Origin: Sneathiella sp. HT1-7
GTDB taxonomy: Bacteria > Pseudomonadota > Alphaproteobacteria > Sneathiellales > Sneathiellaceae
Reading direction: 5' to 3'
Assembly (NCBI RefSeq): GCF_020731145.1
Contig: NZ_JAJFZN010000002.1
Location: 62,001 to 126,000, forward strand
DNA length: 64,000 bases
Shown one piece after another: positions 1-64,000 of the stretch. A program made the position numbers and the translations under genes. Every line of letters starts with the position of its first letter. Positions within the stretch are counted from its first letter, which is position 1. A model generated the notes under the pieces. It had not been told where the DNA came from. It did no database searches and saw only the letters and a program-made list of their open reading frames with translations.

Positions 1-1409
1 TCAATAACCGGGCCTAGGCTTGCCGCCGCACCAATGATCACGAAGGCGCAGAAGATCAGCTTGAAAATCAGCTCAGTCGTTTTTCCTTCACCGAACAGAT
101 ACGTCCAGGCTTTCAGACCATAATAGGACCATGAAATCATCGTCGAGAACGCAAACAGGACCACGGCAATGGCCAGAACATAAGGGAACCAGCTAACAGC
201 AGAACCAAAGGCCGCTGATGTCAAGGCAACTCCGGAGGTGCCGCCAACTGTTGCAATCATTGAACCATCCAGCATGTAGTTGCCGGATACCGGGTCAATG
301 ATAAGCTGGCCTGTGATGATGATGACCAGCGCCGTCATTGTGCAGATTACTACCGTGTCGATGAAAGGCTCTAGCAGGGAGACTACTCCTTCCGTGATTG
401 GCTCTTTCGTCCGTACGGCCGAATGGGCAATCGCAGCGGAGCCTACTCCGGCTTCGTTGGAAAAGGCCGCCCGCTTGAAGCCCTGGATCAACGCGCCGAC
501 AAAACCACCGGCGACACCAAGGCCCGTAAAGGCACCTTCAAAAATCTGGCCGAAAGCCCAACCGATCTGGTCGAAATTGACCGCGAGAATAATAATCGCC
601 GCAGCCACATACATGATGCCCATAAAGGGAACGACTTTTTCGGTTACGCGTGCAATTGACTTCATGCCGCCGACAATCACGGCAAACACGACAACAGCGA
701 AGATGACGCCGGTAATCCAACCAGGATAGTCCCCGACAATGCCAGAAATCTGGGCATGTGCCTGGTTTGCCTGAAACATATTTCCGCCGCCGAGGGCGCC
801 GAGAATACAGAAAATAGAGAAGAGAATAGCGAGAGCTTTGCCGCCCGGAATGCCGAGTTGCTTGAAACCTTTCGATATATAGTACATCGGTCCGCCTGAG
901 ACCGTGCCATCTTCATATTCATTACGGTATTTCACGCCAAGCGTACATTCCGTAAATTTTGACGCCATGCCAAGAAGTCCGGCAAGGATCATCCAGAATG
1001 TTGCGCCTGGGCCACCAATACCGACGGCAACGGCCACACCGGCAATGTTACCAAGACCGACCGTGCCTGAGAGGGCCGTTGCAAGGGCTTGGAAATGGCT
1101 GACTTCACCCGCATCATTAGGATCCGAGTAATCGCCTTTAACCAAGCTAATCGCGTGACCAAAGAAGCGAAATTGGACGAAGCCGAAATAGATCGTAAAA
1201 ATAGAGGCAGCAACAACGAGCCACATAACAATCCAGGGAAAGCTGGTCCCTGGAATGGGCGCGAAAATAAAGCTGACAAACGGGCCTGTGACAGCGGCGA
1301 ACATCTGATTGACTTGCGCGTCAAGCGTCATTGACTCTTGGGCGAGTGCCGGGCCAATAACGGCGATTGCTGCGATTTGGACGAGCAGCGCGATAAATAT
1401 TTTTCTCAT
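1..1409 (-). CDS. Alanine/glycine:cation symporter (AGCS family), 3' end missing
   Basis: Inner-membrane symporter expected to take up alanine or glycine with Na+ or H+. Reading the minus strand from an ATG at 1409 gives about 469 codons with no stop before the window edge, so the C-terminus lies outside. The N-terminus resembles a cleavable signal (MRKIFIALLV, ending ALAQE), followed by many hydrophobic segments. The AGCS hallmark SNEAGVGSAAIAHSAV is present, as are GTVGLGNIAGVA and GGPMYYI. A GGGGGGAG ribosome site lies 5 nt before the ATG. The universal stress gene is immediately upstream on the same strand, 14 nt away, so the two are probably cotranscribed. Family assignment is firm; the exact substrate is not. 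Confidence 0.92.
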   Translation of the reverse strand, partial: MRKIFIALLVQIAAIAVIGPALAQESMTLDAQVNQMFAAVTGPFVSFIFAPIPGTSFPWIVMWLVVAASIFTIYFGFVQFRFFGHAISLVKGDYSDPNDAGEVSHFQALATALSGTVGLGNIAGVAVAVGIGGPGATFWMILAGLLGMASKFTECTLGVKYRNEYEDGTVSGGPMYYISKGFKQLGIPGGKALAILFSIFCILGALGGGNMFQANQAHAQISGIVGDYPGWITGVIFAVVVFAVIVGGMKSIARVTEKVVPFMGIMYVAAAIIILAVNFDQIGWAFGQIFEGAFTGLGVAGGFVGALIQGFKRAAFSNEAGVGSAAIAHSAVRTKEPITEGVVSLLEPFIDTVVICTMTALVIIITGQLIIDPVSGNYMLDGSMIATVGGTSGVALTSAAFGSAVSWFPYVLAIAVVLFAFSTMISWSYYGLKAWTYLFGEGKTTELIFKLIFCAFVIIGAAASLGPVI

Positions 1410-1423
1410 GATAACTCCCCCCT

Positions 1424-1861
1424 TTAGCCGATCACAGTTACAGGTACATGCGCACTCATCACCAGTGTAGATGTTGAGCTTCCAAACAAACGATCAACTA
1501 GACCCTGACTGGAGGCGCGACCGACAATTATTTGTTCTGCTTTCTCTTCCTTGGCGATGGCGTTCAGAATATCCGCGACATGGCCATGGCGAACGACGCC
1601 CCGACCCTTGACGCCAGATTCTTTGAGCTTTGCCAGTGCTGGATCGACAACTCGCGCCATTGCGAGGGAGATTTCTTCTTCACGACGTTTGTGGCGCTGC
1701 GCATTTTCCTCGGGTGTCTGGAATGAATACGGAGACCATTCAACGACATAGACGACCAGAAGTTCACAATCCCCGATCAGGCCCGCCATTCGCTTGCCAT
1801 AGTCAAGAACACGTTCCCCCGACTCATGGCCGTCAAGACCAATTACCAGTGTAGTAGTCAT
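1424..1861 (-). CDS. Universal stress protein (UspA family)
   Basis: Single-domain Usp of 145 residues, a cytoplasmic nucleotide-binding stress protein. The ATG at 1861 is preferred over an upstream in-frame start because a strong AGGAGGGGAAG ribosome site precedes it and the protein then begins at the conserved first strand (MTTTLVIGLDGHESG). Near the C-terminus is the ATP-binding-type signature VGRASSQGLVDRLFGSS. The usual G-x2-G-x9-G(S/T) is altered here: the second glycine is serine (GRAS). The gene lies 14 nt upstream of the AGCS symporter on the same strand, an arrangement that pairs stress proteins with transporters, as also seen at 37846 in this window. ATP binding is not certain given the substitution. 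Confidence 0.9.
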   Translation of the reverse strand: MTTTLVIGLDGHESGERVLDYGKRMAGLIGDCELLVVYVVEWSPYSFQTPEENAQRHKRREEEISLAMARVVDPALAKLKESGVKGRGVVRHGHVADILNAIAKEEKAEQIIVGRASSQGLVDRLFGSSTSTLVMSAHVPVTVIG

Positions 1862-2375
1862 CTTTACTTCCCCTCCTGTAAAAGTACCGTTATTCGCGAA
1901 CATCAGCTAAGCGGATGTTATTGCGTCCAAATATCGGGAGGACAAATCCCCGAAACTAGAACATATGCGTGCCGATACAATTGTCCCCCAAACCTATAAT
2001 AGATTAAATTAATATAAATGGGGAGCAATCTTATTCAGTAGGCGAATTCGATACAAAATACGAAAATCCAGATTATCAAGCATAGTTTGTCTTCGGGACG
2101 TAGAAAAAGTCTGAAAAATTCGATGGTATTACGTTAAAAATACTGATGATTTTGGAGCTAATTGGCGTATGAGCTTTTTTCTAGAAACTACCTCTATGCG
2201 TTGCTGCAATAAATAAAAAATCTGCCTCCATAGAAATAATTAGCACCTTATTTTCGCAAACATTTTCTGCGATGATCGTCTGTTTCGGAGGAGCCGATTT
2301 AAAATGACTTGAAGACGCCTCCCTTGATTTGGATTAAGCTAGGATCAACCAAAAATAACAAAAAGGGGAATTGTA
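1862..2375. other. Intergenic region between divergent usp and crotonase genes
   Basis: About 510 bases without a convincing gene. It is AT-rich and holds the promoters for both divergent units. A TATAAT-like hexamer occurs in cctataatag near 1996. An AAAAAGGGGAA ribosome site just before 2376 serves the crotonase gene. I see no tRNA, no strong terminator and no insertion element. Confidence 0.5.
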
Positions 2376-3200
2376 ATGACCTATGAGCATATAAAATTTG
2401 AAACAGAAGACGGCATCTCGACGGTAACCCTGAATCGCCCAGACAAGCTGAATGCCTGGACACGAACGATGGAGCGCGAAGTACGTGATGCGATGGAAAC
2501 AGCGGATAAAGATGACGCGGTTCGAGTTATTATTCTCACTGGAGAAGGTCGCGGTTTTTGTGCTGGTGCCGACATGGATCTTTTAAGCGGGATTGAAGAC
2601 GGATCAGAAAAACGAGAGCCGGGGGCAGTATATGGCACTAAAGCCTACAACGTAGCGGTCCGATCAGACTTCCAGACGCAGTATTCTTACTTCCCGTCTA
2701 TCAGCAAACCCATTATTGGTGCCATTAATGGGCCCGCCGCTGGATTAGGAATGGTTGTGTCTTTGTATTGCGATATGCGCTTTGCTAGCCGGGACGCAAT
2801 CTTTATGACCGCATTTGCAAAACGCGGCCTGATCGCGGAGCATGGCATTTCCTGGATGCTTCCGCGTCTGATTGGACACTCTGCGGCACTAGATCTCTTG
2901 TTGTCGTCACGCAAAGTGACGGCGGAGGAAGCTCTGCAGCTTGGTCTCGTAAATCAGGTTCATGATGCCGACGCTTTGATGCCAGCTGTCAAAGCCTATG
3001 CGGCGGATCTTGCGCAGAATGTATCTCCGCGTTCCATGGCGGTAATGAAGCGCCAAGTGTATGACGCCCAGTTTCAAAGTCTGAGCGACGCTGTCGCGAC
3101 TGGCAATGAGGAAATGATCAAGAGTTTTGCGAGCGAGGATTTCAAGGAAGGAGTTGCTCATTTTCTTGAGAAGCGCCCCGCGAAATTTTCAGGACGATAA
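2376..3200 (+). CDS. Enoyl-CoA hydratase/isomerase (crotonase) family protein
   Basis: Cytoplasmic crotonase-fold enzyme of 274 residues, the usual length, acting on an acyl-CoA thioester. The oxyanion-hole segment GRGFCAGADMDLL is at about residues 59-71 and the second glycine segment KPIIGAINGPAAGLG at about 110-124. A Glu in the following active-site loop (GLIAEHGISWMLPRL) fits a hydratase. The start is supported by an AGGGGAA ribosome site. The gene stands alone: the usp gene is divergent and the downstream MFS gene is convergent only 27 bp away. Substrate unknown; a plain fatty-acid or amino-acid degradation role is likely. Confidence 0.88.
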   Translation: MTYEHIKFETEDGISTVTLNRPDKLNAWTRTMEREVRDAMETADKDDAVRVIILTGEGRGFCAGADMDLLSGIEDGSEKREPGAVYGTKAYNVAVRSDFQTQYSYFPSISKPIIGAINGPAAGLGMVVSLYCDMRFASRDAIFMTAFAKRGLIAEHGISWMLPRLIGHSAALDLLLSSRKVTAEEALQLGLVNQVHDADALMPAVKAYAADLAQNVSPRSMAVMKRQVYDAQFQSLSDAVATGNEEMIKSFASEDFKEGVAHFLEKRPAKFSGR

Positions 3201-3227
3201 ATCAGCGCACCGCATTTTAAAAAATGC

Positions 3228-4490
3228 TTACGCGGGCATCGGTTTTTCAGGCGGTCTATATAGGGCGAACATAATTTGCCCTATGCCTGCTGAAAGCCCT
3301 AGCCCAACGCCGATTTGTAGCGCCAGATCATAGGAGCCGAGCAGATCAAACAACCATCCGCCACCGAAGGCGCCGACAAAACTCCCAATCTGGTGGATGA
3401 AAAAGGCGAAGCCCTGGATCATTGCCTGCCAACGCAGGCCGAACATGTCTACAACGGACCCGGCGACCAGTGGGGATACGCCAAGCCAGAGGAAACCCAT
3501 AACGGCGGCAAACAGTATCGTTGTTGTTGGGGTGGGTGGAAGAATGAAATACGCGGCAAGAACAAATGACCGCGAGACATAGATTATGCCAAGTAAAACT
3601 TGCTTCGACCAGCGGCCGCCAGCCCAGCCAAAGAACAGGCTGCCGATGACATTAAATCCGCCGATGATGCCAAGCGCGGAGGCACCCAGCATTGGATCTA
3701 GCCCGCAGATAGCGAGATAGGACGGCAGATGCGTTGTCAGGAAAACGAGTTGCATGCCACATACAAAATAGGCAATTGCCATTACCAGAAATGGTGCATG
3801 ACGAAAGGCCACCGCTATGGCGGCACCGGCGGGTAGTTTGTCAGAACTGTTGGCAGAGAGTTCCAGCGGCGCTTCCTTATCGACACGCCCGGCGATCCAG
3901 GCCGCGGGAATTATTATCAAGGCCACGACGGTGAATCCGATCAGGCCGACACGCCAGTCATAAAGCGATTCAAGAAGCTGACCGAGAGGTGCCGTGAACA
4001 TAGCGCCCACGGATCCGGCGGCCGACATCATGCCGAGCGCCGTACTGCGCACTGAAGCGGGAACCAGCCGTGATGTGAGGGACAGCGTCATTGCGAAAGA
4101 AGCGCAGGCCATGGCAATGCCAACGAAGATGCCTGCGCCGATAATCACCATTATTGTTCCGCTTGCATTGGCGAGGAAAATCATTCCAATAGCATAAGAT
4201 ATCGCACCACTAACCATGACGGGCCTAAACCCCCATCGATCAGCAAACATGCCGGCAAAGGGCTGACAAATACCCCAGACCAGATTCTGCATAGCAATTG
4301 CGAAGGTAAAATCCGTTATGGTAACCGCGATATCCTGCGTAAGTGATGGCATGAATAGGCCGAGACTTTGTCGCAGGCCGAAACTCAAGCTTAACATCAC
4401 TGCCGCGGCGATCAGGATCGGGAGAACTGGCCGTAAGGCACGAATGGTGGACATAAGAATTGTACCGTTATTATTATTTTGCGCCATCAT
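3228..4490 (-). CDS. Major facilitator superfamily (MFS) transporter
   Basis: Integral membrane protein of 420 residues with roughly 12 hydrophobic segments, as expected for MFS carriers. The cytoplasmic loop motif between helices 2 and 3 reads GMFADRWGFRPVM, close to the family G-x3-DRxGRR motif. The overall look (FGLRQSLGLFMPSL at the N-terminus) resembles the oxalate/formate and monocarboxylate branch. No strong ribosome site is visible at the ATG at 4490; a start at residue 13 (MSTIRALRP) is also possible. It is convergent with the crotonase gene and has no partner on its own strand. Substrate not assignable. Confidence 0.85.
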   Translation of the reverse strand: MMAQNNNNGTILMSTIRALRPVLPILIAAAVMLSLSFGLRQSLGLFMPSLTQDIAVTITDFTFAIAMQNLVWGICQPFAGMFADRWGFRPVMVSGAISYAIGMIFLANASGTIMVIIGAGIFVGIAMACASFAMTLSLTSRLVPASVRSTALGMMSAAGSVGAMFTAPLGQLLESLYDWRVGLIGFTVVALIIIPAAWIAGRVDKEAPLELSANSSDKLPAGAAIAVAFRHAPFLVMAIAYFVCGMQLVFLTTHLPSYLAICGLDPMLGASALGIIGGFNVIGSLFFGWAGGRWSKQVLLGIIYVSRSFVLAAYFILPPTPTTTILFAAVMGFLWLGVSPLVAGSVVDMFGLRWQAMIQGFAFFIHQIGSFVGAFGGGWLFDLLGSYDLALQIGVGLGLSAGIGQIMFALYRPPEKPMPA

Positions 4491-4628
4491 AGTATGCGGG
4501 CGCGGTCTTTAGCAAATGAGTTTACCGAAACATGCTTGAATAACCTTAGCTAGGGACCGCTCCAAAAAATTCGGATCGCTCGCTAAATTCGGGCATGTTT
4601 AGGCGAGATAGTCGGAATTGGCGTGATG

Positions 4629-5423
4629 TCATAGACCGGTTAGCCAAGCCTTCAGGCTTTTGCCAACCTTTGCACCAGCGTTCCGTGCTCTTTCATTTGC
4701 TTTTGATATAACGCCGGTTTCAAGGGCAGAGTGGGCATCGCCGATCCGTGCCGTTTCGTGGGAAACAGTGACCGCAGCCACCTCTCGTTCATCCAGAGCC
4801 GGTAATCGTGAAATTGTTATGTCATCAGAAAGTACGCCTGCGTCATTAAAAACAGCAATGCGAGCGGCGGCTTTAAGTGCTCTGGTTGGATTTCCACCAA
4901 TAAGACACCCATGAGACCCTGTAATTATTACCTTGTTTTCATCTTTCGGGATCACAAGGGAAGCAGAATCCACTAATAATATAGCCAGCCCATTTTCATC
5001 TAATCTAAGTTCATTCCTTGATTCTTCCACTTCAGGCAGAAGACCATGCGGTTGCGGTGCATTTTCAAGTGCACGCACTGCCTCGTCCACGGGCATGCCG
5101 ACCTTCAGGCCACATTGGGCCGCAATGGGATTTACAATAGTGACGACCCCTCGTTTGAAGGCATCTTCAGCCGATCCTATCAAGCAGCTTCGGCAATCGA
5201 TGGACGCGGCAGCCATACCGGCTTTCGCCAGCGCAAGAACGCCAGCAACGCCGGCCTTATCAAGGCCGATGCCTGCGTCATTAAACAGAACAGCACGAAT
5301 GCCCGCCGCTGATGCGACCGCAGCTGGGTAGATTCCGCCGTGTGAGCCCGAAACGACAATCTGGCCCCGGTGTTCTTCATTCGCGTCGGTTATTGAATCG
5401 AGTAAAATTGGTTGTTTTGTCAT
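4629..5423 (-). CDS. Internally duplicated protein of unknown function (GSHG/FNDAG repeats)
   Basis: I do not recognise this 264-residue protein as a named family. It has no signal peptide or membrane segment and looks cytoplasmic. It is made of two similar halves of about 100 residues. Half A contains VVSGSHGG, AVLFNDAG, DCRSCLIGSAEDAFKRGVV and AAQCGLKVGM. Half B contains IITGSHGC, IAVFNDAG, SHETARIGDAHSALETGVI and ARNAGAKVGK, in the same order and similar spacing. The repeated Ser-His and Asn-Asp pairs suggest a pseudo-twofold fold with a binding or catalytic site. It is divergent from the IclR regulator of the thiamine-diphosphate operon with only 92 bp between, so the two units probably share control. 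It may be a pathway enzyme or a substrate or cofactor binder. Confidence 0.75.
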   Translation of the reverse strand: MTKQPILLDSITDANEEHRGQIVVSGSHGGIYPAAVASAAGIRAVLFNDAGIGLDKAGVAGVLALAKAGMAAASIDCRSCLIGSAEDAFKRGVVTIVNPIAAQCGLKVGMPVDEAVRALENAPQPHGLLPEVEESRNELRLDENGLAILLVDSASLVIPKDENKVIITGSHGCLIGGNPTRALKAAARIAVFNDAGVLSDDITISRLPALDEREVAAVTVSHETARIGDAHSALETGVISKANERARNAGAKVGKSLKAWLTGL

Positions 5424-5482
5424 TTTTTAACCTTACCCGGCTTGACTCTTGGCATCAATAAGTTTCAAATTACGCAACAAAA

Positions 5483-5501
5483 AATTCCGATAAACGGAAT
5501 T
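5483..5501. promoter_or_regulatory. Palindrome, candidate IclR operator
   Basis: AATTCCG-ataaa-CGGAATT is a perfect 7-bp inverted repeat with a 5-bp spacer, 15 bp before the IclR gene start and inside the 92-bp divergent region. IclR proteins bind short palindromes in their own promoters, so this is the best candidate operator for the divergent pair. Binding is inferred from position and symmetry only. Confidence 0.5.
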
Positions 5502-5515
5502 AGCAAGGGAGAATA

Positions 5516-6298
5516 ATGACAAGTCTGTCGGCACCTAAGGGTTCGATCGCGCGCGCGGCACGGGTTTTGGAAGTGCTGTCGCTTGCGCATGACGGCGCGG
5601 ATCTTACGGAAATCGTTGCGCAATCGAAGTTTTCAAAGACAACCACGTTTCGGGTGTTGGCGGCTCTGCGCGAGATTGATTACGTATTTCAGGATCCGGC
5701 CACTAGAATCTATCGGTTGGGATCGAAGCTCGCCGAACTGTCCAGAAATTCTGAACGTATCAATGTCAGTGCCCTTGCTGAACGCGGAATGAACAGATTG
5801 GCGGAAATGTCGGAAGACACTGTTTTTCTCTCGGTTCCGGAAGGGGCCGTTTCAATTTGTGTAAACAGAAAAGTTGGGGCCTTTCCCATTCGTACCCTTA
5901 CGCTGGATAAAGGGGATCGCAGGCCTTTGGGCGTCGGCGCCGGATCTCTCGCGCTATATTGCTCGTTGTCGGACGAACAGAGGGCGGCGGTGTGCCGTGT
6001 CAACAAGAGCTGGCTTGCCGACTATGGTGTTACCGACGAAAACCTGACGGTAGAGTATACTTTTTTTAAAGAGAATGGCTACGCCCGCAACCGGGGCGGG
6101 GTAGTCAACGGGATGAGTGCGATTGCTGTACCGGTTATGACAGCAAGCGGTCGGCTAGTCGCAGCGCTTGCCATTGGCGCGATTAACGAGCGGATGGAAG
6201 CGTCGCGGATTAATGATCTTATCCTGCCGGGATTAAAAAGAGAGGCCCGTCGGCTCGCCGGCCGGTTTAATGCATTGGAAAAGGAACAAAATAAATGA
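5516..6298 (+). CDS. IclR family transcriptional regulator
   Basis: DNA-binding regulator of 260 residues, typical IclR length. An N-terminal winged helix-turn-helix (about residues 10-70, SKTTTFRVLAALREIDYV) is followed by the GAF-like effector domain (about 85-250), with the usual segment RNRGGVVNGMSAIAVPV. The start is backed by an AAGGGAGAA ribosome site. Its stop overlaps the start of the E1 alpha gene (ATGA), so it is the first gene of the operon. A palindrome at 5483-5501 just upstream suggests autoregulation. It likely senses a substrate or intermediate of the adjacent thiamine-diphosphate pathway; the ligand is unknown. Confidence 0.92.
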   Translation: MTSLSAPKGSIARAARVLEVLSLAHDGADLTEIVAQSKFSKTTTFRVLAALREIDYVFQDPATRIYRLGSKLAELSRNSERINVSALAERGMNRLAEMSEDTVFLSVPEGAVSICVNRKVGAFPIRTLTLDKGDRRPLGVGAGSLALYCSLSDEQRAAVCRVNKSWLADYGVTDENLTVEYTFFKENGYARNRGGVVNGMSAIAVPVMTASGRLVAALAIGAINERMEASRINDLILPGLKREARRLAGRFNALEKEQNK

Positions 6299-7293
6299 CT
6301 TTTGCCGGTCACAATTTTGAGCGCGGACGATCCCTGCTCGAGATGATGGAGCGTATTCGCGCGTTTGAGGAGCAGGCCTGTTTGGCAGCTGAGAGAGATC
6401 AGCTTGTGCTTGGCGCCATTCATCCGTCTATCGGCCAGGAGGCTGTCGCCGCCGGTATAATGTACAATCTTACGACGGAAGACATTTTGCTTTCAACGCA
6501 TCGCGGCCATGGGCACACGCTGGCAAAGGGCGCGAGTTCTCTCGCGATGATGCGTGAATTGCTCGGCCGGGAAGGTGGTTGCTGTGGCGGCAAGGGCGGT
6601 TCAATGCATATTGCGGATTTTGACGTAGGAATGCTGGGTGCGAATGGTGTCGTGGGGGCAAACATCACGATTGCGGCGGGTGCGGCCCATGCCATCAAGC
6701 TGCTGGGTGATGACAGAATTGTCGTCGATATTTTCGGCGATGGCGCAATAAACCGCGGGCCGTTCCTTGAAGGAATGAACTGGGCCGTCGTTTTCAAGTT
6801 ACCCATACTTTTCGTTTGTGAGGATAACCAATATTCCGCAACGACCAAAACATCTTCTATGACGGCAGGCGATGGCGCAGCCGCGCGTGCAACGTCGTTG
6901 GGAATGCGCTCAACAACTGTTGACGGTAATGATGTGGAATTGATTGCCGATACGGCAGCGGATATAGCTTCGCGGTTGCGTGCGGGCGGTCCGCCAGAAT
7001 TTCTACATGCAAAAACATATCGCCGTACCGGTCACACATCCTTCGACCCGGCAACCTATCGACCGGCAAATGAAGCGGCGGAAGAAGAAAAAAGAAGCGA
7101 TCCGATAAAGCGCCAACGTGCAGTTCTTGAGGCGGCGGGCATGTCGGAAGCCGATATTCAGTCTTTACATGAAAATGCTCAGAAAGAAATGATAGACGTA
7201 CTTAAAGAAGCGGCCGAAACGCCTTTCCCGACAAATGAAACTGCGTTTAAAGATGTCCAGGATATCGGTAGCCCTGCAGTGGAGGCTTACTGA
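6295..7293 (+). CDS. Thiamine-diphosphate-dependent dehydrogenase E1, alpha subunit
   Basis: Alpha subunit of an acetoin/pyruvate dehydrogenase-type E1, 332 residues. The ThDP-Mg2+ motif starts with GDGAINRG (148-153) and ends with the Asn of CEDNQ (178). The active-site loop segment STHRGHGH and the GGKGGSMH segment are in their usual places. The start overlaps the IclR stop and its own stop overlaps the beta-subunit start (TGATG), so the three genes are translationally coupled. Together with the beta subunit it should decarboxylate a 2-oxo acid or cleave acetoin. No E2 (lipoyl) or E3 gene is nearby, so the acyl acceptor is unknown. Confidence 0.9.
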   Translation: MTFAGHNFERGRSLLEMMERIRAFEEQACLAAERDQLVLGAIHPSIGQEAVAAGIMYNLTTEDILLSTHRGHGHTLAKGASSLAMMRELLGREGGCCGGKGGSMHIADFDVGMLGANGVVGANITIAAGAAHAIKLLGDDRIVVDIFGDGAINRGPFLEGMNWAVVFKLPILFVCEDNQYSATTKTSSMTAGDGAAARATSLGMRSTTVDGNDVELIADTAADIASRLRAGGPPEFLHAKTYRRTGHTSFDPATYRPANEAAEEEKRSDPIKRQRAVLEAAGMSEADIQSLHENAQKEMIDVLKEAAETPFPTNETAFKDVQDIGSPAVEAY

Positions 7294-8270
7294 TGCCGAA
7301 ACTAACTTATAGAGATGCAAGCCTAGCCGCTATCCAGCACTCCATGCGGGATGACTCGACCGTCTGGTGTGTCGGTGAAGATTTGGGCCGAGGCGGCGTG
7401 TTTGGCCAGTATAAAGGCCTTCGGGAAGAATTCGGCGACGCGCGGATCTCCGATGCGCCGATTTCTGAAGCGGCAATTATGGGTGCTGCTTTCGGTGCCG
7501 CGATGATTGGCACACGCCCAATCGTCGAGATGCGGTTCTCAGATTTTGCGCTATGCGCGACGGACGAGTTGGTCAATCAGATCGCAAAGGCTCGGTTTAT
7601 GTTTGGCGGACAGTCGCGGGCGCCGATGGTCATTCGGAAGCCAATGGGCCTCTGGCGTTCATCTGCGGCCCAGCATTCCCAATCCCTTGAGAGCTGGTAC
7701 GCACATATTCCAGGCCTTGTCGTTGTCTGTCCTGGAACGCCTCAGGATAATTATTCCATGTTGATGGCGGCCATCGCCTGCGATGATCCGGTTGTGTATC
7801 TGGAACATAAGGGCATTTGGGATATAGAGGGCGAGGTTGATTTCTCTAAGAAATACGAATTTGGAAAGGCCGAGATACGGCGCGAAGGAACGGATGTGAC
7901 CATCGTCAGCTGGTCGAATACGGCGAACCTTGCTGTTGAAGCCGCTAACGCGCTCTCCGGTCAAGGCGTCAGCGCGGAAGTTATTGACCTTCGCAGCCTG
8001 TGGCCTTGGGACAAGGAAGCCGTGCTCAAAAGCGTCGCCAAGACCGGTCATCTGGTCGTTGCGCATGAATCGGTTGCCGTCGGTGGCTTTGGGGCGGAAA
8101 TCGTTGCGACGGTCGCCGAAAAGGCTGGCCATACATTAAAAGGACCGGTACGCCGCCTCGGCGCGCCACGGTCACTGGTGTCCTATGCGCCAAATCTCGA
8201 AGATATGCTGCGTGTTACCTCGGAAATGATGGTCACGGCGGCGCAAGAAACTCTGAAAAAGGCAAGTTAA
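7293..8270 (+). CDS. Thiamine-diphosphate-dependent dehydrogenase E1, beta subunit
   Basis: Beta subunit of 325 residues that pairs with the preceding gene product to form the E1 heterotetramer. The N-terminal pyrimidine-binding part includes GEDLGRGGVFGQYKGL and DAPISEAAIMGAAFGAAM, with the Glu expected to activate ThDP. The C-terminal transketolase-C domain contains VEAANALSGQGVSAEVIDLR and ESVAVGGFGAEI. Length and motif order match AcoB/PdhB-like proteins. It overlaps both neighbours by one base (TGATG and TAATG), showing a tightly coupled operon. Confidence 0.9.
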   Translation: MPKLTYRDASLAAIQHSMRDDSTVWCVGEDLGRGGVFGQYKGLREEFGDARISDAPISEAAIMGAAFGAAMIGTRPIVEMRFSDFALCATDELVNQIAKARFMFGGQSRAPMVIRKPMGLWRSSAAQHSQSLESWYAHIPGLVVVCPGTPQDNYSMLMAAIACDDPVVYLEHKGIWDIEGEVDFSKKYEFGKAEIRREGTDVTIVSWSNTANLAVEAANALSGQGVSAEVIDLRSLWPWDKEAVLKSVAKTGHLVVAHESVAVGGFGAEIVATVAEKAGHTLKGPVRRLGAPRSLVSYAPNLEDMLRVTSEMMVTAAQETLKKAS

Positions 8271-10000
8271 TGATTAAAAATGAAATGACAGGCGGTGAAG
8301 CGCTGGTTCGTATGCTGCTCGCACATAAAGCCGGTCCTATGTTTGGTATGGGAGGCTTTCAGCTTCTGCCATTCTATGACGCGGCGAGACGCTTGGGGCT
8401 TAACCACAATCTGATCAACGATGAACGTTGCGCGGTATTCGCGGCTGATGCCTATGCAAAGGTATCGAACCGAGTTGGTTTAGTGGATGCAACACTGGGG
8501 CCGGGGGCAACAAACCTTGTAACCGGTCTGGTGGAGGCCTTGAACGCGGGTTCTCCGATGGTAGCCATTATCGGTGACGCGCATCGCGATCATGCGGGCA
8601 AAAACATGACGCAGGAAACCGATCAGGTGTCCATTCTTCGTCCTGCCTGCAAGGAACTCCTTAAAATCGAGGCAATTCACCGTATTCCGGAAATCATGCG
8701 CCGTGCCTTTGCCGTTGCCACATCAGGCCGGCCCGGTCCTGTCGTTGTAAATGTGCCCGAAGACGTTGCCCATGGGACTTATAATTTCGAGCCGGAAGAG
8801 TTTGAGGTTGATGGCGCTCATTCCATGATGCCAGCACTTCGCTGCCGTCCGGATGCAGAGATGGCAGCAAAAGCCGCGGCTATGATTGCAACGGCGAAGC
8901 GACCCATGATACTCTGCGGCGGCGGTATCCATATTTCCGGCGCGCAAGAGGAAGTTACACGATTGGCGGAGGCTTGCAGTATCCCTGTCGCCCATACGCT
9001 TACGGGTAAAGGGTCAATTGCCTGTTCAAATCCGCTGAGTGCGGGTCTTTTTGGTCGTTACGATCGTATTGCAAATGACCTGATAGCCGAAAGTGATTGT
9101 CTGCTGGTGGTCGGGTGTAAGCTAGGTGAAATTGCCACTAAGCGATACACGATCCCGGAGGCCAATGGGCCGGTTATTCATCTCGATATCGTTGCCGAGG
9201 AAATGGGGCGGACGTATGAACCAGCATTGAAACTTTGGGGCGATGCTAAGTCCGGGTTGAAAGATCTATACGACCTGCTGGAAAACGGCGCCGGTGAACA
9301 GCGTCAAATGCGCGAAGACTATATTGCGGAAATCCCCGAGAAAATGGCTGCCTGGCGGGATGATGTGTCGGAGCGTCTTAATTCAGATGAAACGCCGGTT
9401 CATATGGCGCGGCTGATCACTGAAATCAATAAACTGCTGCCAGCAGATGGTTATCTTATTGCCGACGGCGGGTTTGCCGCACATTGGGGTGGATTGCTTT
9501 TCGATACTAAAAAGGCAGGCCGGGCATTTGTTCCGGATCGGGGATTTGCCTCAATCGGATACGGTTTGCCGGGATCGATGGGCGTACAGCTGGCCGAGCC
9601 AGAGGCAATCGTTGTCGGGATTACCGGCGATGGCGGCTTTAATATGGTTCTGGGTGAGCTTGAAACAGCCCGTAGAATGAACCTTGGTGTGACCATTATT
9701 GTCGTTAATAATGCCGCGTCAGGATATGTTAAGGCTCTGCAGCATCTGATGTATGGGGATGGCAACTACCAGTCTTCGGAATTGTCGGAAACCAACTATG
9801 CCAATGTCGCGAATGCTATGGGATGTCACGGAGTCCGCGTCGAAAGCCCGGATCAGTTGGAAGCCGCATTGCTCAGCGCATTTGCGGAAAAAGATCGCCC
9901 AAGTGTAGTCGATGTCGTCGTCACGAGAGACCCCGCAAGAATGCTTCCTGCGGTGGATAACAGGACCGTTCAGGTCAAAAAGGGAGACCGCGTGGCATAA
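8270..10000 (+). CDS. Thiamine-diphosphate-binding enzyme, acetolactate synthase-like
   Basis: Protein of 576 residues with the three-domain layout of the acetolactate synthase/decarboxylase superfamily. The N-terminal PYR domain has the catalytic Glu in NDERCAVFAADAYAK. The central domain contains ARLAEACSIP-like and GLFGRYDRI segments, and the PP domain has GDGGFNMVLGELETA starting at residue 453 with the closing Asn pair in VVNN. No regulatory subunit gene is near, which argues against a biosynthetic acetolactate synthase. Its position directly after the E1 beta gene (TAATG overlap) and before a TRAP transporter suggests a lyase or decarboxylase in catabolism of the imported acid. Substrate unknown. 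Confidence 0.88.
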   Translation: MIKNEMTGGEALVRMLLAHKAGPMFGMGGFQLLPFYDAARRLGLNHNLINDERCAVFAADAYAKVSNRVGLVDATLGPGATNLVTGLVEALNAGSPMVAIIGDAHRDHAGKNMTQETDQVSILRPACKELLKIEAIHRIPEIMRRAFAVATSGRPGPVVVNVPEDVAHGTYNFEPEEFEVDGAHSMMPALRCRPDAEMAAKAAAMIATAKRPMILCGGGIHISGAQEEVTRLAEACSIPVAHTLTGKGSIACSNPLSAGLFGRYDRIANDLIAESDCLLVVGCKLGEIATKRYTIPEANGPVIHLDIVAEEMGRTYEPALKLWGDAKSGLKDLYDLLENGAGEQRQMREDYIAEIPEKMAAWRDDVSERLNSDETPVHMARLITEINKLLPADGYLIADGGFAAHWGGLLFDTKKAGRAFVPDRGFASIGYGLPGSMGVQLAEPEAIVVGITGDGGFNMVLGELETARRMNLGVTIIVVNNAASGYVKALQHLMYGDGNYQSSELSETNYANVANAMGCHGVRVESPDQLEAALLSAFAEKDRPSVVDVVVTRDPARMLPAVDNRTVQVKKGDRVA

Positions 10001-10034
10001 TGCGCGGTTTATCATAATAGGGAAGGAAAAGACA

Positions 10035-11051
10035 ATGAAACTGTATGCTTTGCTTGCGTCCGCCTTAATCGGCGTTGCCAGTATTTCGCCGTCATATGCG
10101 GCCGATTATAAGTCAGAATATAAGGTCTCAACAGTAGTACCTGCGCCATTTCCATGGGGGCTAGCTGCTGACAAATGGATTGAGCTTGTGCGGGAGCGTT
10201 CTGACGGCCGGATTAATATGAAAGCTTATCCCGGCACACAGCTAGTGGCCGGTGAGCAGACCAAGGAATTTACCGCGGTACGTAAGGGTGCAATTGACAT
10301 GTCTGTCAGCTCCACCATTAACTGGTCGCCACAAATTCCGGAAATGAATATCTTCGCATTGCCGTTCCTGATCCCTGATTACAAGGCGATGGATGCTCTG
10401 ACCGGCGGTCCCGTTGGTGAGGAAATTTTTGAGATTGTTCGCTCCAAAGGTGTTGAGCCTCTGGCATGGGCTGAAAACGGATTTCGGGAACTGACTAACT
10501 CCAAAAGGGTTGTTCGGACGCCAGCTGATCTGGAAGGCATGAAAATCCGCGTGGTCGGTTCTCCGCTCTTTAATGACACATTCACGGCTTTCGGTGCAAA
10601 CCCGGCGCAGATGAGCTGGGCGGATGCAAAGCCGGCTCTGACAACCGGTGCGGTCGATGGTCAGGAAAATCCGCTGACGATCTTTACCATCGCCAAAATG
10701 CACCTTGTCGGCCAGAAATATGTCACGACTTGGGGATATGTTGCGGACCCGCTGATCTTTGCGGTTAGCCACAGAGTGTGGAAAGATTTTACTCCTGAAG
10801 ATCAGGAAATCCTTCGTCAAGCAGCGATTGATGCTGGTGCGTATGGCATCGAAGTGGCGCGTACAGGCCTGACCGAAGGCGATGACTCTCTTTATAAGTC
10901 GATTGAAGGTCTTGGTGTGACAGTGACGCATCTCACGGATGAAGAACGGCAACAATTTGTCGATGCGAGCCGTGGCGTGTATGAGAAATGGACGGAGATT
11001 GTCGGTCCGGATCTGGTGAAGAAAGCGGAAGAAAGCGTTGCTAACCGCTAA
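10035..11051 (+). CDS. TRAP transporter substrate-binding protein (DctP family)
   Basis: Periplasmic binding protein of 338 residues. The start at 10035 is chosen because an AGGGAAGGAAAAG ribosome site precedes it and a Sec signal peptide follows (MKLYALLASA, cleavage after SYA). The mature part has DctP features: PGTQLVAGEQTKEF, a substrate-carboxylate Arg region in GMKIRVVGSPLF, and DGQENPLT. It would capture an organic acid for the membrane subunits encoded next. The gene lies 34 bp after the acetolactate synthase-like gene, so the transporter is part of the same operon. A strong hairpin (11073-11118) separates it from the dctQ gene. Confidence 0.92.
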   Translation: MKLYALLASALIGVASISPSYAADYKSEYKVSTVVPAPFPWGLAADKWIELVRERSDGRINMKAYPGTQLVAGEQTKEFTAVRKGAIDMSVSSTINWSPQIPEMNIFALPFLIPDYKAMDALTGGPVGEEIFEIVRSKGVEPLAWAENGFRELTNSKRVVRTPADLEGMKIRVVGSPLFNDTFTAFGANPAQMSWADAKPALTTGAVDGQENPLTIFTIAKMHLVGQKYVTTWGYVADPLIFAVSHRVWKDFTPEDQEILRQAAIDAGAYGIEVARTGLTEGDDSLYKSIEGLGVTVTHLTDEERQQFVDASRGVYEKWTEIVGPDLVKKAEESVANR

Positions 11052-11072
11052 TTCGCTTTATTAAATATGGTG

Positions 11073-11118
11073 AGCCGGAGGGAGAGACACCGCAGTTGCG
11101 GAAAGTGGCCCTCCGGCT
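11073..11118 (+). promoter_or_regulatory. Stem-loop between TRAP binding-protein and small permease genes
   Basis: AGCCGGAGGG (11073-11082) pairs perfectly with CCCTCCGGCT (11109-11118) around a 26-nt loop. There is no U-run directly after it, so it is more likely an mRNA-stabilising or partial-attenuation hairpin than a full terminator. It sits 21 nt after the binding-protein stop codon. Confidence 0.65.
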
Positions 11119-11140
11119 TCTATAAGGTAAGTATGAGTTC

Positions 11141-11644
11141 ATGGAACAAGAAAACGCCGAAGAAACAGACGACAATCTGCAAGAAAAACATCCGTTTCGA
11201 ATAGAGGAGGCGGTTGGTGCCCTTGCGATGGGATTGATTTGTCTCATCAGTATCCTGAATGTTGTTGTTCGATATGCAACGAATGTCTCTTTTGCTTTCA
11301 CGGAGGAATATTCGGTTTTCCTTCTGGTGATTGTTACCTTCGTAGGAGCGGGGTTGGCCTATACCAATAAGGGCCATATCTGTATCAGCATTCTTGTGAA
11401 CCGGGCAGGCCCCGGCGGTAAATTCTTGCTCAATTCTGTTGCCTTCATCTCATCCGCAGGCATGTTCGCTCTGCTCGCCTATTACGGTTCGGATCTGGCT
11501 ATTGATGAGTATCTATTTGAAGAAACATCCCCGGCGCTTGGTTATCCCACATGGATTTATACCATGTGGCTCCCATTGCTTTCGATTGCGGTTCTTTTCC
11601 GCATTTTTCAGGTGCAATGGAATGAACTAAGGAATAAGACATGA
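11141..11644 (+). CDS. TRAP transporter small permease (DctQ family)
   Basis: Inner-membrane protein of 167 residues with four hydrophobic segments after a charged N-terminal tail (MEQENAEETDDNLQEKH). The helices begin at VGALAMGLICLISILNVVVRY, and the conserved FTEEYSVFLLVIVTFVGAG segment marks the DctQ family. It forms the membrane complex with the DctM protein whose gene overlaps its stop by 4 bases (ATGA). The start has an AAGGTAAG-type ribosome site; a second ATG 8 nt upstream is in another frame and closes quickly. Confidence 0.9.
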   Translation: MEQENAEETDDNLQEKHPFRIEEAVGALAMGLICLISILNVVVRYATNVSFAFTEEYSVFLLVIVTFVGAGLAYTNKGHICISILVNRAGPGGKFLLNSVAFISSAGMFALLAYYGSDLAIDEYLFEETSPALGYPTWIYTMWLPLLSIAVLFRIFQVQWNELRNKT

Positions 11645-12933
11645 GCGCACATGTCATTCTCCTCGGATCATTTTTCCTCATTCTAATATCCGGGGCACCG
11701 ATTTCAGTAGCGCTTGGACTGTCCGGTGTCATTGCCATATTCTTTGGCCTCGATATGGATGCCGTCGCGAATATGAGCACCATTACCTACGCCAGTATCG
11801 CCAAATACCCCTTGATCGCCATCCCGCTGTTTATTCTGACGGGCATGATTTTCGAGAGATCGGGTGTAGCGGAGAGACTGGTCGAATTATCACGGGCGAT
11901 TGTCGGGCCAAGGCGCGGCGGCCTCGCGCTAGTTGCTATTCTGGTTTGTCTTATTATGGGCGGTATGTCCGGATCAGGGCCCGCGGATGCAGCCGCGGTC
12001 GCAACCGTCATGATCCCTAGCATGTTGAAGGAAGGATACCCACGCGCGTTTTCTGCAAGCATCATTGCCGCGTCTGCCTCCACTGCTATCCTGATTCCGC
12101 CGTCCATCGCACTGATCGTTTACTCGATCATGGTGCCGGGTGTCGATTTGCGGGCCTTATTCGCCGCCGGACTGTTTCCGGGGCTACTCGCAGGATTGGC
12201 CGTTGCGATACCGGCACTTATCATTAGTCGCCGAAAAGGGTTTGGCGCTATCGATTCTGGACGTCCACCGCTTGGAAAGAGCTTCGTTCGGGCATTGCCG
12301 GGTCTATTTGCGCCAGTCATTATCCTGGGGGGGCTGAGGAGCGGATTATTTACCCCGACGGAGGCCGCTGCAGTCGCAGTCTTTTACGGTTTGATCGTCG
12401 GTCTATTCCTGCACCGTTCCATGAATATGCGGGACATTTACAATGTCCTTGCCGAAGCCGCACAGATTTCTGCGGTTGTGATGATCATTATTTCGCTCGC
12501 CGGAATATTTGCTTTTGCCGGGTCTATCCTTGGTACCTTCGACGCGGCGGCGAGCCATATACTGTCAATCTCGGATTCACCGATGGTTGTTCTCATCTTG
12601 GTGATGGCAATTATCTTGCTTGCCGGAATGGTTCTCGATGGGGTGTCGATCTATTTGATCGCCCTGCCATTGCTTATGCCGATTATGGCGACACTCGGGT
12701 GGAACCAGGTATGGTTTGGCGTTTTGATGGCCATGAACGTTGCGATTGGCCAATTTACACCACCGGTTGCCGTTAATTTGATGGTAACGGCGAAGATCGC
12801 CAACGTACCGATTGAGGCGACGATGCGGTGGGTATTTTGGCCTATTGTCGCGATGATCGGTTCCGTCGGGTTGGTTATCGCTTTTCCATCGATCGCGCTA
12901 TGGCTGCCAACCGTGCTCGGATATAAAGTGTGA
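11641..12933 (+). CDS. TRAP transporter large permease (DctM family)
   Basis: Inner-membrane transport subunit of 430 residues with about 12 hydrophobic segments. DctM hallmarks include GMSGSGPADAAAVATVMIPSM, STAILIPPSIALIVYS and TPTEAAAVAVFYGLIVG. It completes the P-Q-M set (10035-12933), which imports an organic anion driven by Na+. It is the last gene of the IclR-E1-ThDP-TRAP operon. A short hairpin at 12984-13008 follows but lacks a U-tract. Confidence 0.92.
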   Translation: MSAHVILLGSFFLILISGAPISVALGLSGVIAIFFGLDMDAVANMSTITYASIAKYPLIAIPLFILTGMIFERSGVAERLVELSRAIVGPRRGGLALVAILVCLIMGGMSGSGPADAAAVATVMIPSMLKEGYPRAFSASIIAASASTAILIPPSIALIVYSIMVPGVDLRALFAAGLFPGLLAGLAVAIPALIISRRKGFGAIDSGRPPLGKSFVRALPGLFAPVIILGGLRSGLFTPTEAAAVAVFYGLIVGLFLHRSMNMRDIYNVLAEAAQISAVVMIIISLAGIFAFAGSILGTFDAAASHILSISDSPMVVLILVMAIILLAGMVLDGVSIYLIALPLLMPIMATLGWNQVWFGVLMAMNVAIGQFTPPVAVNLMVTAKIANVPIEATMRWVFWPIVAMIGSVGLVIAFPSIALWLPTVLGYKV

Positions 12934-13035
12934 TTTTCTTCGCGCCGGCGAGAACCTTCTATCGATCCAGATGACAATTCCGCCCGTCCATGACATGATT
13001 ATGGACGGTGTATGTGAATAACGAAGGGTGATGTC

Positions 13036-13941
13036 ATGCGGTGGCGGGGCAGACGGCGTAGCGACAATATCGAAGATAGGCGTGGACAGACAAGTACTGG
13101 AGGCCTCGGTCGGGGCCGGGGAATGCCAATACGGCTACCAAGAGGTCGTGGCGGCAAACTCGGCATTGTCGGTATTCTTGTCGTCGTTGGCATCTCACTC
13201 TTTCTTGGTATCGATCCAACGGCCCTGCTGCAGGGGGGCATACAATCTGGCGGAATGCAGTCGCAGCCTCAACCGAAAATAAGCCGTTCCGGGGCTGATG
13301 ATGAACTCAGCAAGTTTGTCTCTGTCGTATTGGCAGATACGGAAGATACCTGGCACGCATTATTCGAAAGCGCAGATCGGCGCTATCAGGAGCCGGCGCT
13401 GGTCCTCTTTTCCGATGCCGTGCAGTCCGCGTGCGGTTTCGCACAATCTGCTATGGGCCCGTTTTATTGCCCAGGAGACCAGAAAGTTTACCTCGATCTG
13501 GCTTTTTTTCAGGAATTGCATGATCGGTTTGGCGCTCCGGGTGACTTTGCGCAAGCCTATGTGATTGCGCATGAAGTAGGACATCATGTTCAGACATTGC
13601 TCGGCATCTCCCAGAAAGTTCACGAGCAAAGAGGCCAAGTAGGTAAGGTTGAAGGCAATAAACTATCAGTTCGCCTTGAGTTGCAGGCCGACTGCTTTGC
13701 CGGAATTTGGGCATATAATGCTGATCGTTCACGTAATCTTCTGGAGGCAGGAGATATAGAGGAAGCCCTTAATGCGGCCACGGCGATCGGTGATGATCGG
13801 CTGCAGAAGCAGTCCAGCGGCCGGGTCGTGCCGGATTCCTTTACGCACGGGTCGTCAAAGCAGCGTGTGAAGTGGTTTATGACCGGGTTTGAAAATGGCG
13901 ACGTCCGTAAATGTGACACCTTCAGCACGAACAATTTATAG
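13036..13941 (+). CDS. Neutral zinc metallopeptidase (YpfJ/PF04228 family)
   Basis: Putative membrane-anchored peptidase of 301 residues. A basic, Arg/Gly-rich N-terminal tail is followed by one transmembrane segment (about residues 41-59) and then the extracytoplasmic domain. The zinc motif HEVGHH spans residues 179-184, with a third ligand likely in the later ELQADCFAGIW segment. Cys133 and Cys145 could form a disulfide. The short spacing from dctM (102 bp) does not prove cotranscription, and the function is unrelated to the upstream pathway. A bidirectional terminator follows. Physiological substrates of this family are unknown. Confidence 0.88.
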   Translation: MRWRGRRRSDNIEDRRGQTSTGGLGRGRGMPIRLPRGRGGKLGIVGILVVVGISLFLGIDPTALLQGGIQSGGMQSQPQPKISRSGADDELSKFVSVVLADTEDTWHALFESADRRYQEPALVLFSDAVQSACGFAQSAMGPFYCPGDQKVYLDLAFFQELHDRFGAPGDFAQAYVIAHEVGHHVQTLLGISQKVHEQRGQVGKVEGNKLSVRLELQADCFAGIWAYNADRSRNLLEAGDIEEALNAATAIGDDRLQKQSSGRVVPDSFTHGSSKQRVKWFMTGFENGDVRKCDTFSTNNL

Positions 13942-13981
13942 ATAATCATCTATTACAGTTCCATACATGAGCCAAAGAAAA

Positions 13982-14023
13982 ACCCCGCTGCGCGGAATAA
14001 CGTTTGCGCAACGGGGTGTTTTT
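13982..14023. terminator. Bidirectional rho-independent terminator
   Basis: ACCCCGCTGCGC (13982-13993) pairs with GCGCAACGGGGT (14006-14017), one mismatch in 12, loop 12 nt. It is followed by a run of five T on the plus strand and preceded by AAAGAAAAA, which is a T-rich tail for the minus strand. It lies between the convergent metallopeptidase and dctM genes. Confidence 0.85.
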
Positions 14024-14048
14024 CAACCTTTAGAGTCAGATCCAGGTC

Positions 14049-15374
14049 TTACTGGAACAGGTAGTTCGGTAGCCACAACGCAATTGCCGGGAATAGGACA
14101 ATCAAGAACAGTCCGGTCAATTCGACAAGAGTATAGGGGCCAACCGACCAGTAGATATCCTTCATTGTTACATCTGGAGGGGCAACGGATCTTAAGTAGA
14201 ACAAGTTGAACCCGAACGGTGGCGTCATATAGCTGATTTCCATCATCACTACGAACAGGATGCCAAACCAAACCGGATCAAACCCGTGGCTTGCGACCAG
14301 TGGCAGGAAGACGGGCAGGGTAATCAGCATAATACCGACAGGATCCAGCACCATTCCGAGTAGGAACAGAACAAACATCATGAAGGCGAGAGCACCCCAT
14401 TTCCCACCGGGAATTTGTTGAGTCATATGGGTAATGAATTCTTCGGCACCCATTGCGGTATAGGCCATGGAATAGGCATGTGCCGCAAACACGATCCAGG
14501 TAATGATTGTCGTGAGACGGAAAGTCCGAAGCGAGGATTCCGAAATTACCTTCCATGTCAGTTTACGGTTTATCGCGCTGGCAACCAATGCACCAAAGAC
14601 CCCAACTGCGGCGGCCTCCGTCACGGTAGCATAGCCACCAAATATTGCGCCAAGAACGATGAAGATGATGAAAATCGGCAGGAAAACCGAACGCAACGCG
14701 CGCAGCTTTTCTCCCCAATCTGCTCGTTCTTCTTTTGGTAGAGATGGCCCTAAATGAGGCTGGAACCAGCATCTGACCCCGATATAGATGGATACCAGAG
14801 CAAAAAGAAGCAAGCCCGGGAACACACCGGCAGCGAACAATTTGCCAACCGAGACTTCGGTAATAAGCGCATAAAGAACCATAAGGATCGACGGCGGGAT
14901 CAATATGCCCCAACCGCCACCGGCGTTGATGGCGCCAAGGGCAAGACGTTTATCGTAGCCTCTGTCGAGCATTTGCGGCAGGGCGATCGTCCCCATTGTC
15001 ACAACAGCCGCGCCGGATATTCCCGACATGGCCGCGAAGATTGTACAAATACCGACAGTACCGATGGCGAGGCCGCCTTTCACCCCCCCCCACCATAAAT
15101 GCATCATTCGGTAAAGGTCATGCGCGACACCGCTTCGTTCCAGCAGCATGGCCATGAAAACATAGAGCGGTATCGCAATGAGTGAGGATGTCTCCATCAA
15201 ATCCCACATTTTCGAAGCGATCAGATAAAAGGCAATCGGGCCCTGTTCGAAATAAAGAAAGATAATCGACAGCCCACCAAGGACGAAAGCGAGCGGCACT
15301 CCGAGCATGATAAACAGGAACAAGAGGCCGAAAAAGAGGAGGGTAAGAACCTCAATACTTAGGAGATCATACAT
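14049..15374 (-). CDS. TRAP transporter large permease (DctM family)
   Basis: Inner-membrane subunit of 441 residues, about 12 hydrophobic segments. Family motifs are MSGISGAAVVTMGTIALPQML, GGGWGILIPPSILMVLYA and ATVTEAAAVGVFGALVAS. The start overlaps the dctQ stop by one base (TAATG). The C-terminal region MEISYMTPPFGFNLFYLRSV is typical of the branch often linked to 2-oxo-acid or aromatic-acid transport, though this does not define a substrate. Last gene of the P-Q-M operon read on the minus strand; ends at the bidirectional terminator. Confidence 0.92.
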   Translation of the reverse strand: MYDLLSIEVLTLLFFGLLFLFIMLGVPLAFVLGGLSIIFLYFEQGPIAFYLIASKMWDLMETSSLIAIPLYVFMAMLLERSGVAHDLYRMMHLWWGGVKGGLAIGTVGICTIFAAMSGISGAAVVTMGTIALPQMLDRGYDKRLALGAINAGGGWGILIPPSILMVLYALITEVSVGKLFAAGVFPGLLLFALVSIYIGVRCWFQPHLGPSLPKEERADWGEKLRALRSVFLPIFIIFIVLGAIFGGYATVTEAAAVGVFGALVASAINRKLTWKVISESSLRTFRLTTIITWIVFAAHAYSMAYTAMGAEEFITHMTQQIPGGKWGALAFMMFVLFLLGMVLDPVGIMLITLPVFLPLVASHGFDPVWFGILFVVMMEISYMTPPFGFNLFYLRSVAPPDVTMKDIYWSVGPYTLVELTGLFLIVLFPAIALWLPNYLFQ

Positions 15375-15940
15375 TAAACAGTTTCCTTTTCGTCATGCTC
15401 ATCATCCTGTATCGGACCAAAGGCGGTTTCATCAACTTCGATGCCGCAAAGGATCATGATGTCAGCTATCAGCTTTACAATTCCTTGTAACAGCAGCAGG
15501 AATGCAGCGACGAAAATCATCGATTTCGATGGCCATATAGCCGGTCGCCAAGTGGTTTCATAACTGACTTCAAGGCGGGCGATGCTATCAGATGCCATCG
15601 AATAGGCCTCAGTAAGCAGGACGCCGAGGAAAAGGAAAAACAGGAAGGACGTTGCGATGTCAGTCAGCGCTTTCTGCTTTTTTGTGAAGTTGCCATAGAA
15701 AAGGTCGACATTGACGTGATCGCGCCTGGCGAGCAGATAACCGCCGCCGATAATTGCGTATATACCGAACACAATTTTTGATGCTAACGCGGACCAAGAT
15801 ATTGGACTTTGCGTTATATAACGCATAATTACGTCGCTGAGCAGCAATACAAACAAAATGAGAACGGCATAACTTGCGAGCCGACCGATCTTGGCGTTTG
15901 TATTCGTTACTGCGCGAGCAAAAGCTGTTAAGGCAGCCAT
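15374..15940 (-). CDS. TRAP transporter small permease (DctQ family)
   Basis: Inner-membrane subunit of 188 residues with four hydrophobic segments. The N-terminal helix starts near YAVLILFVLLLSDVIMRY, followed by the conserved IIGGGYLLARRDHVNVDLFYG segment. An acidic C-terminal tail ends EHDEKE. It is coupled to dctM by a one-base stop/start overlap. A GGGAGAA ribosome site precedes the ATG at 15940. A 177-bp spacer with an inverted repeat separates it from the upstream binding-protein gene. Confidence 0.9.
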   Translation of the reverse strand: MAALTAFARAVTNTNAKIGRLASYAVLILFVLLLSDVIMRYITQSPISWSALASKIVFGIYAIIGGGYLLARRDHVNVDLFYGNFTKKQKALTDIATSFLFFLFLGVLLTEAYSMASDSIARLEVSYETTWRPAIWPSKSMIFVAAFLLLLQGIVKLIADIMILCGIEVDETAFGPIQDDEHDEKETV

Positions 15941-15971
15941 GATATTCTCCCGTAAAAATTGACTAAAGCGA

Positions 15972-15993
15972 CTTGCTAGTGTTCACTAACAAG
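15972..15993 (-). promoter_or_regulatory. Stem-loop between TRAP binding-protein and small permease genes
   Basis: CTTGCTAGTG (15972-15981) and CACTAACAAG (15984-15993) form a near-perfect inverted repeat with one mismatch, in the dctP-dctQ spacer and 32 bp before the dctQ start. It has no U-tract. Likely an mRNA-processing or stabilising hairpin, or a protein-binding dyad. Confidence 0.45.
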
Positions 15994-16117
15994 CCCAATC
16001 AATCCCAAAAAAGGTCAAGTTTACCGTCGTCTCACCGCAACCCGCTGCTGCATTTGCAACGAATTGCGGATGAGATTAAGTTAGCTTGTGCCAAATTTTT
16101 GACAGATAAAATGGGCC

Positions 16118-17158
16118 TTATACGTAGCCCATGCCCTTGAGGAAACTGGTAAGCATTTCGCTTGCTTTTGTCGCGTTTCCGCCCTTGGCACCTTCTTCAG
16201 CCAGAATTGCCGCTGATGCCTCAGCGAATTTCTTCTGAACATCAGCCGGGAACTGAGCAACTGTTATATTCTGCTCTGCGAAGCCTTTTGACAGGGCAAG
16301 CTTCTCTTTATACTGATACTCGGTTGTGCGTTTCCAGAAACGCATGTCGAGAAGTGTGAAGAACTCTTTGCGGAGTTCCGGTGACAGGTTATCAATTGCC
16401 TGTTGATTCATGATCAAGGTGTCAACCGCTAGACCTAGAGTTGGCTTCATATGGAATTTGGCAACTTCCCAGAGGCTCATGGACATAGCGCCCTGTGCAG
16501 CGCCCCAATGTGCGCCGTCAACAACCCCGCTGGCCAGGCTCGAATACAGTTCAGGGCCGGCAACATATTGCGTTGACGCACCCGCGGCTTCCAGGAATTT
16601 CTGGTAGCTACCGGAAGAACGCAGTTTCAGTGTTGAGAAGTCATCAATGGAATTGATCTCTTTTGAAACAACCAGCTCCGTCGGATAGACTTTTTCGGCG
16701 CGGCTTACGACGCCATGAACCGCGAGGTCTTCGTTGAACAGATCCTCGAAACCCATGTTCTTGAGGAAATGAGCAAACTCCCATGGCTCACGGAAAGTGC
16801 CCGGAACACCAAGAGCAATACCTGCTGTCGGGGCTTCACCCAGGATATAGCCGGGAGAGATTGTGCCCATTTCAACCACTCCTTTACGGACGATGTTGAA
16901 GATTTCACCGCCTTTTGCAAATTCACCTGCACCAAAGAGCTGCAGTTCAAACTGCCCATCGGTGTTTTCTTTAAGTTCTTTTGCGATTAAGGCGAGGCTG
17001 TCGCCATAGGAAGAGGATGCCTTTGGCCAATGCGACTGCACCTTCCATGTGACCTTCTCGGCTGCTGCTGCTTTGCCGATGAAGGCTGGAGCAGCGAGTG
17101 CAGCTGCACCGCCTGCCAATGCGCCGCGCCGACTGATTACATTCGTTTCTTTTGTCAT
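16118..17158 (-). CDS. TRAP transporter substrate-binding protein (DctP family), Tat-type signal
   Basis: Periplasmic binding protein of 346 residues. The N-terminus carries a twin-arginine motif (SRRGAL) followed by an Ala-rich hydrophobic stretch and an AAAA cleavage region, so export by the Tat system is predicted. Mature features include GAGEFAKGGEIFNIVRKGVV, LKLRSSGSYQKFLEAAG and SGVVDGAHWGAAQGAMSM. The last resembles the branch that binds 2-oxo acids or bulky carboxylates, sometimes as dimers. It heads the minus-strand P-Q-M operon. A GGGAGAAATATC ribosome site precedes the ATG at 17158. Ligand not assignable. Confidence 0.92.
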   Translation of the reverse strand: MTKETNVISRRGALAGGAAALAAPAFIGKAAAAEKVTWKVQSHWPKASSSYGDSLALIAKELKENTDGQFELQLFGAGEFAKGGEIFNIVRKGVVEMGTISPGYILGEAPTAGIALGVPGTFREPWEFAHFLKNMGFEDLFNEDLAVHGVVSRAEKVYPTELVVSKEINSIDDFSTLKLRSSGSYQKFLEAAGASTQYVAGPELYSSLASGVVDGAHWGAAQGAMSMSLWEVAKFHMKPTLGLAVDTLIMNQQAIDNLSPELRKEFFTLLDMRFWKRTTEYQYKEKLALSKGFAEQNITVAQFPADVQKKFAEASAAILAEEGAKGGNATKASEMLTSFLKGMGYV

Positions 17159-17433
17159 GATATTTCTCCCGTTGTGCGTTTGTACTGCCCTGTTAAAACA
17201 GTCAAATTATTGTTATCTTGCCGCAACTATCTTTTATCGGGAATAAGCATTATCGCATCGACCTGTTCACTGAAATTAGCATCAGTTTGTTTTTTAATAG
17301 GCCTGCAACAATACATTCCAATTTTATGGTATAATAAAGAATTCTGATTTACAAGCCGTTGCGTAACCTCATCGCTAATACTCGAAGGTGCCAGAAAGGG
17401 TGTTGGCCATTAAGGGTTGAATTTGAGCTCGAT

Positions 17434-18262
17434 CTATTCAGCAAATAATTTTCTTACATCTTCTGCTGTTGCTACCGGGCGGCCTATTGCTTCGGCCACT
17501 TCGCAGACCTGTCGGATAAGATCTGCATTCCGACCTGCGCGCTCACCGGTTTTTAAAAACATATTGTTTTCAAATCCGACCCTAACATGCCCGCCCATCG
17601 CAAGTGCGGCGCTTGCTGCCGCATGTTCCAGCGGTCCGAACGCGCAAGTAGCCCAAGTTCTGTCAGGCTTCAGGTGGTTCAGGAAGGGGATCAGGTCATG
17701 CGGATGAGACGTCTGGTTTGAGGTGTATCGACCGAGCACCAGAATCAGAAAGGGGTTTTCAAATGAAATGATACCCCTCAGACTCCAATGCCTCAAACCT
17801 TTGAATATCCTCCGGGGAGTATGGGATGAATTGCGGCATGATTTTAAGCGTGCGCATTTCATTAAAGAATTCCTTCGCTTGCTGTTCTTGCCCATCGGGG
17901 ACCAATTCCTTGATCGCGAGAGAGGCAGCATCGGGCTTCAACTCAATTACCATATCCATCTGCTGTTGCGGCGCATCTATCCCGACCGCTTCTGTTGTCG
18001 CTTGGATCACAAGGGCATCTCCGATCTTGTCTCGAATGGCGGCGATGGCCTCCCGATACTTTGTGACATCCAAAGTGTGCCCTTGTTGATCATCGCGTAC
18101 ATGAAGATGTATCATCGCGGCGCCTTCATTGAGGCAGGCCTCGGCCTCATCCGCCAATTCCGGTGGGGAAATTGGCAGCATCGGGTGGTCCTGCTGCGTT
18201 TTTCTCGCACCATTCGGTGCGACCGTCATAATAACCGGGGAAAGGGAGGATTGCGCATCCAT
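17434..18262 (-). pseudogene. Beta-keto acid cleavage enzyme (BKACE, DUF849), frameshifted
   Basis: BKACE enzymes condense a beta-keto acid with acetyl-CoA to give an acyl-CoA and acetoacetate. The 5' frame (18262-17759) has the metal-binding IHLHVRD segment and TVAPNGARKTQ. The 3' frame (from about 17763) has GGHVRVGFENNMFLKTGE and the AEDVRKLF end. The frames join at about 17762-17767, where YHFI-stop is continued one base later by FENPFLILVLG. The whole span is 829 bases, one more than a multiple of three, so a single extra base explains the break. Without it the protein would be 275 residues, the normal length. It is either a recent pseudogene or a sequencing error. A thiolase gene is divergent next door. 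Confidence 0.82.
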
Positions 18263-18544
18263 GTAAGATTTTTCCTGAACTCGAAGTAATAACGTCCTGT
18301 TTGTACTTTACGCTATATATGATCCCAATGTTTTCGTTAACTGAGAAACAGGCATCCAATTTGCACATTGGATTGATGCAGTTTGAAATGTTCACGCCTC
18401 GGCACTTGCCGATAGTGTCAGATATGGGTATTGACTACGCACAAGTTTTTTAATCGGGTTAAATATTTGGATATGCGAGTAGGCTTGGATGCTTAATTCC
18501 TGCCTCCGCATAAAATCGCCCCCTCAGTGAAAAGGACAAGAATA

Positions 18545-19756
18545 ATGCTGAAAGACGTTGTAATTTGTGAACCAGTAAGGACACCTGTGGGCCGCTTTGG
18601 TGGCCAGTTCAAGGACCTCCATGCTCATGAATTGGGTCGGACTGTAATCGAGGGATTATTAGCCCGCTGCGATGGTCTTAAGGATCGCGTCGAAGACGTA
18701 ATCTTCGCTCAATGTTATCCTTCGATGGATGCTCCGGCGCTTGGCCGTGTTGTTGGGCTGGATGCCGGCCTTCCGATAACCATAGGCGGTTATCAGCTAG
18801 ACCGCCGATGCGGATCCGGTCTTCAGGCGATCGTTAATGCGGTTATGCAGGTGGCGACAGGTGGTTCATCCGTCGTGATCGCGGGCGGGGCGGAATCCAT
18901 GTCAAATGCGCCTTTTTACTCCACAGCGGGTCGCTGGGGAATTAAGGGAACATCTCTTGAATTCCACGATGCACTTGCCCGCGGCCGCGTGACCGCCGGT
19001 GGCATTAATTTCCCTGTTCCCGGCGGTATGCTGGAAACGGCTGAAAACCTCCGCAAGAGCCATTCCGTTCCGCGTGATGAGCAGGATAGCTTCTCGGTGG
19101 AATCCCATCGTCGAGCGGTGGCTGCGCAAGAAGCGGGACGCTTCGATGAGGAAATCATTCCGGTGACCGTAAAGGGCCGGAAAGGGGATACGGTCTATGA
19201 CAAAGATGAGCATCCGCGACCGGAAGCGACAGAGGAAAGTCTTGGCAAACTGCGCCCCATTCGTCTCAAACAGGACCCGGATTCGACCGTCACCGCCGGT
19301 AATGCGAGTGGACAGAATGATGGCGCTTCGGCCTGTGTCGTCACGACGCGAGCGATATCAGAAGAGCTTGGCCTCAAACCCTACGGTAGTTTGGTAAGCT
19401 GGGCGGTTGCAGGCGTAGGACCGGAAATCATGGGTATCGGGCCTGTTCCGGCAACAGCGAAAGCACTGGATCGTGCGGAACTTGGCCTGAAAGATCTGGA
19501 CCTGATCGAGTTGAATGAGGCATTTGCCGCACAGGTTCTTGCTTGCACTCGCGACTGGAAGTTTGAAAAATCCGACTTTGAGCGGATGAATGTAAACGGC
19601 TCCGGTATCTCTCTAGGGCATCCGGTTGGCGCAACAGGCGGTCGTATTTTAGCGACATTACTTCGGGAGATGGAGCGACGGGATGCTCGCTATGGCCTTG
19701 AGACCATGTGCATTGGTGGCGGTCAGGGATTGGCGGCGATTTTCGAACGCGCGTAA
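18545..19756 (+). CDS. Acetyl-CoA C-acyltransferase (thiolase family)
   Basis: Thiolase of 403 residues, cytoplasmic, catalysing thiolytic cleavage or Claisen condensation of acyl-CoA. The ATG at 18545 is preferred to an upstream in-frame GTG because the AAGGACAAG ribosome site lies just before it. The nucleophilic Cys89 is in LDRRCGSGLQA. NEAFAAQVLA, GHPVGATGGRI and the second active-site Cys in CIGGGQGLAAIF are all present. It is next to the disrupted BKACE gene, whose acetoacetyl-CoA-type product would suit a thiolase. A good terminator follows at 19780. Biosynthetic or degradative direction is undecided. Confidence 0.92.
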   Translation: MLKDVVICEPVRTPVGRFGGQFKDLHAHELGRTVIEGLLARCDGLKDRVEDVIFAQCYPSMDAPALGRVVGLDAGLPITIGGYQLDRRCGSGLQAIVNAVMQVATGGSSVVIAGGAESMSNAPFYSTAGRWGIKGTSLEFHDALARGRVTAGGINFPVPGGMLETAENLRKSHSVPRDEQDSFSVESHRRAVAAQEAGRFDEEIIPVTVKGRKGDTVYDKDEHPRPEATEESLGKLRPIRLKQDPDSTVTAGNASGQNDGASACVVTTRAISEELGLKPYGSLVSWAVAGVGPEIMGIGPVPATAKALDRAELGLKDLDLIELNEAFAAQVLACTRDWKFEKSDFERMNVNGSGISLGHPVGATGGRILATLLREMERRDARYGLETMCIGGGQGLAAIFERA

Positions 19757-19779
19757 AATCAACCATATTACATTTTCGG

Positions 19780-19810
19780 AAGGCGCAGCCCATGGCTGCG
19801 CCTTTCTTCG
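19780..19810 (+). terminator. Rho-independent terminator after the thiolase gene
   Basis: AAGGCGCAGCC (19780-19790) pairs perfectly with GGCTGCGCCTT (19794-19804) around a 3-nt loop, followed by the T-rich tail tcttcgttc. It lies 24 nt after the thiolase stop. Confidence 0.85.
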
Positions 19811-19896
19811 TTCTCACCTAATTATTTATCTGGTATTATCTCTCCAAATCCTCGTGACCTGCATCACATATATGCAATAACTGAAAATTATAGTTG

Positions 19897-19910
19897 AATG
19901 AACGTTCAAT
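19897..19910. promoter_or_regulatory. Palindrome upstream of the RND efflux genes
   Basis: The perfect 10-bp palindrome TGAACGTTCA (19899-19908) lies within AATGAACGTTCAAT. AcrR/TetR-type repressors of RND pumps often bind operators of this look. No TetR gene is adjacent, so the regulator would be encoded elsewhere. The surrounding 19811-19970 stretch is AT-rich and otherwise holds nothing I can name. Confidence 0.45.
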
Positions 19911-19970
19911 AATAAATATTTCGGACGCATTCATTCATCGGAAGCTTTCAATTTTTATCAGGATTTATGG

Positions 19971-20096
19971 ATGACTAGAATTTCCAGGCATGTTGAAGAA
20001 ACTGTACTCCCGATAACCAAAGACTTCCTCACTACGCTTCAAATGGTCACCTACCCAACGCATCAAGCGGTACTGACAAAAGGATCGGTAAATTGA
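19971..20096 (+). CDS. Possible 41-residue leader peptide
   Basis: A short frame beginning MTRISRHVEETVLPITKDF, 41 residues, ends TGA overlapping the TTG start of the next gene (TTGA). A weak AGGATTT ribosome site precedes its ATG. No similarity is recognised. It could be a translationally coupled leader of the RND operon, a remnant of a longer gene, or chance. Conservation in relatives would be the test. Confidence 0.25.
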   Translation: MTRISRHVEETVLPITKDFLTTLQMVTYPTHQAVLTKGSVN

Positions 20097-21289
20097 AAAT
20101 GTTAAATATAGCGAGCAAATCTGGGCAATTTGCCGGCCGTAAGGCGGCGAGCTTTTTTATCATCGGAATAGCTATGCTGATTCTGTCGGTCTTCTCAAAC
20201 GTTGCAATCGCTCAGTCTGGACCTCCAGCGGTTACCGTTGCCAATCCTTTGCAACGTGAAATCGTCGAGTATACGGAATTCACGGGACAATTTGCGCCGG
20301 TCGAATATGTCGAACTCAGATCGCGTGTTAGCGGATATTTGCAGGAGATTAAATTTACAGATGGCCAGATCGTCAATAAGGGCGACCTGCTGTTCTTGAT
20401 TGATCCACGTTCGTTTGAAGCTTCTCTTACCTCTATGCGGGCGCAACTGGCACAGTCGCTTGCGCGTGTCGATTTGGCAGACAAGCAGCTTGAACGTGCG
20501 TCCAAATTGCGGGAAAAAGACTTTGTCGCATCCAGCACCTATGACGAAAGAGTGCAGGAAAAGCGGGTAGCCGCAGCCGCCGCCGAGATTGCACGCGCAG
20601 ATATCGCAACAGCTGAACTGGATCTAGAATTTACTAAGATACTCGCGCCGATAACCGGTCGGATCAGTCGGCATGAAGTCAGTGTCGGCAATCTTGTAAG
20701 TGGTGGCGATGGCAGTGGAAATACACTCCTCACCACGATTGTGTCGATCGATCCAATATATTTTGACTTTGATATGAGTGAATCTGCTTTTCTAGGGTAT
20801 CAGCGCGCTGTTCAGTCAGGGACGCTTCAGTCCACGCGAGAAGCTATTCCGGTTTTTGCGCGGCTGACAGATGAGCCAGATTGGCCACGGGAAGGGACGC
20901 TTGATTTTGTAGATAACCAAGTTGACAGAACATCCGGAACGATCCGCATGCGTGCCGTTTTTCCCAATAAGGACGGATTCTTGACGCCGGGGCAGTTTGG
21001 TCGAATCCGGGTTCCGGGTTCAGACAAGTACACTGCCTTGTTGATACCAAAGGAAGCTATCGTATCTGATCAGTCTAACAAGATAGTTATGACTGTCACC
21101 GAAGATGGAACTGTTGTTCCTAAAGTTATTCGTCCGGGACCGACATATGACGGTTTGCGGATCATTCGAACCGGGCTTGAGCCAGGCGATCGGATTATTA
21201 TTGATGGCCTAATGCGCGCTCGTCCTGGAGCCAAAGTCACTCCGCAGGATGGTGAAATCAAAGGTGCCGGCGAACGGCGTCCAGGGTAA
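20093..21289 (+). CDS. RND efflux periplasmic adaptor (membrane fusion protein)
   Basis: Periplasmic adaptor of 396-398 residues that links an RND pump to an outer-membrane channel. It has an N-terminal signal or anchor (FFIIGIAMLILSVFSNVAIA). The lipoyl/barrel-sandwich half GYLQEIKFTDGQIVNKGDLL and its partner half KILAPITGRISRHEVSVGNL flank a coiled-coil hairpin. Barrel and proximal domains follow. The order matches MexE/AcrA-type proteins. The start is either TTG at 20093, with good spacing to AAAGGA, or ATG at 20099. The pump gene begins 5 nt after the stop. Confidence 0.92.
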   Translation: MKMLNIASKSGQFAGRKAASFFIIGIAMLILSVFSNVAIAQSGPPAVTVANPLQREIVEYTEFTGQFAPVEYVELRSRVSGYLQEIKFTDGQIVNKGDLLFLIDPRSFEASLTSMRAQLAQSLARVDLADKQLERASKLREKDFVASSTYDERVQEKRVAAAAAEIARADIATAELDLEFTKILAPITGRISRHEVSVGNLVSGGDGSGNTLLTTIVSIDPIYFDFDMSESAFLGYQRAVQSGTLQSTREAIPVFARLTDEPDWPREGTLDFVDNQVDRTSGTIRMRAVFPNKDGFLTPGQFGRIRVPGSDKYTALLIPKEAIVSDQSNKIVMTVTEDGTVVPKVIRPGPTYDGLRIIRTGLEPGDRIIIDGLMRARPGAKVTPQDGEIKGAGERRPG

Positions 21290-21294
21290 CAATT

Positions 21295-24200
21295 ATGAAA
21301 TTTTCCCATTTTTGCATAGACCGCCCGATTTTTGCCGCTGTTCTTTCTATCCTTGTCACAATCATCGGGCTCGTTGCATATGTGACGTTGCCTGTGGCGC
21401 AATATCCGGAGATCGCGCCGCCAACTATCGAAGTTCGCGCAACTTATCCCGGCGCGTCTGCGGATGTCGTCAGTGATACAGTTGCCACTTTGCTTGAGCA
21501 GGAAATTAATGGCGTTGAAAACATGCTCTACATGTCGAGCCAGGCCACCGGCGATGGCCAACTCTCGTTGCAGATAACCTTTGAACTGGGAACAGACCTG
21601 GATACGGCGCAAGTCCTTGTCCAGAACCGGGTGGCGATTGCTGAGTCAAGATTGCCGGAGGAAGTACAGAGAACCGGCGTGACGGTGCGTAAAAACTCTC
21701 CCGATTTAATGATGGTTATCCATCTCAGCTCTCCCGACGCCAGCCGTGATCTCCTCTATATTTCGAATTATGCGACATTGCAGATCAAAGATGTGCTTGC
21801 GCGTCTTGACGGCGTTGGCGATGTACGCGTCTTCAGCGCACGGGATTACGCCATGCGCATCTGGCTGGACCCCGATCGCATCGCGGCACGAGGCCTGACT
21901 GCAGGTGATGTCGTGGCGGCTCTTCGGGCGCAAAATGTGCAGGTTGCATCGGGTGTTCTTAACCAGCCCCCTGTTCCAACCTCGGCAGCCTTCCAGATTA
22001 ATGTGGAAACGTTAGGCCGGTTGGAGACTGTTCGGCAATTTCGCAATATTGTCGTTCGTGCCGATGCCGACGGACGCGTTACCCGGCTTGAAGATGTCGG
22101 GCGAGTGGAACTCGGCGCTCAGGATTATACAACGAACGGCTATCTTGATACGCGGGAGGCCTTGCCGCTTCTGATTTTTCAGCGGCCGGGTTCCAATGCC
22201 TTGGAGACTTCAGATCGTTTGATCGCGACCATGGAAGAACTTTCGAAATCTTTTCCGGAAGGATTGCAATATGACATCATCTACAATCCGACTGAATTTA
22301 TTCAGCAGTCCGTGGACGCGGTGGTCGATACAATATTTGAAGCCGCGGTTCTGGTTGTTCTGGTCATCCTCCTCTTTTTGCAGTCCTGGCGTGCATCGGT
22401 TATCCCGATTATTGCCATTCCGATATCACTGATTGGGACTTTCAGTGTTTTGGCCGCATTTGGATATTCGCTGAATAATCTGTCATTGTTTGGGCTTGTC
22501 CTTGCGATTGGTATTGTTGTTGATGATGCAATCGTCGTTGTGGAAAATGTTGAACGAAATTTACGTCTTGGCATGTCGCCGCGAGATGCAGCGCATGAGA
22601 CAATGGACGAAGTTGGACCGGCGCTGATTGCCATTGCTCTGGTCTTGTCGGCAGTTTTTGTGCCGGCGGCATTGATTCCAGGCATATCCGGCCAGTTTTT
22701 TCGCCAGTTCGCAATTACTATTGCAGCGGCGACCCTCATTTCCGGATTTGTCTCACTCACTCTCAGCCCGGCACTTTGTGCAATCCTATTCAAAGCGCAA
22801 CGCGATGAGAAACCGGCTGGCCAGCTTGCACGGCCTTTTTTCGCGTTCTTTAATGCCTTCAATTCTGGATTTGACAAGTTATCGAACGGTTATGGTGGAT
22901 TGACCCGCCGGCTTGCCCGAATGGTTGTTGTTGTGTTTATAGTTTACGGCGGACTTATTGCCCTTACAGTCTGGCAGTTTGACCGCGCGCCTACCGGGTT
23001 TATCCCACAGCAGGATCAGGGCTATCTCATTACAGTTGTGCAGCTCCCTCCGGGCGCATCACTGGAGCGGACAGACGCTGTAATGCGTAAAGCGGCGACA
23101 ACTCTTCTCGATATCCCGGGTGTGGCTCATGTGATCCCGTTCGCGGGACTCGATGCGGCGACATTCACAAATGCATCGAATGCGGGCGCGATCTTTTCTT
23201 CGCTTGACGCCTTCGGCGTAAGAGAGCGAGACGGGATTACGCTTCAGCAAATAATTGGTGAACATTTCAAGCGGCTTGGCGGAATTCAGGAAGCGTTCTT
23301 CATTACGATTGCGCCGCCACCAGTGCGTGGAATCGGTAATGCAGGCGGCTTCAAGATGATTGTGCAGGATCAGCGCGGTCGTGGTCCCCAAGCGCTTGAA
23401 ACTGCGGTACAGGAGCTTCTCGTGGCGGCGAACCAATCGCCTGAAGTGCGGAATGTGTTTACACTTTACAATACGAAAACTCCCAAGCTTTATGCCGATA
23501 TTGACCGGGTAAAAGCGGAAATGCTGAGTGTATCGACAGGTGATATTTTCGAGACGCTAGAAGTATATCTTGGGTCTTCCTTCGTCAATGAATTCAATTA
23601 TCTTGGTCGAACCTACCGCGTTACGGCACAGGCAGACGGTAATTTCCGTCAGGATATTGAGACTATTGCCAATATGAAGACCCGAAATGCACAAGGCGAG
23701 ATGGTCCCAATCGGCTCTGTTGCGACTTTTGAGGATCGTACCGGCGCTTACCGGGTGCCGCGTTATAACCTTTATCGCTCTGCTGAGGTGCAGGGAAATG
23801 TTGCTCCCGGATTTTCGACCGGGGAGGGGCTGGCGGCTATGGAAACATTGGCGCAGGACATTCTGCCCGATGGCTTTGGCTTCGAATGGACGGAACTGGC
23901 ATTGCAGGAGAAGCTTGCCGGAAACAACGGCCTTCTTGCATTCGTTGCGGCTGCGGTGTTCGTTTTCCTGTTGCTTGCCGCTCAATATGAAAGCTGGACC
24001 CTGCCGCTTGCTGTCATATTGATTGTCCCAATGTGTTTGCTCGCGGCGGTCAGCGGGCTTCAATTTAGGGGGATAGATGTAAATATCTTGGCCCAGGTGG
24101 GATTTGTTGTGCTTGTCGGTCTTGCGTCGAAAAATGCAATTCTTATTGTTGAATTTGCCCGGCAGGCAGAAGCGCAAGGCAAGAGTCGTGTAGAGGCGGC

Positions 24201-24447
24201 TGCGGAAGCGGCCAGAACGCGGTTGCGGCCGATCTTGATGACTTCTTTTGCCTTTATCTTTGGTATGGTTCCGTTAGTAATCGCAACAGGTGCCGGTGCC
24301 GAGATGAGACAGGCCCTTGGAACATCCGTGTTCTTTGGGATGCTGGGCGTGACACTGTTCGGTCTTATCTTTACGCCGGTCTTCTATGTTGGCGTCCGTT
24401 GGCTTAGTGACTTGCGCCGCCGCCAACAGTCAGTGAAAGCCGAATAG
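21295..24447 (+). CDS. RND efflux pump, inner-membrane transporter (HAE1 family)
   Basis: Proton-driven multidrug efflux transporter of 1050 residues, the standard AcrB/MexF length. The N-terminus FSHFCIDRPIFAAVLSILVT, two large periplasmic domains and 12 expected membrane helices are present. Helix 4 carries the proton-relay Asp pair in GIVVDDAIVVVEN. A Lys is at the matching place in helix 10 (LVGLASKNAILIVEFARQ). It works with the adaptor encoded upstream. No outer-membrane factor gene follows, so a TolC-like partner must come from elsewhere. A strong terminator lies 28 bp downstream. Confidence 0.95.
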   Translation: MKFSHFCIDRPIFAAVLSILVTIIGLVAYVTLPVAQYPEIAPPTIEVRATYPGASADVVSDTVATLLEQEINGVENMLYMSSQATGDGQLSLQITFELGTDLDTAQVLVQNRVAIAESRLPEEVQRTGVTVRKNSPDLMMVIHLSSPDASRDLLYISNYATLQIKDVLARLDGVGDVRVFSARDYAMRIWLDPDRIAARGLTAGDVVAALRAQNVQVASGVLNQPPVPTSAAFQINVETLGRLETVRQFRNIVVRADADGRVTRLEDVGRVELGAQDYTTNGYLDTREALPLLIFQRPGSNALETSDRLIATMEELSKSFPEGLQYDIIYNPTEFIQQSVDAVVDTIFEAAVLVVLVILLFLQSWRASVIPIIAIPISLIGTFSVLAAFGYSLNNLSLFGLVLAIGIVVDDAIVVVENVERNLRLGMSPRDAAHETMDEVGPALIAIALVLSAVFVPAALIPGISGQFFRQFAITIAAATLISGFVSLTLSPALCAILFKAQRDEKPAGQLARPFFAFFNAFNSGFDKLSNGYGGLTRRLARMVVVVFIVYGGLIALTVWQFDRAPTGFIPQQDQGYLITVVQLPPGASLERTDAVMRKAATTLLDIPGVAHVIPFAGLDAATFTNASNAGAIFSSLDAFGVRERDGITLQQIIGEHFKRLGGIQEAFFITIAPPPVRGIGNAGGFKMIVQDQRGRGPQALETAVQELLVAANQSPEVRNVFTLYNTKTPKLYADIDRVKAEMLSVSTGDIFETLEVYLGSSFVNEFNYLGRTYRVTAQADGNFRQDIETIANMKTRNAQGEMVPIGSVATFEDRTGAYRVPRYNLYRSAEVQGNVAPGFSTGEGLAAMETLAQDILPDGFGFEWTELALQEKLAGNNGLLAFVAAAVFVFLLLAAQYESWTLPLAVILIVPMCLLAAVSGLQFRGIDVNILAQVGFVVLVGLASKNAILIVEFARQAEAQGKSRVEAAAEAARTRLRPILMTSFAFIFGMVPLVIATGAGAEMRQALGTSVFFGMLGVTLFGLIFTPVFYVGVRWLSDLRRRQQSVKAE

Positions 24448-24475
24448 AAAGAGCCGTAAAAAGTCTATCACTATC

Positions 24476-24509
24476 AAGGCCGCGCTATTTATATTGCGCG
24501 GCCTTTTTT
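24476..24509. terminator. Rho-independent terminator between convergent genes
   Basis: AAGGCCGCGC (24476-24485) pairs perfectly with GCGCGGCCTT (24496-24505), loop 10 nt, followed by six T (24504-24509). It ends RND operon transcription. The last bases overlap the stop codon of the convergent NicO-type gene. Confidence 0.88.
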
Positions 24510-25482
24510 AAAGCCCAAGTGGGTGGCGGCTATAAAATGAGGCGCTGAGGAGAGATATTCCGACGGCGAGCAGAAGGCCACCTCCGGCCAGTGCCGCGCT
24601 ATTTGTAAGGATCTGCCAAAGAGGATTATTAGCGTTTGTCGCTTTTGCCGCTTTTTGCCGGGCGGCAATCGCTAGAAAAGCGAGCAGGGCAACAGCCATC
24701 CCGGTTCCGAAAGACATTGCGATTACCGCACCGATACCCGCAAGCGGTAAACCCATAGCCTTTGCCAATACTAAAACAAGGACGGCGCCAGTACAGGGGC
24801 GAAGCCCGATGGCCAGAATAACGCCGATTGCAGATCGAACACTGTTGATTTGCTCTATCTGCTCTCCGCTTGGCATGTGGGCATGGCCACAGCAGTCATC
24901 ATGAAGATGATCATGGGCAGAGTGATCGCCAGTATGTTTTTGCGTCATGTATCGGCTAAAAAGTTGGCGGGCCGTCCGCAATATCAGCAGCGCACCTATG
25001 CCCGCAACCAGCAGATAACTAAGCCGCTCACTCCATGCTACAGCAGAACTGGTCTCTCTGGGGATCCATCCGGCGATGTAAATCAGTCCGTAGACAAGAA
25101 GTATTGCAACTATTCCCTGACATAGGGCAGCCGCAGCAGCAATACCTACACCGCGCCCTACCCTATGTGGGTGTGTGAGCAGATAGGTTGTCAGGACAAT
25201 TTTGCCATGTCCGGGTCCAGCCGCATGAAATATTCCGTAGAGAAAACTTCCCAATACCAGACTCCAGGCAGCGTTCATTCCGCCAGAGGCAGACAGCGCT
25301 TTCAAGGCGATTAGCAATTCTTCATGAAAGGCGCGTTGCTGTATCATGATCCAGCTTACCAGACGTGACCATGCTGATGGTTCAAGCGTGCCAGCTGCTG
25401 CAAGTGCTGAAGGAACGATCAAATGGGATAAGGTCGCTACGCAAAGGAAGAGACAGATGCTAGCAACTATTCCTCGGGACAT
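24508..25482 (-). CDS. Nickel/cobalt transporter (NicO/RcnA-like family)
   Basis: Inner-membrane protein of 324 residues with about six to eight hydrophobic segments. Metal-family signatures are FHAAGPGHGKIVLTTYLL in an early helix and GLRPCTGAVLVLVLAKAMG in a later one. A His/Asp-rich cytoplasmic loop (KHTGDHSAHDHLHDDCCGHA) separates them and is suited to binding Ni, Co or Zn ions. In this family such proteins export or import divalent metals. Its start overlaps the end of the DUF1007 gene by 16 bases, so the two are made together. Confidence 0.88.
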   Translation of the reverse strand: MSRGIVASICLFLCVATLSHLIVPSALAAAGTLEPSAWSRLVSWIMIQQRAFHEELLIALKALSASGGMNAAWSLVLGSFLYGIFHAAGPGHGKIVLTTYLLTHPHRVGRGVGIAAAAALCQGIVAILLVYGLIYIAGWIPRETSSAVAWSERLSYLLVAGIGALLILRTARQLFSRYMTQKHTGDHSAHDHLHDDCCGHAHMPSGEQIEQINSVRSAIGVILAIGLRPCTGAVLVLVLAKAMGLPLAGIGAVIAMSFGTGMAVALLAFLAIAARQKAAKATNANNPLWQILTNSAALAGGGLLLAVGISLLSASFYSRHPLGL

Positions 25483-26111
25483 GTGAGACTGACGCGTTCT
25501 GCAAAAAAGGATCCCAAGCCTGTCTCCCCGCGTTGCGATGAATCAAGCATCGCAGCTTGCGCTACCGCACTTGGGTTCGGGTTGGGCGGTGTCAATTTAT
25601 ACTCACATCCGTCAGGTGCACCAGAGATGATGACCGGCATGTCGATTTCCGCATGCAGCATATCCACATAGTAAGTGGGATCAAAAATGGCATAGGAGAA
25701 GTTTTTCCCGGCGACGGAAACAGGCTCTTCAAAGGGGGTAACAAAAGACATTTCCAGACGCTTATCGACCATTCTTGTCGACATATCGGTTACGGGCTTA
25801 AGTTTGAGGGGTTTCTCCTTGATCATTGCTTCGGTGAAATATCCATACTCTTTCAGATGCTCCATATTCACCTTCAGGATTTCATCGAGCTCTTCCTGGT
25901 TTGGCGTGCCATCGCCGTTACGGTCCGTTCCTTCCACAGCGTAGGCCGTGTAATAGTCGTCGAATAGCCATGTCTGATGCAGGCCATAGGCTCGTCCGGT
26001 GTCATCAAACAGGATTTTGATCGTCATGTCGGTCCAAACATGAGGGTGCGCAAAGACGAGCTGCGTCGGTGTCAAAAGAAAGAGACCGAATATAATGATC
26101 AACAAACGCAT
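25467..26111 (-). CDS. DUF1007 family periplasmic protein
   Basis: Exported protein of 214 residues, known as a frequent genomic partner of NicO-type transporters. The ATG at 26111 is chosen because it begins a clean signal peptide (MRLLIIIFGLFLLTPTQLVFA) and has a CGGGAATT ribosome site. An upstream TTG at 26135 is unlikely. The mature N-terminus HPHVWTDM offers a His-x-His metal-binding end, as is usual in the family. The Asp-rich segment DRNGDGTPNQEELDEIL resembles a calcium-binding loop. It probably delivers or senses the metal handled by the adjacent transporter. Confidence 0.85.
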   Translation of the reverse strand: MRLLIIIFGLFLLTPTQLVFAHPHVWTDMTIKILFDDTGRAYGLHQTWLFDDYYTAYAVEGTDRNGDGTPNQEELDEILKVNMEHLKEYGYFTEAMIKEKPLKLKPVTDMSTRMVDKRLEMSFVTPFEEPVSVAGKNFSYAIFDPTYYVDMLHAEIDMPVIISGAPDGCEYKLTPPNPNPSAVAQAAMLDSSQRGETGLGSFFAERVSLTCPEE

Positions 26112-26393
26112 ACAAAATTCCCGATATGAACGCAACTGAACTGGATATAGTGTATCTATTCCCGATTAGAACCGCCAACTACTTTCTATGGTAGCAATCA
26201 CAGGGAACCCTATACCTATACATTCTGGCCGTTTAAAGGCGTAGATGTTAATGCGCGGCGGTGGGCGGTATATATTGACGGTGAACGGGCCAATTGCCGT
26301 CCGTAGGCCCAGCATTGCCGCTGTCCAAACCACCGCGAAATGAAAAGCGACAAATTCATGATATTGCAGTGATTTGAGAAGGGACGTTTGAGC

Positions 26394-27287
26394 TTACGAG
26401 TTCAGATATGGATTGGCACGAATCCGTTCACGGGCGAGGTTGACAAAGGCCCGGACTTTAGCTGAAACAGAGCGGCCTTCGGGATGGACAATGTGAATGG
26501 GCAGGGGGTCTGGCTCATACTCACTCAAAACCGTCTGTAATCCTCCCGATCCCAATTCCGGTCCGATTTGATATGAGAGTACTCGGGTGAGGCCCCATCC
26601 GGACTTGGCAGCGGCAATCGCCGCCGGCACAGAATTTACCTGAAATCTCGGCTGGACCTTTACCGTAATGTTATTTTTAAAGCGCCAATCGTTCAAAGGA
26701 GAGACGGCATGAGCCGAAACAATCTGATGACGGGAAAGATCAGAGGGACTTTGCGGTAGCCCATGTTTTTCGAAGTAGGATGGACAGGCACAGATTACGC
26801 GGCGTACTGATCCGACACGAACTGCAATCTGACTTGAGTCAGAGAGGTGGCCTATGCGTATCGCAATATCGAACCCTTCTTCGACAATATTTGCAACCCG
26901 ATCAAGGAACGTGGCCTCTATGCTTGCTTTGGGATACTGATCTAGAAATTCCGTCAGCAAGGGTAAAATATAGTGCTGCCCGAACAGGATTGGTGCGGTA
27001 ATGCGTAAGCGTCCTTTCGGTTCGCGATGCGTGCCTCGGACGGAATCCTTCGCATCCTGAAAGTCGTGGAGAATGCGCTGAGCGTCTTCAAGAAAGGAAC
27101 GGCCTGGATCGGTCAGTGATACAGCCCGCGTTGTGCGATGAAACAAAAGGACGCCGAGTTCATCTTCAAGCTCTCCGAGTATGCGCGTGACTGAAGGGGC
27201 GCTAATACCCAGATTGCGGGCGGCGCTGGAAAAGCCCCCGGCCTCCGCGATTGCGATGAAGATTTCCATGGCGCGTACTTGGTCCAA
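26394..27287 (-). CDS. LysR family transcriptional regulator
   Basis: Regulator of 297 residues, typical LysR size. The N-terminal helix-turn-helix (FIAIAEAGGFSSAARNLGIS, about residues 9-28) is followed by a linker helix and a two-lobed co-inducer domain starting near GRLRITAPILFGQHYILP. It is divergent from the AhpD-like gene at 27424, the usual LysR layout, with a T-N11-A type dyad at 27301-27321 between them. It probably controls the three-gene unit 27424-29122 and itself. Inducer unknown. Confidence 0.92.
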   Translation of the reverse strand: MDQVRAMEIFIAIAEAGGFSSAARNLGISAPSVTRILGELEDELGVLLFHRTTRAVSLTDPGRSFLEDAQRILHDFQDAKDSVRGTHREPKGRLRITAPILFGQHYILPLLTEFLDQYPKASIEATFLDRVANIVEEGFDIAIRIGHLSDSSQIAVRVGSVRRVICACPSYFEKHGLPQSPSDLSRHQIVSAHAVSPLNDWRFKNNITVKVQPRFQVNSVPAAIAAAKSGWGLTRVLSYQIGPELGSGGLQTVLSEYEPDPLPIHIVHPEGRSVSAKVRAFVNLARERIRANPYLNS

Positions 27288-27300
27288 CAGGGTCCTCCAA

Positions 27301-27321
27301 TTATTTCATTTTACGAAATAA
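27301..27321. promoter_or_regulatory. Dyad, candidate LysR operator
   Basis: TTATTTC (27301-27307) and GAAATAA (27315-27321) form a perfect 7-bp inverted repeat with a 7-bp spacer, containing the T-N11-A pattern of LysR sites. It lies 14 bp upstream of the LysR start, between the divergent genes. Confidence 0.5.
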
Positions 27322-27423
27322 ATATTTTTATTTTTGCATAATTGTTTTGGAAATATCAGTCAACCATATTCCAGAACACACAAGGACCGTTATTCACAAA
27401 ATGCTTAAGGAAAGGAAAGTAAA

Positions 27424-27972
27424 ATGTCTAATATACCAACTCCCGCAACGATCGAAGATGCACCGCAGGGTTCACAAGAACTGCTGAAAGCAGTCAAAAA
27501 GCAGCTGGGAAGTGTTCCGAACCTGTTCCGTATTGTTTCAAACAGTCCGGCAGCGCTCGGTGGGTATCTTGGTCTCAATGGTGCCCTTGCGCAAGGTAAG
27601 CTCAACCCCGCAACACGCGAGCGGATTGCTCTTGCGGTAGCTGAATTCAATGGGTGTGACTATTGCCTTGCCGCTCATAGTTATCTTGGTGAAAAAGTTG
27701 CAAAACTCAGTGCTGCTGAAATTCTTGCGAACCGAAAGGGAAGTTCAACAGATGCCAAAGCAGACGCGGCAGTCCGTTTTGCGTTAGAGACTGTCCGTAC
27801 ACGCGGTCAGGTGAATGCAGCGGCAATCGCCAAGGTTAAGGCCGCCGGCTACAGTGATGCGGAAATCGTGGAAATTATCGCGCATGTTGCCCTTAACACC
27901 CTGACTAATTATATGAATTCCGTTCTTGGGACAGAGGTTGATTTCCCAGTAGCGGAAAGTCTCGCAGCCTGA
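27424..27972 (+). CDS. Carboxymuconolactone decarboxylase/AhpD-like family protein
   Basis: Cytoplasmic protein of 182 residues. It has the AhpD redox motif C-x2-C-x3-H: Cys78, Cys81 and His85 in GCDYCLAAHSYLG. Proteins of this type reduce peroxides or act as general thiol-dependent redox enzymes. The N-terminal part LGSVPNLFRIVSNSPAALGGY is typical of the peroxidase-related branch. It is first of a three-gene group under the divergent LysR gene. An AAGGAAAG ribosome site precedes it. Confidence 0.9.
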   Translation: MSNIPTPATIEDAPQGSQELLKAVKKQLGSVPNLFRIVSNSPAALGGYLGLNGALAQGKLNPATRERIALAVAEFNGCDYCLAAHSYLGEKVAKLSAAEILANRKGSSTDAKADAAVRFALETVRTRGQVNAAAIAKVKAAGYSDAEIVEIIAHVALNTLTNYMNSVLGTEVDFPVAESLAA

Positions 27973-27982
27973 CAATCGAACC

Positions 27983-28015
27983 AAGAGGCTCAGGATATAA
28001 GCTTGGGCCTCTTTT
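27983..28015 (+). terminator. Terminator-like hairpin after the AhpD-like gene
   Basis: AAGAGGCTCA (27983-27992) pairs with TGGGCCTCTT (28004-28013), one mismatch, loop 11 nt, followed by TTTT ending at 28015. It lies between the AhpD-like and DUF1348 genes, so it may reduce rather than abolish expression of the two downstream genes. Confidence 0.6.
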
Positions 28016-28036
28016 CATCCCCTAAGGAGAATTGAC

Positions 28037-28498
28037 ATGCGCCCCCCGGTTCCCCCTTTTAACCGTGAAACTGCTTTGGAAAAAGTCCGGATGGCAGAAA
28101 ATAGCTGGAACAGCCGTAACCCTGAGAAAGTGTCTTTAGCCTATACAGAAGACAGTGAATGGCGCAATCGTGATATGTTTGTTACCGGTCGTGCGGAAAT
28201 CGTTGAATTTCTTACGCAGAAATGGAGGATGGAAAAAGAGTACCGCCTTATCAAGCAACTATTTGCTTTTCACGAAAACAGGATTGCCGTTCGATATGCC
28301 TATGAGTTTTGTAATGAAACAGGTCAGTGGTTTCGGGCCTATGGCAACGAGAATTGGGAGTTTGATGATAACGGGTTAATGTCCCGCCGTTACGCGAGCA
28401 TCAATGATTTGAAAATTTCGGAAAAGGATCGATTGTTTCATTGGCCGCAAGGCACGCGCCTTGCTGACCATCCGGCGCTTGGCGATTTGAATTTATAA
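28037..28498 (+). CDS. DUF1348 family protein (SnoaL/NTF2-like fold)
   Basis: Small protein of 153 residues matching DUF1348, a NTF2/SnoaL-like family. Recognisable features are the [21 protein letters not shown] start, the [14 protein letters not shown] segment and the [17 protein letters not shown] end. No signal peptide. Its activity is unknown; members often sit in stress or redox operons beside flavin-binding proteins, as here. A TAAGGAGAA ribosome site precedes the ATG, and the PNPOx-like gene starts 12 bp after its stop. Confidence 0.88.
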
Positions 28499-28510
28499 GG
28501 GAGATGTCCG

Positions 28511-29122
28511 ATGTCCAACTTTGTTTCTGATATTGCCTTCACGCCAGCGGTTAAGATGGTTCAGGCTCGCAAGGGATCCCGGGACACCTATGCGCGCGCA
28601 GAAATGAAGGGAATGATGAAGCGCGAAATCACCGATGATCTGGCTGATTTCATCGCCCGTCAGAGAAGTGGATTTCTGGCCAGTGTTTCAAGCGAGGGCG
28701 CGCCCTATATTCAGCATCGGGGAGGACCTCCTGGCTTTATAAAGATACTTGGCCCAACGACACTTGGTTTTGTGGATTTCAAGGGAAACAGGCAGTATAT
28801 TTCGCAGGGTAACTACAGTGAAAATCCGAAAGCTCACCTGTTTCTGATTGATTATATGTATCGGCGGCGGGCCAAGTTCTGGGGTGAAGTCACGGTTATT
28901 GAAGGCGACCTGGAACTGCAGAGAAAACTAATGCCGACTAACTATAACGGCCACCCTGAGCAAGTCATACAGTTCGAGATTTCCGCATGGGACCTTAATT
29001 GTCCACAGCATATTCCGCAACGGTTTGAAGCGGAAGATGTTGAACGGGCGCTGGGCGAACGAGACAGTCACATCGCCAAGCTGGAGGCTGAAATCGCGGC
29101 GTTACGTGGGACGGCTGATTAA
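28511..29122 (+). CDS. Pyridoxamine 5'-phosphate oxidase-like (FMN-binding) protein
   Basis: Flavin split-barrel protein of 203 residues. It shows the sequence pattern of the PNPOx-like superfamily: FIARQRSGFLASVSSEGAPY, then PTTLGFVDFKGNRQYISQGNYSENP and MYRRRAKFWGEVTVIEGD. A short C-terminal coiled coil follows (ALGERDSHIAKLEAEIAALR). It probably binds FMN or F420-like cofactors and reduces small molecules. Last gene of the LysR-linked group; a GGGAGATG ribosome site precedes the start. True vitamin B6 oxidase function is unlikely. Confidence 0.85.
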   Translation: MSNFVSDIAFTPAVKMVQARKGSRDTYARAEMKGMMKREITDDLADFIARQRSGFLASVSSEGAPYIQHRGGPPGFIKILGPTTLGFVDFKGNRQYISQGNYSENPKAHLFLIDYMYRRRAKFWGEVTVIEGDLELQRKLMPTNYNGHPEQVIQFEISAWDLNCPQHIPQRFEAEDVERALGERDSHIAKLEAEIAALRGTAD

Positions 29123-29177
29123 ATCCGGGTTACATTGAGTTGGGTTGTCCCGCGATTACGACGAGAGAAAGCGGCCT

Positions 29178-29645
29178 CTATATTGAAACTTCTTCGAAAT
29201 CTAGTACTGCAAAAAGTATGTTGATCCGCTTATCATCATCGGATAGAGGTAGGATAACTCGTTCAATATTCTGAGTATACTTGTTTAATTTTCGGAACAT
29301 ATGATCCGAAAAAAGCGGCCTTTTCATAGAAGCTGCGGTTTGATAGTCCTCTAAAATTTTATTTCTTGCCTCGCCGAAATCAACCTCATCCAGATACATA
29401 CCTGTGTAGTCCCCGCCAAACATTTCGACTACTCTTGTTCCAACAAGGCGTACCTTTAACCGTGACGTCGGTTCCTCAACATCTATGAGGATTATATGCG
29501 GTAATATTTTAGGCATCTCCAAGGGGTCGAAATTTGACCGGGACGGGATACTTCTTCCCTCTCTTTTGGATTCCCAAAGCTGATATGCTTTCTGAAGCAT
29601 TTCGGACTTAACGTCCTCAATCTTTTTCTCGTCAACCATCATCAT
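29178..29645 (-). CDS. PAS_5-type domain protein
   Basis: Stand-alone protein of 153-155 residues resembling the PAS_5 family common in alphaproteobacteria. The characteristic segments are PSRSNFDPLEMPKILPHIIL, RLKVRLVGTRVVEMFGGDYTG and RVILPLSDDDKRINILFAVL. No output domain is attached, so its role in sensing is unclear. Three consecutive ATG codons make the exact start ambiguous. It is convergent with the PNPOx-like gene and has no operon partner. Confidence 0.8.
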   Translation of the reverse strand: MMMVDEKKIEDVKSEMLQKAYQLWESKREGRSIPSRSNFDPLEMPKILPHIILIDVEEPTSRLKVRLVGTRVVEMFGGDYTGMYLDEVDFGEARNKILEDYQTAASMKRPLFSDHMFRKLNKYTQNIERVILPLSDDDKRINILFAVLDFEEVSI

Positions 29646-29967
29646 TTAGCAATTAGCCGATTTGTGTATACTAGTTAATTATGAGGGGAGTGTACGATCA
29701 AATTATAAATAGTTCGGTAATAATAGAACGGTCAATATTACAAATTTCTTAATATAATAAAACAAAAAACACTCAAAAAGTAACCTAAAGTTTAAATACA
29801 AATAAATATTTCTCTAATTAAATGCATTTTTTGAATTTCTTCCATTTATATTGATACAAGCTAATGACGCATATATTTTTTTGATAGGTCTGATGACAAC
29901 GTGACTTTTGATGTGTGCAGGGCGCCGGCATTTGAGGGTGATCGCGAGGCCCTGCACGTTGTTTTAG
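29646..29967. other. AT-rich intergenic region
   Basis: About 320 bases, strongly AT-rich from 29690 to 29890, with no gene-like frame. It carries the promoter of the PAS_5 gene. Near its right end is a hairpin (GTGCAGGGC at 29915 with GCCCTGCAC at 29949) with a 25-nt loop and no T-run after it on the minus strand, so it is only a weak terminator candidate for the ectoine operon. Confidence 0.4.
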
Positions 29968-31344
29968 CTAGGCATTGTCGAAAACTTCGCCAACCCCCTC
30001 TGACATGGCGCCGACGATGGTGTCTGCTTCCGTTTTAGTCAAGCAAAGTGGCGGCGCGAAACCGAGGATATCCCCTTGAGGCATTGCGCGCGCGATAACG
30101 CCTCGTTTCAGAAGAGCCGCAGCCACCTTTGCGCCTGTCAGCTGGGATGGATCAAGGAATGTTCGTGTTTCTTTGTCCTGGATAAGTTCAACCGCCAGCA
30201 TCAGGCCCTCTCCGCGCACGTCTCCTACATTTGGATGATCGCCGAGGGCATCGGACATGGCTTTCTTGAAGTAAGGGCCAACGTCACCCGCGTTGGCAAC
30301 AAGCCCCATGCTGTCGATAAGTTTCAGATTGGCAACGCCTGCGGCCGCGCAAACGGGATGAGCCGAATAGGTCCAGCCATGGCCGATCGCGCCGAATTCA
30401 TCCGTTCCCTGCTCAAGCACCTTCCAGACCTTCTTCGAAACAATGGAAGCCGACAGCGGTGCATAGGCGGACGTGAGGCCTTTGGCTGACGTGATGATAT
30501 CCGCTTCAATGCCGTAATGGTCAGAACCGAACATGGAGCCAAGGCGTCCAAACCCGGTGACAACTTCATCTGCGATGAGCAAAATGTCGTATTTTTTGAG
30601 AACCGCCTGAATGGCCTCCCAGTACCCGGCCGGAGGAGGAACAAGTCCACCCGTTCCAAGCACAGGTTCTCCGATAAAGGCGGCGACGGTGTCGGGGCCT
30701 TCTTTCTGGATAAGAGCATCCAGATTATCCGCGCATTGGCGGGAAAATTCTTCTTCGCTGAGACTCACATCTTCGCGGCGATAGTAATAGGGCGCATCCG
30801 TGTGGATAACCTGCGTCAGCGGTAAATCGAATTTCTTGTGGAATAGCTCCAGCCCAGTCAGGGAACCGGTCATTAGACCTGAGCCATGATAACCGCGCCA
30901 GCGGGAAATTATTTTTTTCTTTTCAGGACGGCCAAGGACATTGTTGTAATACCAGACCAGCTTGATGTTCGTCTCATTGGCATCAGAGCCGGAAAGGCCG
31001 TAATAGACCTTGCTCATATTGTCCGGTGCCCGGTCAATGATCATTTTTGACAGAGTGATCGAGGCTTCCGTGCCATGCCCGACATAGGAGTGGTAATAGG
31101 CAAGTTCTTTCGCCTGTGCCGCGATGGCATCGGCAATTTCGGTGCGGCCATAGCCGACATTGACGCAATAGAGGCCAGCAAAAGCATCAAGGAGGCGGGT
31201 GCCATCCCGATCTTCAATATGAACGCCAGATCCACCTGTTATGATACGGTTGGACATTTCGCCACGGGCGAATTGCGCAAGATGCGTTGAGGGATGAAAG
31301 AAGTTTTCGCGGTCCCATTGGCTGAGTTGATCATTTGTAAGCAT
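29968..31344 (-). CDS. doeD: Diaminobutyrate aminotransferase of ectoine degradation (class III, PLP)
   Basis: Cytoplasmic PLP enzyme of 458 residues, called Atf or DoeD in ectoine degraders. It is expected to convert 2,4-diaminobutyrate to aspartate semialdehyde. The start at 31344 is chosen for the AGGAG ribosome site and because it begins the aligned part (MLTNDQLSQWDREN). The PLP Lys is K288 in ITSAKGLTSAYAPL and the cofactor Asp is D259 in LIADEVVTGFGR. It is the last gene of the ectoine cluster, 28 bp after doeC. The sequence alone is a general omega-aminotransferase; the specific role comes from the cluster. Confidence 0.88.
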   Translation of the reverse strand: MLTNDQLSQWDRENFFHPSTHLAQFARGEMSNRIITGGSGVHIEDRDGTRLLDAFAGLYCVNVGYGRTEIADAIAAQAKELAYYHSYVGHGTEASITLSKMIIDRAPDNMSKVYYGLSGSDANETNIKLVWYYNNVLGRPEKKKIISRWRGYHGSGLMTGSLTGLELFHKKFDLPLTQVIHTDAPYYYRREDVSLSEEEFSRQCADNLDALIQKEGPDTVAAFIGEPVLGTGGLVPPPAGYWEAIQAVLKKYDILLIADEVVTGFGRLGSMFGSDHYGIEADIITSAKGLTSAYAPLSASIVSKKVWKVLEQGTDEFGAIGHGWTYSAHPVCAAAGVANLKLIDSMGLVANAGDVGPYFKKAMSDALGDHPNVGDVRGEGLMLAVELIQDKETRTFLDPSQLTGAKVAAALLKRGVIARAMPQGDILGFAPPLCLTKTEADTIVGAMSEGVGEVFDNA

Positions 31345-31372
31345 TATACTCTCCTGATTAAAAGTGACTGGA

Positions 31373-32863
31373 TTAAGCCCAGTCCCGACAGACATATTTG
31401 ATATTTGAAAACGCCTCGATCCCGTGACGGGAGCCTTCGCGCCCGAGCCCGGACTGCTTCATCCCGCCGAAGGGGATGGGGGCGCCCGTGACTTTCGTGC
31501 GATTGACGCCGATCATCCCAAATTGCAGCGCCTGGCTCAGGCGATAGATACGGGACGGATCCTTTGTATGGACATAGGCCATCAGCCCGTACTCGGTATC
31601 GTTTGCGCGGTGAATGACCTCGTCTTCGGAATCGAAAGGCGCGATGGCCGCGACCGGTCCGAATGTTTCGTCATGCATAATTTTGGTGGACGTCGGCACG
31701 TCCTTCAAAACGGTCGGTTCGTAAAACAACGGTCCTAGTGCATGGCTCTTTCCGCCGGTCAGAAGGTGTGCGCCTTTTTCCAGGGCATCTTCAACATGTT
31801 CTTTCTGTTTGGCGACGGCATTTTTATTCATGAGAGGGCCGATATCTCGATCATCCAGTCCGCGACCAATTGTTAAAGCGGCTGCCTTTTTTGCGAACTT
31901 CTGGCAGAAATCGTCATAGACGGATCGCTCCACAAAAAAGCGATTGGCACCCAGGCAATCCTGACCGGACGTAGCGAACTTGGCACCGATACCTTCTTCA
32001 ACGGCTTTATCAATATCCGCATCTGCAAATACGATAAAGGGCGCATGGCCGCCAAGCTCAAGACTCAGGCGCTTGATGGTCGGGGCGGACTGCGCATAGA
32101 GCAGTCGCCCGATTTCTGTTGATCCGGTGAAGGAAAGAGCTCTAACGCGGACATCTTTTGTCCATTCCCCGACAATGTCAGCAGGCTCGCCGGTGATGAC
32201 ATTAAAAACACCGGCGGGAAAGCCTGCGCGCTCCGCTAATTCCGCAAGGGCAAGCGCGGAAAAAGGTGTTTCCTTAGACGGATGCACGATAACCGGGCAA
32301 CCGACCGCGAGAGCCGCCGCCGCTTTCCGGGTAATCATTGCATTCGGGAAATTCCACGGCGTCACGAGGGCCGCAACACCGACCGGTTCCAGCCAGACTT
32401 CAACCTCTGCATTATGGAGATGTGACGTTACGCCAAGAATATCAGTACGTTTGGCCTCTTCGGCAAAGAACTCGATAAAGGAAAGTCCGTAGTCAATTTC
32501 ACCTCGGCATTCCGATATAGGCTTACCTTGTTCCAGCGTCATAATCAGTGCCAAATCTTCTTGGGCGTCCTTAATCAACTGAAACCAGCTTTTTAGGATA
32601 GAAGCTCTTTCCTGAGGGAGAAGGGAAGCCCAATCCGCAAATGCCTTGTGAGCTGCCGTAACCGCCGCCGCGCTTTCCTCTTTGCTGAGTGAGGGGACAT
32701 TTCCCATCCAGGCACCATCTGCCGGATTGGTAACCTCAACAATCTGACCGGACGTTGCAGACTGCCACTCACCACCACAATAGGCGAACTCCTTGAATAG
32801 CCTTGGATCTTTAAGCAGATCCAGCTCCGGTATCCGGGATAGATTTTTCTTTTCTTCACGCAT
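31373..32863 (-). CDS. doeC: Aspartate-semialdehyde/succinate-semialdehyde dehydrogenase of ectoine degradation
   Basis: NAD(P)-dependent aldehyde dehydrogenase of 496 residues, called Ssd or DoeC in ectoine clusters, expected to oxidise aspartate semialdehyde to aspartate. The catalytic Cys is C303 in SGQDCLGANRF and the general base is E269 in LELGGHAPF. The cofactor segment TPWNFPNAM and the SFTGSTEIG loop are in place. Length and motifs also fit GabD-type enzymes, so the substrate is deduced from the gene neighbourhood. It follows doeX on the same strand with a 160-bp spacer and precedes doeD. Confidence 0.88.
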   Translation of the reverse strand: MREEKKNLSRIPELDLLKDPRLFKEFAYCGGEWQSATSGQIVEVTNPADGAWMGNVPSLSKEESAAAVTAAHKAFADWASLLPQERASILKSWFQLIKDAQEDLALIMTLEQGKPISECRGEIDYGLSFIEFFAEEAKRTDILGVTSHLHNAEVEVWLEPVGVAALVTPWNFPNAMITRKAAAALAVGCPVIVHPSKETPFSALALAELAERAGFPAGVFNVITGEPADIVGEWTKDVRVRALSFTGSTEIGRLLYAQSAPTIKRLSLELGGHAPFIVFADADIDKAVEEGIGAKFATSGQDCLGANRFFVERSVYDDFCQKFAKKAAALTIGRGLDDRDIGPLMNKNAVAKQKEHVEDALEKGAHLLTGGKSHALGPLFYEPTVLKDVPTSTKIMHDETFGPVAAIAPFDSEDEVIHRANDTEYGLMAYVHTKDPSRIYRLSQALQFGMIGVNRTKVTGAPIPFGGMKQSGLGREGSRHGIEAFSNIKYVCRDWA

Positions 32864-33023
32864 CTCTAGTCTCCGCCAAAAACTCTAAAGGAAGTATAGG
32901 AAAGTTCGGTCAGAGAGTGCGTTTATAGTCGGAGGAGAATTTAGTGAAGAATTCGCTGAAACTCGACTAAAGGAGAGAATTTATCGGTTCATTCCGTTTA
33001 CATTCAGAATTGCCCGACGAAGC

Positions 33024-33497
33024 TTAGCGGAAGGCGGAGGAGGGGATCTGGTCTGTATTTTTTACAGGTTTGGTCACCACATATGTATAGTAGCGCCGCA
33101 AACCGATATCCGCCGCCAGCATCTCATCGACTTTCCTCTGGTAGGCGTCAACCCCTTTGCAGACGAGTTTCAGGAAATAGTCTACGCCACCGCCGACGGC
33201 CCAGCATTCTGTGATTTCGTCAATTGCACCAACTGCGTTTTCAAAGCGTTCAAAATCTTCGGCGCGATGACTTCCAAGTTCTATCTGCATGAAAACTATC
33301 GCAGGGGATCCGAGGCTGGCGAGTGATAATCGCGCTCCATAACCCTCAATAACACCGGCCTCCTCCAGCCGTTTTAATCGCTCCCAGCACGCTGTCGGAG
33401 AAAGATGTACTCTCTCCGCAAGCTGGTTTTTGGGGATGCGGCCATCCTGCTGCAGAACAGCCAGGATTTTGAGGTCACGATCGTCAAGTTTGATCAT
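33024..33497 (-). CDS. doeX: Lrp/AsnC family regulator of ectoine catabolism
   Basis: DNA-binding protein of 157 residues, called AsnR or DoeX in these clusters. It has the N-terminal helix-turn-helix (NQLAERVHLSPTACWERLKR) and the C-terminal ligand-binding RAM domain beginning near AIVFMQIELGSH. It lies 18 bp after doeB within the operon. In characterised ectoine degraders this protein responds to pathway intermediates and works with the MocR regulator EnuR. A direct role here is by analogy with that gene order. Confidence 0.9.
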   Translation of the reverse strand: MIKLDDRDLKILAVLQQDGRIPKNQLAERVHLSPTACWERLKRLEEAGVIEGYGARLSLASLGSPAIVFMQIELGSHRAEDFERFENAVGAIDEITECWAVGGGVDYFLKLVCKGVDAYQRKVDEMLAADIGLRRYYTYVVTKPVKNTDQIPSSAFR

Positions 33498-33515
33498 ACT
33501 TTAGATATACCGGTT

Positions 33516-34505
33516 CTATGTCTTAACGGCAACGACGCCCACAATATCCCCCATACCAATCAGGCCAGGAAAGTGACGCGCGGCAAAGATACCGTTCAAC
33601 GGACTGACATATTCCGCAGGATCGCTGCCCGTTCGGTCTATATCATATACGCGAGCCAATACCTGACCTACCGAGACGGCTTCGCCCAGCTCCACACAGA
33701 GTTCAAGCAGGCCAGTAGATTCACTGGAAATGAAGCATTGATGATCCGGCATATGGAGTTCGATTGTTTCCTCAATCTCTAGTTCCTCTTTCAGAACCCC
33801 GGCATGCCGAAGAAGGTTTTTAACGCCTTTTTTGGCGATGGCAACACTTTCCGCCGTGGTGGAGCCGCCGCCGCCAAGTTCCGTAGAAATGAAAATTTTT
33901 CCCATTTCTTCAGCGGCACTATCGTACATGCCGATTGCATCAACTTCGAGAAGCATCATTGAGAAAGGTGCGTTGAAAGCCCGCATGGCCGCGACACATT
34001 TTTCCTGCTGAACCTTGTCCTCCAGAATATGGGCCGCACAGAAAGGCACGAAGTTGAGTGTTTTACCGCCCGAATGAATATCCAGCACATAATCGGCAAG
34101 CGGTAACAGGAAGCGCTGGAAATAATCTGCAATTTTCTCGGTAACCGTACCAGCGGGATTTCCCGGAAACACCCGGTTCATATTCCCTTTATCAATCGGC
34201 GACGTTCGGCTTGCCCCCCGGAATGCCGGATAGTTCATGCCCGGTACCATAATAACGCGACCAATGATATCCTCAGATTTTATTGTTCTGGCAAGATCGA
34301 ACAGTGCAACCGGACCTTCATATTCATCTCCGTGATTTCCGCCGGTGAGCAGAACAGTAGGTCCGTCACCGTTTCGGGCAACCGTAATGGGAATCATGAT
34401 TGACCCCCAGGCAGATCCGTCATGGGAATAGGGCAGCTTCAGAAAGCCATGTTGGACACCATCCTCTTCATAGTTGACAGTAGCGGAAATAGGGCTGGCT
34501 CTCAT
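33516..34505 (-). CDS. doeB: N-acetyl-diaminobutyrate deacetylase (aspartoacylase/AstE family)
   Basis: Zinc enzyme of 329 residues, called DoeB or EutE, that removes acetate from N-alpha-acetyl-2,4-diaminobutyrate made by DoeA. The start at 34505 follows an AAGGATTAAG ribosome site and lies 4 bp after the doeA stop, indicating coupling. The zinc motif H-x-x-E is in GGNHGDEYEGP, with the third ligand His in DIHSGGKTL. A product-side Glu is likely in STELGGGG. The protein matches the succinylglutamate desuccinylase/aspartoacylase family in length. Function is well supported by its partner doeA. Confidence 0.92.
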   Translation of the reverse strand: MRASPISATVNYEEDGVQHGFLKLPYSHDGSAWGSIMIPITVARNGDGPTVLLTGGNHGDEYEGPVALFDLARTIKSEDIIGRVIMVPGMNYPAFRGASRTSPIDKGNMNRVFPGNPAGTVTEKIADYFQRFLLPLADYVLDIHSGGKTLNFVPFCAAHILEDKVQQEKCVAAMRAFNAPFSMMLLEVDAIGMYDSAAEEMGKIFISTELGGGGSTTAESVAIAKKGVKNLLRHAGVLKEELEIEETIELHMPDHQCFISSESTGLLELCVELGEAVSVGQVLARVYDIDRTGSDPAEYVSPLNGIFAARHFPGLIGMGDIVGVVAVKT

Positions 34506-34509
34506 AGGC

Positions 34510-35691
34510 TTAATCCTTGACCATGAGTTCGCGGGGCACAGACGCAAGAAAATCAGGTGCGCCCTCGGTAATGATAATGCTTTCTGTCGTTTCCATGCCC
34601 CAATCATCCATCCATAGACCAGTCATAAAATGAAAGGTCATGCCGGGTTCAAGAACCGTTTTGTCACCAAGGCGTAAACTCATCGTCCGTTCGCCCCAAT
34701 CCGGTGGATAGCTCAAGCCAATGGGATAACCGGTTCGATTGTCTTTATGAATGCCGTATTTTTTCAAGATCGCAAAGAAAGCGTTTGCGATATCTTCACA
34801 TGTGTTGCCGGCCTGCGCTTTTTCCAGTCCGGCTTCCATGCCTTCCTGAACCGCTTTATCCGCATCAATAAATGTTTGCGATGGTTTTCCAAGGAATATG
34901 GTTCTGGATAGAGGCGCATGATAGCGCCGATAACAACCTGCAATCTCGAAGAATGTTCCTTGGCCCGATTTCATGGGCTTGTCGTCCCATGTGAGGTGCG
35001 GCGCTGCGGCATCCGCGCCGGAGGGGAGGAGGGGCACAATTGCCGGATAATCTCCGCCGAAACCATCCGCTCCGCGAATGCCGGTGTCATAAATCTCCGC
35101 CACTAGTTCGTTTTTTGGAAGGCCAGGTTCAATTTTCTCGAATATGCGCTTGTGCATTTCCTCGACGATCCGGCCCGCCCGCCGCATATAGATCAATTCC
35201 TGCTCCGACTTTACCGCGCGGCACCAATTTACCAATGCAGTAGCGTTCTTGAACTCGGCATTGGGAAGATGATTGACGAGCGACATATAGGCGGCTGCAG
35301 AAAAATAATAGTTGTCCATTTCGACGCCGATAACGGCATTTCCAAAACCGCGATCAGTCAAAACGATGCTCAGGTAATCCATGGGATGGCGTTCAGTGGA
35401 TTGAACATAATTATCCGCATAAAAGAGAATATTGTCCTCACTCAGGAAAGTAGTCCGCAAGGCACCGTTCGCGTCTTGTTTGCGGCCGAACCAAAGTGGA
35501 TTGCCGTCCATTGGCAGAATAACGCATTGATGAACATAAAAAGACCAGCCGTCATACCCCGTAAGCCAAGCCATGTTGGACGGATCAGTAACGATAAGGA
35601 GGTCAATGCCATTCTTGGCCATTGAGATTCGTGCTTTTGCAATGCGCTGCTGATACTCTAAAAGAGAGAAGGGTAGATCAAGTCCAGACAT
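34510..35691 (-). CDS. doeA: Ectoine hydrolase (M24 peptidase-like)
   Basis: Cytoplasmic enzyme of 393 residues, called DoeA or EutD, that opens the ectoine ring to N-alpha-acetyl-diaminobutyrate. The start at 35691 has a GGAGAAAAC ribosome site and gives the expected N-terminus (MSGLDLPFSLLEYQQR). The N-terminal creatinase-like domain contains TDPSNMAWLTGYDGWSFYV. The C-terminal pita-bread domain contains PIGLSYPPDWGE and FHFMTGLWMDDWG. Placement between eutC and doeB on one strand makes the assignment strong. Confidence 0.94.
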   Translation of the reverse strand: MSGLDLPFSLLEYQQRIAKARISMAKNGIDLLIVTDPSNMAWLTGYDGWSFYVHQCVILPMDGNPLWFGRKQDANGALRTTFLSEDNILFYADNYVQSTERHPMDYLSIVLTDRGFGNAVIGVEMDNYYFSAAAYMSLVNHLPNAEFKNATALVNWCRAVKSEQELIYMRRAGRIVEEMHKRIFEKIEPGLPKNELVAEIYDTGIRGADGFGGDYPAIVPLLPSGADAAAPHLTWDDKPMKSGQGTFFEIAGCYRRYHAPLSRTIFLGKPSQTFIDADKAVQEGMEAGLEKAQAGNTCEDIANAFFAILKKYGIHKDNRTGYPIGLSYPPDWGERTMSLRLGDKTVLEPGMTFHFMTGLWMDDWGMETTESIIITEGAPDFLASVPRELMVKD

Positions 35692-35708
35692 AGTTTTCTC
35701 CAAACCTG

Positions 35709-36701
35709 CTAGCTGTTGAAAATGGTGCCGATGTTTGCGTCTTGCGCGAGCTCTCGGGCAAGGGTGGCAATTGCGGTATCCTGAACGCCTGTACCCGTCA
35801 GGTCGCAAATCGTGATGCTTTCATCCGACGGGCGGCCACTATGGTGGCCAGCAATAATATTGCCGAGTTCCGGGAAATCAGTGGCTTCGTCTACATATCC
35901 GGCGGCGATGGCCGCGCGCAGTTCTCCCTGCATGCGGCATTGGGCAAGATTGTCGCAGACATATAGATTGGCCACAGGGATAACGTCTGGCGCGAGTTCT
36001 GTTTTGTAATCGGCATCCGCACCCATAGCGGTTATATGCTGACCGGGGTGAAGCTGTGTTGCTGAAATCAGGGCTGTTTGTGACGGCGTTGTCGTCACCA
36101 CGATATCGCTCTGTTCCATCAGGTAATCAATGGTTTCGGCAACTTCGATTTTGATACCGAGTTCATTTTGGCAATCTTCGACATATTGTTGTGCCTTCAC
36201 GCCATTCCGGCCCCAGACAATAGCTTTCTTGATGTTGCGAACTAGGGAGAGAGCTTTGAGCTGTAGTTTTGCCTGCGTCCCGGTGCCGATGATTCCAGCG
36301 ACATTCGCATCCTCACGGGAAAGCCATTTCGCGGCGACAGCGCCGGCGGCAGCAGTTCGGACATCTGTCAGATATCCATTGTCCAGTAGAACCCCCTCGA
36401 CAATGCCTGTTTTGGAAGAAAAGAGGACTATCAATCCGTTGAGGCTGGGCAAGCCTAGTTTGGGATTATCAAAAAATCCGGGGCTCATTTTTATTGCGAA
36501 GGAGTCAATTCCCGGCACATAAGCCGTCTTGACGTCCACTTCTCCATTATGATCCGGGACATGAAAGCTGAGGATCGGCGGCATTACCACATCCTTTGTT
36601 GCGAGAAGACGGAATGCATTTTCGATGCAGTTCACGGCAGCTTTGTCCAGCGAAACGACCTGCCTGAGTTCTTTTTCGCTCATGATGGTAATTTCAGGCA
36701 T
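35709..36701 (-). CDS. eutC: Ornithine cyclodeaminase-like protein of hydroxyectoine degradation
   Basis: Protein of 330 residues of the ornithine cyclodeaminase/mu-crystallin family. In known clusters EutC acts with EutB (and EutA) in turning 5-hydroxyectoine into ectoine. The NAD-binding segment is GIIGTGTQAKLQLKAL, and DICDLTGTGVQDTAIA-like sequence lies near the C-terminus. The start overlaps the eutB stop by 8 bases. It directly precedes doeA, 17 bp away. The exact reaction in the hydroxyectoine route is not fully settled in the literature I know. Confidence 0.88.
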   Translation of the reverse strand: MPEITIMSEKELRQVVSLDKAAVNCIENAFRLLATKDVVMPPILSFHVPDHNGEVDVKTAYVPGIDSFAIKMSPGFFDNPKLGLPSLNGLIVLFSSKTGIVEGVLLDNGYLTDVRTAAAGAVAAKWLSREDANVAGIIGTGTQAKLQLKALSLVRNIKKAIVWGRNGVKAQQYVEDCQNELGIKIEVAETIDYLMEQSDIVVTTTPSQTALISATQLHPGQHITAMGADADYKTELAPDVIPVANLYVCDNLAQCRMQGELRAAIAAGYVDEATDFPELGNIIAGHHSGRPSDESITICDLTGTGVQDTAIATLARELAQDANIGTIFNS

Positions 36702-37755
36702 GTCGGGTTTCCGCTTTTAATTGTTCCCGACTGATGTCGACATTCTCTCCGTCGATAAGTCGTTTATGCAGTTTCATGTCGATGTTGCATCCGCTGATGA
36801 GACTAACGCAGGTGCCAGGGGTCTCAATTTTTCCGGAAAGTAAGGCTGCAATGCCGACGCTGCCCGATCCTTCAATCACCAGCTTTTCCTGCCAATAGGC
36901 ATGGCGGATAGCCTCGGCAATCTCGGTCTCGGTCACCAGCACAATTTCATCAACAAGTTCCTTCACCATCCGGAATGTGTAAAGATTGTTGAGACCTATT
37001 CCGCCGCCCAGTGAATCTGCAAGAGTGGGGAATTCTTCTACCAGAATGGGTTTGCCAGCCTGTTGACTTTCATACATGGCGGCGCCCCGATCCATAGAGA
37101 CACCGATGATCCTGATTGTCGGGTTCTTGGTTTTCATGGCAAGGGCAATGCCAGAAATCAGGCCGCCACCGGACAAGGGAACCAGTACGGTTTCAATGTC
37201 CTTCACCTGTGCCAGAACCTCAAGACCAAGTGTTCCTTGCCCTGCAATAATATCTTGATGATCAAAGGGCGGCAGCATGGTCATCCCTTCTTCATTGACA
37301 AGCCGATCCACCTCTACCTGCGCATCGTCTTGGGAGCGTCCAATAATGCGGACCTCCGCGCCATGCGAGCGAATGCCGTCTACTTTGTTCTGCGGCACGA
37401 GTTCAGACATGCAGATGATACAGTGCACGCCAGCATTATGCGCAGCATAGGCAAGGCCGCGTCCGTGGTTCCCGGTTGAGACACCGACAACGCCATTTGC
37501 TTTCTGATCCTCAGTCAAGGACAGCACAGCATTCGTTGCACCGCGTAACTTGAAGCTTCCCGTAATCTGGAGTTGCTCCAGCTTTAGATATATATCTCCA
37601 CCAGTCTGCTCCGACAGGGAAGGTGAGAGCACAATCGGTGTCTGCCGGATAAAGGGAGCTATCCTGAGGTGCGCCCTGTCAATAGCAGACAAACTCACTG
37701 AACCTATCTTGCGCCCCTTCATGCTGGGCAACTCAAATTTGAAACAGCCAGCCAT
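36694..37755 (-). CDS. eutB: Threonine dehydratase-like PLP enzyme of hydroxyectoine degradation
   Basis: PLP enzyme of 353 residues of the threonine/serine dehydratase family. The PLP Lys is in ITGSFKLRGATNAV, the phosphate loop in VPLSGGGLISGIAL, and the Asn loop in VSTGNHGRGLAYAA. In ectoine consumers EutB works with EutC on 5-hydroxyectoine. The start is uncertain: residue 12 (MKGRKIGSV) is also possible and neither has a strong ribosome site. Upstream, 90 bp away, is the usp gene. The eutA gene that stands there in the reference order is missing. Confidence 0.88.
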   Translation of the reverse strand: MAGCFKFELPSMKGRKIGSVSLSAIDRAHLRIAPFIRQTPIVLSPSLSEQTGGDIYLKLEQLQITGSFKLRGATNAVLSLTEDQKANGVVGVSTGNHGRGLAYAAHNAGVHCIICMSELVPQNKVDGIRSHGAEVRIIGRSQDDAQVEVDRLVNEEGMTMLPPFDHQDIIAGQGTLGLEVLAQVKDIETVLVPLSGGGLISGIALAMKTKNPTIRIIGVSMDRGAAMYESQQAGKPILVEEFPTLADSLGGGIGLNNLYTFRMVKELVDEIVLVTETEIAEAIRHAYWQEKLVIEGSGSVGIAALLSGKIETPGTCVSLISGCNIDMKLHKRLIDGENVDISREQLKAETRHA

Positions 37756-37845
37756 AAACAGGAATATTGAATTGAAGATTTCATTTAATTTTATCCCACC
37801 TGAAAAATATGATGAGGTCGACAGTACAATTCGGACGAGACGTCT

Positions 37846-38283
37846 CTAAACTACCATCACCGGACAATTTGCGAGGCTTGTTACCTTGTGGGAGACACTT
37901 CCGAGCAGGAAGCCTTCCAAATCACCATGTCCCCGGCTACCCAGAATGATTAGTTCGACATCTTTGTCTTTTGAAAAATTGACAATTGTCCGGGCGGGCG
38001 GGCCGTTTTTCACGAAAGCCCGGACCGATTTGGCTCCCATATCCAATGCTTCTTTTTTTGCATTCTCCGCCACATCGGATGCATGCTTTCGCAGAATATC
38101 ATCCATGACTTCGGGTTCTTCCGAGCGGACCATCGATATAGATGTTTCCAGGAGGCTGTGATGTCTGAAAACAGTTAGAATAAGCAGCTCACAGTCAAAC
38201 GACTCTTGCATTTTGACGGCCGTTTTCAAGGCCTTCAGAGAGGGCTCTGAACCATCCATCGGGATCAGGATTTTTTTAAACAT
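37846..38283 (-). CDS. Universal stress protein linked to the ectoine TRAP transporter
   Basis: Usp-domain protein of 145 residues. It has the full ATP-binding signature GSRGHGDLEGFLLGS, unlike the altered one at 1424. In ectoine importers such a protein (TeaD in Halomonas) binds ATP and adjusts TRAP transport activity. It lies 17 bp after uehC on the same strand, which fits that role. Cytoplasmic. Confidence 0.92.
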   Translation of the reverse strand: MFKKILIPMDGSEPSLKALKTAVKMQESFDCELLILTVFRHHSLLETSISMVRSEEPEVMDDILRKHASDVAENAKKEALDMGAKSVRAFVKNGPPARTIVNFSKDKDVELIILGSRGHGDLEGFLLGSVSHKVTSLANCPVMVV

Positions 38284-38300
38284 ATGTTATCTCCTGCCCA

Positions 38301-39584
38301 TCAACGGAACGCCAGATCGCGGGCAAACAGGGCAATCTGCGGGAAAAATATTAGAGCGACCGATACAGCGGCAAGAATGACCGTAAAGGGAAATATGCCC
38401 CTTACAACATCTGCATACGGCCTTTTAAAGACGGCAATTGCCGTGAAAATATCACATCCAAAGGGCGGCGTTGCAGAGCCAATGGCAACCTGCAGCGTGA
38501 TAATCGTTCCCACCAGAACCGGGTCCAACGCTACAGCTTCGACCACGGGTGCAAAAATGGGTACGAGAACGAGGATCACAACGATTGGGTCAACGAACAT
38601 ACAGCCGATGAAGAAGGAAACAGAGATGACACCCAAAACCCCTTTCGGGCCCATATCGGTGATACCAATCGCCCCCAGAATTTCCTGAGGAATTTGGGCG
38701 AATGAGATTACCCAAGAAAAGGCTGCGCCGGCACCTACCAGAATAAAGACGACGGCGGTAATCAGTCCGGTGGATTTAGCAATCTGGTAAATATCTTTTA
38801 TTTTCAGGGACTTGAAAATAATAATCTCCAGAATCAAGGCATAGAATACACAGGCTGCCGCCGCTTCGGTCGGGCTGAAAATGCCACCATAAATACCGCC
38901 AATAATTATGACTGGGAAGCCGAGTGGCCAGATAGCTCTTCGGGCGGCGCCTAATCGTTCTGACCAGGTTGCTTTTGGCTCTGTTGGCACTTTGTTAATG
39001 GTTGCATAGATCATGCTGTAGGCGGAAAAGAGGATCATCAAAAGAAGGCCGGGGCCTACACCGGCGATGAATAACTCTGAAATGGACGTGCTGGAAATTA
39101 CGCCATAGATAATCATGCCGATACTGGGCGGAATAAGGAAGGCGATATCACTGGCATTGATGATCAGGGCGAGGATAAATGAATCCTTGTATCCCGCCTT
39201 CAACATACGTGGGCGCAATGGCGACCCGACAGCAACAACAGTGGCCTGCGTCGAGCCGGATACCGCACCGAAAAGGGTGCAAGCCGCGGCCGTGCTGACG
39301 GCAAGTCCGCCCCGGACATGGCCGATAAACTTCATCACCATGTCAATAAGACGGTTTGCAGATTGGCCCCGGGTCATGATTTCCGCGGCCAGAATGAACA
39401 TCGGGACTGCTATTAGAGATGCCGGGCGTATGCCCGCGAGCATCTGCTGGACCATGAAGTCCATTTTTGAAAAGCCATTAAAAAGCTCATAAAATCCATA
39501 AAAAGCGCCGAGCAGAAGCGGGATCATCATGGGCAGGCCCGCGAGTAACAGGACGATCATGATAGCTGTTATTTTGATTGCCAT
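38301..39584 (-). CDS. uehC: Ectoine/hydroxyectoine TRAP transporter, large permease
   Basis: DctM-type subunit of 427 residues with about 12 hydrophobic segments. Motifs are GAVSGSTQATVVAVGSPLRP, IAFLIPPSIGMIIYG and FSPTEAAAACVFYALILE. With UehA and UehB it forms the secondary transporter for ectoines. It begins 9 bp after the uehB stop. The assignment rests on cluster order and matches TeaC/UehC in length. Confidence 0.93.
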   Translation of the reverse strand: MAIKITAIMIVLLLAGLPMMIPLLLGAFYGFYELFNGFSKMDFMVQQMLAGIRPASLIAVPMFILAAEIMTRGQSANRLIDMVMKFIGHVRGGLAVSTAAACTLFGAVSGSTQATVVAVGSPLRPRMLKAGYKDSFILALIINASDIAFLIPPSIGMIIYGVISSTSISELFIAGVGPGLLLMILFSAYSMIYATINKVPTEPKATWSERLGAARRAIWPLGFPVIIIGGIYGGIFSPTEAAAACVFYALILEIIIFKSLKIKDIYQIAKSTGLITAVVFILVGAGAAFSWVISFAQIPQEILGAIGITDMGPKGVLGVISVSFFIGCMFVDPIVVILVLVPIFAPVVEAVALDPVLVGTIITLQVAIGSATPPFGCDIFTAIAVFKRPYADVVRGIFPFTVILAAVSVALIFFPQIALFARDLAFR

Positions 39585-39593
39585 CCGATCCTC

Positions 39594-40160
39594 CTAAACT
39601 TCAATCTCGTCGTCGTCATACCCTTCCAGCATGCTGGTGGAGAGGTAGACGTCTTTTTCGAGAATATTTTTGACCGTTGTGAGTGCATACTGGATTCCGG
39701 TGACTGCGAAACCGACTGGAACCCAAAGAAAAATCAGATAAACTGGTATCTGAAGAGCTGGCAGGACGCGTCCGGAGTTCGCAACTTTCGTGATATAGCC
39801 AATTGAAAAATAGCACAGGGCAAACATCGTCAACGCGGTGATTATGGTAATGAGGATCATCATGGCTTTGCGCGTTCGAATGGGCAGCGCATCATAAATG
39901 GCAGACATTCTGATATGCCGCCCGTGCCGCGCAGCATAACCAATGCCTGCAAAGGTGATCATGATAATAAGAATTCTGTTTACCTCTTCGGTGAAGAAGA
40001 AGCTGTATTGGAAGATGAAGCGGCCAATGACATTTCCCACTGTATTCAGGCCCATCAATAATACGCCGGCTGCGAGGATGACGGCCTCCACACGACCAAT
40101 CAACGTATCGATCTGACCCAAAAAACCGGGTAGCATTGATTTGTGATCTTTATCTGTCAC
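39594..40160 (-). CDS. uehB: Ectoine/hydroxyectoine TRAP transporter, small permease
   Basis: DctQ-type subunit of 188 residues with four hydrophobic segments ([20 protein letters not shown] and others) and the [20 protein letters not shown] segment. The acidic tail is YDDDEIEV. It is separated from uehA by a terminator-like hairpin and is close to uehC, so its expression may be lower than that of the binding protein. Confidence 0.92.
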
Positions 40161-40201
40161 GAGGCTTCCCCTGTATCGTCCAATCCCAAAATTCTAGAGA
40201 G

Positions 40202-40242
40202 AAAAATACCGGGCAATTTTCTTTGGATCGCCCGGTATTTTT
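40202..40242 (-). terminator. Terminator-like hairpin between uehA and uehB
   Basis: A 13-bp perfect inverted repeat: the arm AAAAATACCGGGC (40202-40214) pairs with GCCCGGTATTTTT (40230-40242), loop 15 nt. On the minus strand the second arm ends in TTTTT followed by ctc. It lies 12 bp after the uehA stop and probably attenuates read-through into uehB and the catabolic genes. Confidence 0.75.
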
Positions 40243-40254
40243 GGATGTGCTGCT

Positions 40255-41271
40255 CTACTTAGTGGCGGCGAGGTCTGCTTTGAACTGTTTAAGGATTGCC
40301 GTGCCGCTATCACCGGTCATTTCGATGAATTTGGCCTCCACGTCCCCTGCCGCGTCTTTAAAGCAGGAGCGTTGCTCTTCGGACAGGACGGTAACCGTCA
40401 TGCTTGGCTTGGCTTCCTTGATTTTTTTCAGTTCTTCCTGAGCCAAGCCTTCCTGATACACAACGATATGTTCATATGCTGCTTTAGCGGCATCCTGAAC
40501 AATTTTCTTGTCCGCATCGTCAAGACCATCAAAGAACTCCTTGTTGGCCATAACCGCAGTCGTAAAATTGCTGTGGCCTGTATAGGTGATGTAATCTGTT
40601 ACTTCATACAGTTTTGTTGAGTATAGATAGAAGGTCGGGTTTTCCTGGCCCTGAATAATGTTGGTTTGCAGGCTTCCGTAGACTTCGCCCCAAGGCAGAG
40701 GCGTCGGTGTCGCGCCGAACGCTTTATAGGCTTCGACCAGAAGAGGGTTCGTCATCACGCGGAATTTAACTTCATCCAGGTCCGCACAGTTGTTGACAGG
40801 CTCTTTGGTTGTCATGGCTACTTCGCCTTCAGGGAACATTTGAAGGAGTTCAAGCCCTTGGTCCGCATAAAGACCTTTGAAGTCCTTGTTGATCGCCTTG
40901 CTTTCCCGGAAGAAGCGGGCCAAATGTTCCTGATCCGTGGGGAGCAGGTAGGGAACAAAAAAGACCTGTGCTTCGGGAATTAGCGCGCCGGTAAAACCAG
41001 GCGATTGATCAACGAATTGCAGGATGCCTGCCTGTGTTTGTTCCATCAAGTCTGCTGACTCGCCTAATGTACCATAAGGGAATAGCTGGATTTGATGATC
41101 AGAGTTTTTCTCAATCTCTTCCTTGAATTTCGTTGCATAGACTCCCTGAACCTCTGTCAGGGATTCCTCAAATGCGTATTTCCATGTATCCGCACTTGCA
41201 ACGCTCAATCCCGCTGCGATTGTCGCTACTGCTGTTAAGCTGCTAATAAGGCCGCGTTTCTTCAAAGTCAT
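40255..41271 (-). CDS. uehA: Ectoine/hydroxyectoine TRAP substrate-binding protein
   Basis: Periplasmic DctP-type protein of 338 residues, matching TeaA/UehA. The ATG at 41271 is preferred over one at 41280 because the AGGAGG ribosome site is 9 nt from the former but only 1 nt from the latter. The Sec signal is LISSLTAVATIAAGLSVASA, cut before DTWKYAF. Ligand-region features include FRVMTNPLLVEAYKAFG and IIQGQENPTFYLYS. It is the first gene of the uptake and catabolism operon after enuR. Confidence 0.93.
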   Translation of the reverse strand: MTLKKRGLISSLTAVATIAAGLSVASADTWKYAFEESLTEVQGVYATKFKEEIEKNSDHQIQLFPYGTLGESADLMEQTQAGILQFVDQSPGFTGALIPEAQVFFVPYLLPTDQEHLARFFRESKAINKDFKGLYADQGLELLQMFPEGEVAMTTKEPVNNCADLDEVKFRVMTNPLLVEAYKAFGATPTPLPWGEVYGSLQTNIIQGQENPTFYLYSTKLYEVTDYITYTGHSNFTTAVMANKEFFDGLDDADKKIVQDAAKAAYEHIVVYQEGLAQEELKKIKEAKPSMTVTVLSEEQRSCFKDAAGDVEAKFIEMTGDSGTAILKQFKADLAATK

Positions 41272-41475
41272 TGGTATCATACCTCCTGTTTGATTTCGGC
41301 AATCATTGACGCGTTTTTCTTTCCGTCACGGACGGGCCCCTTAATCCTGAAATACTTATAGGTCCGTAAAAGCAATGACTGGCTCTTCCTGTGAATTCTC
41401 GTCCGGAACTACTGTTGAAATCAGAATTTGGCGAAAAACAACCCGCCTGAATTTTTCAAATGGAAGTCTGGCCTT

Positions 41476-41517
41476 CAATTGTAATGCATGTCAAATATTA
41501 TATTGACGCAGTACAAT
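41476..41517. promoter_or_regulatory. Candidate EnuR site upstream of uehA
   Basis: CAATTGTA-at-GCATGTCAA (41476-41494) shares both blocks with the repeat at the enuR start (42913-42936). It also forms an imperfect dyad with TTGACGCAGTACAAT (41503-41517), which touches the enuR stop codon. The site lies about 205 bp upstream of uehA. EnuR binding is inferred from the shared motif and context. Confidence 0.45.
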
Positions 41518-42908
41518 TACAGAAGTTGTGGCAAAGGCTCCGGCGATCGTTTCAGGAGACCTTTGATTAAGGTAAGCCCTTGCTGGAATCTGTTTGTATT
41601 GGCAACGCCCCCGATGGCGACCCGGATCGCATTTAAAGGTTCGCATTGCGCTGTCATGAAAGGTTGTGGCGGGGCCACGGCAACCCCGAGTGCTTTCGCA
41701 TGTTCCACCATGCTAAGGGCTGTCCATTGCTCTGGTAGCGGGAGCCAGAAATGCAGGGCGGCAGGATGGCCGATCCAAGCAAATTCGGTTAGTTCTTCAT
41801 CCACGATTTTATAGCGTTCAGCAAGTTTGTCGCGCTGCCACAGCACCAGTTCGTCTGCTGTACCGTCATCAATCCAGCGGCTTGCGAGTTCCGAGATCAA
41901 GGGAGTGGCCATCCAGCTGAATACGATTAGTCTTCCAATAATCGAGGGCAGCAAGGCTTCGGGCGCAACCAGATATCCTGTTCTCAGGCCAGGCATAACG
42001 CATTTTGTAAAAGAGGTAAGATAAATAGATCGTTCCGGGGCAAGCGCAGAGATTGGAGTTGGGCGGATTTCCGGTAGAGGGCCGAGGACATCATCCTCAA
42101 TTATCAGGATATCATATTGCCGCGCGATTCGGATGAGTTCCTCTCGCCTTTCTATCGACATGAGGCCGACGGACGGGCTGGCAAGGGTTGGAACAGTGAA
42201 GAAAACTTTCACGTCCTGCTGTTTGCAAGCTTCTTCAAACGCCTCTGGTAGAACTCCCTCTTCATCCATTCGGAGGCCATGGAGGCGCAGGCCGAGATAG
42301 GAGCAGAGGGAGATAATAAGATGGTGAGCAATTGCATCTGTTACGACTACATCGCCATGGCGGGCAACCGAGGAGAGGGCCGTCGCCATGCCGTGACAGA
42401 CACCATTGGTCATGACAACATTTGCGGCAGAAGTTTCCAGTCCGCACTTCGACAGCCATTTCACGCCCGCATGGCGATGCTCCTCCAGCCCGATATTGGG
42501 CCGACAGGCAAGATAGGCGTCCGGGTTCAACCCTTCGGACATAACGGCAAGAGCGGATTGCATCTTCTCAACATGAATATTGTCATACAAGGGTCTGGCA
42601 ATAGAAAGATCAATGAGCCCTTGGTCAGTCCTCTCCATTAGAAATGGCTGGCGGGAGGTGTGCGTGGGGTCCAGAACAAACGTTCCGCGTCCGACCTGAC
42701 CACCAATAAGGCCGGAACGCGTGAGCTCATCATAGGCCTTGCTAACGGTATGAACACTGACGTGTAAAATATCCGCTAGAGTTCGATGCGGCGGGAGGCG
42801 CTCTCCAACAGCAAGCTGCCCATTGGAGATTGCGTCCCTGAGGAGGTTTGCGATACCAATATGGAGGGGGCGATCAAGTGTTTCACGCTTGGGGATCCAT
42901 TTTGTCAT
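41517..42908 (-). CDS. enuR: MocR/GabR-type regulator of ectoine catabolism
   Basis: Regulator of 463 residues with an N-terminal GntR winged helix (about 10-78, VGERLPPHRTLADILHVSVH) fused to an aminotransferase fold. The PLP-binding Lys is K302 in SFTKCVMPGLRTG, and the cofactor Asp is in LIIEDDVLGPLPE. In ectoine degraders EnuR represses the operon and is relieved by pathway intermediates that react with PLP. It heads the cluster on the same strand. A perfect 9-bp inverted repeat straddles its start codon, pointing to autorepression. Confidence 0.94.
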   Translation of the reverse strand: MTKWIPKRETLDRPLHIGIANLLRDAISNGQLAVGERLPPHRTLADILHVSVHTVSKAYDELTRSGLIGGQVGRGTFVLDPTHTSRQPFLMERTDQGLIDLSIARPLYDNIHVEKMQSALAVMSEGLNPDAYLACRPNIGLEEHRHAGVKWLSKCGLETSAANVVMTNGVCHGMATALSSVARHGDVVVTDAIAHHLIISLCSYLGLRLHGLRMDEEGVLPEAFEEACKQQDVKVFFTVPTLASPSVGLMSIERREELIRIARQYDILIIEDDVLGPLPEIRPTPISALAPERSIYLTSFTKCVMPGLRTGYLVAPEALLPSIIGRLIVFSWMATPLISELASRWIDDGTADELVLWQRDKLAERYKIVDEELTEFAWIGHPAALHFWLPLPEQWTALSMVEHAKALGVAVAPPQPFMTAQCEPLNAIRVAIGGVANTNRFQQGLTLIKGLLKRSPEPLPQLL

Positions 42909-42936
42909 GCAACAATTGTAGCGGATAGCATGACAA
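42902..42936. promoter_or_regulatory. Inverted repeat at the enuR start, candidate EnuR operator
   Basis: TTGTCATGC (42902-42910) and GCATGACAA (42928-42936) form a perfect 9-bp inverted repeat with a 17-bp spacer containing ACAATTGTA. The start codon of enuR (42906-42908) lies inside the left arm, so a bound protein would block expression. Confidence 0.5.
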
Positions 42937-43001
42937 CTGCAATATAATTCCCTTAAGTGTCATCCCCCCAAAAACACGGACTGTTTGCTCCGTTCAATCT
43001 A

Positions 43002-44114
43002 TCACGCATCAGCTAATGTTGGATAGTCGACGTACCCTTCTGGGCCACGACTATAGAAGGTTGCGCGATTATATGGCGTTAATGCTACATCCAGTCTTAA
43101 TCGCTCGGGCAGGTCAGGGTTGGAAATAAAGAAGCGGCCAAAGGCAATCGCGTCGGCATCGCCATTCGCCAACATGTTATTGGCGCTCTCCTTGTCAAAA
43201 TTGCCCGCGGCAATCAGGATGCCATGCCAAATGGAACGAAAGAGTTCTGCTGCGGAAGGCACATCTTTATGATCCACATCGCGTTGACCTGCGCCACTGG
43301 CGCGCGGCTCAATCAAATGCAAATAGGCCAAGCCGAGCTTATCAAGTTCGCTGATGAGGTGGGAATAGAGCGGCATTGGTTCATCCTCCCCACTGTCGTT
43401 TGCAATACCAAAAGGTGACAAGCGAATACCGACGTGATTTGATCCCCAAACCGCATTAATAGCTTTCGTAACCTCCAACACCAAGCGGCAGCGATTTTCA
43501 ATTGAACCGCCATATTGGTCAGTGCGCTTGTTCGTTCGCGACTGGAGAAATTGTTCCAGCAGATAGCCGTTGGCCGAGTGGATTTCGACGCCATCAAAAC
43601 CGGCCTCTTTGGCACTGCTGGCGGCATGGACATAACGTTCAATCAAGTCCGGTATTTCTGCAGTCTCCAGCGCCCGAGGTATGGGGCAGGGCACACGCTT
43701 GAACTCTTGCGTCGTAACCTCAACATTTGCCGGTACTGCGGATGGAGCAATCGGTAGCCCGCCGTCAGGTTGATAGGAGGGGTGAGACAGGCGACCCATA
43801 TGCCAAAGTTGCAGATAGATCTTTCCGCCTTTGGCGTGAACCGCCTTCGTGATCAGCTTCCACCCCGCGATTTGCTCTGAAGAATGAATGCCGGGCGTGC
43901 AAGGGGCCCCTCTGCCATCCTCTGAAATCTGAGAGGCTTCGGCAATGATTAGGCTGTCGCGACTTGCGCGCTGGCCATAATACTCTGCCATCAGTTCGTT
44001 AGGGATGTTGCCAGGAACAGTCGCGCGCATCCGTGTCAATGGCGCCATCACAATGCGATTTGATAAGCGCAGCTCACCAATTGCAATCGGCGTGAATAAA
44101 TTGATTGTCGTCAT
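43002..44114 (-). CDS. Old Yellow Enzyme-type alkene reductase (NemA-like)
   Basis: FMN-dependent ene-reductase of 370 residues using NAD(P)H to reduce activated double bonds or nitro groups. The FMN barrel start is LRLSNRIVMAPLTRMRA. The substrate-binding H-x2-N-x-Y is in EIHSANGYLLEQF. TDQYGGSIENRCRL and IAFGRFFISNPDLPERL are classic OYE segments. It lies 93 bp beyond the enuR start and is transcribed in the same direction as enuR but upstream of it, so it is not part of the ectoine operon. Native substrate unknown. Confidence 0.93.
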   Translation of the reverse strand: MTTINLFTPIAIGELRLSNRIVMAPLTRMRATVPGNIPNELMAEYYGQRASRDSLIIAEASQISEDGRGAPCTPGIHSSEQIAGWKLITKAVHAKGGKIYLQLWHMGRLSHPSYQPDGGLPIAPSAVPANVEVTTQEFKRVPCPIPRALETAEIPDLIERYVHAASSAKEAGFDGVEIHSANGYLLEQFLQSRTNKRTDQYGGSIENRCRLVLEVTKAINAVWGSNHVGIRLSPFGIANDSGEDEPMPLYSHLISELDKLGLAYLHLIEPRASGAGQRDVDHKDVPSAAELFRSIWHGILIAAGNFDKESANNMLANGDADAIAFGRFFISNPDLPERLRLDVALTPYNRATFYSRGPEGYVDYPTLADA

Positions 44115-44291
44115 CGTTTATTATTGCCCTTAGAATTTGTCGACGTGAGCGAAGAGCCTAACGTACCCTGACATTAAACACTAGCTCAGACTAGCCAGCC
44201 GATCGGTCATTATAAAGGGTGACAACCTCTACAGAAGCTGTTCCAATTATTTTGGTAGGTGGGTTGTAAGAAAAACTTACTGGAATTTAAG

Positions 44292-44723
44292 ATGGAGTCA
44301 CAGACATTGCATCGATATACGGAAATTATCAGACGATATTATGAAGGATGTTCCATGGCAGATTTTGATCTGATGATGTCTACCTTTGACCCGGACATCG
44401 TCCATTATTTTGTTGATCATGCGCCGGTAATAGGGGCGGCGGCCTTGGCAAACTATTGGGTGAAGGTCGGTCCGAAAACAAAGGCATCATGGGCTCTGGA
44501 TCATATTATAATTCAAGAGCCGGAAGCCGTTATTGAATGGAGTATGCCCTGGACATCACCGGTTGATCAGAAGCGTCAGACGTTGCGTGGTACGGAGTGG
44601 TATATATTCAGAGACGACAAGATAACCGAGATCCGGAGTTATCATAATAACCACTACCTACAAAACCCGAAGAACCGGGAACTTTGGGACTTTCCCTATA
44701 TAGAACGTGGATACCTGCCGTGA
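44292..44723 (+). CDS. SnoaL/NTF2-like small protein
   Basis: Protein of 143 residues with the NTF2/SnoaL-like pattern: RYTEIIRRYYEGCSMADFDL, a middle FDPDIVHYFVDHAPVIGAA stretch and the C-terminal KITEIRSYHNNHYLQNP strand. The start at 44292 (ATG) is used rather than the GTG at 44259. It has no signal peptide. Members include isomerases, cyclases and dehydratases as well as non-enzymes, so function is not assignable. It starts a plus-strand group that continues with the acyl-CoA dehydrogenase, 87 bp later. Confidence 0.75.
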   Translation: MESQTLHRYTEIIRRYYEGCSMADFDLMMSTFDPDIVHYFVDHAPVIGAAALANYWVKVGPKTKASWALDHIIIQEPEAVIEWSMPWTSPVDQKRQTLRGTEWYIFRDDKITEIRSYHNNHYLQNPKNRELWDFPYIERGYLP

Positions 44724-44810
44724 ACAGATGCTGTTATAGCGGTTGACAGACAGTAGCTAACAATCGCAGCATTAAGAACATTCAACTTATTCGAAATAAG
44801 GAACAATAAT

Positions 44811-46058
44811 ATGTCGGGAACCGACCAAGAGCTGTTTAACCTAGCTATGTCAGAAGAGGCGCGCCCCTTACTTTATGCTGTGCAAAAACATATTGAGGAA
44901 AATGTTGCGCCAATTACTGAAGAATTCTATGCCCTGAACGAAGGGAAAGAAGACCGTTGGAGCTGGCATCCGCGTCAGCTTGAATTACTTGACGGTGCTA
45001 AGGCGAAAGCCAAGGAATCGGGATTGTGGAACTTCTTCTTGCCCGACGCGGAGACCGGCGAAGGCTTAAGTAATCTGGACTATGCTTATATCGCATCGGA
45101 GCTCGGCAAGAATAGCCTTGCACCGGAAACCCTAAACTGTAGTGCTCCCGATACCGGCAATATGGAGGTATTGGAGCGGGTCGGAACACCGGAGCAGAAA
45201 GAAAAGTGGTTGAAACCATTGCTGAACGGCGAAATCCGGTCTGCATACGCGATGACTGAGCCGGGAGAGGCCTCTTCCGATGCAAAGAATATCAGCACCA
45301 CGGCGCGTCTGGAAAATGGCGAATGGGTCATTAATGGCGAGAAATATTACATCTCAGGTGCCGGTGATCCTCGCTGTAAAATCATGATCACCATGGTGAA
45401 GACCAGCCCGGATGCCCCGTCGTCGAAACAGCAGTCCCAAATTCTGGTGCCGATTGATACCCCTGGTGTTGAGATTATCGAAGGGATGCAGGTATTTGGT
45501 GAAGATCATGCGCCGCGCGGTCATATGCATCTCAAGTTTAATAACGTGCGTGTTCCGGAAGAGAATATACTTCTGGGTGAAGGGCGTGGCTTTGAAATAT
45601 CTCAAGTAAGGCTCGGACCCGGACGCATTCATCATTGCATGCGGTCAATTGGTCAGGCGGAGAAAGCCCTGGAATTAATGGTTAAGCGGGCTGGCAGTCG
45701 GACAGCATTTGGCAAAACCATTTTGAAGCTTGGCAAGAACCTTGAAGTGATTGCCCGTGCCCGCATTGAAATTGATGCCATGCGTCTGATGGTACTTCAG
45801 GCAGCAAAAGCGATGGATGTTCTCGGGAACCGGGAAGCACGTGTCTATGTCAGCGCGGTCAAGGCCATGGTGCCGGAAAAGGTATGCCAAATAATTGATC
45901 AGGCGATCCAGATTCATGGCGCGACCGGAATGTCCCATTGGACGCCACTAGCCAGCATGTATGCAAATCAACGCCATCTCCGCTTCGCCGATGGTCCGGA
46001 TGAAGTGCATCATATGGTTGTTGGTCGGGCCGAGGCACAGAAGCACGATGCATGGTAG
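44811..46058 (+). CDS. Acyl-CoA dehydrogenase family protein
   Basis: FAD-dependent acyl-CoA dehydrogenase of 415 residues. The FAD segment YAMTEPGEASSDAKNISTTA and the middle beta domain (INGEKYYISGAGDPRCKIM) are clear. The C-terminal motif FADGPDEVHHMVVGRAE and GATGMSHWTPLASMYANQRH match the ACAD10/11-like branch. It oxidises an acyl-CoA, or in that branch sometimes a hydroxyacyl derivative. The next gene, an alpha/beta hydrolase, overlaps its end. Specific substrate unknown. Confidence 0.92.
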   Translation: MSGTDQELFNLAMSEEARPLLYAVQKHIEENVAPITEEFYALNEGKEDRWSWHPRQLELLDGAKAKAKESGLWNFFLPDAETGEGLSNLDYAYIASELGKNSLAPETLNCSAPDTGNMEVLERVGTPEQKEKWLKPLLNGEIRSAYAMTEPGEASSDAKNISTTARLENGEWVINGEKYYISGAGDPRCKIMITMVKTSPDAPSSKQQSQILVPIDTPGVEIIEGMQVFGEDHAPRGHMHLKFNNVRVPEENILLGEGRGFEISQVRLGPGRIHHCMRSIGQAEKALELMVKRAGSRTAFGKTILKLGKNLEVIARARIEIDAMRLMVLQAAKAMDVLGNREARVYVSAVKAMVPEKVCQIIDQAIQIHGATGMSHWTPLASMYANQRHLRFADGPDEVHHMVVGRAEAQKHDAW

Positions 46059-47044
46059 GGCCTGAGAACCAAAGAATAGTCATGAAAGATTTGATTGTTG
46101 AAGAATTCATGGTTCCTATCGGGGACCATGAACTATCCATTTTCTTGCGGAACAAGCGACGGACGGATGCCGTTCTGGGACGGCCAGACCGTACTTTGTT
46201 GTTTGTGCATGGGGCAACATATCCGTCGTCTGTGACCTTCGACTTTGCCGCGGGGGGCTACTCCTGGATGGATACGTTGGCTGAGGCAGGGTTCGACTGC
46301 TGGCTTATGGATATCCGCGGCTATGGGCGATCCGATCGACCGGCGGAAATGGAACAGGCGGCGGACGCCAACGGGCCGATTGTGCATACGGATGTCGCGA
46401 TATCCGATCTTGGTATGATGGTTGACTATATTCTGGCGAAGCGCAGCATAGAGAAACTGCAACTGCTGGGATACTCATGGGGAACCTTAATCGCAGGTGC
46501 GTACACTGCTAAAAATAATGCCAAGGTCGAACGACTGGCTCTCTATGGGACAAGTATGCTGAATTCTGGCGCGTCTCTCATTGGAAATGATAGGCCAACG
46601 ACGGCCTATCGCTATGTGGATGCTCAGTCGATTAAAGCTCGCTGGGAGCATGGGCTGAAACCAGCAGAGATTGCGGATATTATCGAGCCAGACTGGCAGC
46701 AGCAGTGGCTGGATGAAGCGGTCGCCAGCGATCCTAAATCTGGTGAACATGATCCACCAATGCTGCGTGCGCCGACGGGTGTGGTGGATGACAAGGTATG
46801 CCGTTGGTCGCAAGGTGTGTTCCAATATGACCCAGCTGAGGTCAGGGTTCCGACGTTGGCTATTGTGGGCGAAAAGGATATCGAAACGACGGCTGAGGGG
46901 GCGCTCGCGCTCTATCATAAACTGATCAATGCTCCCCATCGCCGCTATACGATCGTTGGAAAAGCAACACATTCCGCATTACTTGAACGGCGGAGGGATC
47001 AGCTTTTTCGGGCAATACAGTCCTTTCTTGAAGAGGAATTTTAA
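46052..47044 (+). CDS. Alpha/beta hydrolase
   Basis: Alpha/beta-hydrolase fold protein of about 320-330 residues. The nucleophile elbow is GYSWGTLIAG, the oxyanion HG is in LFVHGATYPSS, and the DIRGYGRSDRP segment is typical. The late Asp is in AIVGEKDIETTAEG and the catalytic His in VGKATHSALLER. The start is uncertain: ATG at 46052 overlaps the upstream stop, while ATG at 46082 or 46109 also gives a complete fold. Coupled to the acyl-CoA dehydrogenase gene. It may be a lactonase, esterase or thioesterase. Confidence 0.85.
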   Translation: MVGPENQRIVMKDLIVEEFMVPIGDHELSIFLRNKRRTDAVLGRPDRTLLFVHGATYPSSVTFDFAAGGYSWMDTLAEAGFDCWLMDIRGYGRSDRPAEMEQAADANGPIVHTDVAISDLGMMVDYILAKRSIEKLQLLGYSWGTLIAGAYTAKNNAKVERLALYGTSMLNSGASLIGNDRPTTAYRYVDAQSIKARWEHGLKPAEIADIIEPDWQQQWLDEAVASDPKSGEHDPPMLRAPTGVVDDKVCRWSQGVFQYDPAEVRVPTLAIVGEKDIETTAEGALALYHKLINAPHRRYTIVGKATHSALLERRRDQLFRAIQSFLEEEF

Positions 47045-47117
47045 GGTAAGGATTATATATCTCTCTCGCAAGGATTTCCTGCGCCAACAAAATATTTACA
47101 AAAATAAGAGAAAAATA

Positions 47118-47792
47118 ATGGACTTCGATACTATCGTGCGCGGAAGGCGCTCTATCCGCGGCTATAAACCGGACCCAATTCCAAAAGATGTACTGAAGGA
47201 AATAATCGACATTGCCGCCCGCGCGCCGTCTTCAATGAATACGCAGCCATGGCATTTGCACGTAATCAGTGGGGAGCCCTTGGATCGCATCCGTGCAGGA
47301 AATACAGAGCGGAACCTCGCAGGCGTACCGTCCTCCAGAGAGTTTCGAGTTGAAGATAAATATGAGGGTGTTCATCGCGATCGTCAGGTGAAAGTGGCCG
47401 TTCAGCTTTTTGAAGCCATGGGAATTGAGCGGCATGACGCGGAACGGCGTCAGGAATGGGTACTTCGGGGCTTTCGTCAGTTTGATGCGCCGGTCTCTGT
47501 GATCGTTGCTTACGACAAAAATTTGCAAGGGGATATCCGTCATTTTGATCTTGGGGCAATAACCTATGGGTTGGTACTTGCCGCCTGGAGCCGGGGTATC
47601 GGTGCCGTTATCAATAGTCAGGGTATTATGCAATCACCTGTCGTGCGGGAGCATGCTGGGATCCCCGAAAATCATGTGATCCAGACGGCAGTTGCTATGG
47701 GGTATCCGGACGATAGCTTTCCGGCGAATGCGGTTGTCTCCACCCGCAGGCCGGTTGAGGAAGTTGCAACCTTTATCGGTTTTGAAGATTGA
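47118..47792 (+). CDS. Nitroreductase family protein
   Basis: FMN-dependent nitroreductase-fold enzyme of 224 residues. The start at 47118 gives the family N-terminus DFDTIVRGRRSIRGYKPDP with an AAGAG ribosome site. ARAPSSMNTQPWHLHVI is the FMN phosphate region, and AITYGLVLAAWSRGIGAV and AVAMGYPDDSFPANA complete the pattern. Members reduce nitro groups, quinones or flavins, or dehalogenate. It is 73 bp after the hydrolase gene on the same strand. Confidence 0.9.
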   Translation: MDFDTIVRGRRSIRGYKPDPIPKDVLKEIIDIAARAPSSMNTQPWHLHVISGEPLDRIRAGNTERNLAGVPSSREFRVEDKYEGVHRDRQVKVAVQLFEAMGIERHDAERRQEWVLRGFRQFDAPVSVIVAYDKNLQGDIRHFDLGAITYGLVLAAWSRGIGAVINSQGIMQSPVVREHAGIPENHVIQTAVAMGYPDDSFPANAVVSTRRPVEEVATFIGFED

Positions 47793-47896
47793 AGGTAACC
47801 ACTTCTTTCGAGCCATTACTGTGGATAGACCGTAGCGGGTAAATCATCATATAATGCGCCTTAACATGATTAGGTAAAGAATACGGGGAATAGCCC

Positions 47897-48757
47897 ATGG
47901 GGCCGATTTCAAATAGCTATATTTCGCAGCGGATTAAGCTTCATTATGTGGACTGGGGAAATCCAGAGGCACCGCCGTTGTTGCTTATCCATGGTGGGCG
48001 GGATCATTGCCGGAACTGGGACTGGGTGGCGGAAGAGCTGCGTCACGACTGGCATATCATTGCGCCGGACCTTAGGGGGCACGGAGACAGTGGCTGGTCC
48101 ACGGATGGCAACTACAATGTCCAGAGCTATGTATATGATATCGCCCAGCTTATCCATCAAAAGGAATTGAGCCCGGTAACGATTGTTTCTCATTCTCTCG
48201 GTGGCAGTATTGCGCTCCGCTATACGGGGCTCTATCCAGAGAATGTCAGAAAGATTGTCGCGATAGAGGGGCTAGGATCATCCCCAAAAATGATAAAGGA
48301 GGCGCAAGCCGTCCCGATGGCCAAACGCTGGCGTGACTGGATTGATCAGAAGCGAGCGGCAAGTGGTCGTTTGCATCGCCGCTATGATACATTTGAAGAT
48401 GCCCTTGCACGCATGAAGGCTGAGAATAAGCATTTGTCAGACGAGCAGGCCCTACATCTGACAACCCATGCCGTCAACCAGAATGAAGATGGTACATTCA
48501 GCTGGAAATTTGATAATTATATGCGTGTTTGGGGACCGTCTGACATCAGCCAGGAGGACACCCAAACATTGTGGAGCGAAATCACTTGCCCGACAATGCT
48601 GTGCTACGGCAATGACAGCTGGGCGTCAAACCCTGTTGATGACGGGCGTATAAAGCATTTCAAGAATGCCATCGTGAAAAATTACAATAATGCGGGGCAT
48701 TGGTTACACCATGACCAGTTTGATAAGTTCACAGCGGATTTGAGAGACTTCTTGTAA
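47897..48757 (+). CDS. Alpha/beta hydrolase
   Basis: Hydrolase-fold protein of 286 residues. The nucleophile elbow is SHSLGGSIALRY, with LLLIHGGRDHCRNWD for the oxyanion region and DLRGHGDSGWS. The late acid is in CYGNDSWASNPVDDG and the catalytic His in NAGHWLHHDQF. Of the type that hydrolyses lactones, esters or C-C bonds in aromatic degradation. It is the last of the plus-strand group and 104 bp from the nitroreductase gene. Substrate unknown. Confidence 0.88.
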   Translation: MGPISNSYISQRIKLHYVDWGNPEAPPLLLIHGGRDHCRNWDWVAEELRHDWHIIAPDLRGHGDSGWSTDGNYNVQSYVYDIAQLIHQKELSPVTIVSHSLGGSIALRYTGLYPENVRKIVAIEGLGSSPKMIKEAQAVPMAKRWRDWIDQKRAASGRLHRRYDTFEDALARMKAENKHLSDEQALHLTTHAVNQNEDGTFSWKFDNYMRVWGPSDISQEDTQTLWSEITCPTMLCYGNDSWASNPVDDGRIKHFKNAIVKNYNNAGHWLHHDQFDKFTADLRDFL

Positions 48758-48854
48758 CGGCTTGAGAATAGTGTGCGGTCGTTGCTATATGTGCTGACTT
48801 CCCAAAAGAAGAAGGGAGCATCGCTCACACATCCTCTCGTCCATGCCCAAAAAT

Positions 48855-49727
48855 TCACTCAATCCCTGCAATGGTGCCGGTGGGATGGGATTCACCTTCC
48901 GGAAGATCTTCTGACATCACCTGCTTATAGGCATGCCAAGTCGCGTGACCGATGAGCGGTAGGGTGACAATCAGTCCGACCCCTGCTGTGGCCAAGCCAA
49001 TTCCGGTGAAAACAACGATAATAGCAGCCCAAAGAAGCATTGCGTTCCGGTTTTGTGTGACGGCGTAGGCACTGGTAATGAGCGAGGGCAGTAGCACTGA
49101 TTTCCTGTCCATCATCATCGGCATGGCGAAAGCTCCCACAAGAAATATACAGGTGGCAAAAACCGCACCAACAATGGCTATTGATATTCCGAAATAGACG
49201 CCTTCCATACTGAGCGCGCGCGTCAAGATGATGCGCCATTCTGGCATGATGCCCGGAAAATTCAGTGCAAAAACTGTAAAGGAAATGCGTATCCAAACCT
49301 GAAATACAAAGGCGAGGGCAACGCCAAAACCAAAGATCCCTAATTTATTATAGCGCGCGGCGGTAACTGCGGCCATAAAGGATACCTTCTCTCCGGCTGC
49401 GTATTGGCGGCTAATCTCGTAAAAACCGATTCCGACAGCAGGTCCTACAAGAAGAAAACCAGTCAGGCCAGGCAGGATCAGATAAGGCCAGCCCATGAAG
49501 TAAAATCCGAAGGATAAAATCAGCCCGAAGATAATAAAGAGGGCGGCATAACTTACACTGACAACAGTATTAGCTTTCAGGTCTAACCAACCGGCGGTGA
49601 GCCAACTCCAGACGTCTTCCGGCCCCACGTCGCTTACCAAAGCCATCTCCTTTACAAGGAAGTTGGCTTTCATTGGCCTATTTGTCAGTGTTTCTTTTGT
49701 GGGCGTGATAATTTTATCTCTCATCAT
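48855..49727 (-). CDS. DUF2189 family integral membrane protein
   Basis: Membrane protein of about 290 residues with six hydrophobic segments. DUF2189 features include AGWLDLKANTVVSVSYAALF, GPAVGIGFYEISRQYAAGEK and GLIVTLPLIGHATWHAYKQV. The start at 49727 follows a GGGGAGGG ribosome site; the ATG directly after it is also possible. Function of the family is unknown. It is convergent with the hydrolase gene. Confidence 0.85.
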   Translation of the reverse strand: MMRDKIITPTKETLTNRPMKANFLVKEMALVSDVGPEDVWSWLTAGWLDLKANTVVSVSYAALFIIFGLILSFGFYFMGWPYLILPGLTGFLLVGPAVGIGFYEISRQYAAGEKVSFMAAVTAARYNKLGIFGFGVALAFVFQVWIRISFTVFALNFPGIMPEWRIILTRALSMEGVYFGISIAIVGAVFATCIFLVGAFAMPMMMDRKSVLLPSLITSAYAVTQNRNAMLLWAAIIVVFTGIGLATAGVGLIVTLPLIGHATWHAYKQVMSEDLPEGESHPTGTIAGIE

Positions 49728-50118
49728 GCATCCCTCCCCAAGCATACACATATCCATGCAGCTTATGAGCAATCCGGGACTCAGTAAAGCTTCCTTAAAA
49801 TAAAGAAGAGGCTATATCTGAGGACGGTTCGGAACCAGCACATGCAGGTAGTTAATCCGGATATGTGATGAATTCTATCTCATAACCAAAGCTGTCGTCT
49901 TCGCGCGCCATAATGGCAAATAATTTGAACCCCGCGCACACCACCATCGCCAATCATTAGATTGTCGTACTTTAGCGCTAAACGACAATAGGTGACGTTA
50001 AAGGGTAAACTCGGAACTATCAGGAAAATTAGCTAGTTCCGAGTTTATCCTATCCGTCTATTAAGCGAAACTCCGGATCTGTTTGCACTCTAATACAAGA
50101 GATATTCGCATTGGAAAA
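49728..50118. other. Intergenic region with a long inverted repeat
   Basis: About 390 bases without a gene. It contains the DUF2189 promoter at its left end and the 17-bp inverted repeat at 50003-50050. Apart from these I see nothing interpretable. Confidence 0.45.
50003..50050. terminator. Long stem-loop downstream of the fourth TRAP operon
   Basis: GGGTAAACTCGGAACTA (50003-50019) pairs with TAGTTCCGAGTTTATCC (50034-50050): 17 positions, one G-T wobble, loop 14 nt. It lies 69 bp beyond the dctM stop on the minus strand. Only three T follow the stem there, so it may act as a terminator or as a 3' stabiliser. Confidence 0.55.
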
Positions 50119-51459
50119 TCAATTCAGTGCGTTCGGTAAGAACAGACTGATTTCCGGTACGAGTATCAACAGCAGCAAAGTCAAAATATCCATAACGAGG
50201 AACCAGAGGACGCCTTTGAATATGGTTTCAAGCTTAACTGTGTCACCAATCACCCCTTTTAGAATATAGACATTCAGTCCGACAGGCGGAGTAATTAGAC
50301 CGATTTCAAGCAATTTAATCATGATGACGCCAAACCAGATCAGGTCATAACCCAGATTTTCGATCACAGGCACAACCACTGGCAACGTCAATAGCATGAT
50401 CCCGAGTGGGTCCATAAACGTTCCAAGAACGACATATACCAGCGACAGGGCTAGTAGGATAACAATCGGCGGATAATCGAGCGATAGCGCTAAATCCGAC
50501 AAGAAACCAGCAACCCCGGTAATAGCAATAAAGCCAACAAATATTTTGGCGCCTATGACAACGGCAAATATACTGGCGGATTGGGTCACTGTTTCAAGAA
50601 TCGAAAGCTTCGCTTCTTTTGCCTTCAATCGTTTGGAAAGGGCGGCTAGACCCCACGCACCTGCGGCACCAACGGCGGCGGCCTCTGTCGGGGTTACTAT
50701 ACCGGCATAAATGCCACCCATCACAAGTACAAACAGAAGAATTATCGACCATGTACCTTGAAGGGATTTGTAGCGTGTATCCCAACTAACATTTTCAGGA
50801 GGCGGCGCTATTTTCGGGTTAATCAGGGCCCGAATGACGATCATAAGAATGTAGATCAATGCAGAAAGAATACCGGGTACCAAGCCTGCAAGAAGAAGCT
50901 TTCCAACGGATAGTTCGGTAAACAGGCCATAGATAATCATAAGAATACTTGGCGGAATTAGGGATCCCAGCGTACCGCTGGCGGCGATTACACCTGTTGC
51001 CAGTCCCTTGTCGTATTTGTAGCGAAGCATTTCCGGCACGGCGAGTTTACCCATGGCGGCAGCCGTTGCCAGGCTAGAACCACTGACTGCAGCAAACATT
51101 GCGCAGCCCATGACAGAAGCGACGGCGAGCCCCCCCGGAAGCCGGGACAGCCATGCACGAGCCGCATCATATCCATCACGTGTAAATCCGAAATGAAAGG
51201 CGACGTAGCCCATCATCAAAAAGAGCGGAATGGCAACAAGGGAGAAGGAGGCAACGAATGAGTAGGGTTCAAACGCGATATAGTTTATCGCCGCCTGCCA
51301 GCCCCGTTCGAGATTGGCTTCCCGACCTGCAGGCCATCCAATAGCCAGAATGAGACCAACAAATCCGACGACCGCAAGCGCGACCGCAATTGGAACACGA
51401 ATAATAATTAGTAGTAAAAGTACGCCGATTCCGCAGAATCCGAGAGTAATGGGATCCAT
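50119..51459 (-). CDS. TRAP transporter large permease (DctM family)
   Basis: Inner-membrane subunit of 446 residues with about 12 hydrophobic segments. Motifs are AMFAAVSGSSLATAAAMGKLA, GTLGSLIPPSILMIIYG and VTPTEAAAVGAAGAWGLA. It starts 6 bp after the dctQ stop. The operon lies beside a Rieske oxygenase and an enoyl-CoA hydratase on the same strand, so it may import the aromatic or other acid degraded by them. Confidence 0.92.
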   Translation of the reverse strand: MDPITLGFCGIGVLLLLIIIRVPIAVALAVVGFVGLILAIGWPAGREANLERGWQAAINYIAFEPYSFVASFSLVAIPLFLMMGYVAFHFGFTRDGYDAARAWLSRLPGGLAVASVMGCAMFAAVSGSSLATAAAMGKLAVPEMLRYKYDKGLATGVIAASGTLGSLIPPSILMIIYGLFTELSVGKLLLAGLVPGILSALIYILMIVIRALINPKIAPPPENVSWDTRYKSLQGTWSIILLFVLVMGGIYAGIVTPTEAAAVGAAGAWGLAALSKRLKAKEAKLSILETVTQSASIFAVVIGAKIFVGFIAITGVAGFLSDLALSLDYPPIVILLALSLVYVVLGTFMDPLGIMLLTLPVVVPVIENLGYDLIWFGVIMIKLLEIGLITPPVGLNVYILKGVIGDTVKLETIFKGVLWFLVMDILTLLLLILVPEISLFLPNALN

Positions 51460-51465
51460 AAAAAT

Positions 51466-51951
51466 TTACTTTCTGTTCGTGAGCTCAAGCCCGGCTTTGA
51501 CCACGTCTATTGCAAACCGAAGCGTAAACATGAGAATGCCGACAAAAAATATGAAACGGACCGGCCATTCCGGTAATGATAGCGGGCCTTCCATATAATT
51601 TCCGGTAATCCACGCATCCAGAAAGTAGTGGAATGCTGAATAGGTCATGATCGCGAAAAACGCGAAACCAAGCAGAAAGCCGAAGGCGTCGAGGATCAGG
51701 TTTACGCGGTCGGAGAGTTTATCTGTGAACAAGGTCACCATGATGTGTTCGCGTTGTGACTGCACAAAAGCGAAAGGCAAGAACACGACGAACACCATGA
51801 GGAACTCATTCATCACCACATCGTCTGGTATTGGGGCGCCTATGACGTATCGGCCTAATACAGACAATGTGGTGATTGCAAGCATGAGCATAACGGCTAT
51901 GCCGGCAACTAGAACGAGAGATTTCTCGAAATAGTGAAAGCTGTTTTTCAT
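51466..51951 (-). CDS. TRAP transporter small permease (DctQ family)
   Basis: Inner-membrane subunit of 161 residues with four hydrophobic segments, including VLVAGIAVMLMLAITTLSVL and the PDDVVMNEFLMVFVVFLPFA region. Directly between dctP and dctM. The spacer to dctP is only 34 bp and has no hairpin, unlike the other DctQ genes in this window. Confidence 0.9.
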   Translation of the reverse strand: MKNSFHYFEKSLVLVAGIAVMLMLAITTLSVLGRYVIGAPIPDDVVMNEFLMVFVVFLPFAFVQSQREHIMVTLFTDKLSDRVNLILDAFGFLLGFAFFAIMTYSAFHYFLDAWITGNYMEGPLSLPEWPVRFIFFVGILMFTLRFAIDVVKAGLELTNRK

Positions 51952-51985
51952 CTATTTTCCAGATTAATTAGTTACGAAATACAGC

Positions 51986-53062
51986 TCAACGGTTCCAAGG
52001 ATAGCCCTTTTCTTCGAGCTCCTTCTGGTATTTTGCGAAAGTCGCATTGTACTGATCAATGACACTCTGGGAATCGATACCCTTGGCATCTGTTCTTTCT
52101 TTCCATTCAACGACCAGCTCTTCTGCCGCAGCTCTCCATTTCGCGCGCTCTGCCTCATCAAGAGTGGTAATTTTCATGACTTTACCGTCAATGCCTTTGA
52201 GCAATTCGGCGCGGGCAGAAGCGTTATCTTCGATCAGGGCTTTGGAGTAATGTTCAACAAACTCCTCGCTGACTTCCGTCATGATATTCCTGATGTTTTC
52301 AGGCATTTCATTCCATTGCTGGCGATTTATACCTGCACCATATCCAACAACCTGCCCCATGTTGACTTCCGTTACATAGTCCGCAACTTCATAAAATTTA
52401 TATGAACGGGTCGCAAACATGTAGGTAGCACCGGCATCAACTGTACCGCGGTCCATAGCCTGATAGATTTCGCTATGACCGAGATTTACAGGAATGGCGC
52501 CGAGGTTTTTCAAAAGCGTAATAAAGCCGGCAGTCGCCCGGATTTTTTTGCCATCGAGGTCAGCAGCTGATTTGATCTCAAAGTTTGAAACAATCTCGCT
52601 GGGGCCTGTGGTGAAGTTAGCCAGCAAATGAATGCCGTTCTTCTTCATCTCGTTGGAAAGCTCTGGCATTGTTCTTTGCAGATCTTGCCAAGTCCTGAGC
52701 GTAACCCAGATATCGCCAGCGACAAACGGGATGTTTCCGTAGTTCCATACCGGCATTTCGGCAGGGTTGTAAGGGCCCATTATGGTTCCCGCATCTGCAA
52801 GGCCGGTAGAAACGGCCCTCAAGGTTTCCTTGCCCTTGGATAGCGCTTGGCTCCAGAAAAATTCGATTTTTACTTCGCCGTTTGTGCGTTTCTCAATTTC
52901 AGAAGCCCACCATTTCAAGGATTCTGCCCGCGCTCCGCGTGGCGGGCCGAGTTCGCTGTAACGGAGGTGATATTCTGCATATGCATTCGCGCTGAAAGCA
53001 CACAAAGTGAACAGCGTTGCCATAAGAGCGAGGCTCTTGGCTAACTTAGATAAAAGTTTCAT
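51986..53062 (-). CDS. TRAP transporter substrate-binding protein (DctP family)
   Basis: Periplasmic binding protein of 358 residues. A Sec signal peptide (SLALMATLFTLCAFSANAYA, cut before EYHLRYS) starts the protein. Family features are FFWSQALSKGKETLRAVSTG, DLDGKKIRATAGFITLLKNL and MDRGTVDAGATYMFATRSY. The branch fits C4-dicarboxylate or aromatic-acid binders, without a firm ligand. It lies 162 bp from the enoyl-CoA hydratase gene upstream and may share its transcript. Confidence 0.92.
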   Translation of the reverse strand: MKLLSKLAKSLALMATLFTLCAFSANAYAEYHLRYSELGPPRGARAESLKWWASEIEKRTNGEVKIEFFWSQALSKGKETLRAVSTGLADAGTIMGPYNPAEMPVWNYGNIPFVAGDIWVTLRTWQDLQRTMPELSNEMKKNGIHLLANFTTGPSEIVSNFEIKSAADLDGKKIRATAGFITLLKNLGAIPVNLGHSEIYQAMDRGTVDAGATYMFATRSYKFYEVADYVTEVNMGQVVGYGAGINRQQWNEMPENIRNIMTEVSEEFVEHYSKALIEDNASARAELLKGIDGKVMKITTLDEAERAKWRAAAEELVVEWKERTDAKGIDSQSVIDQYNATFAKYQKELEEKGYPWNR

Positions 53063-53224
53063 TGTTTTTCCCTGACTAGAAAATTCTGTCTGTGCCTCGG
53101 TACGTTTATTCTTTGTTACTTGGTCGTACGAAACTACGTCGGAATGGTGGTATAGAATTTAAAAATAGTCAATAGGTTGAGTGTAAATTCGGGCGCGCCG
53201 ATTTTTGGTTTAATGCGTTTCCGC

Positions 53225-54007
53225 CTACTTCCCTTTAAATTCTGCCGGACGGTTTTCCTGGAAAGCTTTAACGCCTTCCATAAAGTCGTCAGTCTTAAAT
53301 GCTTGTCCCTGACATGCTGCTTCAAACCTTAATGAATCAGCAATGCCATTACCTTGGGCGAACGCAATTTGCCGTTTGATCAGACCCAATGCTACTGAAG
53401 GGCCATTCGCGAGTCGTTGAGCCAGACTGGTTGCCTCATCAGGAAGCTTATCGTCGTCGACAACCTGCCAAATCAAGCCCCATTCTTTAGCTGTTTCGGC
53501 GTCGATGGGCTGATCCCCGAACATTGCAAGGGCAGTAGCCTGAGCAGTTCCGAGCTTTTGAACGAGAGACCAGGACATGCCACCATCCAAAACGGCACCA
53601 ATTCGCGAAAAAGCGGTCAGAAGTTTCGCCGAGCGGGCGGCGATCAAGATATCCCCCGATAGCGCCAGCCCGCAACCAGCGCCTGCGGCCGCGCCATTGA
53701 GAGCAATCACAACCGGAACCGGCACTTCTCGAACAGCGAGAATAAGCCGATTTATTCCCGCCATCATTTGCCCTTCAATAAAATCCCGCCGATCCGCGAG
53801 TCCGCTTCCCTGCAAGTCCGCCCCAGCACAAAATCCTCGACCTGAGCCGGTTATCATTATTGCCCTGGCCGAACGGCTCGCAGTGACATCCATTATGGCG
53901 TCTGTTAGGTCATTTATCAGCTCTGCAGACATGGCATTCATCTGTTCCGGCCGATTTAGCGTCAATCTCAATAGATTTCCCTCAGTCTCCCTAATCAATT
54001 CAGCCAT
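53225..54007 (-). CDS. Enoyl-CoA hydratase/isomerase family protein
   Basis: Crotonase-fold enzyme of 260 residues. Oxyanion-hole segments are GSGRGFCAGADLQGSGL and VVIALNGAAAGAGCGLAL. The usual active-site Glu positions are not obvious: the loop reads FSRIGAVLDGGMSWSLV, with Asp where a catalytic Glu often stands. That pattern recurs in PaaG-type isomerases and ring-cleaving crotonases. Its start overlaps the Rieske oxygenase stop by 8 bases, so the two act together. Confidence 0.88.
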   Translation of the reverse strand: MAELIRETEGNLLRLTLNRPEQMNAMSAELINDLTDAIMDVTASRSARAIMITGSGRGFCAGADLQGSGLADRRDFIEGQMMAGINRLILAVREVPVPVVIALNGAAAGAGCGLALSGDILIAARSAKLLTAFSRIGAVLDGGMSWSLVQKLGTAQATALAMFGDQPIDAETAKEWGLIWQVVDDDKLPDEATSLAQRLANGPSVALGLIKRQIAFAQGNGIADSLRFEAACQGQAFKTDDFMEGVKAFQENRPAEFKGK

Positions 54008-55136
54008 TTGGGTCGTTCCTTTTTACAAGATGGTCATTAAGAGTTTCATGAAAATGGACGATTGCTTTTTCATAATATCCGAAAGTGAAATGACTGTTGG
54101 CCTTGGAGCCTAAACCTATTTGTATCGTGCGGGCAGCTTCCCGATCTTCCTCAATGCCAGAATTCTTGACGAAGCCGGCGTCGCGGATTGCAACATCCAG
54201 ATCGACGGGAATACCCTGTGTGTCAAGGTTGCGCATACGGTATACAACTGACCGGGTCTCGATAGGGGACACCGGCTCCAGCACGACGAGTTGCGTATGA
54301 TTGGAGAGAACGGAGAGGTGAGTATTGGGAAAGAGTTGGTAAACATCTGTGGTCATCCCGTTGATACGCCGTTTTTCACGCGGAATGTCTCGCAGTTTAT
54401 TTATGCGGCGAAACGGGAAAATAATACGGGAGTTGGTTCCAAAAACCTCTACGACATTTACGTTGTCCAAGCCGTAGGGGAAAAATGTACGGTTATGAAG
54501 GCTCTTGATATGGTACCCCTCCATTGATGTTTCTGCGATGAGTTTCCAATTCGCGGCATCCGTATATTCACCGTGGTCGAACATGTCCTGCCGAGGATCG
54601 AGGATGTCCGGCAATGCGTCGAGAGCGCCATTCGAAAGTGGCGCGTCCTGTGTTACAAACACAAGACCTCCGCGCTCTTCCGCCTTAACGGGGATCAACC
54701 CATGTTCCGCCATATCCACACCGGGAAACCCTTCTTGGCCGGGAATATGTTTGAGATTTCCCTCTAGGCCATAAGTCCAGGAGTGATAAGGGCATACGAA
54801 AGCGCGGGCACAGCCGTTCCCGTTTGCGACGGCCATTCCCCGATGTCGGCAACTGTTGCGGAAGGCGCGCACAATACCGTCGTCCCCGCGCACTACGACA
54901 ATCGGCGTTAATGCGGCTGTACGGGCAACAAACGATCCATTCTCTGGCACGGCCGCAGAGGGGCAGAAAGGGACTGGCAGGCGGCGCAGCATCTCTACTT
55001 CCGCCTGAAAGCGTTCCTCTGAATGATAATTTTCAACCGGTTCGCGCCAAACGTTTTCTCCCACGTCTGTGGTTTTGGCATCTAAATGTGAGAAAATTCT
55101 GTCGATAACATCGGCATCGCTTAGTATCATGGCCAT
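54000..55136 (-). CDS. Rieske 2Fe-2S aromatic ring-hydroxylating oxygenase, alpha subunit
   Basis: Non-haem iron oxygenase of 378 residues. The Rieske centre is C96-x-H98 in SCRHRG and C115-x2-H118 in FVCPYHSWTYG. The mononuclear iron site uses H209 and H214 in MEGYHIKSLH, with the acid likely in GIEEDREAA. No beta subunit, ferredoxin or reductase gene is near, so it is probably an alpha-only system using an electron chain encoded elsewhere. It overlaps the crotonase gene. Substrate unknown; it may hydroxylate an aromatic acid, a quaternary amine or an acyl group. Confidence 0.93.
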   Translation of the reverse strand: MAMILSDADVIDRIFSHLDAKTTDVGENVWREPVENYHSEERFQAEVEMLRRLPVPFCPSAAVPENGSFVARTAALTPIVVVRGDDGIVRAFRNSCRHRGMAVANGNGCARAFVCPYHSWTYGLEGNLKHIPGQEGFPGVDMAEHGLIPVKAEERGGLVFVTQDAPLSNGALDALPDILDPRQDMFDHGEYTDAANWKLIAETSMEGYHIKSLHNRTFFPYGLDNVNVVEVFGTNSRIIFPFRRINKLRDIPREKRRINGMTTDVYQLFPNTHLSVLSNHTQLVVLEPVSPIETRSVVYRMRNLDTQGIPVDLDVAIRDAGFVKNSGIEEDREAARTIQIGLGSKANSHFTFGYYEKAIVHFHETLNDHLVKRNDPNG

Positions 55137-55514
55137 GGTTTAGCTCTTATAATTATTTATATTCAGGACGTATGCTATCTGACTTGTTTGGTTCTTGTCC
55201 ACTCAGTTGAATTATTGTCACTGCCCTGACTAAGTTAGACATAGTGTTTTGTCTTTAATTTTATTATTCACCCTGAATGTATGTATCGACTACGAAATCT
55301 GGCAGTTTTGTTCGAAATGCACAGGCGATCTTTTTGGGGTCAATAGGAAGTCTCATTCAGATGACCGACGATATAGAGGGCATGTGAATGGCGGTCTTGG
55401 AAAAGTAAAGTAGATAATTACACCTTACGAAGCACTCAGAGAAAAGCTATATTCAAAACTCAAAATGGATCCCCCTTAGCCGCGCCCCGCAGGCAGCAAA
55501 TATTAGGAGCGAAT
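55137..55514. other. Divergent promoter region
   Basis: About 380 bases of AT-rich DNA between the Rieske oxygenase and the MetX-like gene. It must hold both promoters. I see only short imperfect symmetry (AGACA with TGTCT near 55228-55245) and no gene, terminator or clear operator. No regulator gene is adjacent. Confidence 0.4.
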
Positions 55515-56534
55515 ATGTCGACTGTTGGTCACTCAATTTTTGAGCTTGAGAATCTGACGCTGCAACGAGGCATCACTTTGCCGCGGGCAGAGATCGCCTA
55601 CCAGACATATGGCCGTCTCGCCGATGATAAATCCAATGTCATTTTGTATCCAACTTCTTACGGCGCCCAGCATTACGATACCGAATGGCTGATCGGCCCT
55701 GGCCGGGTTCTTGATCCGACAGACTGGTTTATCATCATTCCTAATATGTTTACGAATGGTCTGTCGACGTCGCCGTCCAACATAGTCGCACCGTTTGGCC
55801 CGGATCGTTACCCTCTTTTCACCCATTGGGATAATGTCCATGCGCAAGAACGCCTGCTCACCGAGGTTTTCGGGATCGAGCGGATAGCGCTCGCCTATGG
55901 CTGGTCTATGGGGGCGCAACAGGCATTGCATTGGGGCGCGATTTTTCCTGATCGGGTTGAGCGGATTTGCTCGGTCTGCAGTTCCGCCCGCACCTCAGTA
56001 CATAATCAGCTGTTTCTTCAAGGTGTACGCGTGGCATTAACGGGCGATCCTCATTGGCAGGGAGATCATTTTTCGGCTCACCCGGTGCGCGGCCTCAGAG
56101 CCATGGGCCGTGTCTATGCCGGGTGGGCGATGTCGCAGGCGTTCTATCGTGAGAAACTATACGAAGGGGTTGGTTTCAATTCGCTAGAGGATTTCCTCGT
56201 GCGCAGTTGGGAGGCTAATTTTCTCCGTCGTGATGCTCATGATTTGCTGGCAAGCCTGGATACATGGCAGGCGTCGGATATCTCGGACAATGATATTTAT
56301 CAGGGCGATCTGGCACGGGCGCTGGGGGCCATAACAGCCAAAACCATCGTTATGCCTTCCAAAACTGATCTTTATTTTACACCTGAAGACAGCGCGCTGG
56401 ATGCCGCGCAAATGCCGAACGCTGAATTCCGATCAATAGAATCAATCTGGGGCCATCGTGCTGGCAACCCGTCGCAGAACCCGGAAGATGAGGCAGCTCT
56501 GCGACAGGCGGTCGAGGATCTGCTCAAGGACTGA
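55515..56534 (+). CDS. Alpha/beta hydrolase of the homoserine acetyltransferase (MetX-like) family
   Basis: Protein of 339 residues with MetX-like layout: NVILYPTSYGAQHYDTEWLIG, FIIIPNMFTNGLSTSPSNI and nucleophile S131 in YGWSMGAQQALHW. The late Asp is in SKTDLYFTPED and the His in IWGHRAGNP. The elbow GWSMGAQQ differs from the GGSMGGMQ of true homoserine acyltransferases, so a hydrolase role is more likely than methionine synthesis. An AGGAGC ribosome site precedes the start. It is divergent from the Rieske oxygenase gene. Confidence 0.85.
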   Translation: MSTVGHSIFELENLTLQRGITLPRAEIAYQTYGRLADDKSNVILYPTSYGAQHYDTEWLIGPGRVLDPTDWFIIIPNMFTNGLSTSPSNIVAPFGPDRYPLFTHWDNVHAQERLLTEVFGIERIALAYGWSMGAQQALHWGAIFPDRVERICSVCSSARTSVHNQLFLQGVRVALTGDPHWQGDHFSAHPVRGLRAMGRVYAGWAMSQAFYREKLYEGVGFNSLEDFLVRSWEANFLRRDAHDLLASLDTWQASDISDNDIYQGDLARALGAITAKTIVMPSKTDLYFTPEDSALDAAQMPNAEFRSIESIWGHRAGNPSQNPEDEAALRQAVEDLLKD

Positions 56535-56695
56535 CTAGAGGTCCTCTTGGGCAGGCTTGGCATTATCCCACCCCTAACCAAATGCTTAATTGAAGCCAAC
56601 TAGACGGAAGACACGGGGCGCCCCTCTTCTGGGCGAACCGTCATTTTACATTATAGCGAAGCATGAGGCGCAAGATATGAAGTCTAATGACTAAT

Positions 56696-57076
56696 TTACT
56701 TCATGCGATGGAGAGCACAAATTTTATTGCCCGTTGGATCTCGTAAGTAAGCAAGATACAGGTTGCCATTAGCACTTTCGCGAACTCCAGGAGGGTCCTC
56801 GCACGTAACGCCGCCGTTAGCTAGGCCAGCGGCATGCCACTTGTCTGCCTGATCCGTATCCGATGCCGCAAAACCGATCGTACTGCCATTGCCGTTGCAG
56901 GCCGGCTTTCCGTCAATAGGTTTGCTGATCGAGAACACGCCTGTTTTTGTGCGGTAGAAACAACGACCCATGCTGTCAATCACACCAGGCTCATGACCTA
57001 GCTCCCCAAGGATTGCATCGTAAAAGACTTTTGCTTTCTCAACATCGTCGGCGCCAACCATTACATGACTAAACAT
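56696..57076 (-). CDS. VOC (glyoxalase/dioxygenase-fold) family protein
   Basis: Protein of 126 residues with two beta-alpha-beta-beta-beta modules. Recognisable parts are FSHVMVGADDVEKAKVFYDAI at the start and LYLAYLRDPTGNKICALHR at the end. The start at 57076 is preferred to 57088 because GGGGGTTAAA lies directly before it. A metal-binding His (SHVMVG) and a Glu-less C-terminal strand make activity uncertain. Lone gene. Confidence 0.85.
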   Translation of the reverse strand: MFSHVMVGADDVEKAKVFYDAILGELGHEPGVIDSMGRCFYRTKTGVFSISKPIDGKPACNGNGSTIGFAASDTDQADKWHAAGLANGGVTCEDPPGVRESANGNLYLAYLRDPTGNKICALHRMK

Positions 57077-57216
57077 TTTAACCCCCATTATGGTATTTGA
57101 TATTAGTTAGTTAGCCATGATGGTATCCTGTGTACTCATAGAATACAAACAACAACCCACCCAATAATAGGCAAAAACCTCAGAAGTAAATTTGAGAATT
57201 ATTCACTCAGGGCGGG

Positions 57217-57822
57217 CTATGATGTTGCATTTACCCGCAGGTTTTCGATCTCCAAAGCCATGTCCTCGGCCAATTGGATGAAATCTCCAGTATCCATCCC
57301 CTGATGCAAAGCCAGTCGCAGCGCGGTCACATTGGCTTGAAAACGGCGAGCCAAGCGGTTTGGATCAGCATTGCTACTTAGCTCGCCCGTGTCTAGGGCG
57401 GCGGAAAAAGCGGCAGAAAATTCGTTTTGCATTGCACTTAGATATTCGCGTGTCGCGGCGGCAATGGCAGGGTCGGTCGTACGCGTATCAACCAAGGTTT
57501 TGGTCAACATGCAGGCTTGCCGGGACATATCATTCGGAGCCAGTCGTGCATAGGCACGAAAATGATCGGCCAGGGCATCCAGCGGCGAGGCTGCGCGCAA
57601 GACCTGATTGCGAAACCCTGCGCGGGATTTTGCGAAATAGCGCTCTAGCGCCAACATGTATAGGTTTTCTTTACTGGAAAACGCCGCATAAATGCTGCCA
57701 GGCTTCATCGTCAGCGCTGCTTCCAAATCTTTGAGTGAGGTTGCGTGAAACCCTTTCTCCCAGAACAGTACCATGGCTGCGTCGAGAGCAGTTTCACGAT
57801 CATAAGGGGCTGAACGGGGCAT
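57217..57822 (-). CDS. TetR family transcriptional regulator
   Basis: Repressor of 201 residues. The N-terminal helix-turn-helix (HATSLKDLEAALTMKPGSIY, about 26-45) is followed by the ligand-binding domain with a single Cys in SRQACMLTKTLVDT. It lies 2 bp after the FrnE-like gene on the same strand. The double palindrome at 59505-59556 upstream of the neighbouring AhpD-like gene is its likely target. The Cys and redox neighbours hint at electrophile or thiol sensing, as in NemR-like repressors; this is inference. Confidence 0.9.
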   Translation of the reverse strand: MPRSAPYDRETALDAAMVLFWEKGFHATSLKDLEAALTMKPGSIYAAFSSKENLYMLALERYFAKSRAGFRNQVLRAASPLDALADHFRAYARLAPNDMSRQACMLTKTLVDTRTTDPAIAAATREYLSAMQNEFSAAFSAALDTGELSSNADPNRLARRFQANVTALRLALHQGMDTGDFIQLAEDMALEIENLRVNATS

Positions 57823-57824
57823 GG

Positions 57825-58469
57825 TTAGGTGGTTTCTTTAGTCAGTTGGACCAGGATTTTTGTGTAATTGTCGACCCCTTGCGCGCCTGTGATAAGGTGT
57901 TTCTGGTCAAATACCATTGCCGGTACGCCGCGAATACCTTGTTGGATCCAGAAATTCTGCTCCTGCCGGACGTCAGACGCAAACCGTTGTTCTTCCAGAA
58001 CCGCCAGTGCTTCGGTTCGATCAAGCCCAGTTTCCCCGGCTACATCAGCCAGAACCGCCATGTCAGACAAGTCCCGCCCCTCAGTGAAATGTGCAGTGAA
58101 TAACGCCATCTTCAGATCATTCTTGCGCCCCTGTTTGTCAGCCCAATGAAGCATCTGGTGGGCATTGAACGTGTTATGCATGCGCATGTCTTCAGTGAAC
58201 CTGAAATCAAAACCAAGATCAGTGCCAAGCTTAGTCATCTGCTCCCGACTCTGCGCTGATTGCTCCGGAGTTGAGCCATATTTCTCGATGATATGCTCGC
58301 GAGTATTCTGGCCCTCTGGTGGCATCTCGGGGTTCAGTTCGAATGGGTGCCAGTGGATATCATGGGCGGTGCCCGTAGCTTCAAGTGCTCGTGCTAACTG
58401 TTGATACCCAATGATGCACCAAGGGCACATCACATCGGATACAATGTCGATGCGGAGTGGTGTTGTCAT
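57825..58469 (-). CDS. DsbA-family oxidoreductase (FrnE-like)
   Basis: Thioredoxin-fold protein of 214 residues without a signal peptide, so cytoplasmic. The redox motif is C15-P-W-C18 in SDVMCPWCIIG. The helical insert is present and the cis-Pro loop is GVPAMVF near 185. FrnE-like proteins are linked to disulfide handling and oxidative stress. It overlaps no gene but is 2 bp from the TetR gene, so both are cotranscribed. Upstream is the AhpD-like gene with its own terminator between. Confidence 0.9.
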   Translation of the reverse strand: MTTPLRIDIVSDVMCPWCIIGYQQLARALEATGTAHDIHWHPFELNPEMPPEGQNTREHIIEKYGSTPEQSAQSREQMTKLGTDLGFDFRFTEDMRMHNTFNAHQMLHWADKQGRKNDLKMALFTAHFTEGRDLSDMAVLADVAGETGLDRTEALAVLEEQRFASDVRQEQNFWIQQGIRGVPAMVFDQKHLITGAQGVDNYTKILVQLTKETT

Positions 58470-58672
58470 GTGATAATCCTTTTATCATATCCGAGGTCGC
58501 TACGGTCGTCTTCTTATCATAATCGCAAATAATCGGTGCCAAAGACCAGTGAAATCAGTTTTTCCGTCAAGTTGATTTGATCGGAGCCCGCTTTTTCAGG
58601 CCAAGAAAAGACTGGGATTTTGCCAGGAAAATTGGGAGCTTGAAGCATTCATGTTTAACTTTTGCGAAGGTA

Positions 58673-58699
58673 TTAGGGCAGAGGAACTCTCTGCCCTAA
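58673..58699 (-). terminator. Terminator hairpin after the AhpD-like gene
   Basis: TTAGGGCAGAG (58673-58683) pairs perfectly with CTCTGCCCTAA (58689-58699), loop 5 nt, 12 bp after the AhpD-like stop on the minus strand. The T-tail is weak, so partial read-through into the FrnE-like gene is possible. Confidence 0.65.
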
Positions 58700-58711
58700 A
58701 ATATTGTATAG

Positions 58712-59275
58712 CTAGGCGGCCTTGGGCGCTCTCTCCCACGTATATTTTTGGAACACTTGATCAATTGGCGTCTGGGCAAAATGGTTGGTATAGTTGGACA
58801 TAAGTTTTTGTGCGGCACCGAGAATAACTTCCAGGATATTGGTCTGGCTGAAACCCGCCGCCAGGAAGGCTTGTGTATCAGCCTCGTCCACAAAACCACG
58901 ATTGCGAATAACCAGTAAGGTGAAGTCGCGCAGCGCTTCCAACTTAGCTGTCGGCAGGGGAGTCTCATTACGCAACGCCTCAGTGATCGCGTCATCAATC
59001 TTCATCATTTTGGCAATACCAGTATGCGCAGGCACACAGTAATGGCAGTCCTGCTCAACATTCACCGTTTGCCAAACGACAGTTTTTTCCTCGTCAGTCA
59101 GGCTTGTCGCCATGAATTGTTGATGGGCAAAATTATAGGTAGCCAACAGACCCGGAGCATCAGCCATGATAGCATGAAGCCCGGGGATACGGCCGTTGTT
59201 CTTCAACGATTTTTCCAGGTGCGGCTTAGAATCTTCCGGGGCTGTTTCAATAGTGTGTTTGATGAAGTCAGTCAT
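58712..59275 (-). CDS. Carboxymuconolactone decarboxylase/AhpD-like family protein
   Basis: Cytoplasmic protein of 187 residues with the AhpD motif C-x2-C-x3-H: Cys77, Cys80 and His84 in CHYCVPAHTGIAKM. Segments LATYNFAHQQFMATSLTDEE and AAGFSQTNILEVILGAA fit the family. It likely acts as a thiol-dependent peroxidase or in alkylhydroperoxide or aldehyde defence. The 22-bp inverted repeat upstream and the TetR gene downstream suggest induction by a reactive compound. It is only about 30 percent similar by eye to the AhpD-like protein at 27424. Confidence 0.9.
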   Translation of the reverse strand: MTDFIKHTIETAPEDSKPHLEKSLKNNGRIPGLHAIMADAPGLLATYNFAHQQFMATSLTDEEKTVVWQTVNVEQDCHYCVPAHTGIAKMMKIDDAITEALRNETPLPTAKLEALRDFTLLVIRNRGFVDEADTQAFLAAGFSQTNILEVILGAAQKLMSNYTNHFAQTPIDQVFQKYTWERAPKAA

Positions 59276-59368
59276 TTTCTTACCTTTTAATTTTGAGTTT
59301 AGATTAATTGGTTTTGTACGGGATTAGTGCTGGCTGGGGACGATGACATAGAATTTGTCTAGCCTGCC

Positions 59369-59464
59369 TTAACCGGCTGCGACTTGATTGGTGAGTTCAA
59401 TTTGGATGCAACAAATGGCTCTAATAGTGATCGCATAATCCTTGTATTTCTCTTTCAACGTCAT
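59369..59464 (-). CDS. Possible 31-residue protein between operator and AhpD-like gene
   Basis: A frame beginning MTLKEKYKDYAITIRAICC and ending with a Gly before TAA, 31 residues, follows an AGAGGACT ribosome-like site. It contains two adjacent Cys and lies directly downstream of the TetR-type operator, before the AhpD-like gene on the same strand. No similarity recognised. It could be a small stress peptide or a leader; chance is not excluded. Confidence 0.4.
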   Translation of the reverse strand: MTLKEKYKDYAITIRAICCIQIELTNQVAAG

Positions 59465-59504
59465 TGTTCGAGTCCTCTGTCATGCTGTGCTGGTGATGAA
59501 ATAG

Positions 59505-59556
59505 TCACATTTGAGTGATTACTCAATATCTAGTTTGAGTAATCACTCAAATGTGA
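59505..59556. promoter_or_regulatory. Double palindromic operator, probable TetR site
   Basis: Two 22-bp arms (59505-59526 and 59535-59556) are perfect inverted copies around an 8-bp spacer. Each arm contains its own palindrome, TTGAGTGATTACTCAA in the left arm and TTGAGTAATCACTCAA in the right. This is the form expected for two TetR dimers. It is upstream of the AhpD-like gene (minus strand) and 245 bp from the CoA-transferase region on the other side. Confidence 0.7.
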
Positions 59557-59689
59557 AGTCAACAGCGTAGAACGTACATAAGGTGCCAGCGTATCCCGGC
59601 CAATCGGCGGAGCGAAGTTGAAGCAATTACTGGTAATGCCGGGCCCATCCTCTAAGAGTCCAAGAAGCTTTACAGGGGAGGATATTCTG

Positions 59690-60892
59690 TCAGATTGCCC
59701 TCTTACTTTTAAGCTCGGTAATTCGGTCTTCACTTATGCCAAGAGATTTATAAACATCATCAGTGTCCTGCCCATGTACAGGGCCGGTACGGGATACGGA
59801 GCCCGGCATTTTAGCGTATTTCGGGGTAACGGCCTGCATGGCAACCGGCCCGAGTTCCGGGTCGTTGACCTTGATAATGGCGTCACGGGCCTTAAACTGC
59901 TCGGAGTTGAAAATGTCTTCAATCGATAGTACCGGGCCACCGGCGACTCCGCCTGCTTTCATTTCCTCAAGAGCTTCGCTTTGTGTCTTGCCCGCGAACC
60001 AGGTGGCAACGATTTCATCCAGTTCATCCGCATGCTTTACCCGATTGCTGTTGGTCTTAAAGCGAGGATCGGTAATCAGTTCGTGCCGCCCAATTTGACG
60101 GGCAAAATTTTCAAAGATTGACTGGGCCGATGCGCTTAAGGAAATCCATTTACTGTCTTTTGAGCGATATATGTTGCTGGGGCCAGCATATTGGCTTCGG
60201 TTTCCGGACCTTTCTCTGACGTGCCCCAGTTGATCATACTCGATCGGGAGGAATTCCAGCAGACGAAACATTGATTCGACAAGGGACAAATCGATAACTT
60301 CACCGGGCGCTTCCGGATGTTTCGCCTTGTGCCAGCACGCCATAATGATACTGAGAGCACCAAAAATCCCGGTGGTTGCATCCGCGATAGGAAAGCCGAT
60401 ATGCATGGGTCCGCTCTCGGGGTAACCACAAAGATAGGTGAAGCCAGAGAAGGCTTCCGCCACACGTGCAAAGCCGGGACTCGTCGCATTGGGGCCTGTT
60501 TGTCCATATCCGGATACGCGCAGGATGATAAGGCCCGGGTGACGTGCCTGAAGTACCTCGGGTGAGAGACCGTATTTTTCCAATGTGCCGGGCCGGAAAT
60601 TTTCTACGAGCACATCAAAATTGCCGATGATTTCAAGAAGCAGTTCCCGACCTTCAGGCTTACGTATATCCAGCGTAATACCTTTTTTGTTTCGGTTCGT
60701 AACCTTCCACCAAAGAGGTTTACCATCCTTGTGCGGAGGTAGATCACGTAAGGGATCCTCTTTATCTGGAAGTTCGACCTTGATAACTTCAGCACCAAAA
60801 TCGGCTAAGAGGGTGGAGGCCATAGGTGCTGCGAGCATAGTTGCAAGGTCGAGTATTTTCAGGCCGGATAGAAGTTGTGGTTTGGCGCTCAT
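59690..60892 (-). CDS. Class III CoA-transferase (CaiB/BaiF family)
   Basis: CoA-transferase of 400 residues. It moves CoA between carboxylic acids through an acyl-enzyme on an Asp, here in FPIADATTGIFGAL. The N-terminus LSGLKILDLATMLAAPMAST and the LVENFRPGTLEKYGLSPEVL segment are typical. The start at 60892 has an AGGGAAAA ribosome site and is 7 bp after the IclR stop. It probably activates the acid imported by the divergent TAXI-TRAP system. Substrate unknown. Confidence 0.92.
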   Translation of the reverse strand: MSAKPQLLSGLKILDLATMLAAPMASTLLADFGAEVIKVELPDKEDPLRDLPPHKDGKPLWWKVTNRNKKGITLDIRKPEGRELLLEIIGNFDVLVENFRPGTLEKYGLSPEVLQARHPGLIILRVSGYGQTGPNATSPGFARVAEAFSGFTYLCGYPESGPMHIGFPIADATTGIFGALSIIMACWHKAKHPEAPGEVIDLSLVESMFRLLEFLPIEYDQLGHVRERSGNRSQYAGPSNIYRSKDSKWISLSASAQSIFENFARQIGRHELITDPRFKTNSNRVKHADELDEIVATWFAGKTQSEALEEMKAGGVAGGPVLSIEDIFNSEQFKARDAIIKVNDPELGPVAMQAVTPKYAKMPGSVSRTGPVHGQDTDDVYKSLGISEDRITELKSKRAI

Positions 60893-60899
60893 TTTTTCC

Positions 60900-61685
60900 C
60901 TATCTGTTGATGGAATCATATTCTTTGCCGATCAGTTTTGCTGCCTTCATTGCGGCAGGGGCGCATTTATCTCTGTAGGATTTGTTGTATCTGTTGCGGG
61001 GCATAGCAATTGCTATGGCAGCAATTACTTCTCTGTCCCGGTTATAAATTGGAGCTGCAACGCCTGCGGCCTCCTCGGCCCATTCCCCTTGCGCGGTGCC
61101 CCATCCGTTGTTTGTGATGAAATCCAGCCGTTCCAGGAGGACTTGTTTTGTCAGACCGTATTCTTTCGCAATCGAGTCCGTTTCAATAAATGCATACAGG
61201 GTTTCCAGTTCGTCTTCTTTCATACCGGATACAAGACAGGCTCCGGACCCACTTAAATAGACACGATTACTCCTGCCCACTTCCATCACATAACGAACTG
61301 GTTGTAGGCTTGGCTCGGTCGCAATGACAACGCGATCCCAGCCTTCGCGGACTAATATGGTGGCTGTCTCTCCTGTCTCTTCGCGTGCTTTACGTAAATG
61401 CTTTCTGGATATTTCTGCCAGTCCATTCCGGTCAAGTATTGCGTCTACGAGTGACAGGCACCCAAATGAGAGAGAATATCGATCACTTGCAGGGTCCTGG
61501 ACGAGCAACCCTTCATGCGACAAAGTCCGAGCAAGTCGAAACGTCGTGACTTTGTTAAGCTTCAACTCATCCGTCAACTCTTTAAGAGACATGTCTCTGC
61601 TGCCTCCTTTAAAGGCTCTTAGTACGGCGACCGCTCGGCTGACCGTTTGCAGATACTGCGTAGGATAGGTCTTTGGCGGGTTCAC
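60900..61685 (-). CDS. IclR family transcriptional regulator
   Basis: Regulator of 261 residues. A GTG at 61685 is the likely start because AGGAGAAATT lies 9 nt before it; an upstream TTG at 61727 has no ribosome site. The helix-turn-helix is KELTDELKLNKVTTFRLART and the effector domain contains NGWGTAQGEWAEEAAGVAAP. It is cotranscribed with the CoA-transferase and divergent from the TAXI-TRAP genes, which it likely controls. Confidence 0.92.
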   Translation of the reverse strand: MNPPKTYPTQYLQTVSRAVAVLRAFKGGSRDMSLKELTDELKLNKVTTFRLARTLSHEGLLVQDPASDRYSLSFGCLSLVDAILDRNGLAEISRKHLRKAREETGETATILVREGWDRVVIATEPSLQPVRYVMEVGRSNRVYLSGSGACLVSGMKEDELETLYAFIETDSIAKEYGLTKQVLLERLDFITNNGWGTAQGEWAEEAAGVAAPIYNRDREVIAAIAIAMPRNRYNKSYRDKCAPAAMKAAKLIGKEYDSINR

Positions 61686-61763
61686 AATAATTTCTCCTGC
61701 ATGTTGCTTCCCAATCTTTCGGTGCAATCAAATGACTCAGCTTGCCATGCCGATTGATGGTTC

Positions 61764-61829
61764 TTGACTATATTAGCTATTTTGCGATATTGTTTCAATA
61801 TAAGATATAGAGTTACATATAATGAAACA
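61764..61829 (+). promoter_or_regulatory. Promoter and candidate IclR half-sites before the TAXI-TRAP genes
   Basis: TTGACT (61764-61769), 16 bp, GATATT (61786-61791) resembles a sigma-70 promoter for the TAXI gene. Just downstream TGTTTCA (61791-61797) and TGAAACA (61823-61829) are inverted half-sites 25 bp apart, a heptamer also seen in sites of some IclR-family regulators. Both readings are inference. Confidence 0.4.
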
Positions 61830-61879
61830 TAAGGCAAGGCTATGTATGGCCTAAGTCTATTTTTTGGAGGAGGAAAAAC

Positions 61880-62872
61880 ATGAAGATTGTTAGACATTTG
61901 TTTGCGGGCGCTACCTTGCTGCTTACTCTCGCTGCGCCTTCAGCATTCGCACAAGACCATCCTATTAATATTCCGTCGGGTCCTTTTGGAACAGGTAGCA
62001 ACACCCTAAGCGGCGCTATGGAGCAAATCTCGAAGAAGACGAATGCTAAGATTCAGGTCGTCGCGGCAGAAAGCCCAGGGCTGGTATTTAATTTGAAGCA
62101 ACTCAAGGCAGATCCGGCAACCAAGCCAGATACCCTTACGCCTTATACTTTTGGTCTTGCCTATCTTGCCGAGAACGGCCTGAAGCCGTTTAACGAGCCG
62201 ACACCAGCGCCGAAACTTCTGGCGACTTATCTGTTGGGTTCTGTCTGGTTGGCGACATTGGACGAGAATATCAAGGAGCCAAAAGATCTGATTGGAAAGC
62301 GCGTAGGGTTGGGCCGGCCTCCGCAAATCTTGTGGACAATTGAACCTGAACTAATCATCAAGCATGGTTGGGGGCTCGACGGACAAATTGATATTGAATA
62401 TCTTGGGACCAAGCAAGCCGCTCAGGCATTGCTGGATGGCACTGTAGATGCCGCCATCATCGGTGGATATGCCGATCCAATTAACAAGACTTTCAGCCCG
62501 AGCCCTCAAACATTGACGGTTGTCGGTAGCGGAAAGACGCTCTACCACATTCCGTGGGGAGAAGAGGCAGTTGCGAAGACGATTGCTGCCGGTGTCGGGA
62601 TTAATAAGCTTACTATTCCGAAGGATGCAATCGCTGGTGTAAATGCAGACATGTCTGGCTTTTTTGACCCCATTGCATGGGGTGCCTATCCGGAGATGCC
62701 TGATGAAACTGCATATGAAATTACAAAAATGATCATCGAAAATGTCGGCATGTTTAAGGAGTATCATGCCTTAGGGAAATTAATGTCGCGCGAGTCTCTC
62801 GCCTATGGCGTTGATCCTTCTAAGATACATCCGGGCGCGCTCCGTGCTTATAAAGAAGCCGGTTTGAAATAA
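61880..62872 (+). CDS. TAXI family TRAP transporter solute-binding protein
   Basis: Periplasmic protein of 330 residues. The Sec signal ends at PSAFA before QDHPINIP. The TAXI pattern is visible in GPFGTGSNTLSGAMEQIS and in the lobe segment LIGKRVGLGRPPQILW, followed by LLDGTVDAAIIGGYADPI. It supplies substrate to the fused 4TM-12TM permease encoded 74 bp downstream. A GGAGGAGG ribosome site precedes the start. TAXI systems in other bacteria import dicarboxylates or glutamate, but this ligand is unknown. Confidence 0.9.
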   Translation: MKIVRHLFAGATLLLTLAAPSAFAQDHPINIPSGPFGTGSNTLSGAMEQISKKTNAKIQVVAAESPGLVFNLKQLKADPATKPDTLTPYTFGLAYLAENGLKPFNEPTPAPKLLATYLLGSVWLATLDENIKEPKDLIGKRVGLGRPPQILWTIEPELIIKHGWGLDGQIDIEYLGTKQAAQALLDGTVDAAIIGGYADPINKTFSPSPQTLTVVGSGKTLYHIPWGEEAVAKTIAAGVGINKLTIPKDAIAGVNADMSGFFDPIAWGAYPEMPDETAYEITKMIIENVGMFKEYHALGKLMSRESLAYGVDPSKIHPGALRAYKEAGLK

Positions 62873-62891
62873 TATAAAATCATACTGTACC

Positions 62892-62917
62892 TCCCGTCGG
62901 TAGCATTGCCGACGGGA
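62892..62917 (+). promoter_or_regulatory. Stem-loop between TAXI and permease genes
   Basis: TCCCGTCGG (62892-62900) pairs perfectly with CCGACGGGA (62909-62917), loop 8 nt, 19 bp after the TAXI stop. No U-tract. It occupies the same place as the hairpins after the other TRAP binding-protein genes. Confidence 0.65.
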
Positions 62918-62946
62918 TTACCAGCCTATTATTTGGGGGATCCTTC

Positions 62947-64000
62947 ATGGATAAAGGGTTTGATCGTGTTATCAGAATAGCGGTCTATGTCGTCGCCTTG
63001 GCGATGGTGGCGTATCATATGCTTAGCGCATATGGAATTCTGCTTGGAAGCATTGAACATCAAACTGTGCATTTGGCCTTTATTTTTGGACTCACCTTTC
63101 TTGTTGTTGTCCGCTCGGCTGCTGGGCCTGTTCGCCGCCTTATTTACCTGGGCTTTCTTGCTTGTGGTCTGTTTGTCACGGCATATGTATATGTCAATCT
63201 GGACGCCTTGGAACAGAATGTGGGTTTCCCCACCCCGACAGATATCGCGATTGGCATTCTAATGATTGTCCTTACATTTGAGGGGACACGGCAGGCTTGG
63301 GGATGGATTTTGCCGGTAGTTGCATTTGTGTTTGTTGCGTATTTCCTGTTCGGCAACTATCTCGGCGGCCCCCTCTATCACCGGCAATTCTCCCTGGGTT
63401 ATGTAATTTCATATTTGTCGATCGGATTTTCGGGCATTTACGGCACGTTTCTATCTATCTCAGCGAACCAAATATTCCTGTTTGTTGTGTTTGGCAGCAT
63501 GATGGGACTTTTGCGGATAAATGATTTTCTGTATGAGCTTGGCAAGCTTGTTGGACGGCGTGTCGCAGGTGGACCAGGCCAGACTGCCGTCGTCTCCAGT
63601 TCTCTTATTGGCATGGTTTCCGGCGCGGCGGTTGCAAATGTTGCCATCACTGGCGCCTTCACAATCCCTTATATGAAGCGGGCGGGATATTCAGCTCCCC
63701 TTGCAGGCGCGATTGAAGCGACTGCATCCACCGGCGGACAATTAATGCCTCCGGTCATGGGCGCCGCGGCATTTCTGATGGCCTTTTTTGTTGGGGTTCC
63801 CTACACGGATATCATGATCGCTGGCCTGATTCCGGCAATACTGTTCTACGTCGGAGTGATGCTGTCGGTCCAGTTTGCCTCCACTGCAGCCGGTATAAAA
63901 GCTCCGCGAGAGATGCCGAATTGGTCAGTTATTCGGCGCGGAGTTCCGATGTTTGTTATTCCTGTTGCGATCCTAACCGGCTTGCTCTTGTTTCGTTTCA
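62947..64000 (+). CDS. TRAP transporter fused permease (4TM/12TM), 3' end missing
   Basis: Membrane protein whose open frame of 351 codons runs to the window edge without a stop. The N-terminal four-helix part (MDKGFDRVIRIAVYVVALAM onward) corresponds to DctQ and the rest to DctM. SSSLIGMVSGAAVANVAITG, GAIEATASTGGQLMPPVMG and the 12TM start are the family hallmarks. The start is the ATG at 62947 with a GGGGGATCC-type ribosome site. It is the membrane half of the TAXI-TRAP system. Confidence 0.9.
   Translation, partial: MDKGFDRVIRIAVYVVALAMVAYHMLSAYGILLGSIEHQTVHLAFIFGLTFLVVVRSAAGPVRRLIYLGFLACGLFVTAYVYVNLDALEQNVGFPTPTDIAIGILMIVLTFEGTRQAWGWILPVVAFVFVAYFLFGNYLGGPLYHRQFSLGYVISYLSIGFSGIYGTFLSISANQIFLFVVFGSMMGLLRINDFLYELGKLVGRRVAGGPGQTAVVSSSLIGMVSGAAVANVAITGAFTIPYMKRAGYSAPLAGAIEATASTGGQLMPPVMGAAAFLMAFFVGVPYTDIMIAGLIPAILFYVGVMLSVQFASTAAGIKAPREMPNWSVIRRGVPMFVIPVAILTGLLLFRF

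Follow-up and report, generated by a model that had tools for sequence, protein, structure and literature searches.

The gene at 4629-5423 of the window (the 64,000-nucleotide stretch of Sneathiella sp. HT1-7 contig NZ_JAJFZN010000002.1 analyzed here) belongs to a family of two-repeat proteins that is real, widespread in bacteria and archaea, unnamed, and firmly tied to one type of catabolic pathway. The protein is a true tandem duplication, common to all 81 members surveyed. The gene, its repeats and their motifs are located as follows, with residue counts taken from the columns of the 81-member alignment:

4629..5423, minus strand: gene of the two-repeat protein (ORF of 264 aa, ATG start)
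5058..5411, minus strand: repeat 1, residues 5-122, with a predicted DUF1805-like fold (half-to-half alignment; match to 1qw2)
5337..5348, minus strand: GSHG of repeat 1, residues 26-29 (S27 in 81/81, H28 in 80/81)
5271..5285, minus strand: FNDAG of repeat 1, residues 47-51 (D49 in 80/81)
5169..5180, minus strand: IGSA, residues 82-85, of the S-A-R-I-G-D region of repeat 1 (alignment columns)
4632..4985, minus strand: repeat 2, residues 147-264 (half-to-half alignment; strand and helix order as in repeat 1)
4908..4919, minus strand: GSHG of repeat 2, residues 169-172 (S170 and H171 in 81/81)
4836..4850, minus strand: FNDAG of repeat 2, residues 192-196 (D194 in 80/81)
4734..4745, minus strand: IGDA, residues 227-230, of the A-R-I-G-D region of repeat 2 (R226 in 75/81)

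A preliminary description of this DNA had reported that GSHG, FNDAG and an IG-x-A...GV pattern recur in both halves in like order and spacing, and this was borne out: the offset from the first half to the second is 143 residues for GSHG and 145 for FNDAG, IG-x-A and GV, the last found at residues 92 and 237. Its estimate of about 100 residues per repeat, however, needs correction to about 105-126. Local alignment of half 1 with half 2 scored 132, compared to a mean of 32 for 2000 shuffles, none of which exceeded 66 (z = 17.5), and when the other 80 members were each compared to 200 shuffles of their own, all 81 proteins beat every shuffle (median z 21.2, minimum 13.1); the check by shuffling that had been proposed was thus passed by a wide margin. 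Profiles of the two halves aligned to each other at E = 2.6e-43 over 126 columns. Structure prediction, which had been suggested as a way to look for a pseudo-twofold fold, gave an AlphaFold model (mean pLDDT 95.7) in which the succession of strands and helices in one half is repeated in the other.

Conservation is concentrated in polar residues that recur between the repeats. S27, N98, D152, S170, H171, S232, and N243 are invariant in the alignment, H28, D49, S153, D194, and S240 are found in 80 of 81 members, and E134, R136, and R226 in 78, 76, and 75, respectively. The S-H pair, D, S, and N are kept in both repeats, with the same polar residues at 80-100%. The matching set in each repeat would comprise S-H of GSHGG, N-D of FNDAG, R of SARIGD, and S and N of GVIS..N. 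Since each repeat carries the same conserved residues, two equivalent sites, or a single site across a pseudo-twofold axis, would be expected. At position 81 of repeat 1 the window protein has Leu where 65 of the 81 members have Arg, so repeat 2 may hold the stronger site here. A divergent set has S-Y in place of S-H in repeat 1 (L173, 7953-8819, from Rhodococcus; L021, 7842-8672, minus strand; L006, 7785-8738). It consists of proteins from Rhodococcus and Aminobacter as well as a second copy from the window's family, and its function may differ; the Rhodococcus gene has SDR, hydratase, thiolase, and AMP-ligase genes in its vicinity.

The statement that the protein could not be matched to a named domain holds to the extent that neither Pfam nor NCBIfam scans returned a family that accounts for it (across the 81 members, five NCBIfam families matched, each in one to three proteins); it does, however, have a remote relative with a name, DUF1805. 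The Pfam model of DUF1805 (PF08827) matched 67 of the 81 proteins at E <= 0.1, with a best value of 5.4e-7, and the window protein scored 19.6 bits (16.2 bits in the genome search), under the gathering cut-off of 29.5. In structural comparison the top row was 1qw2 (TA1206; structure released in 2004), which aligned 76 of 102 residues to model residues 1-120 at rmsd 2.2 and Z 7.4, under the Z of 8 that the tool treats as safe, so that we accept the fold match with reserve; the next row stood at Z 4.9. Foldseek listed 1qw2 with a probability of 0.80 and E of 0.39, and gave no row against the PDB at E <= 0.001. Taken together, the sequence profiles and the model suggest that the repeat is remotely homologous to the DUF1805 domain, the likeness of fold being modest. 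What is published on this domain is brief: PMC9425974 equates DUF1805 with COG3377, names 1QW2 and links the domain to Trm11, giving no function in the part that treats it. Our literature search for DUF1805, YunC, TA1206, COG3377, and 1QW2 found no characterized function.

A second named family scored above its threshold. PF00817 (IMS, Y-family DNA polymerase) passed the Pfam score on residues 81-121 (26.5 vs. 23.2), and a PDB sequence search with the family profile returned DNA polymerase IV or Dbh in 42 rows and an unrelated protein in one; the same search with the single protein returned nothing up to E 10. The match spans positions 24-61 of the 148-position profile (38 positions), 47 residues superpose at rmsd 2.5, and the rest of the catalytic domain is unmatched. 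We therefore rejected membership of the Y-family polymerases and regard this as a local resemblance, in sequence and local structure, between window positions 5061-5183 and part of IMS.

To describe the distribution of the family, we used several collections. A tblastn search of 72,556 plasmid records found ten with a member, all annotated "hypothetical protein"; a one-repeat query matched 13, and it matched two places in every listed plasmid record with the fused form. We examined the surroundings in nine of the ten records (all but the second Aminobacter) and in one of the three from Rhodococcus. A scan of contigs from GTDB representatives confirmed at least 229 loci, 80 of which were kept, and the nearest relative among the matches listed was a protein from a Sneathiella MAG (L052; 80% identical). 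In the class sample, 47 of 385 genomes had a family match, half-length in five, and within the window's family the count was 7 of 25. The phylum search gave matches in 16 genomes: four full-length, two one-repeat, and ten short (20-24 bits) that were set aside. Nine of the ten short matches fall in a DinB-like stretch; the ORFs of 349-389 aa that the family profile picks up at such scores we take to be Y-family polymerases.

The half-length homologues of the class are L132:8148-8540, L133:7486-7878, L134:9219-9590 (minus strand), L136:8335-8721 (minus strand), and a match in L135 that extends up to 2406. L132 and L133 encode a single repeat of 132-133 residues with stop codons on both sides. 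L134, L135, and L136 end after one repeat and have a frame open upstream, so that their start is a matter of choice; L134 is followed by another, broken piece and could thus be what is left of a two-repeat gene. Outside the class, half-length matches in two genomes of the phylum (G625 and G733; loci L168 and L169) lie in open frames of 145 and 161 aa. When four one-repeat proteins were scanned against DUF1805, two matched weakly and two did not match. The likely history is that a one-repeat domain was duplicated and fused; the ancestral domain was perhaps a homodimer.

The gene was said to be divergent from the regulator of a thiamine diphosphate (ThDP) operon, and its surroundings confirm this, an IclR-type gene starting at 5516 on the plus strand. 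The neighbors in the window are:

3228..4490, minus strand: MFS transporter beside the two-repeat gene (gene cluster found in 5/94 loci: L015, L016, L017, L052, and the window)
5516..6298, plus strand: IclR-type regulator, divergent from the two-repeat gene (NCBIfam PcaR/PcaU-type, 85.7 bits, below cut-off)
6295..7293, plus strand: E1-alpha-like ThDP enzyme (TIGR03182, 272 bits; cut-off 394)
7293..8270, plus strand: E1-beta-like ThDP enzyme (PRK09212, 300 bits; cut-off 321)
8270..10000, plus strand: acetolactate-synthase-like ThDP enzyme, the closest genomic partner (TIGR00118, 395 bits; cut-off 538; co-occurrence)
10032..11051, plus strand: TRAP solute-binding protein DctP (match to 4p8b, E 1.4e-131)
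11141..12933, plus strand: TRAP permease, DctQ (11141-11644) and DctM (11641-12933), ORFs named by their position after DctP

The DctP-DctQ-DctM set is conserved in other genomes. Searches of 3983 ORFs from 94 loci with simple motifs found no strict lipoyl or E3 motif, so the E1-alpha/E1-beta pair (6295-8270) may work without an E2; two looser E2 patterns matched 10 and 9 times, in several cases within the two-repeat family or TRAP genes. A literature search on operons that combine ThDP enzymes with TRAP transporters found no paper.

Linkage to these genes extends well beyond the window. The 94 loci comprise 80 named contigs, six plasmids, seven loci of the window's family, and the window itself, with at least one duplicate, since L015 and L052 are one contig. 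Their genes are mechanical ORFs clustered by similarity, a procedure by which genes present at a single locus go unseen, and several loci are cut at contig ends. Within 7 kb of the family gene, an acetolactate-synthase-like gene was found at 54 loci, E1-beta at 41, E1-alpha at 32, and any of these at 62; neither type was found within 7 kb at 32 loci, some of them cut by contig ends. Gene arrangement varies between loci. L170, for example, has on one strand IclR, E1-alpha, E1-beta, DctP, DctQ, DctM, the acetolactate-synthase-like gene, and the two-repeat gene, in that order. Nine loci (L174, L180, L181, L119, L124, L125, and L127-L129) have the two-repeat gene near an IorA-like gene (indolepyruvate ferredoxin oxidoreductase), which was named by eye from its sequence and would likewise depend on ThDP; the synteny may be due to chance.

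Co-occurrence across genomes points the same way. Among the 385 genomes of the class, 36 carry the acetolactate-synthase-like clade (defined by a cut at E <= 1e-130; all members score at least 675 bits), and 34 of these also carry the two-repeat family (Fisher p 1.4e-35, uncorrected for relatedness; 17/19 at the family level), the two others being G076 and G110. Conversely, 13 of the 47 genomes with the family lack the clade, eight of them with full-length genes, together with all five that have a half-length match. In the window's family, the seven of 25 genomes with the two-repeat gene are exactly the seven with the acetolactate-synthase-like enzyme. The plasmid collection contained no member of the clade. 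In a tree of 91 members, the 58 ThDP-linked rows extend over most of the family, with 17 changes of label compared to a mean of 27.1 after shuffling, while five haloarchaeal rows linked to a RuBisCO-like protein (RLP) form one clade whose placement among the ThDP-linked rows is weakly supported.

These haloarchaeal genes require that one earlier claim be amended. The proposal of an unrecognized enzyme or ligand-binding family in a ThDP pathway holds as regards its novelty and its strong link to the pathway (34/36 genomes in the class, the exact match of seven in 25, and adjacency). However, members are also found in non-ThDP operons alongside genes like OiaX and OiaK, and the family is therefore tied to a class of substrate and not to ThDP enzymes as such. 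In all five haloarchaeal plasmids with the family, the gene lies directly upstream of genes for an RLP and a four-carbon acid sugar kinase, and an SDR is nearby. TRAP and PGDH_C genes occur in the same stretch in four of the five and an IclR gene in three; Natronosalvus (L007) has no TRAP, PGDH_C, or IclR gene within 8 kb. A search for PGDH_C in the window's genome gave no match, but since control genomes gave none either, this result carries no weight. In an alphaproteobacterium (G574; L182), the RLP, kinase, and PGDH_C genes form a single run on one strand together with the two-repeat gene, which is followed by an SMP30-like gene. The best NCBIfam models at L002, L007, and L182 were OiaX for the RLP (515.6, 500.7, and 453.5 bits) and OiaK for the kinase (441.4, 420.4, and 536.4 bits), all short of the 700-bit equivalog cut-offs. 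The exact substrate in these operons may therefore differ, and the L182 operon (6208-11956) possibly serves a distinct branched-acid pathway. According to the portion of PMC6302742 that cites Carter (2018), RLPs act on 3-oxo-isoapionate 4-phosphate by decarboxylation and transcarboxylation/hydrolysis.

Eight haloarchaeal plasmid records have an RLP of >60% identity; five of them have the gene, one a remnant, and two none nearby. The remnant, in Halomarina sp. PSR21 (L185, 7659-10676), precedes the RLP, and the kinase match there is split in two; this may be a copy of the haloarchaeal operon in decay. In the whole plasmid collection, 301 records match an RLP compared to the ten with the family (13 by the one-repeat query). 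Since most RLP records are without the gene, it is not essential there, unless it is encoded elsewhere in those genomes.

The TRAP receptor hints weakly at an acetolactate-like substrate. The window's DctP is closest to 4p8b, from Ralstonia eutropha (H16_A1328; 60% identity), whose ligand we take to be 2-acetolactate. The predicted structure of the window receptor is a poor model (pLDDT 68). A passage of PMC5812351 that leaves the entry unnamed includes 2-acetolactate among the TRAP ligands found by the same initiative, and a literature search turned up no paper naming 4P8B or H16_A1328. Relatives of the receptor occur in 18 of 378 genomes of the phylum, only two of which (G000 and G182) have a full-length copy of the family, and in the eight of the 16 receptor-only genomes that were inspected no E1 or acetolactate-synthase-like gene stood beside it. 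Since such relatives are common without the two-repeat gene and stand alone, the receptor's value as proof of the substrate is weakened. Three haloarchaeal TRAP receptors matched the window's at about 20-21% identity.

Considering these contexts together, the two-repeat protein very probably belongs to these catabolic pathways, and it is probably catalytic. The explanation that we find best overall, although we would put it at somewhat short of an even chance, is that it is a cytoplasmic catabolic enzyme that arose when a DUF1805-like alpha/beta domain was duplicated in tandem and fused, and that its substrates are 2-hydroxy-3-oxo carboxylic acids of the branched or acyloin type, such as acetolactate and 3-oxo-isoapionate, or the compounds that directly precede them. 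We infer this class of acids from the ThDP lyases, the OiaK/OiaX-like enzymes, and the hint from the receptor; 3-oxo-isoapionate is acetolactate plus two hydroxyl groups. Since such acids would occur in both contexts, the shared gene most simply acts before their divergent endings, that is, before the step that cleaves or phosphorylates the acid. In most of the bacteria surveyed it would thus act ahead of the acetolactate-synthase-like and E1-alpha/beta ThDP enzymes, and in haloarchaea and at least one bacterium ahead of an OiaK-like kinase and an OiaX-like RLP. For the reaction, our first guess is an isomerization, either a ketol rearrangement or an epimerization of the hydroxy-oxo acid, with hydrolysis second. 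Isomerization fits both the ThDP and the RLP contexts, but that the protein is an isomerase is a tentative idea, put forward with low confidence.

A hydrolase (lactonase or esterase) by which a lactone or ester would be opened ahead of breakdown of the acid is unlikely, although several observations suit it. At two loci without the two-repeat gene, the RLP and kinase are accompanied by an alpha/beta hydrolase (Cupriavidus pinatubonensis, L187) or a GDSL esterase (Croceibacterium, L186), as if one hydrolase had replaced another. An SDR is often a neighbor of the gene (in haloarchaea, Rhizobium L004, Methylovirgula L005, Rhodococcus L173, and the one-repeat L169), and UPF0227, Abhydrolase_6, and Abhydrolase_1 matched weakly in 7, 2, and 1 of the 81 members. 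However, Natronosalvus L007 has both the gene and, ~2.4 kb away, a relative of the L187 alpha/beta hydrolase, so the displacement is not clean; at L182 the SMP30-like gene comes right after the two-repeat gene; and ThDP operons such as L170, in which no SDR match was detected, make no obvious lactone. Neither alpha/beta hydrolases nor acetolactate decarboxylases were noticed among the best 50 rows of each fold search; since these rows represent part of the library, this does not count against either activity. An activity like that of acetolactate decarboxylase, converting a 2-hydroxy-3-oxo acid to an acyloin that is then split by the ThDP enzymes, is very unlikely. It would suit the ThDP operons, where the acid would be imported by TRAP, the acyloin made, and ThDP cleavage follow, all the more if the E1-like pair acts without E2, as the lack of strict lipoyl and E3 motifs would allow. 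But that search used simple motifs, whose looser forms did match; the RLP operons are expected to decarboxylate at the RLP step, so that this activity fits the ThDP operons only; and AAL_decarboxy (presumably PF03306) gave no Pfam match up to E 10.

Two further readings make the protein something other than an enzyme. As a partner, regulatory or structural, in a complex with the acetolactate-synthase-like enzyme, the least probable role that we considered, it would adjoin that enzyme's gene, as it does at many loci, and co-occur with it, as it does in 34 of 36 genomes. Yet 8 of the 42 class genomes with a full-length member have no such enzyme, the haloarchaeal plasmids and L182 pair the gene with RLP and kinase instead, and the ACT domain found in regulatory subunits of acetolactate synthase had no Pfam match up to E 10. 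A role in binding a ligand without catalysis, such as sensing or carrying the imported acid, is decidedly unlikely as well. Two equivalent sets of conserved polar residues would suit binding, and a regulator or transporter is often nearby, but an IclR regulator and a solute-binding protein are already present in the complete operons, no DNA-binding domain was among the Pfam matches up to E 10, and the S, H, D, R, and N that hardly vary in either half look, in our judgment, more like active sites.

Returning to the isomerase, the protein could conceivably be a new type of enzyme, in which a duplicated DUF1805-like domain isomerizes branched 2-hydroxy-3-oxo acids and feeds two unrelated endings, one with ThDP enzymes and one with a RuBisCO-like protein; we offer this full form as speculation. 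If the isomerase reading is true, it would provide a first function for the DUF1805 superfamily. A "hypothetical protein" encoded in roughly an eighth of the class genomes sampled, and on haloarchaeal plasmids, becomes a candidate step in the catabolism of acyloin-type acids. Possible outcomes are that the substrate of an orphan ThDP operon can be named and that it becomes clear why RuBisCO-like-protein and ThDP operons have a gene in common.

The family resembles several known systems in part. To DUF1805/COG3377 (PF08827; TA1206, PDB 1qw2) it is related by profile similarity in 67 of 81 members and by the closest solved fold. However, DUF1805 is one short domain (64 positions in the Pfam model, 102 residues in the TA1206 chain), whereas here two repeats make up 264 aa, and the Pfam match covers residues 64-118, with the GSHGG and FNDAG motifs lying outside it. 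With the IMS region of Y-family polymerases it shares the stretch GVIS..N..A...G...GM, the rest of the polymerase being unmatched. The haloarchaeal and L182 loci resemble apionate/3-oxo-isoapionate catabolism in neighbors whose best models are OiaX and OiaK, but these neighbors score below the equivalog cut-offs, and we know of no component of that pathway that is a DUF1805-like protein. Finally, the E1-alpha- and E1-beta-like ThDP genes recall the E1 operons of acetoin and pyruvate dehydrogenases. The operons described here differ from these in having no strict lipoyl or E3 motif nearby, in scores below the pyruvate dehydrogenase cut-offs, and in the presence of an additional acetolactate-synthase-like enzyme and a TRAP transporter.
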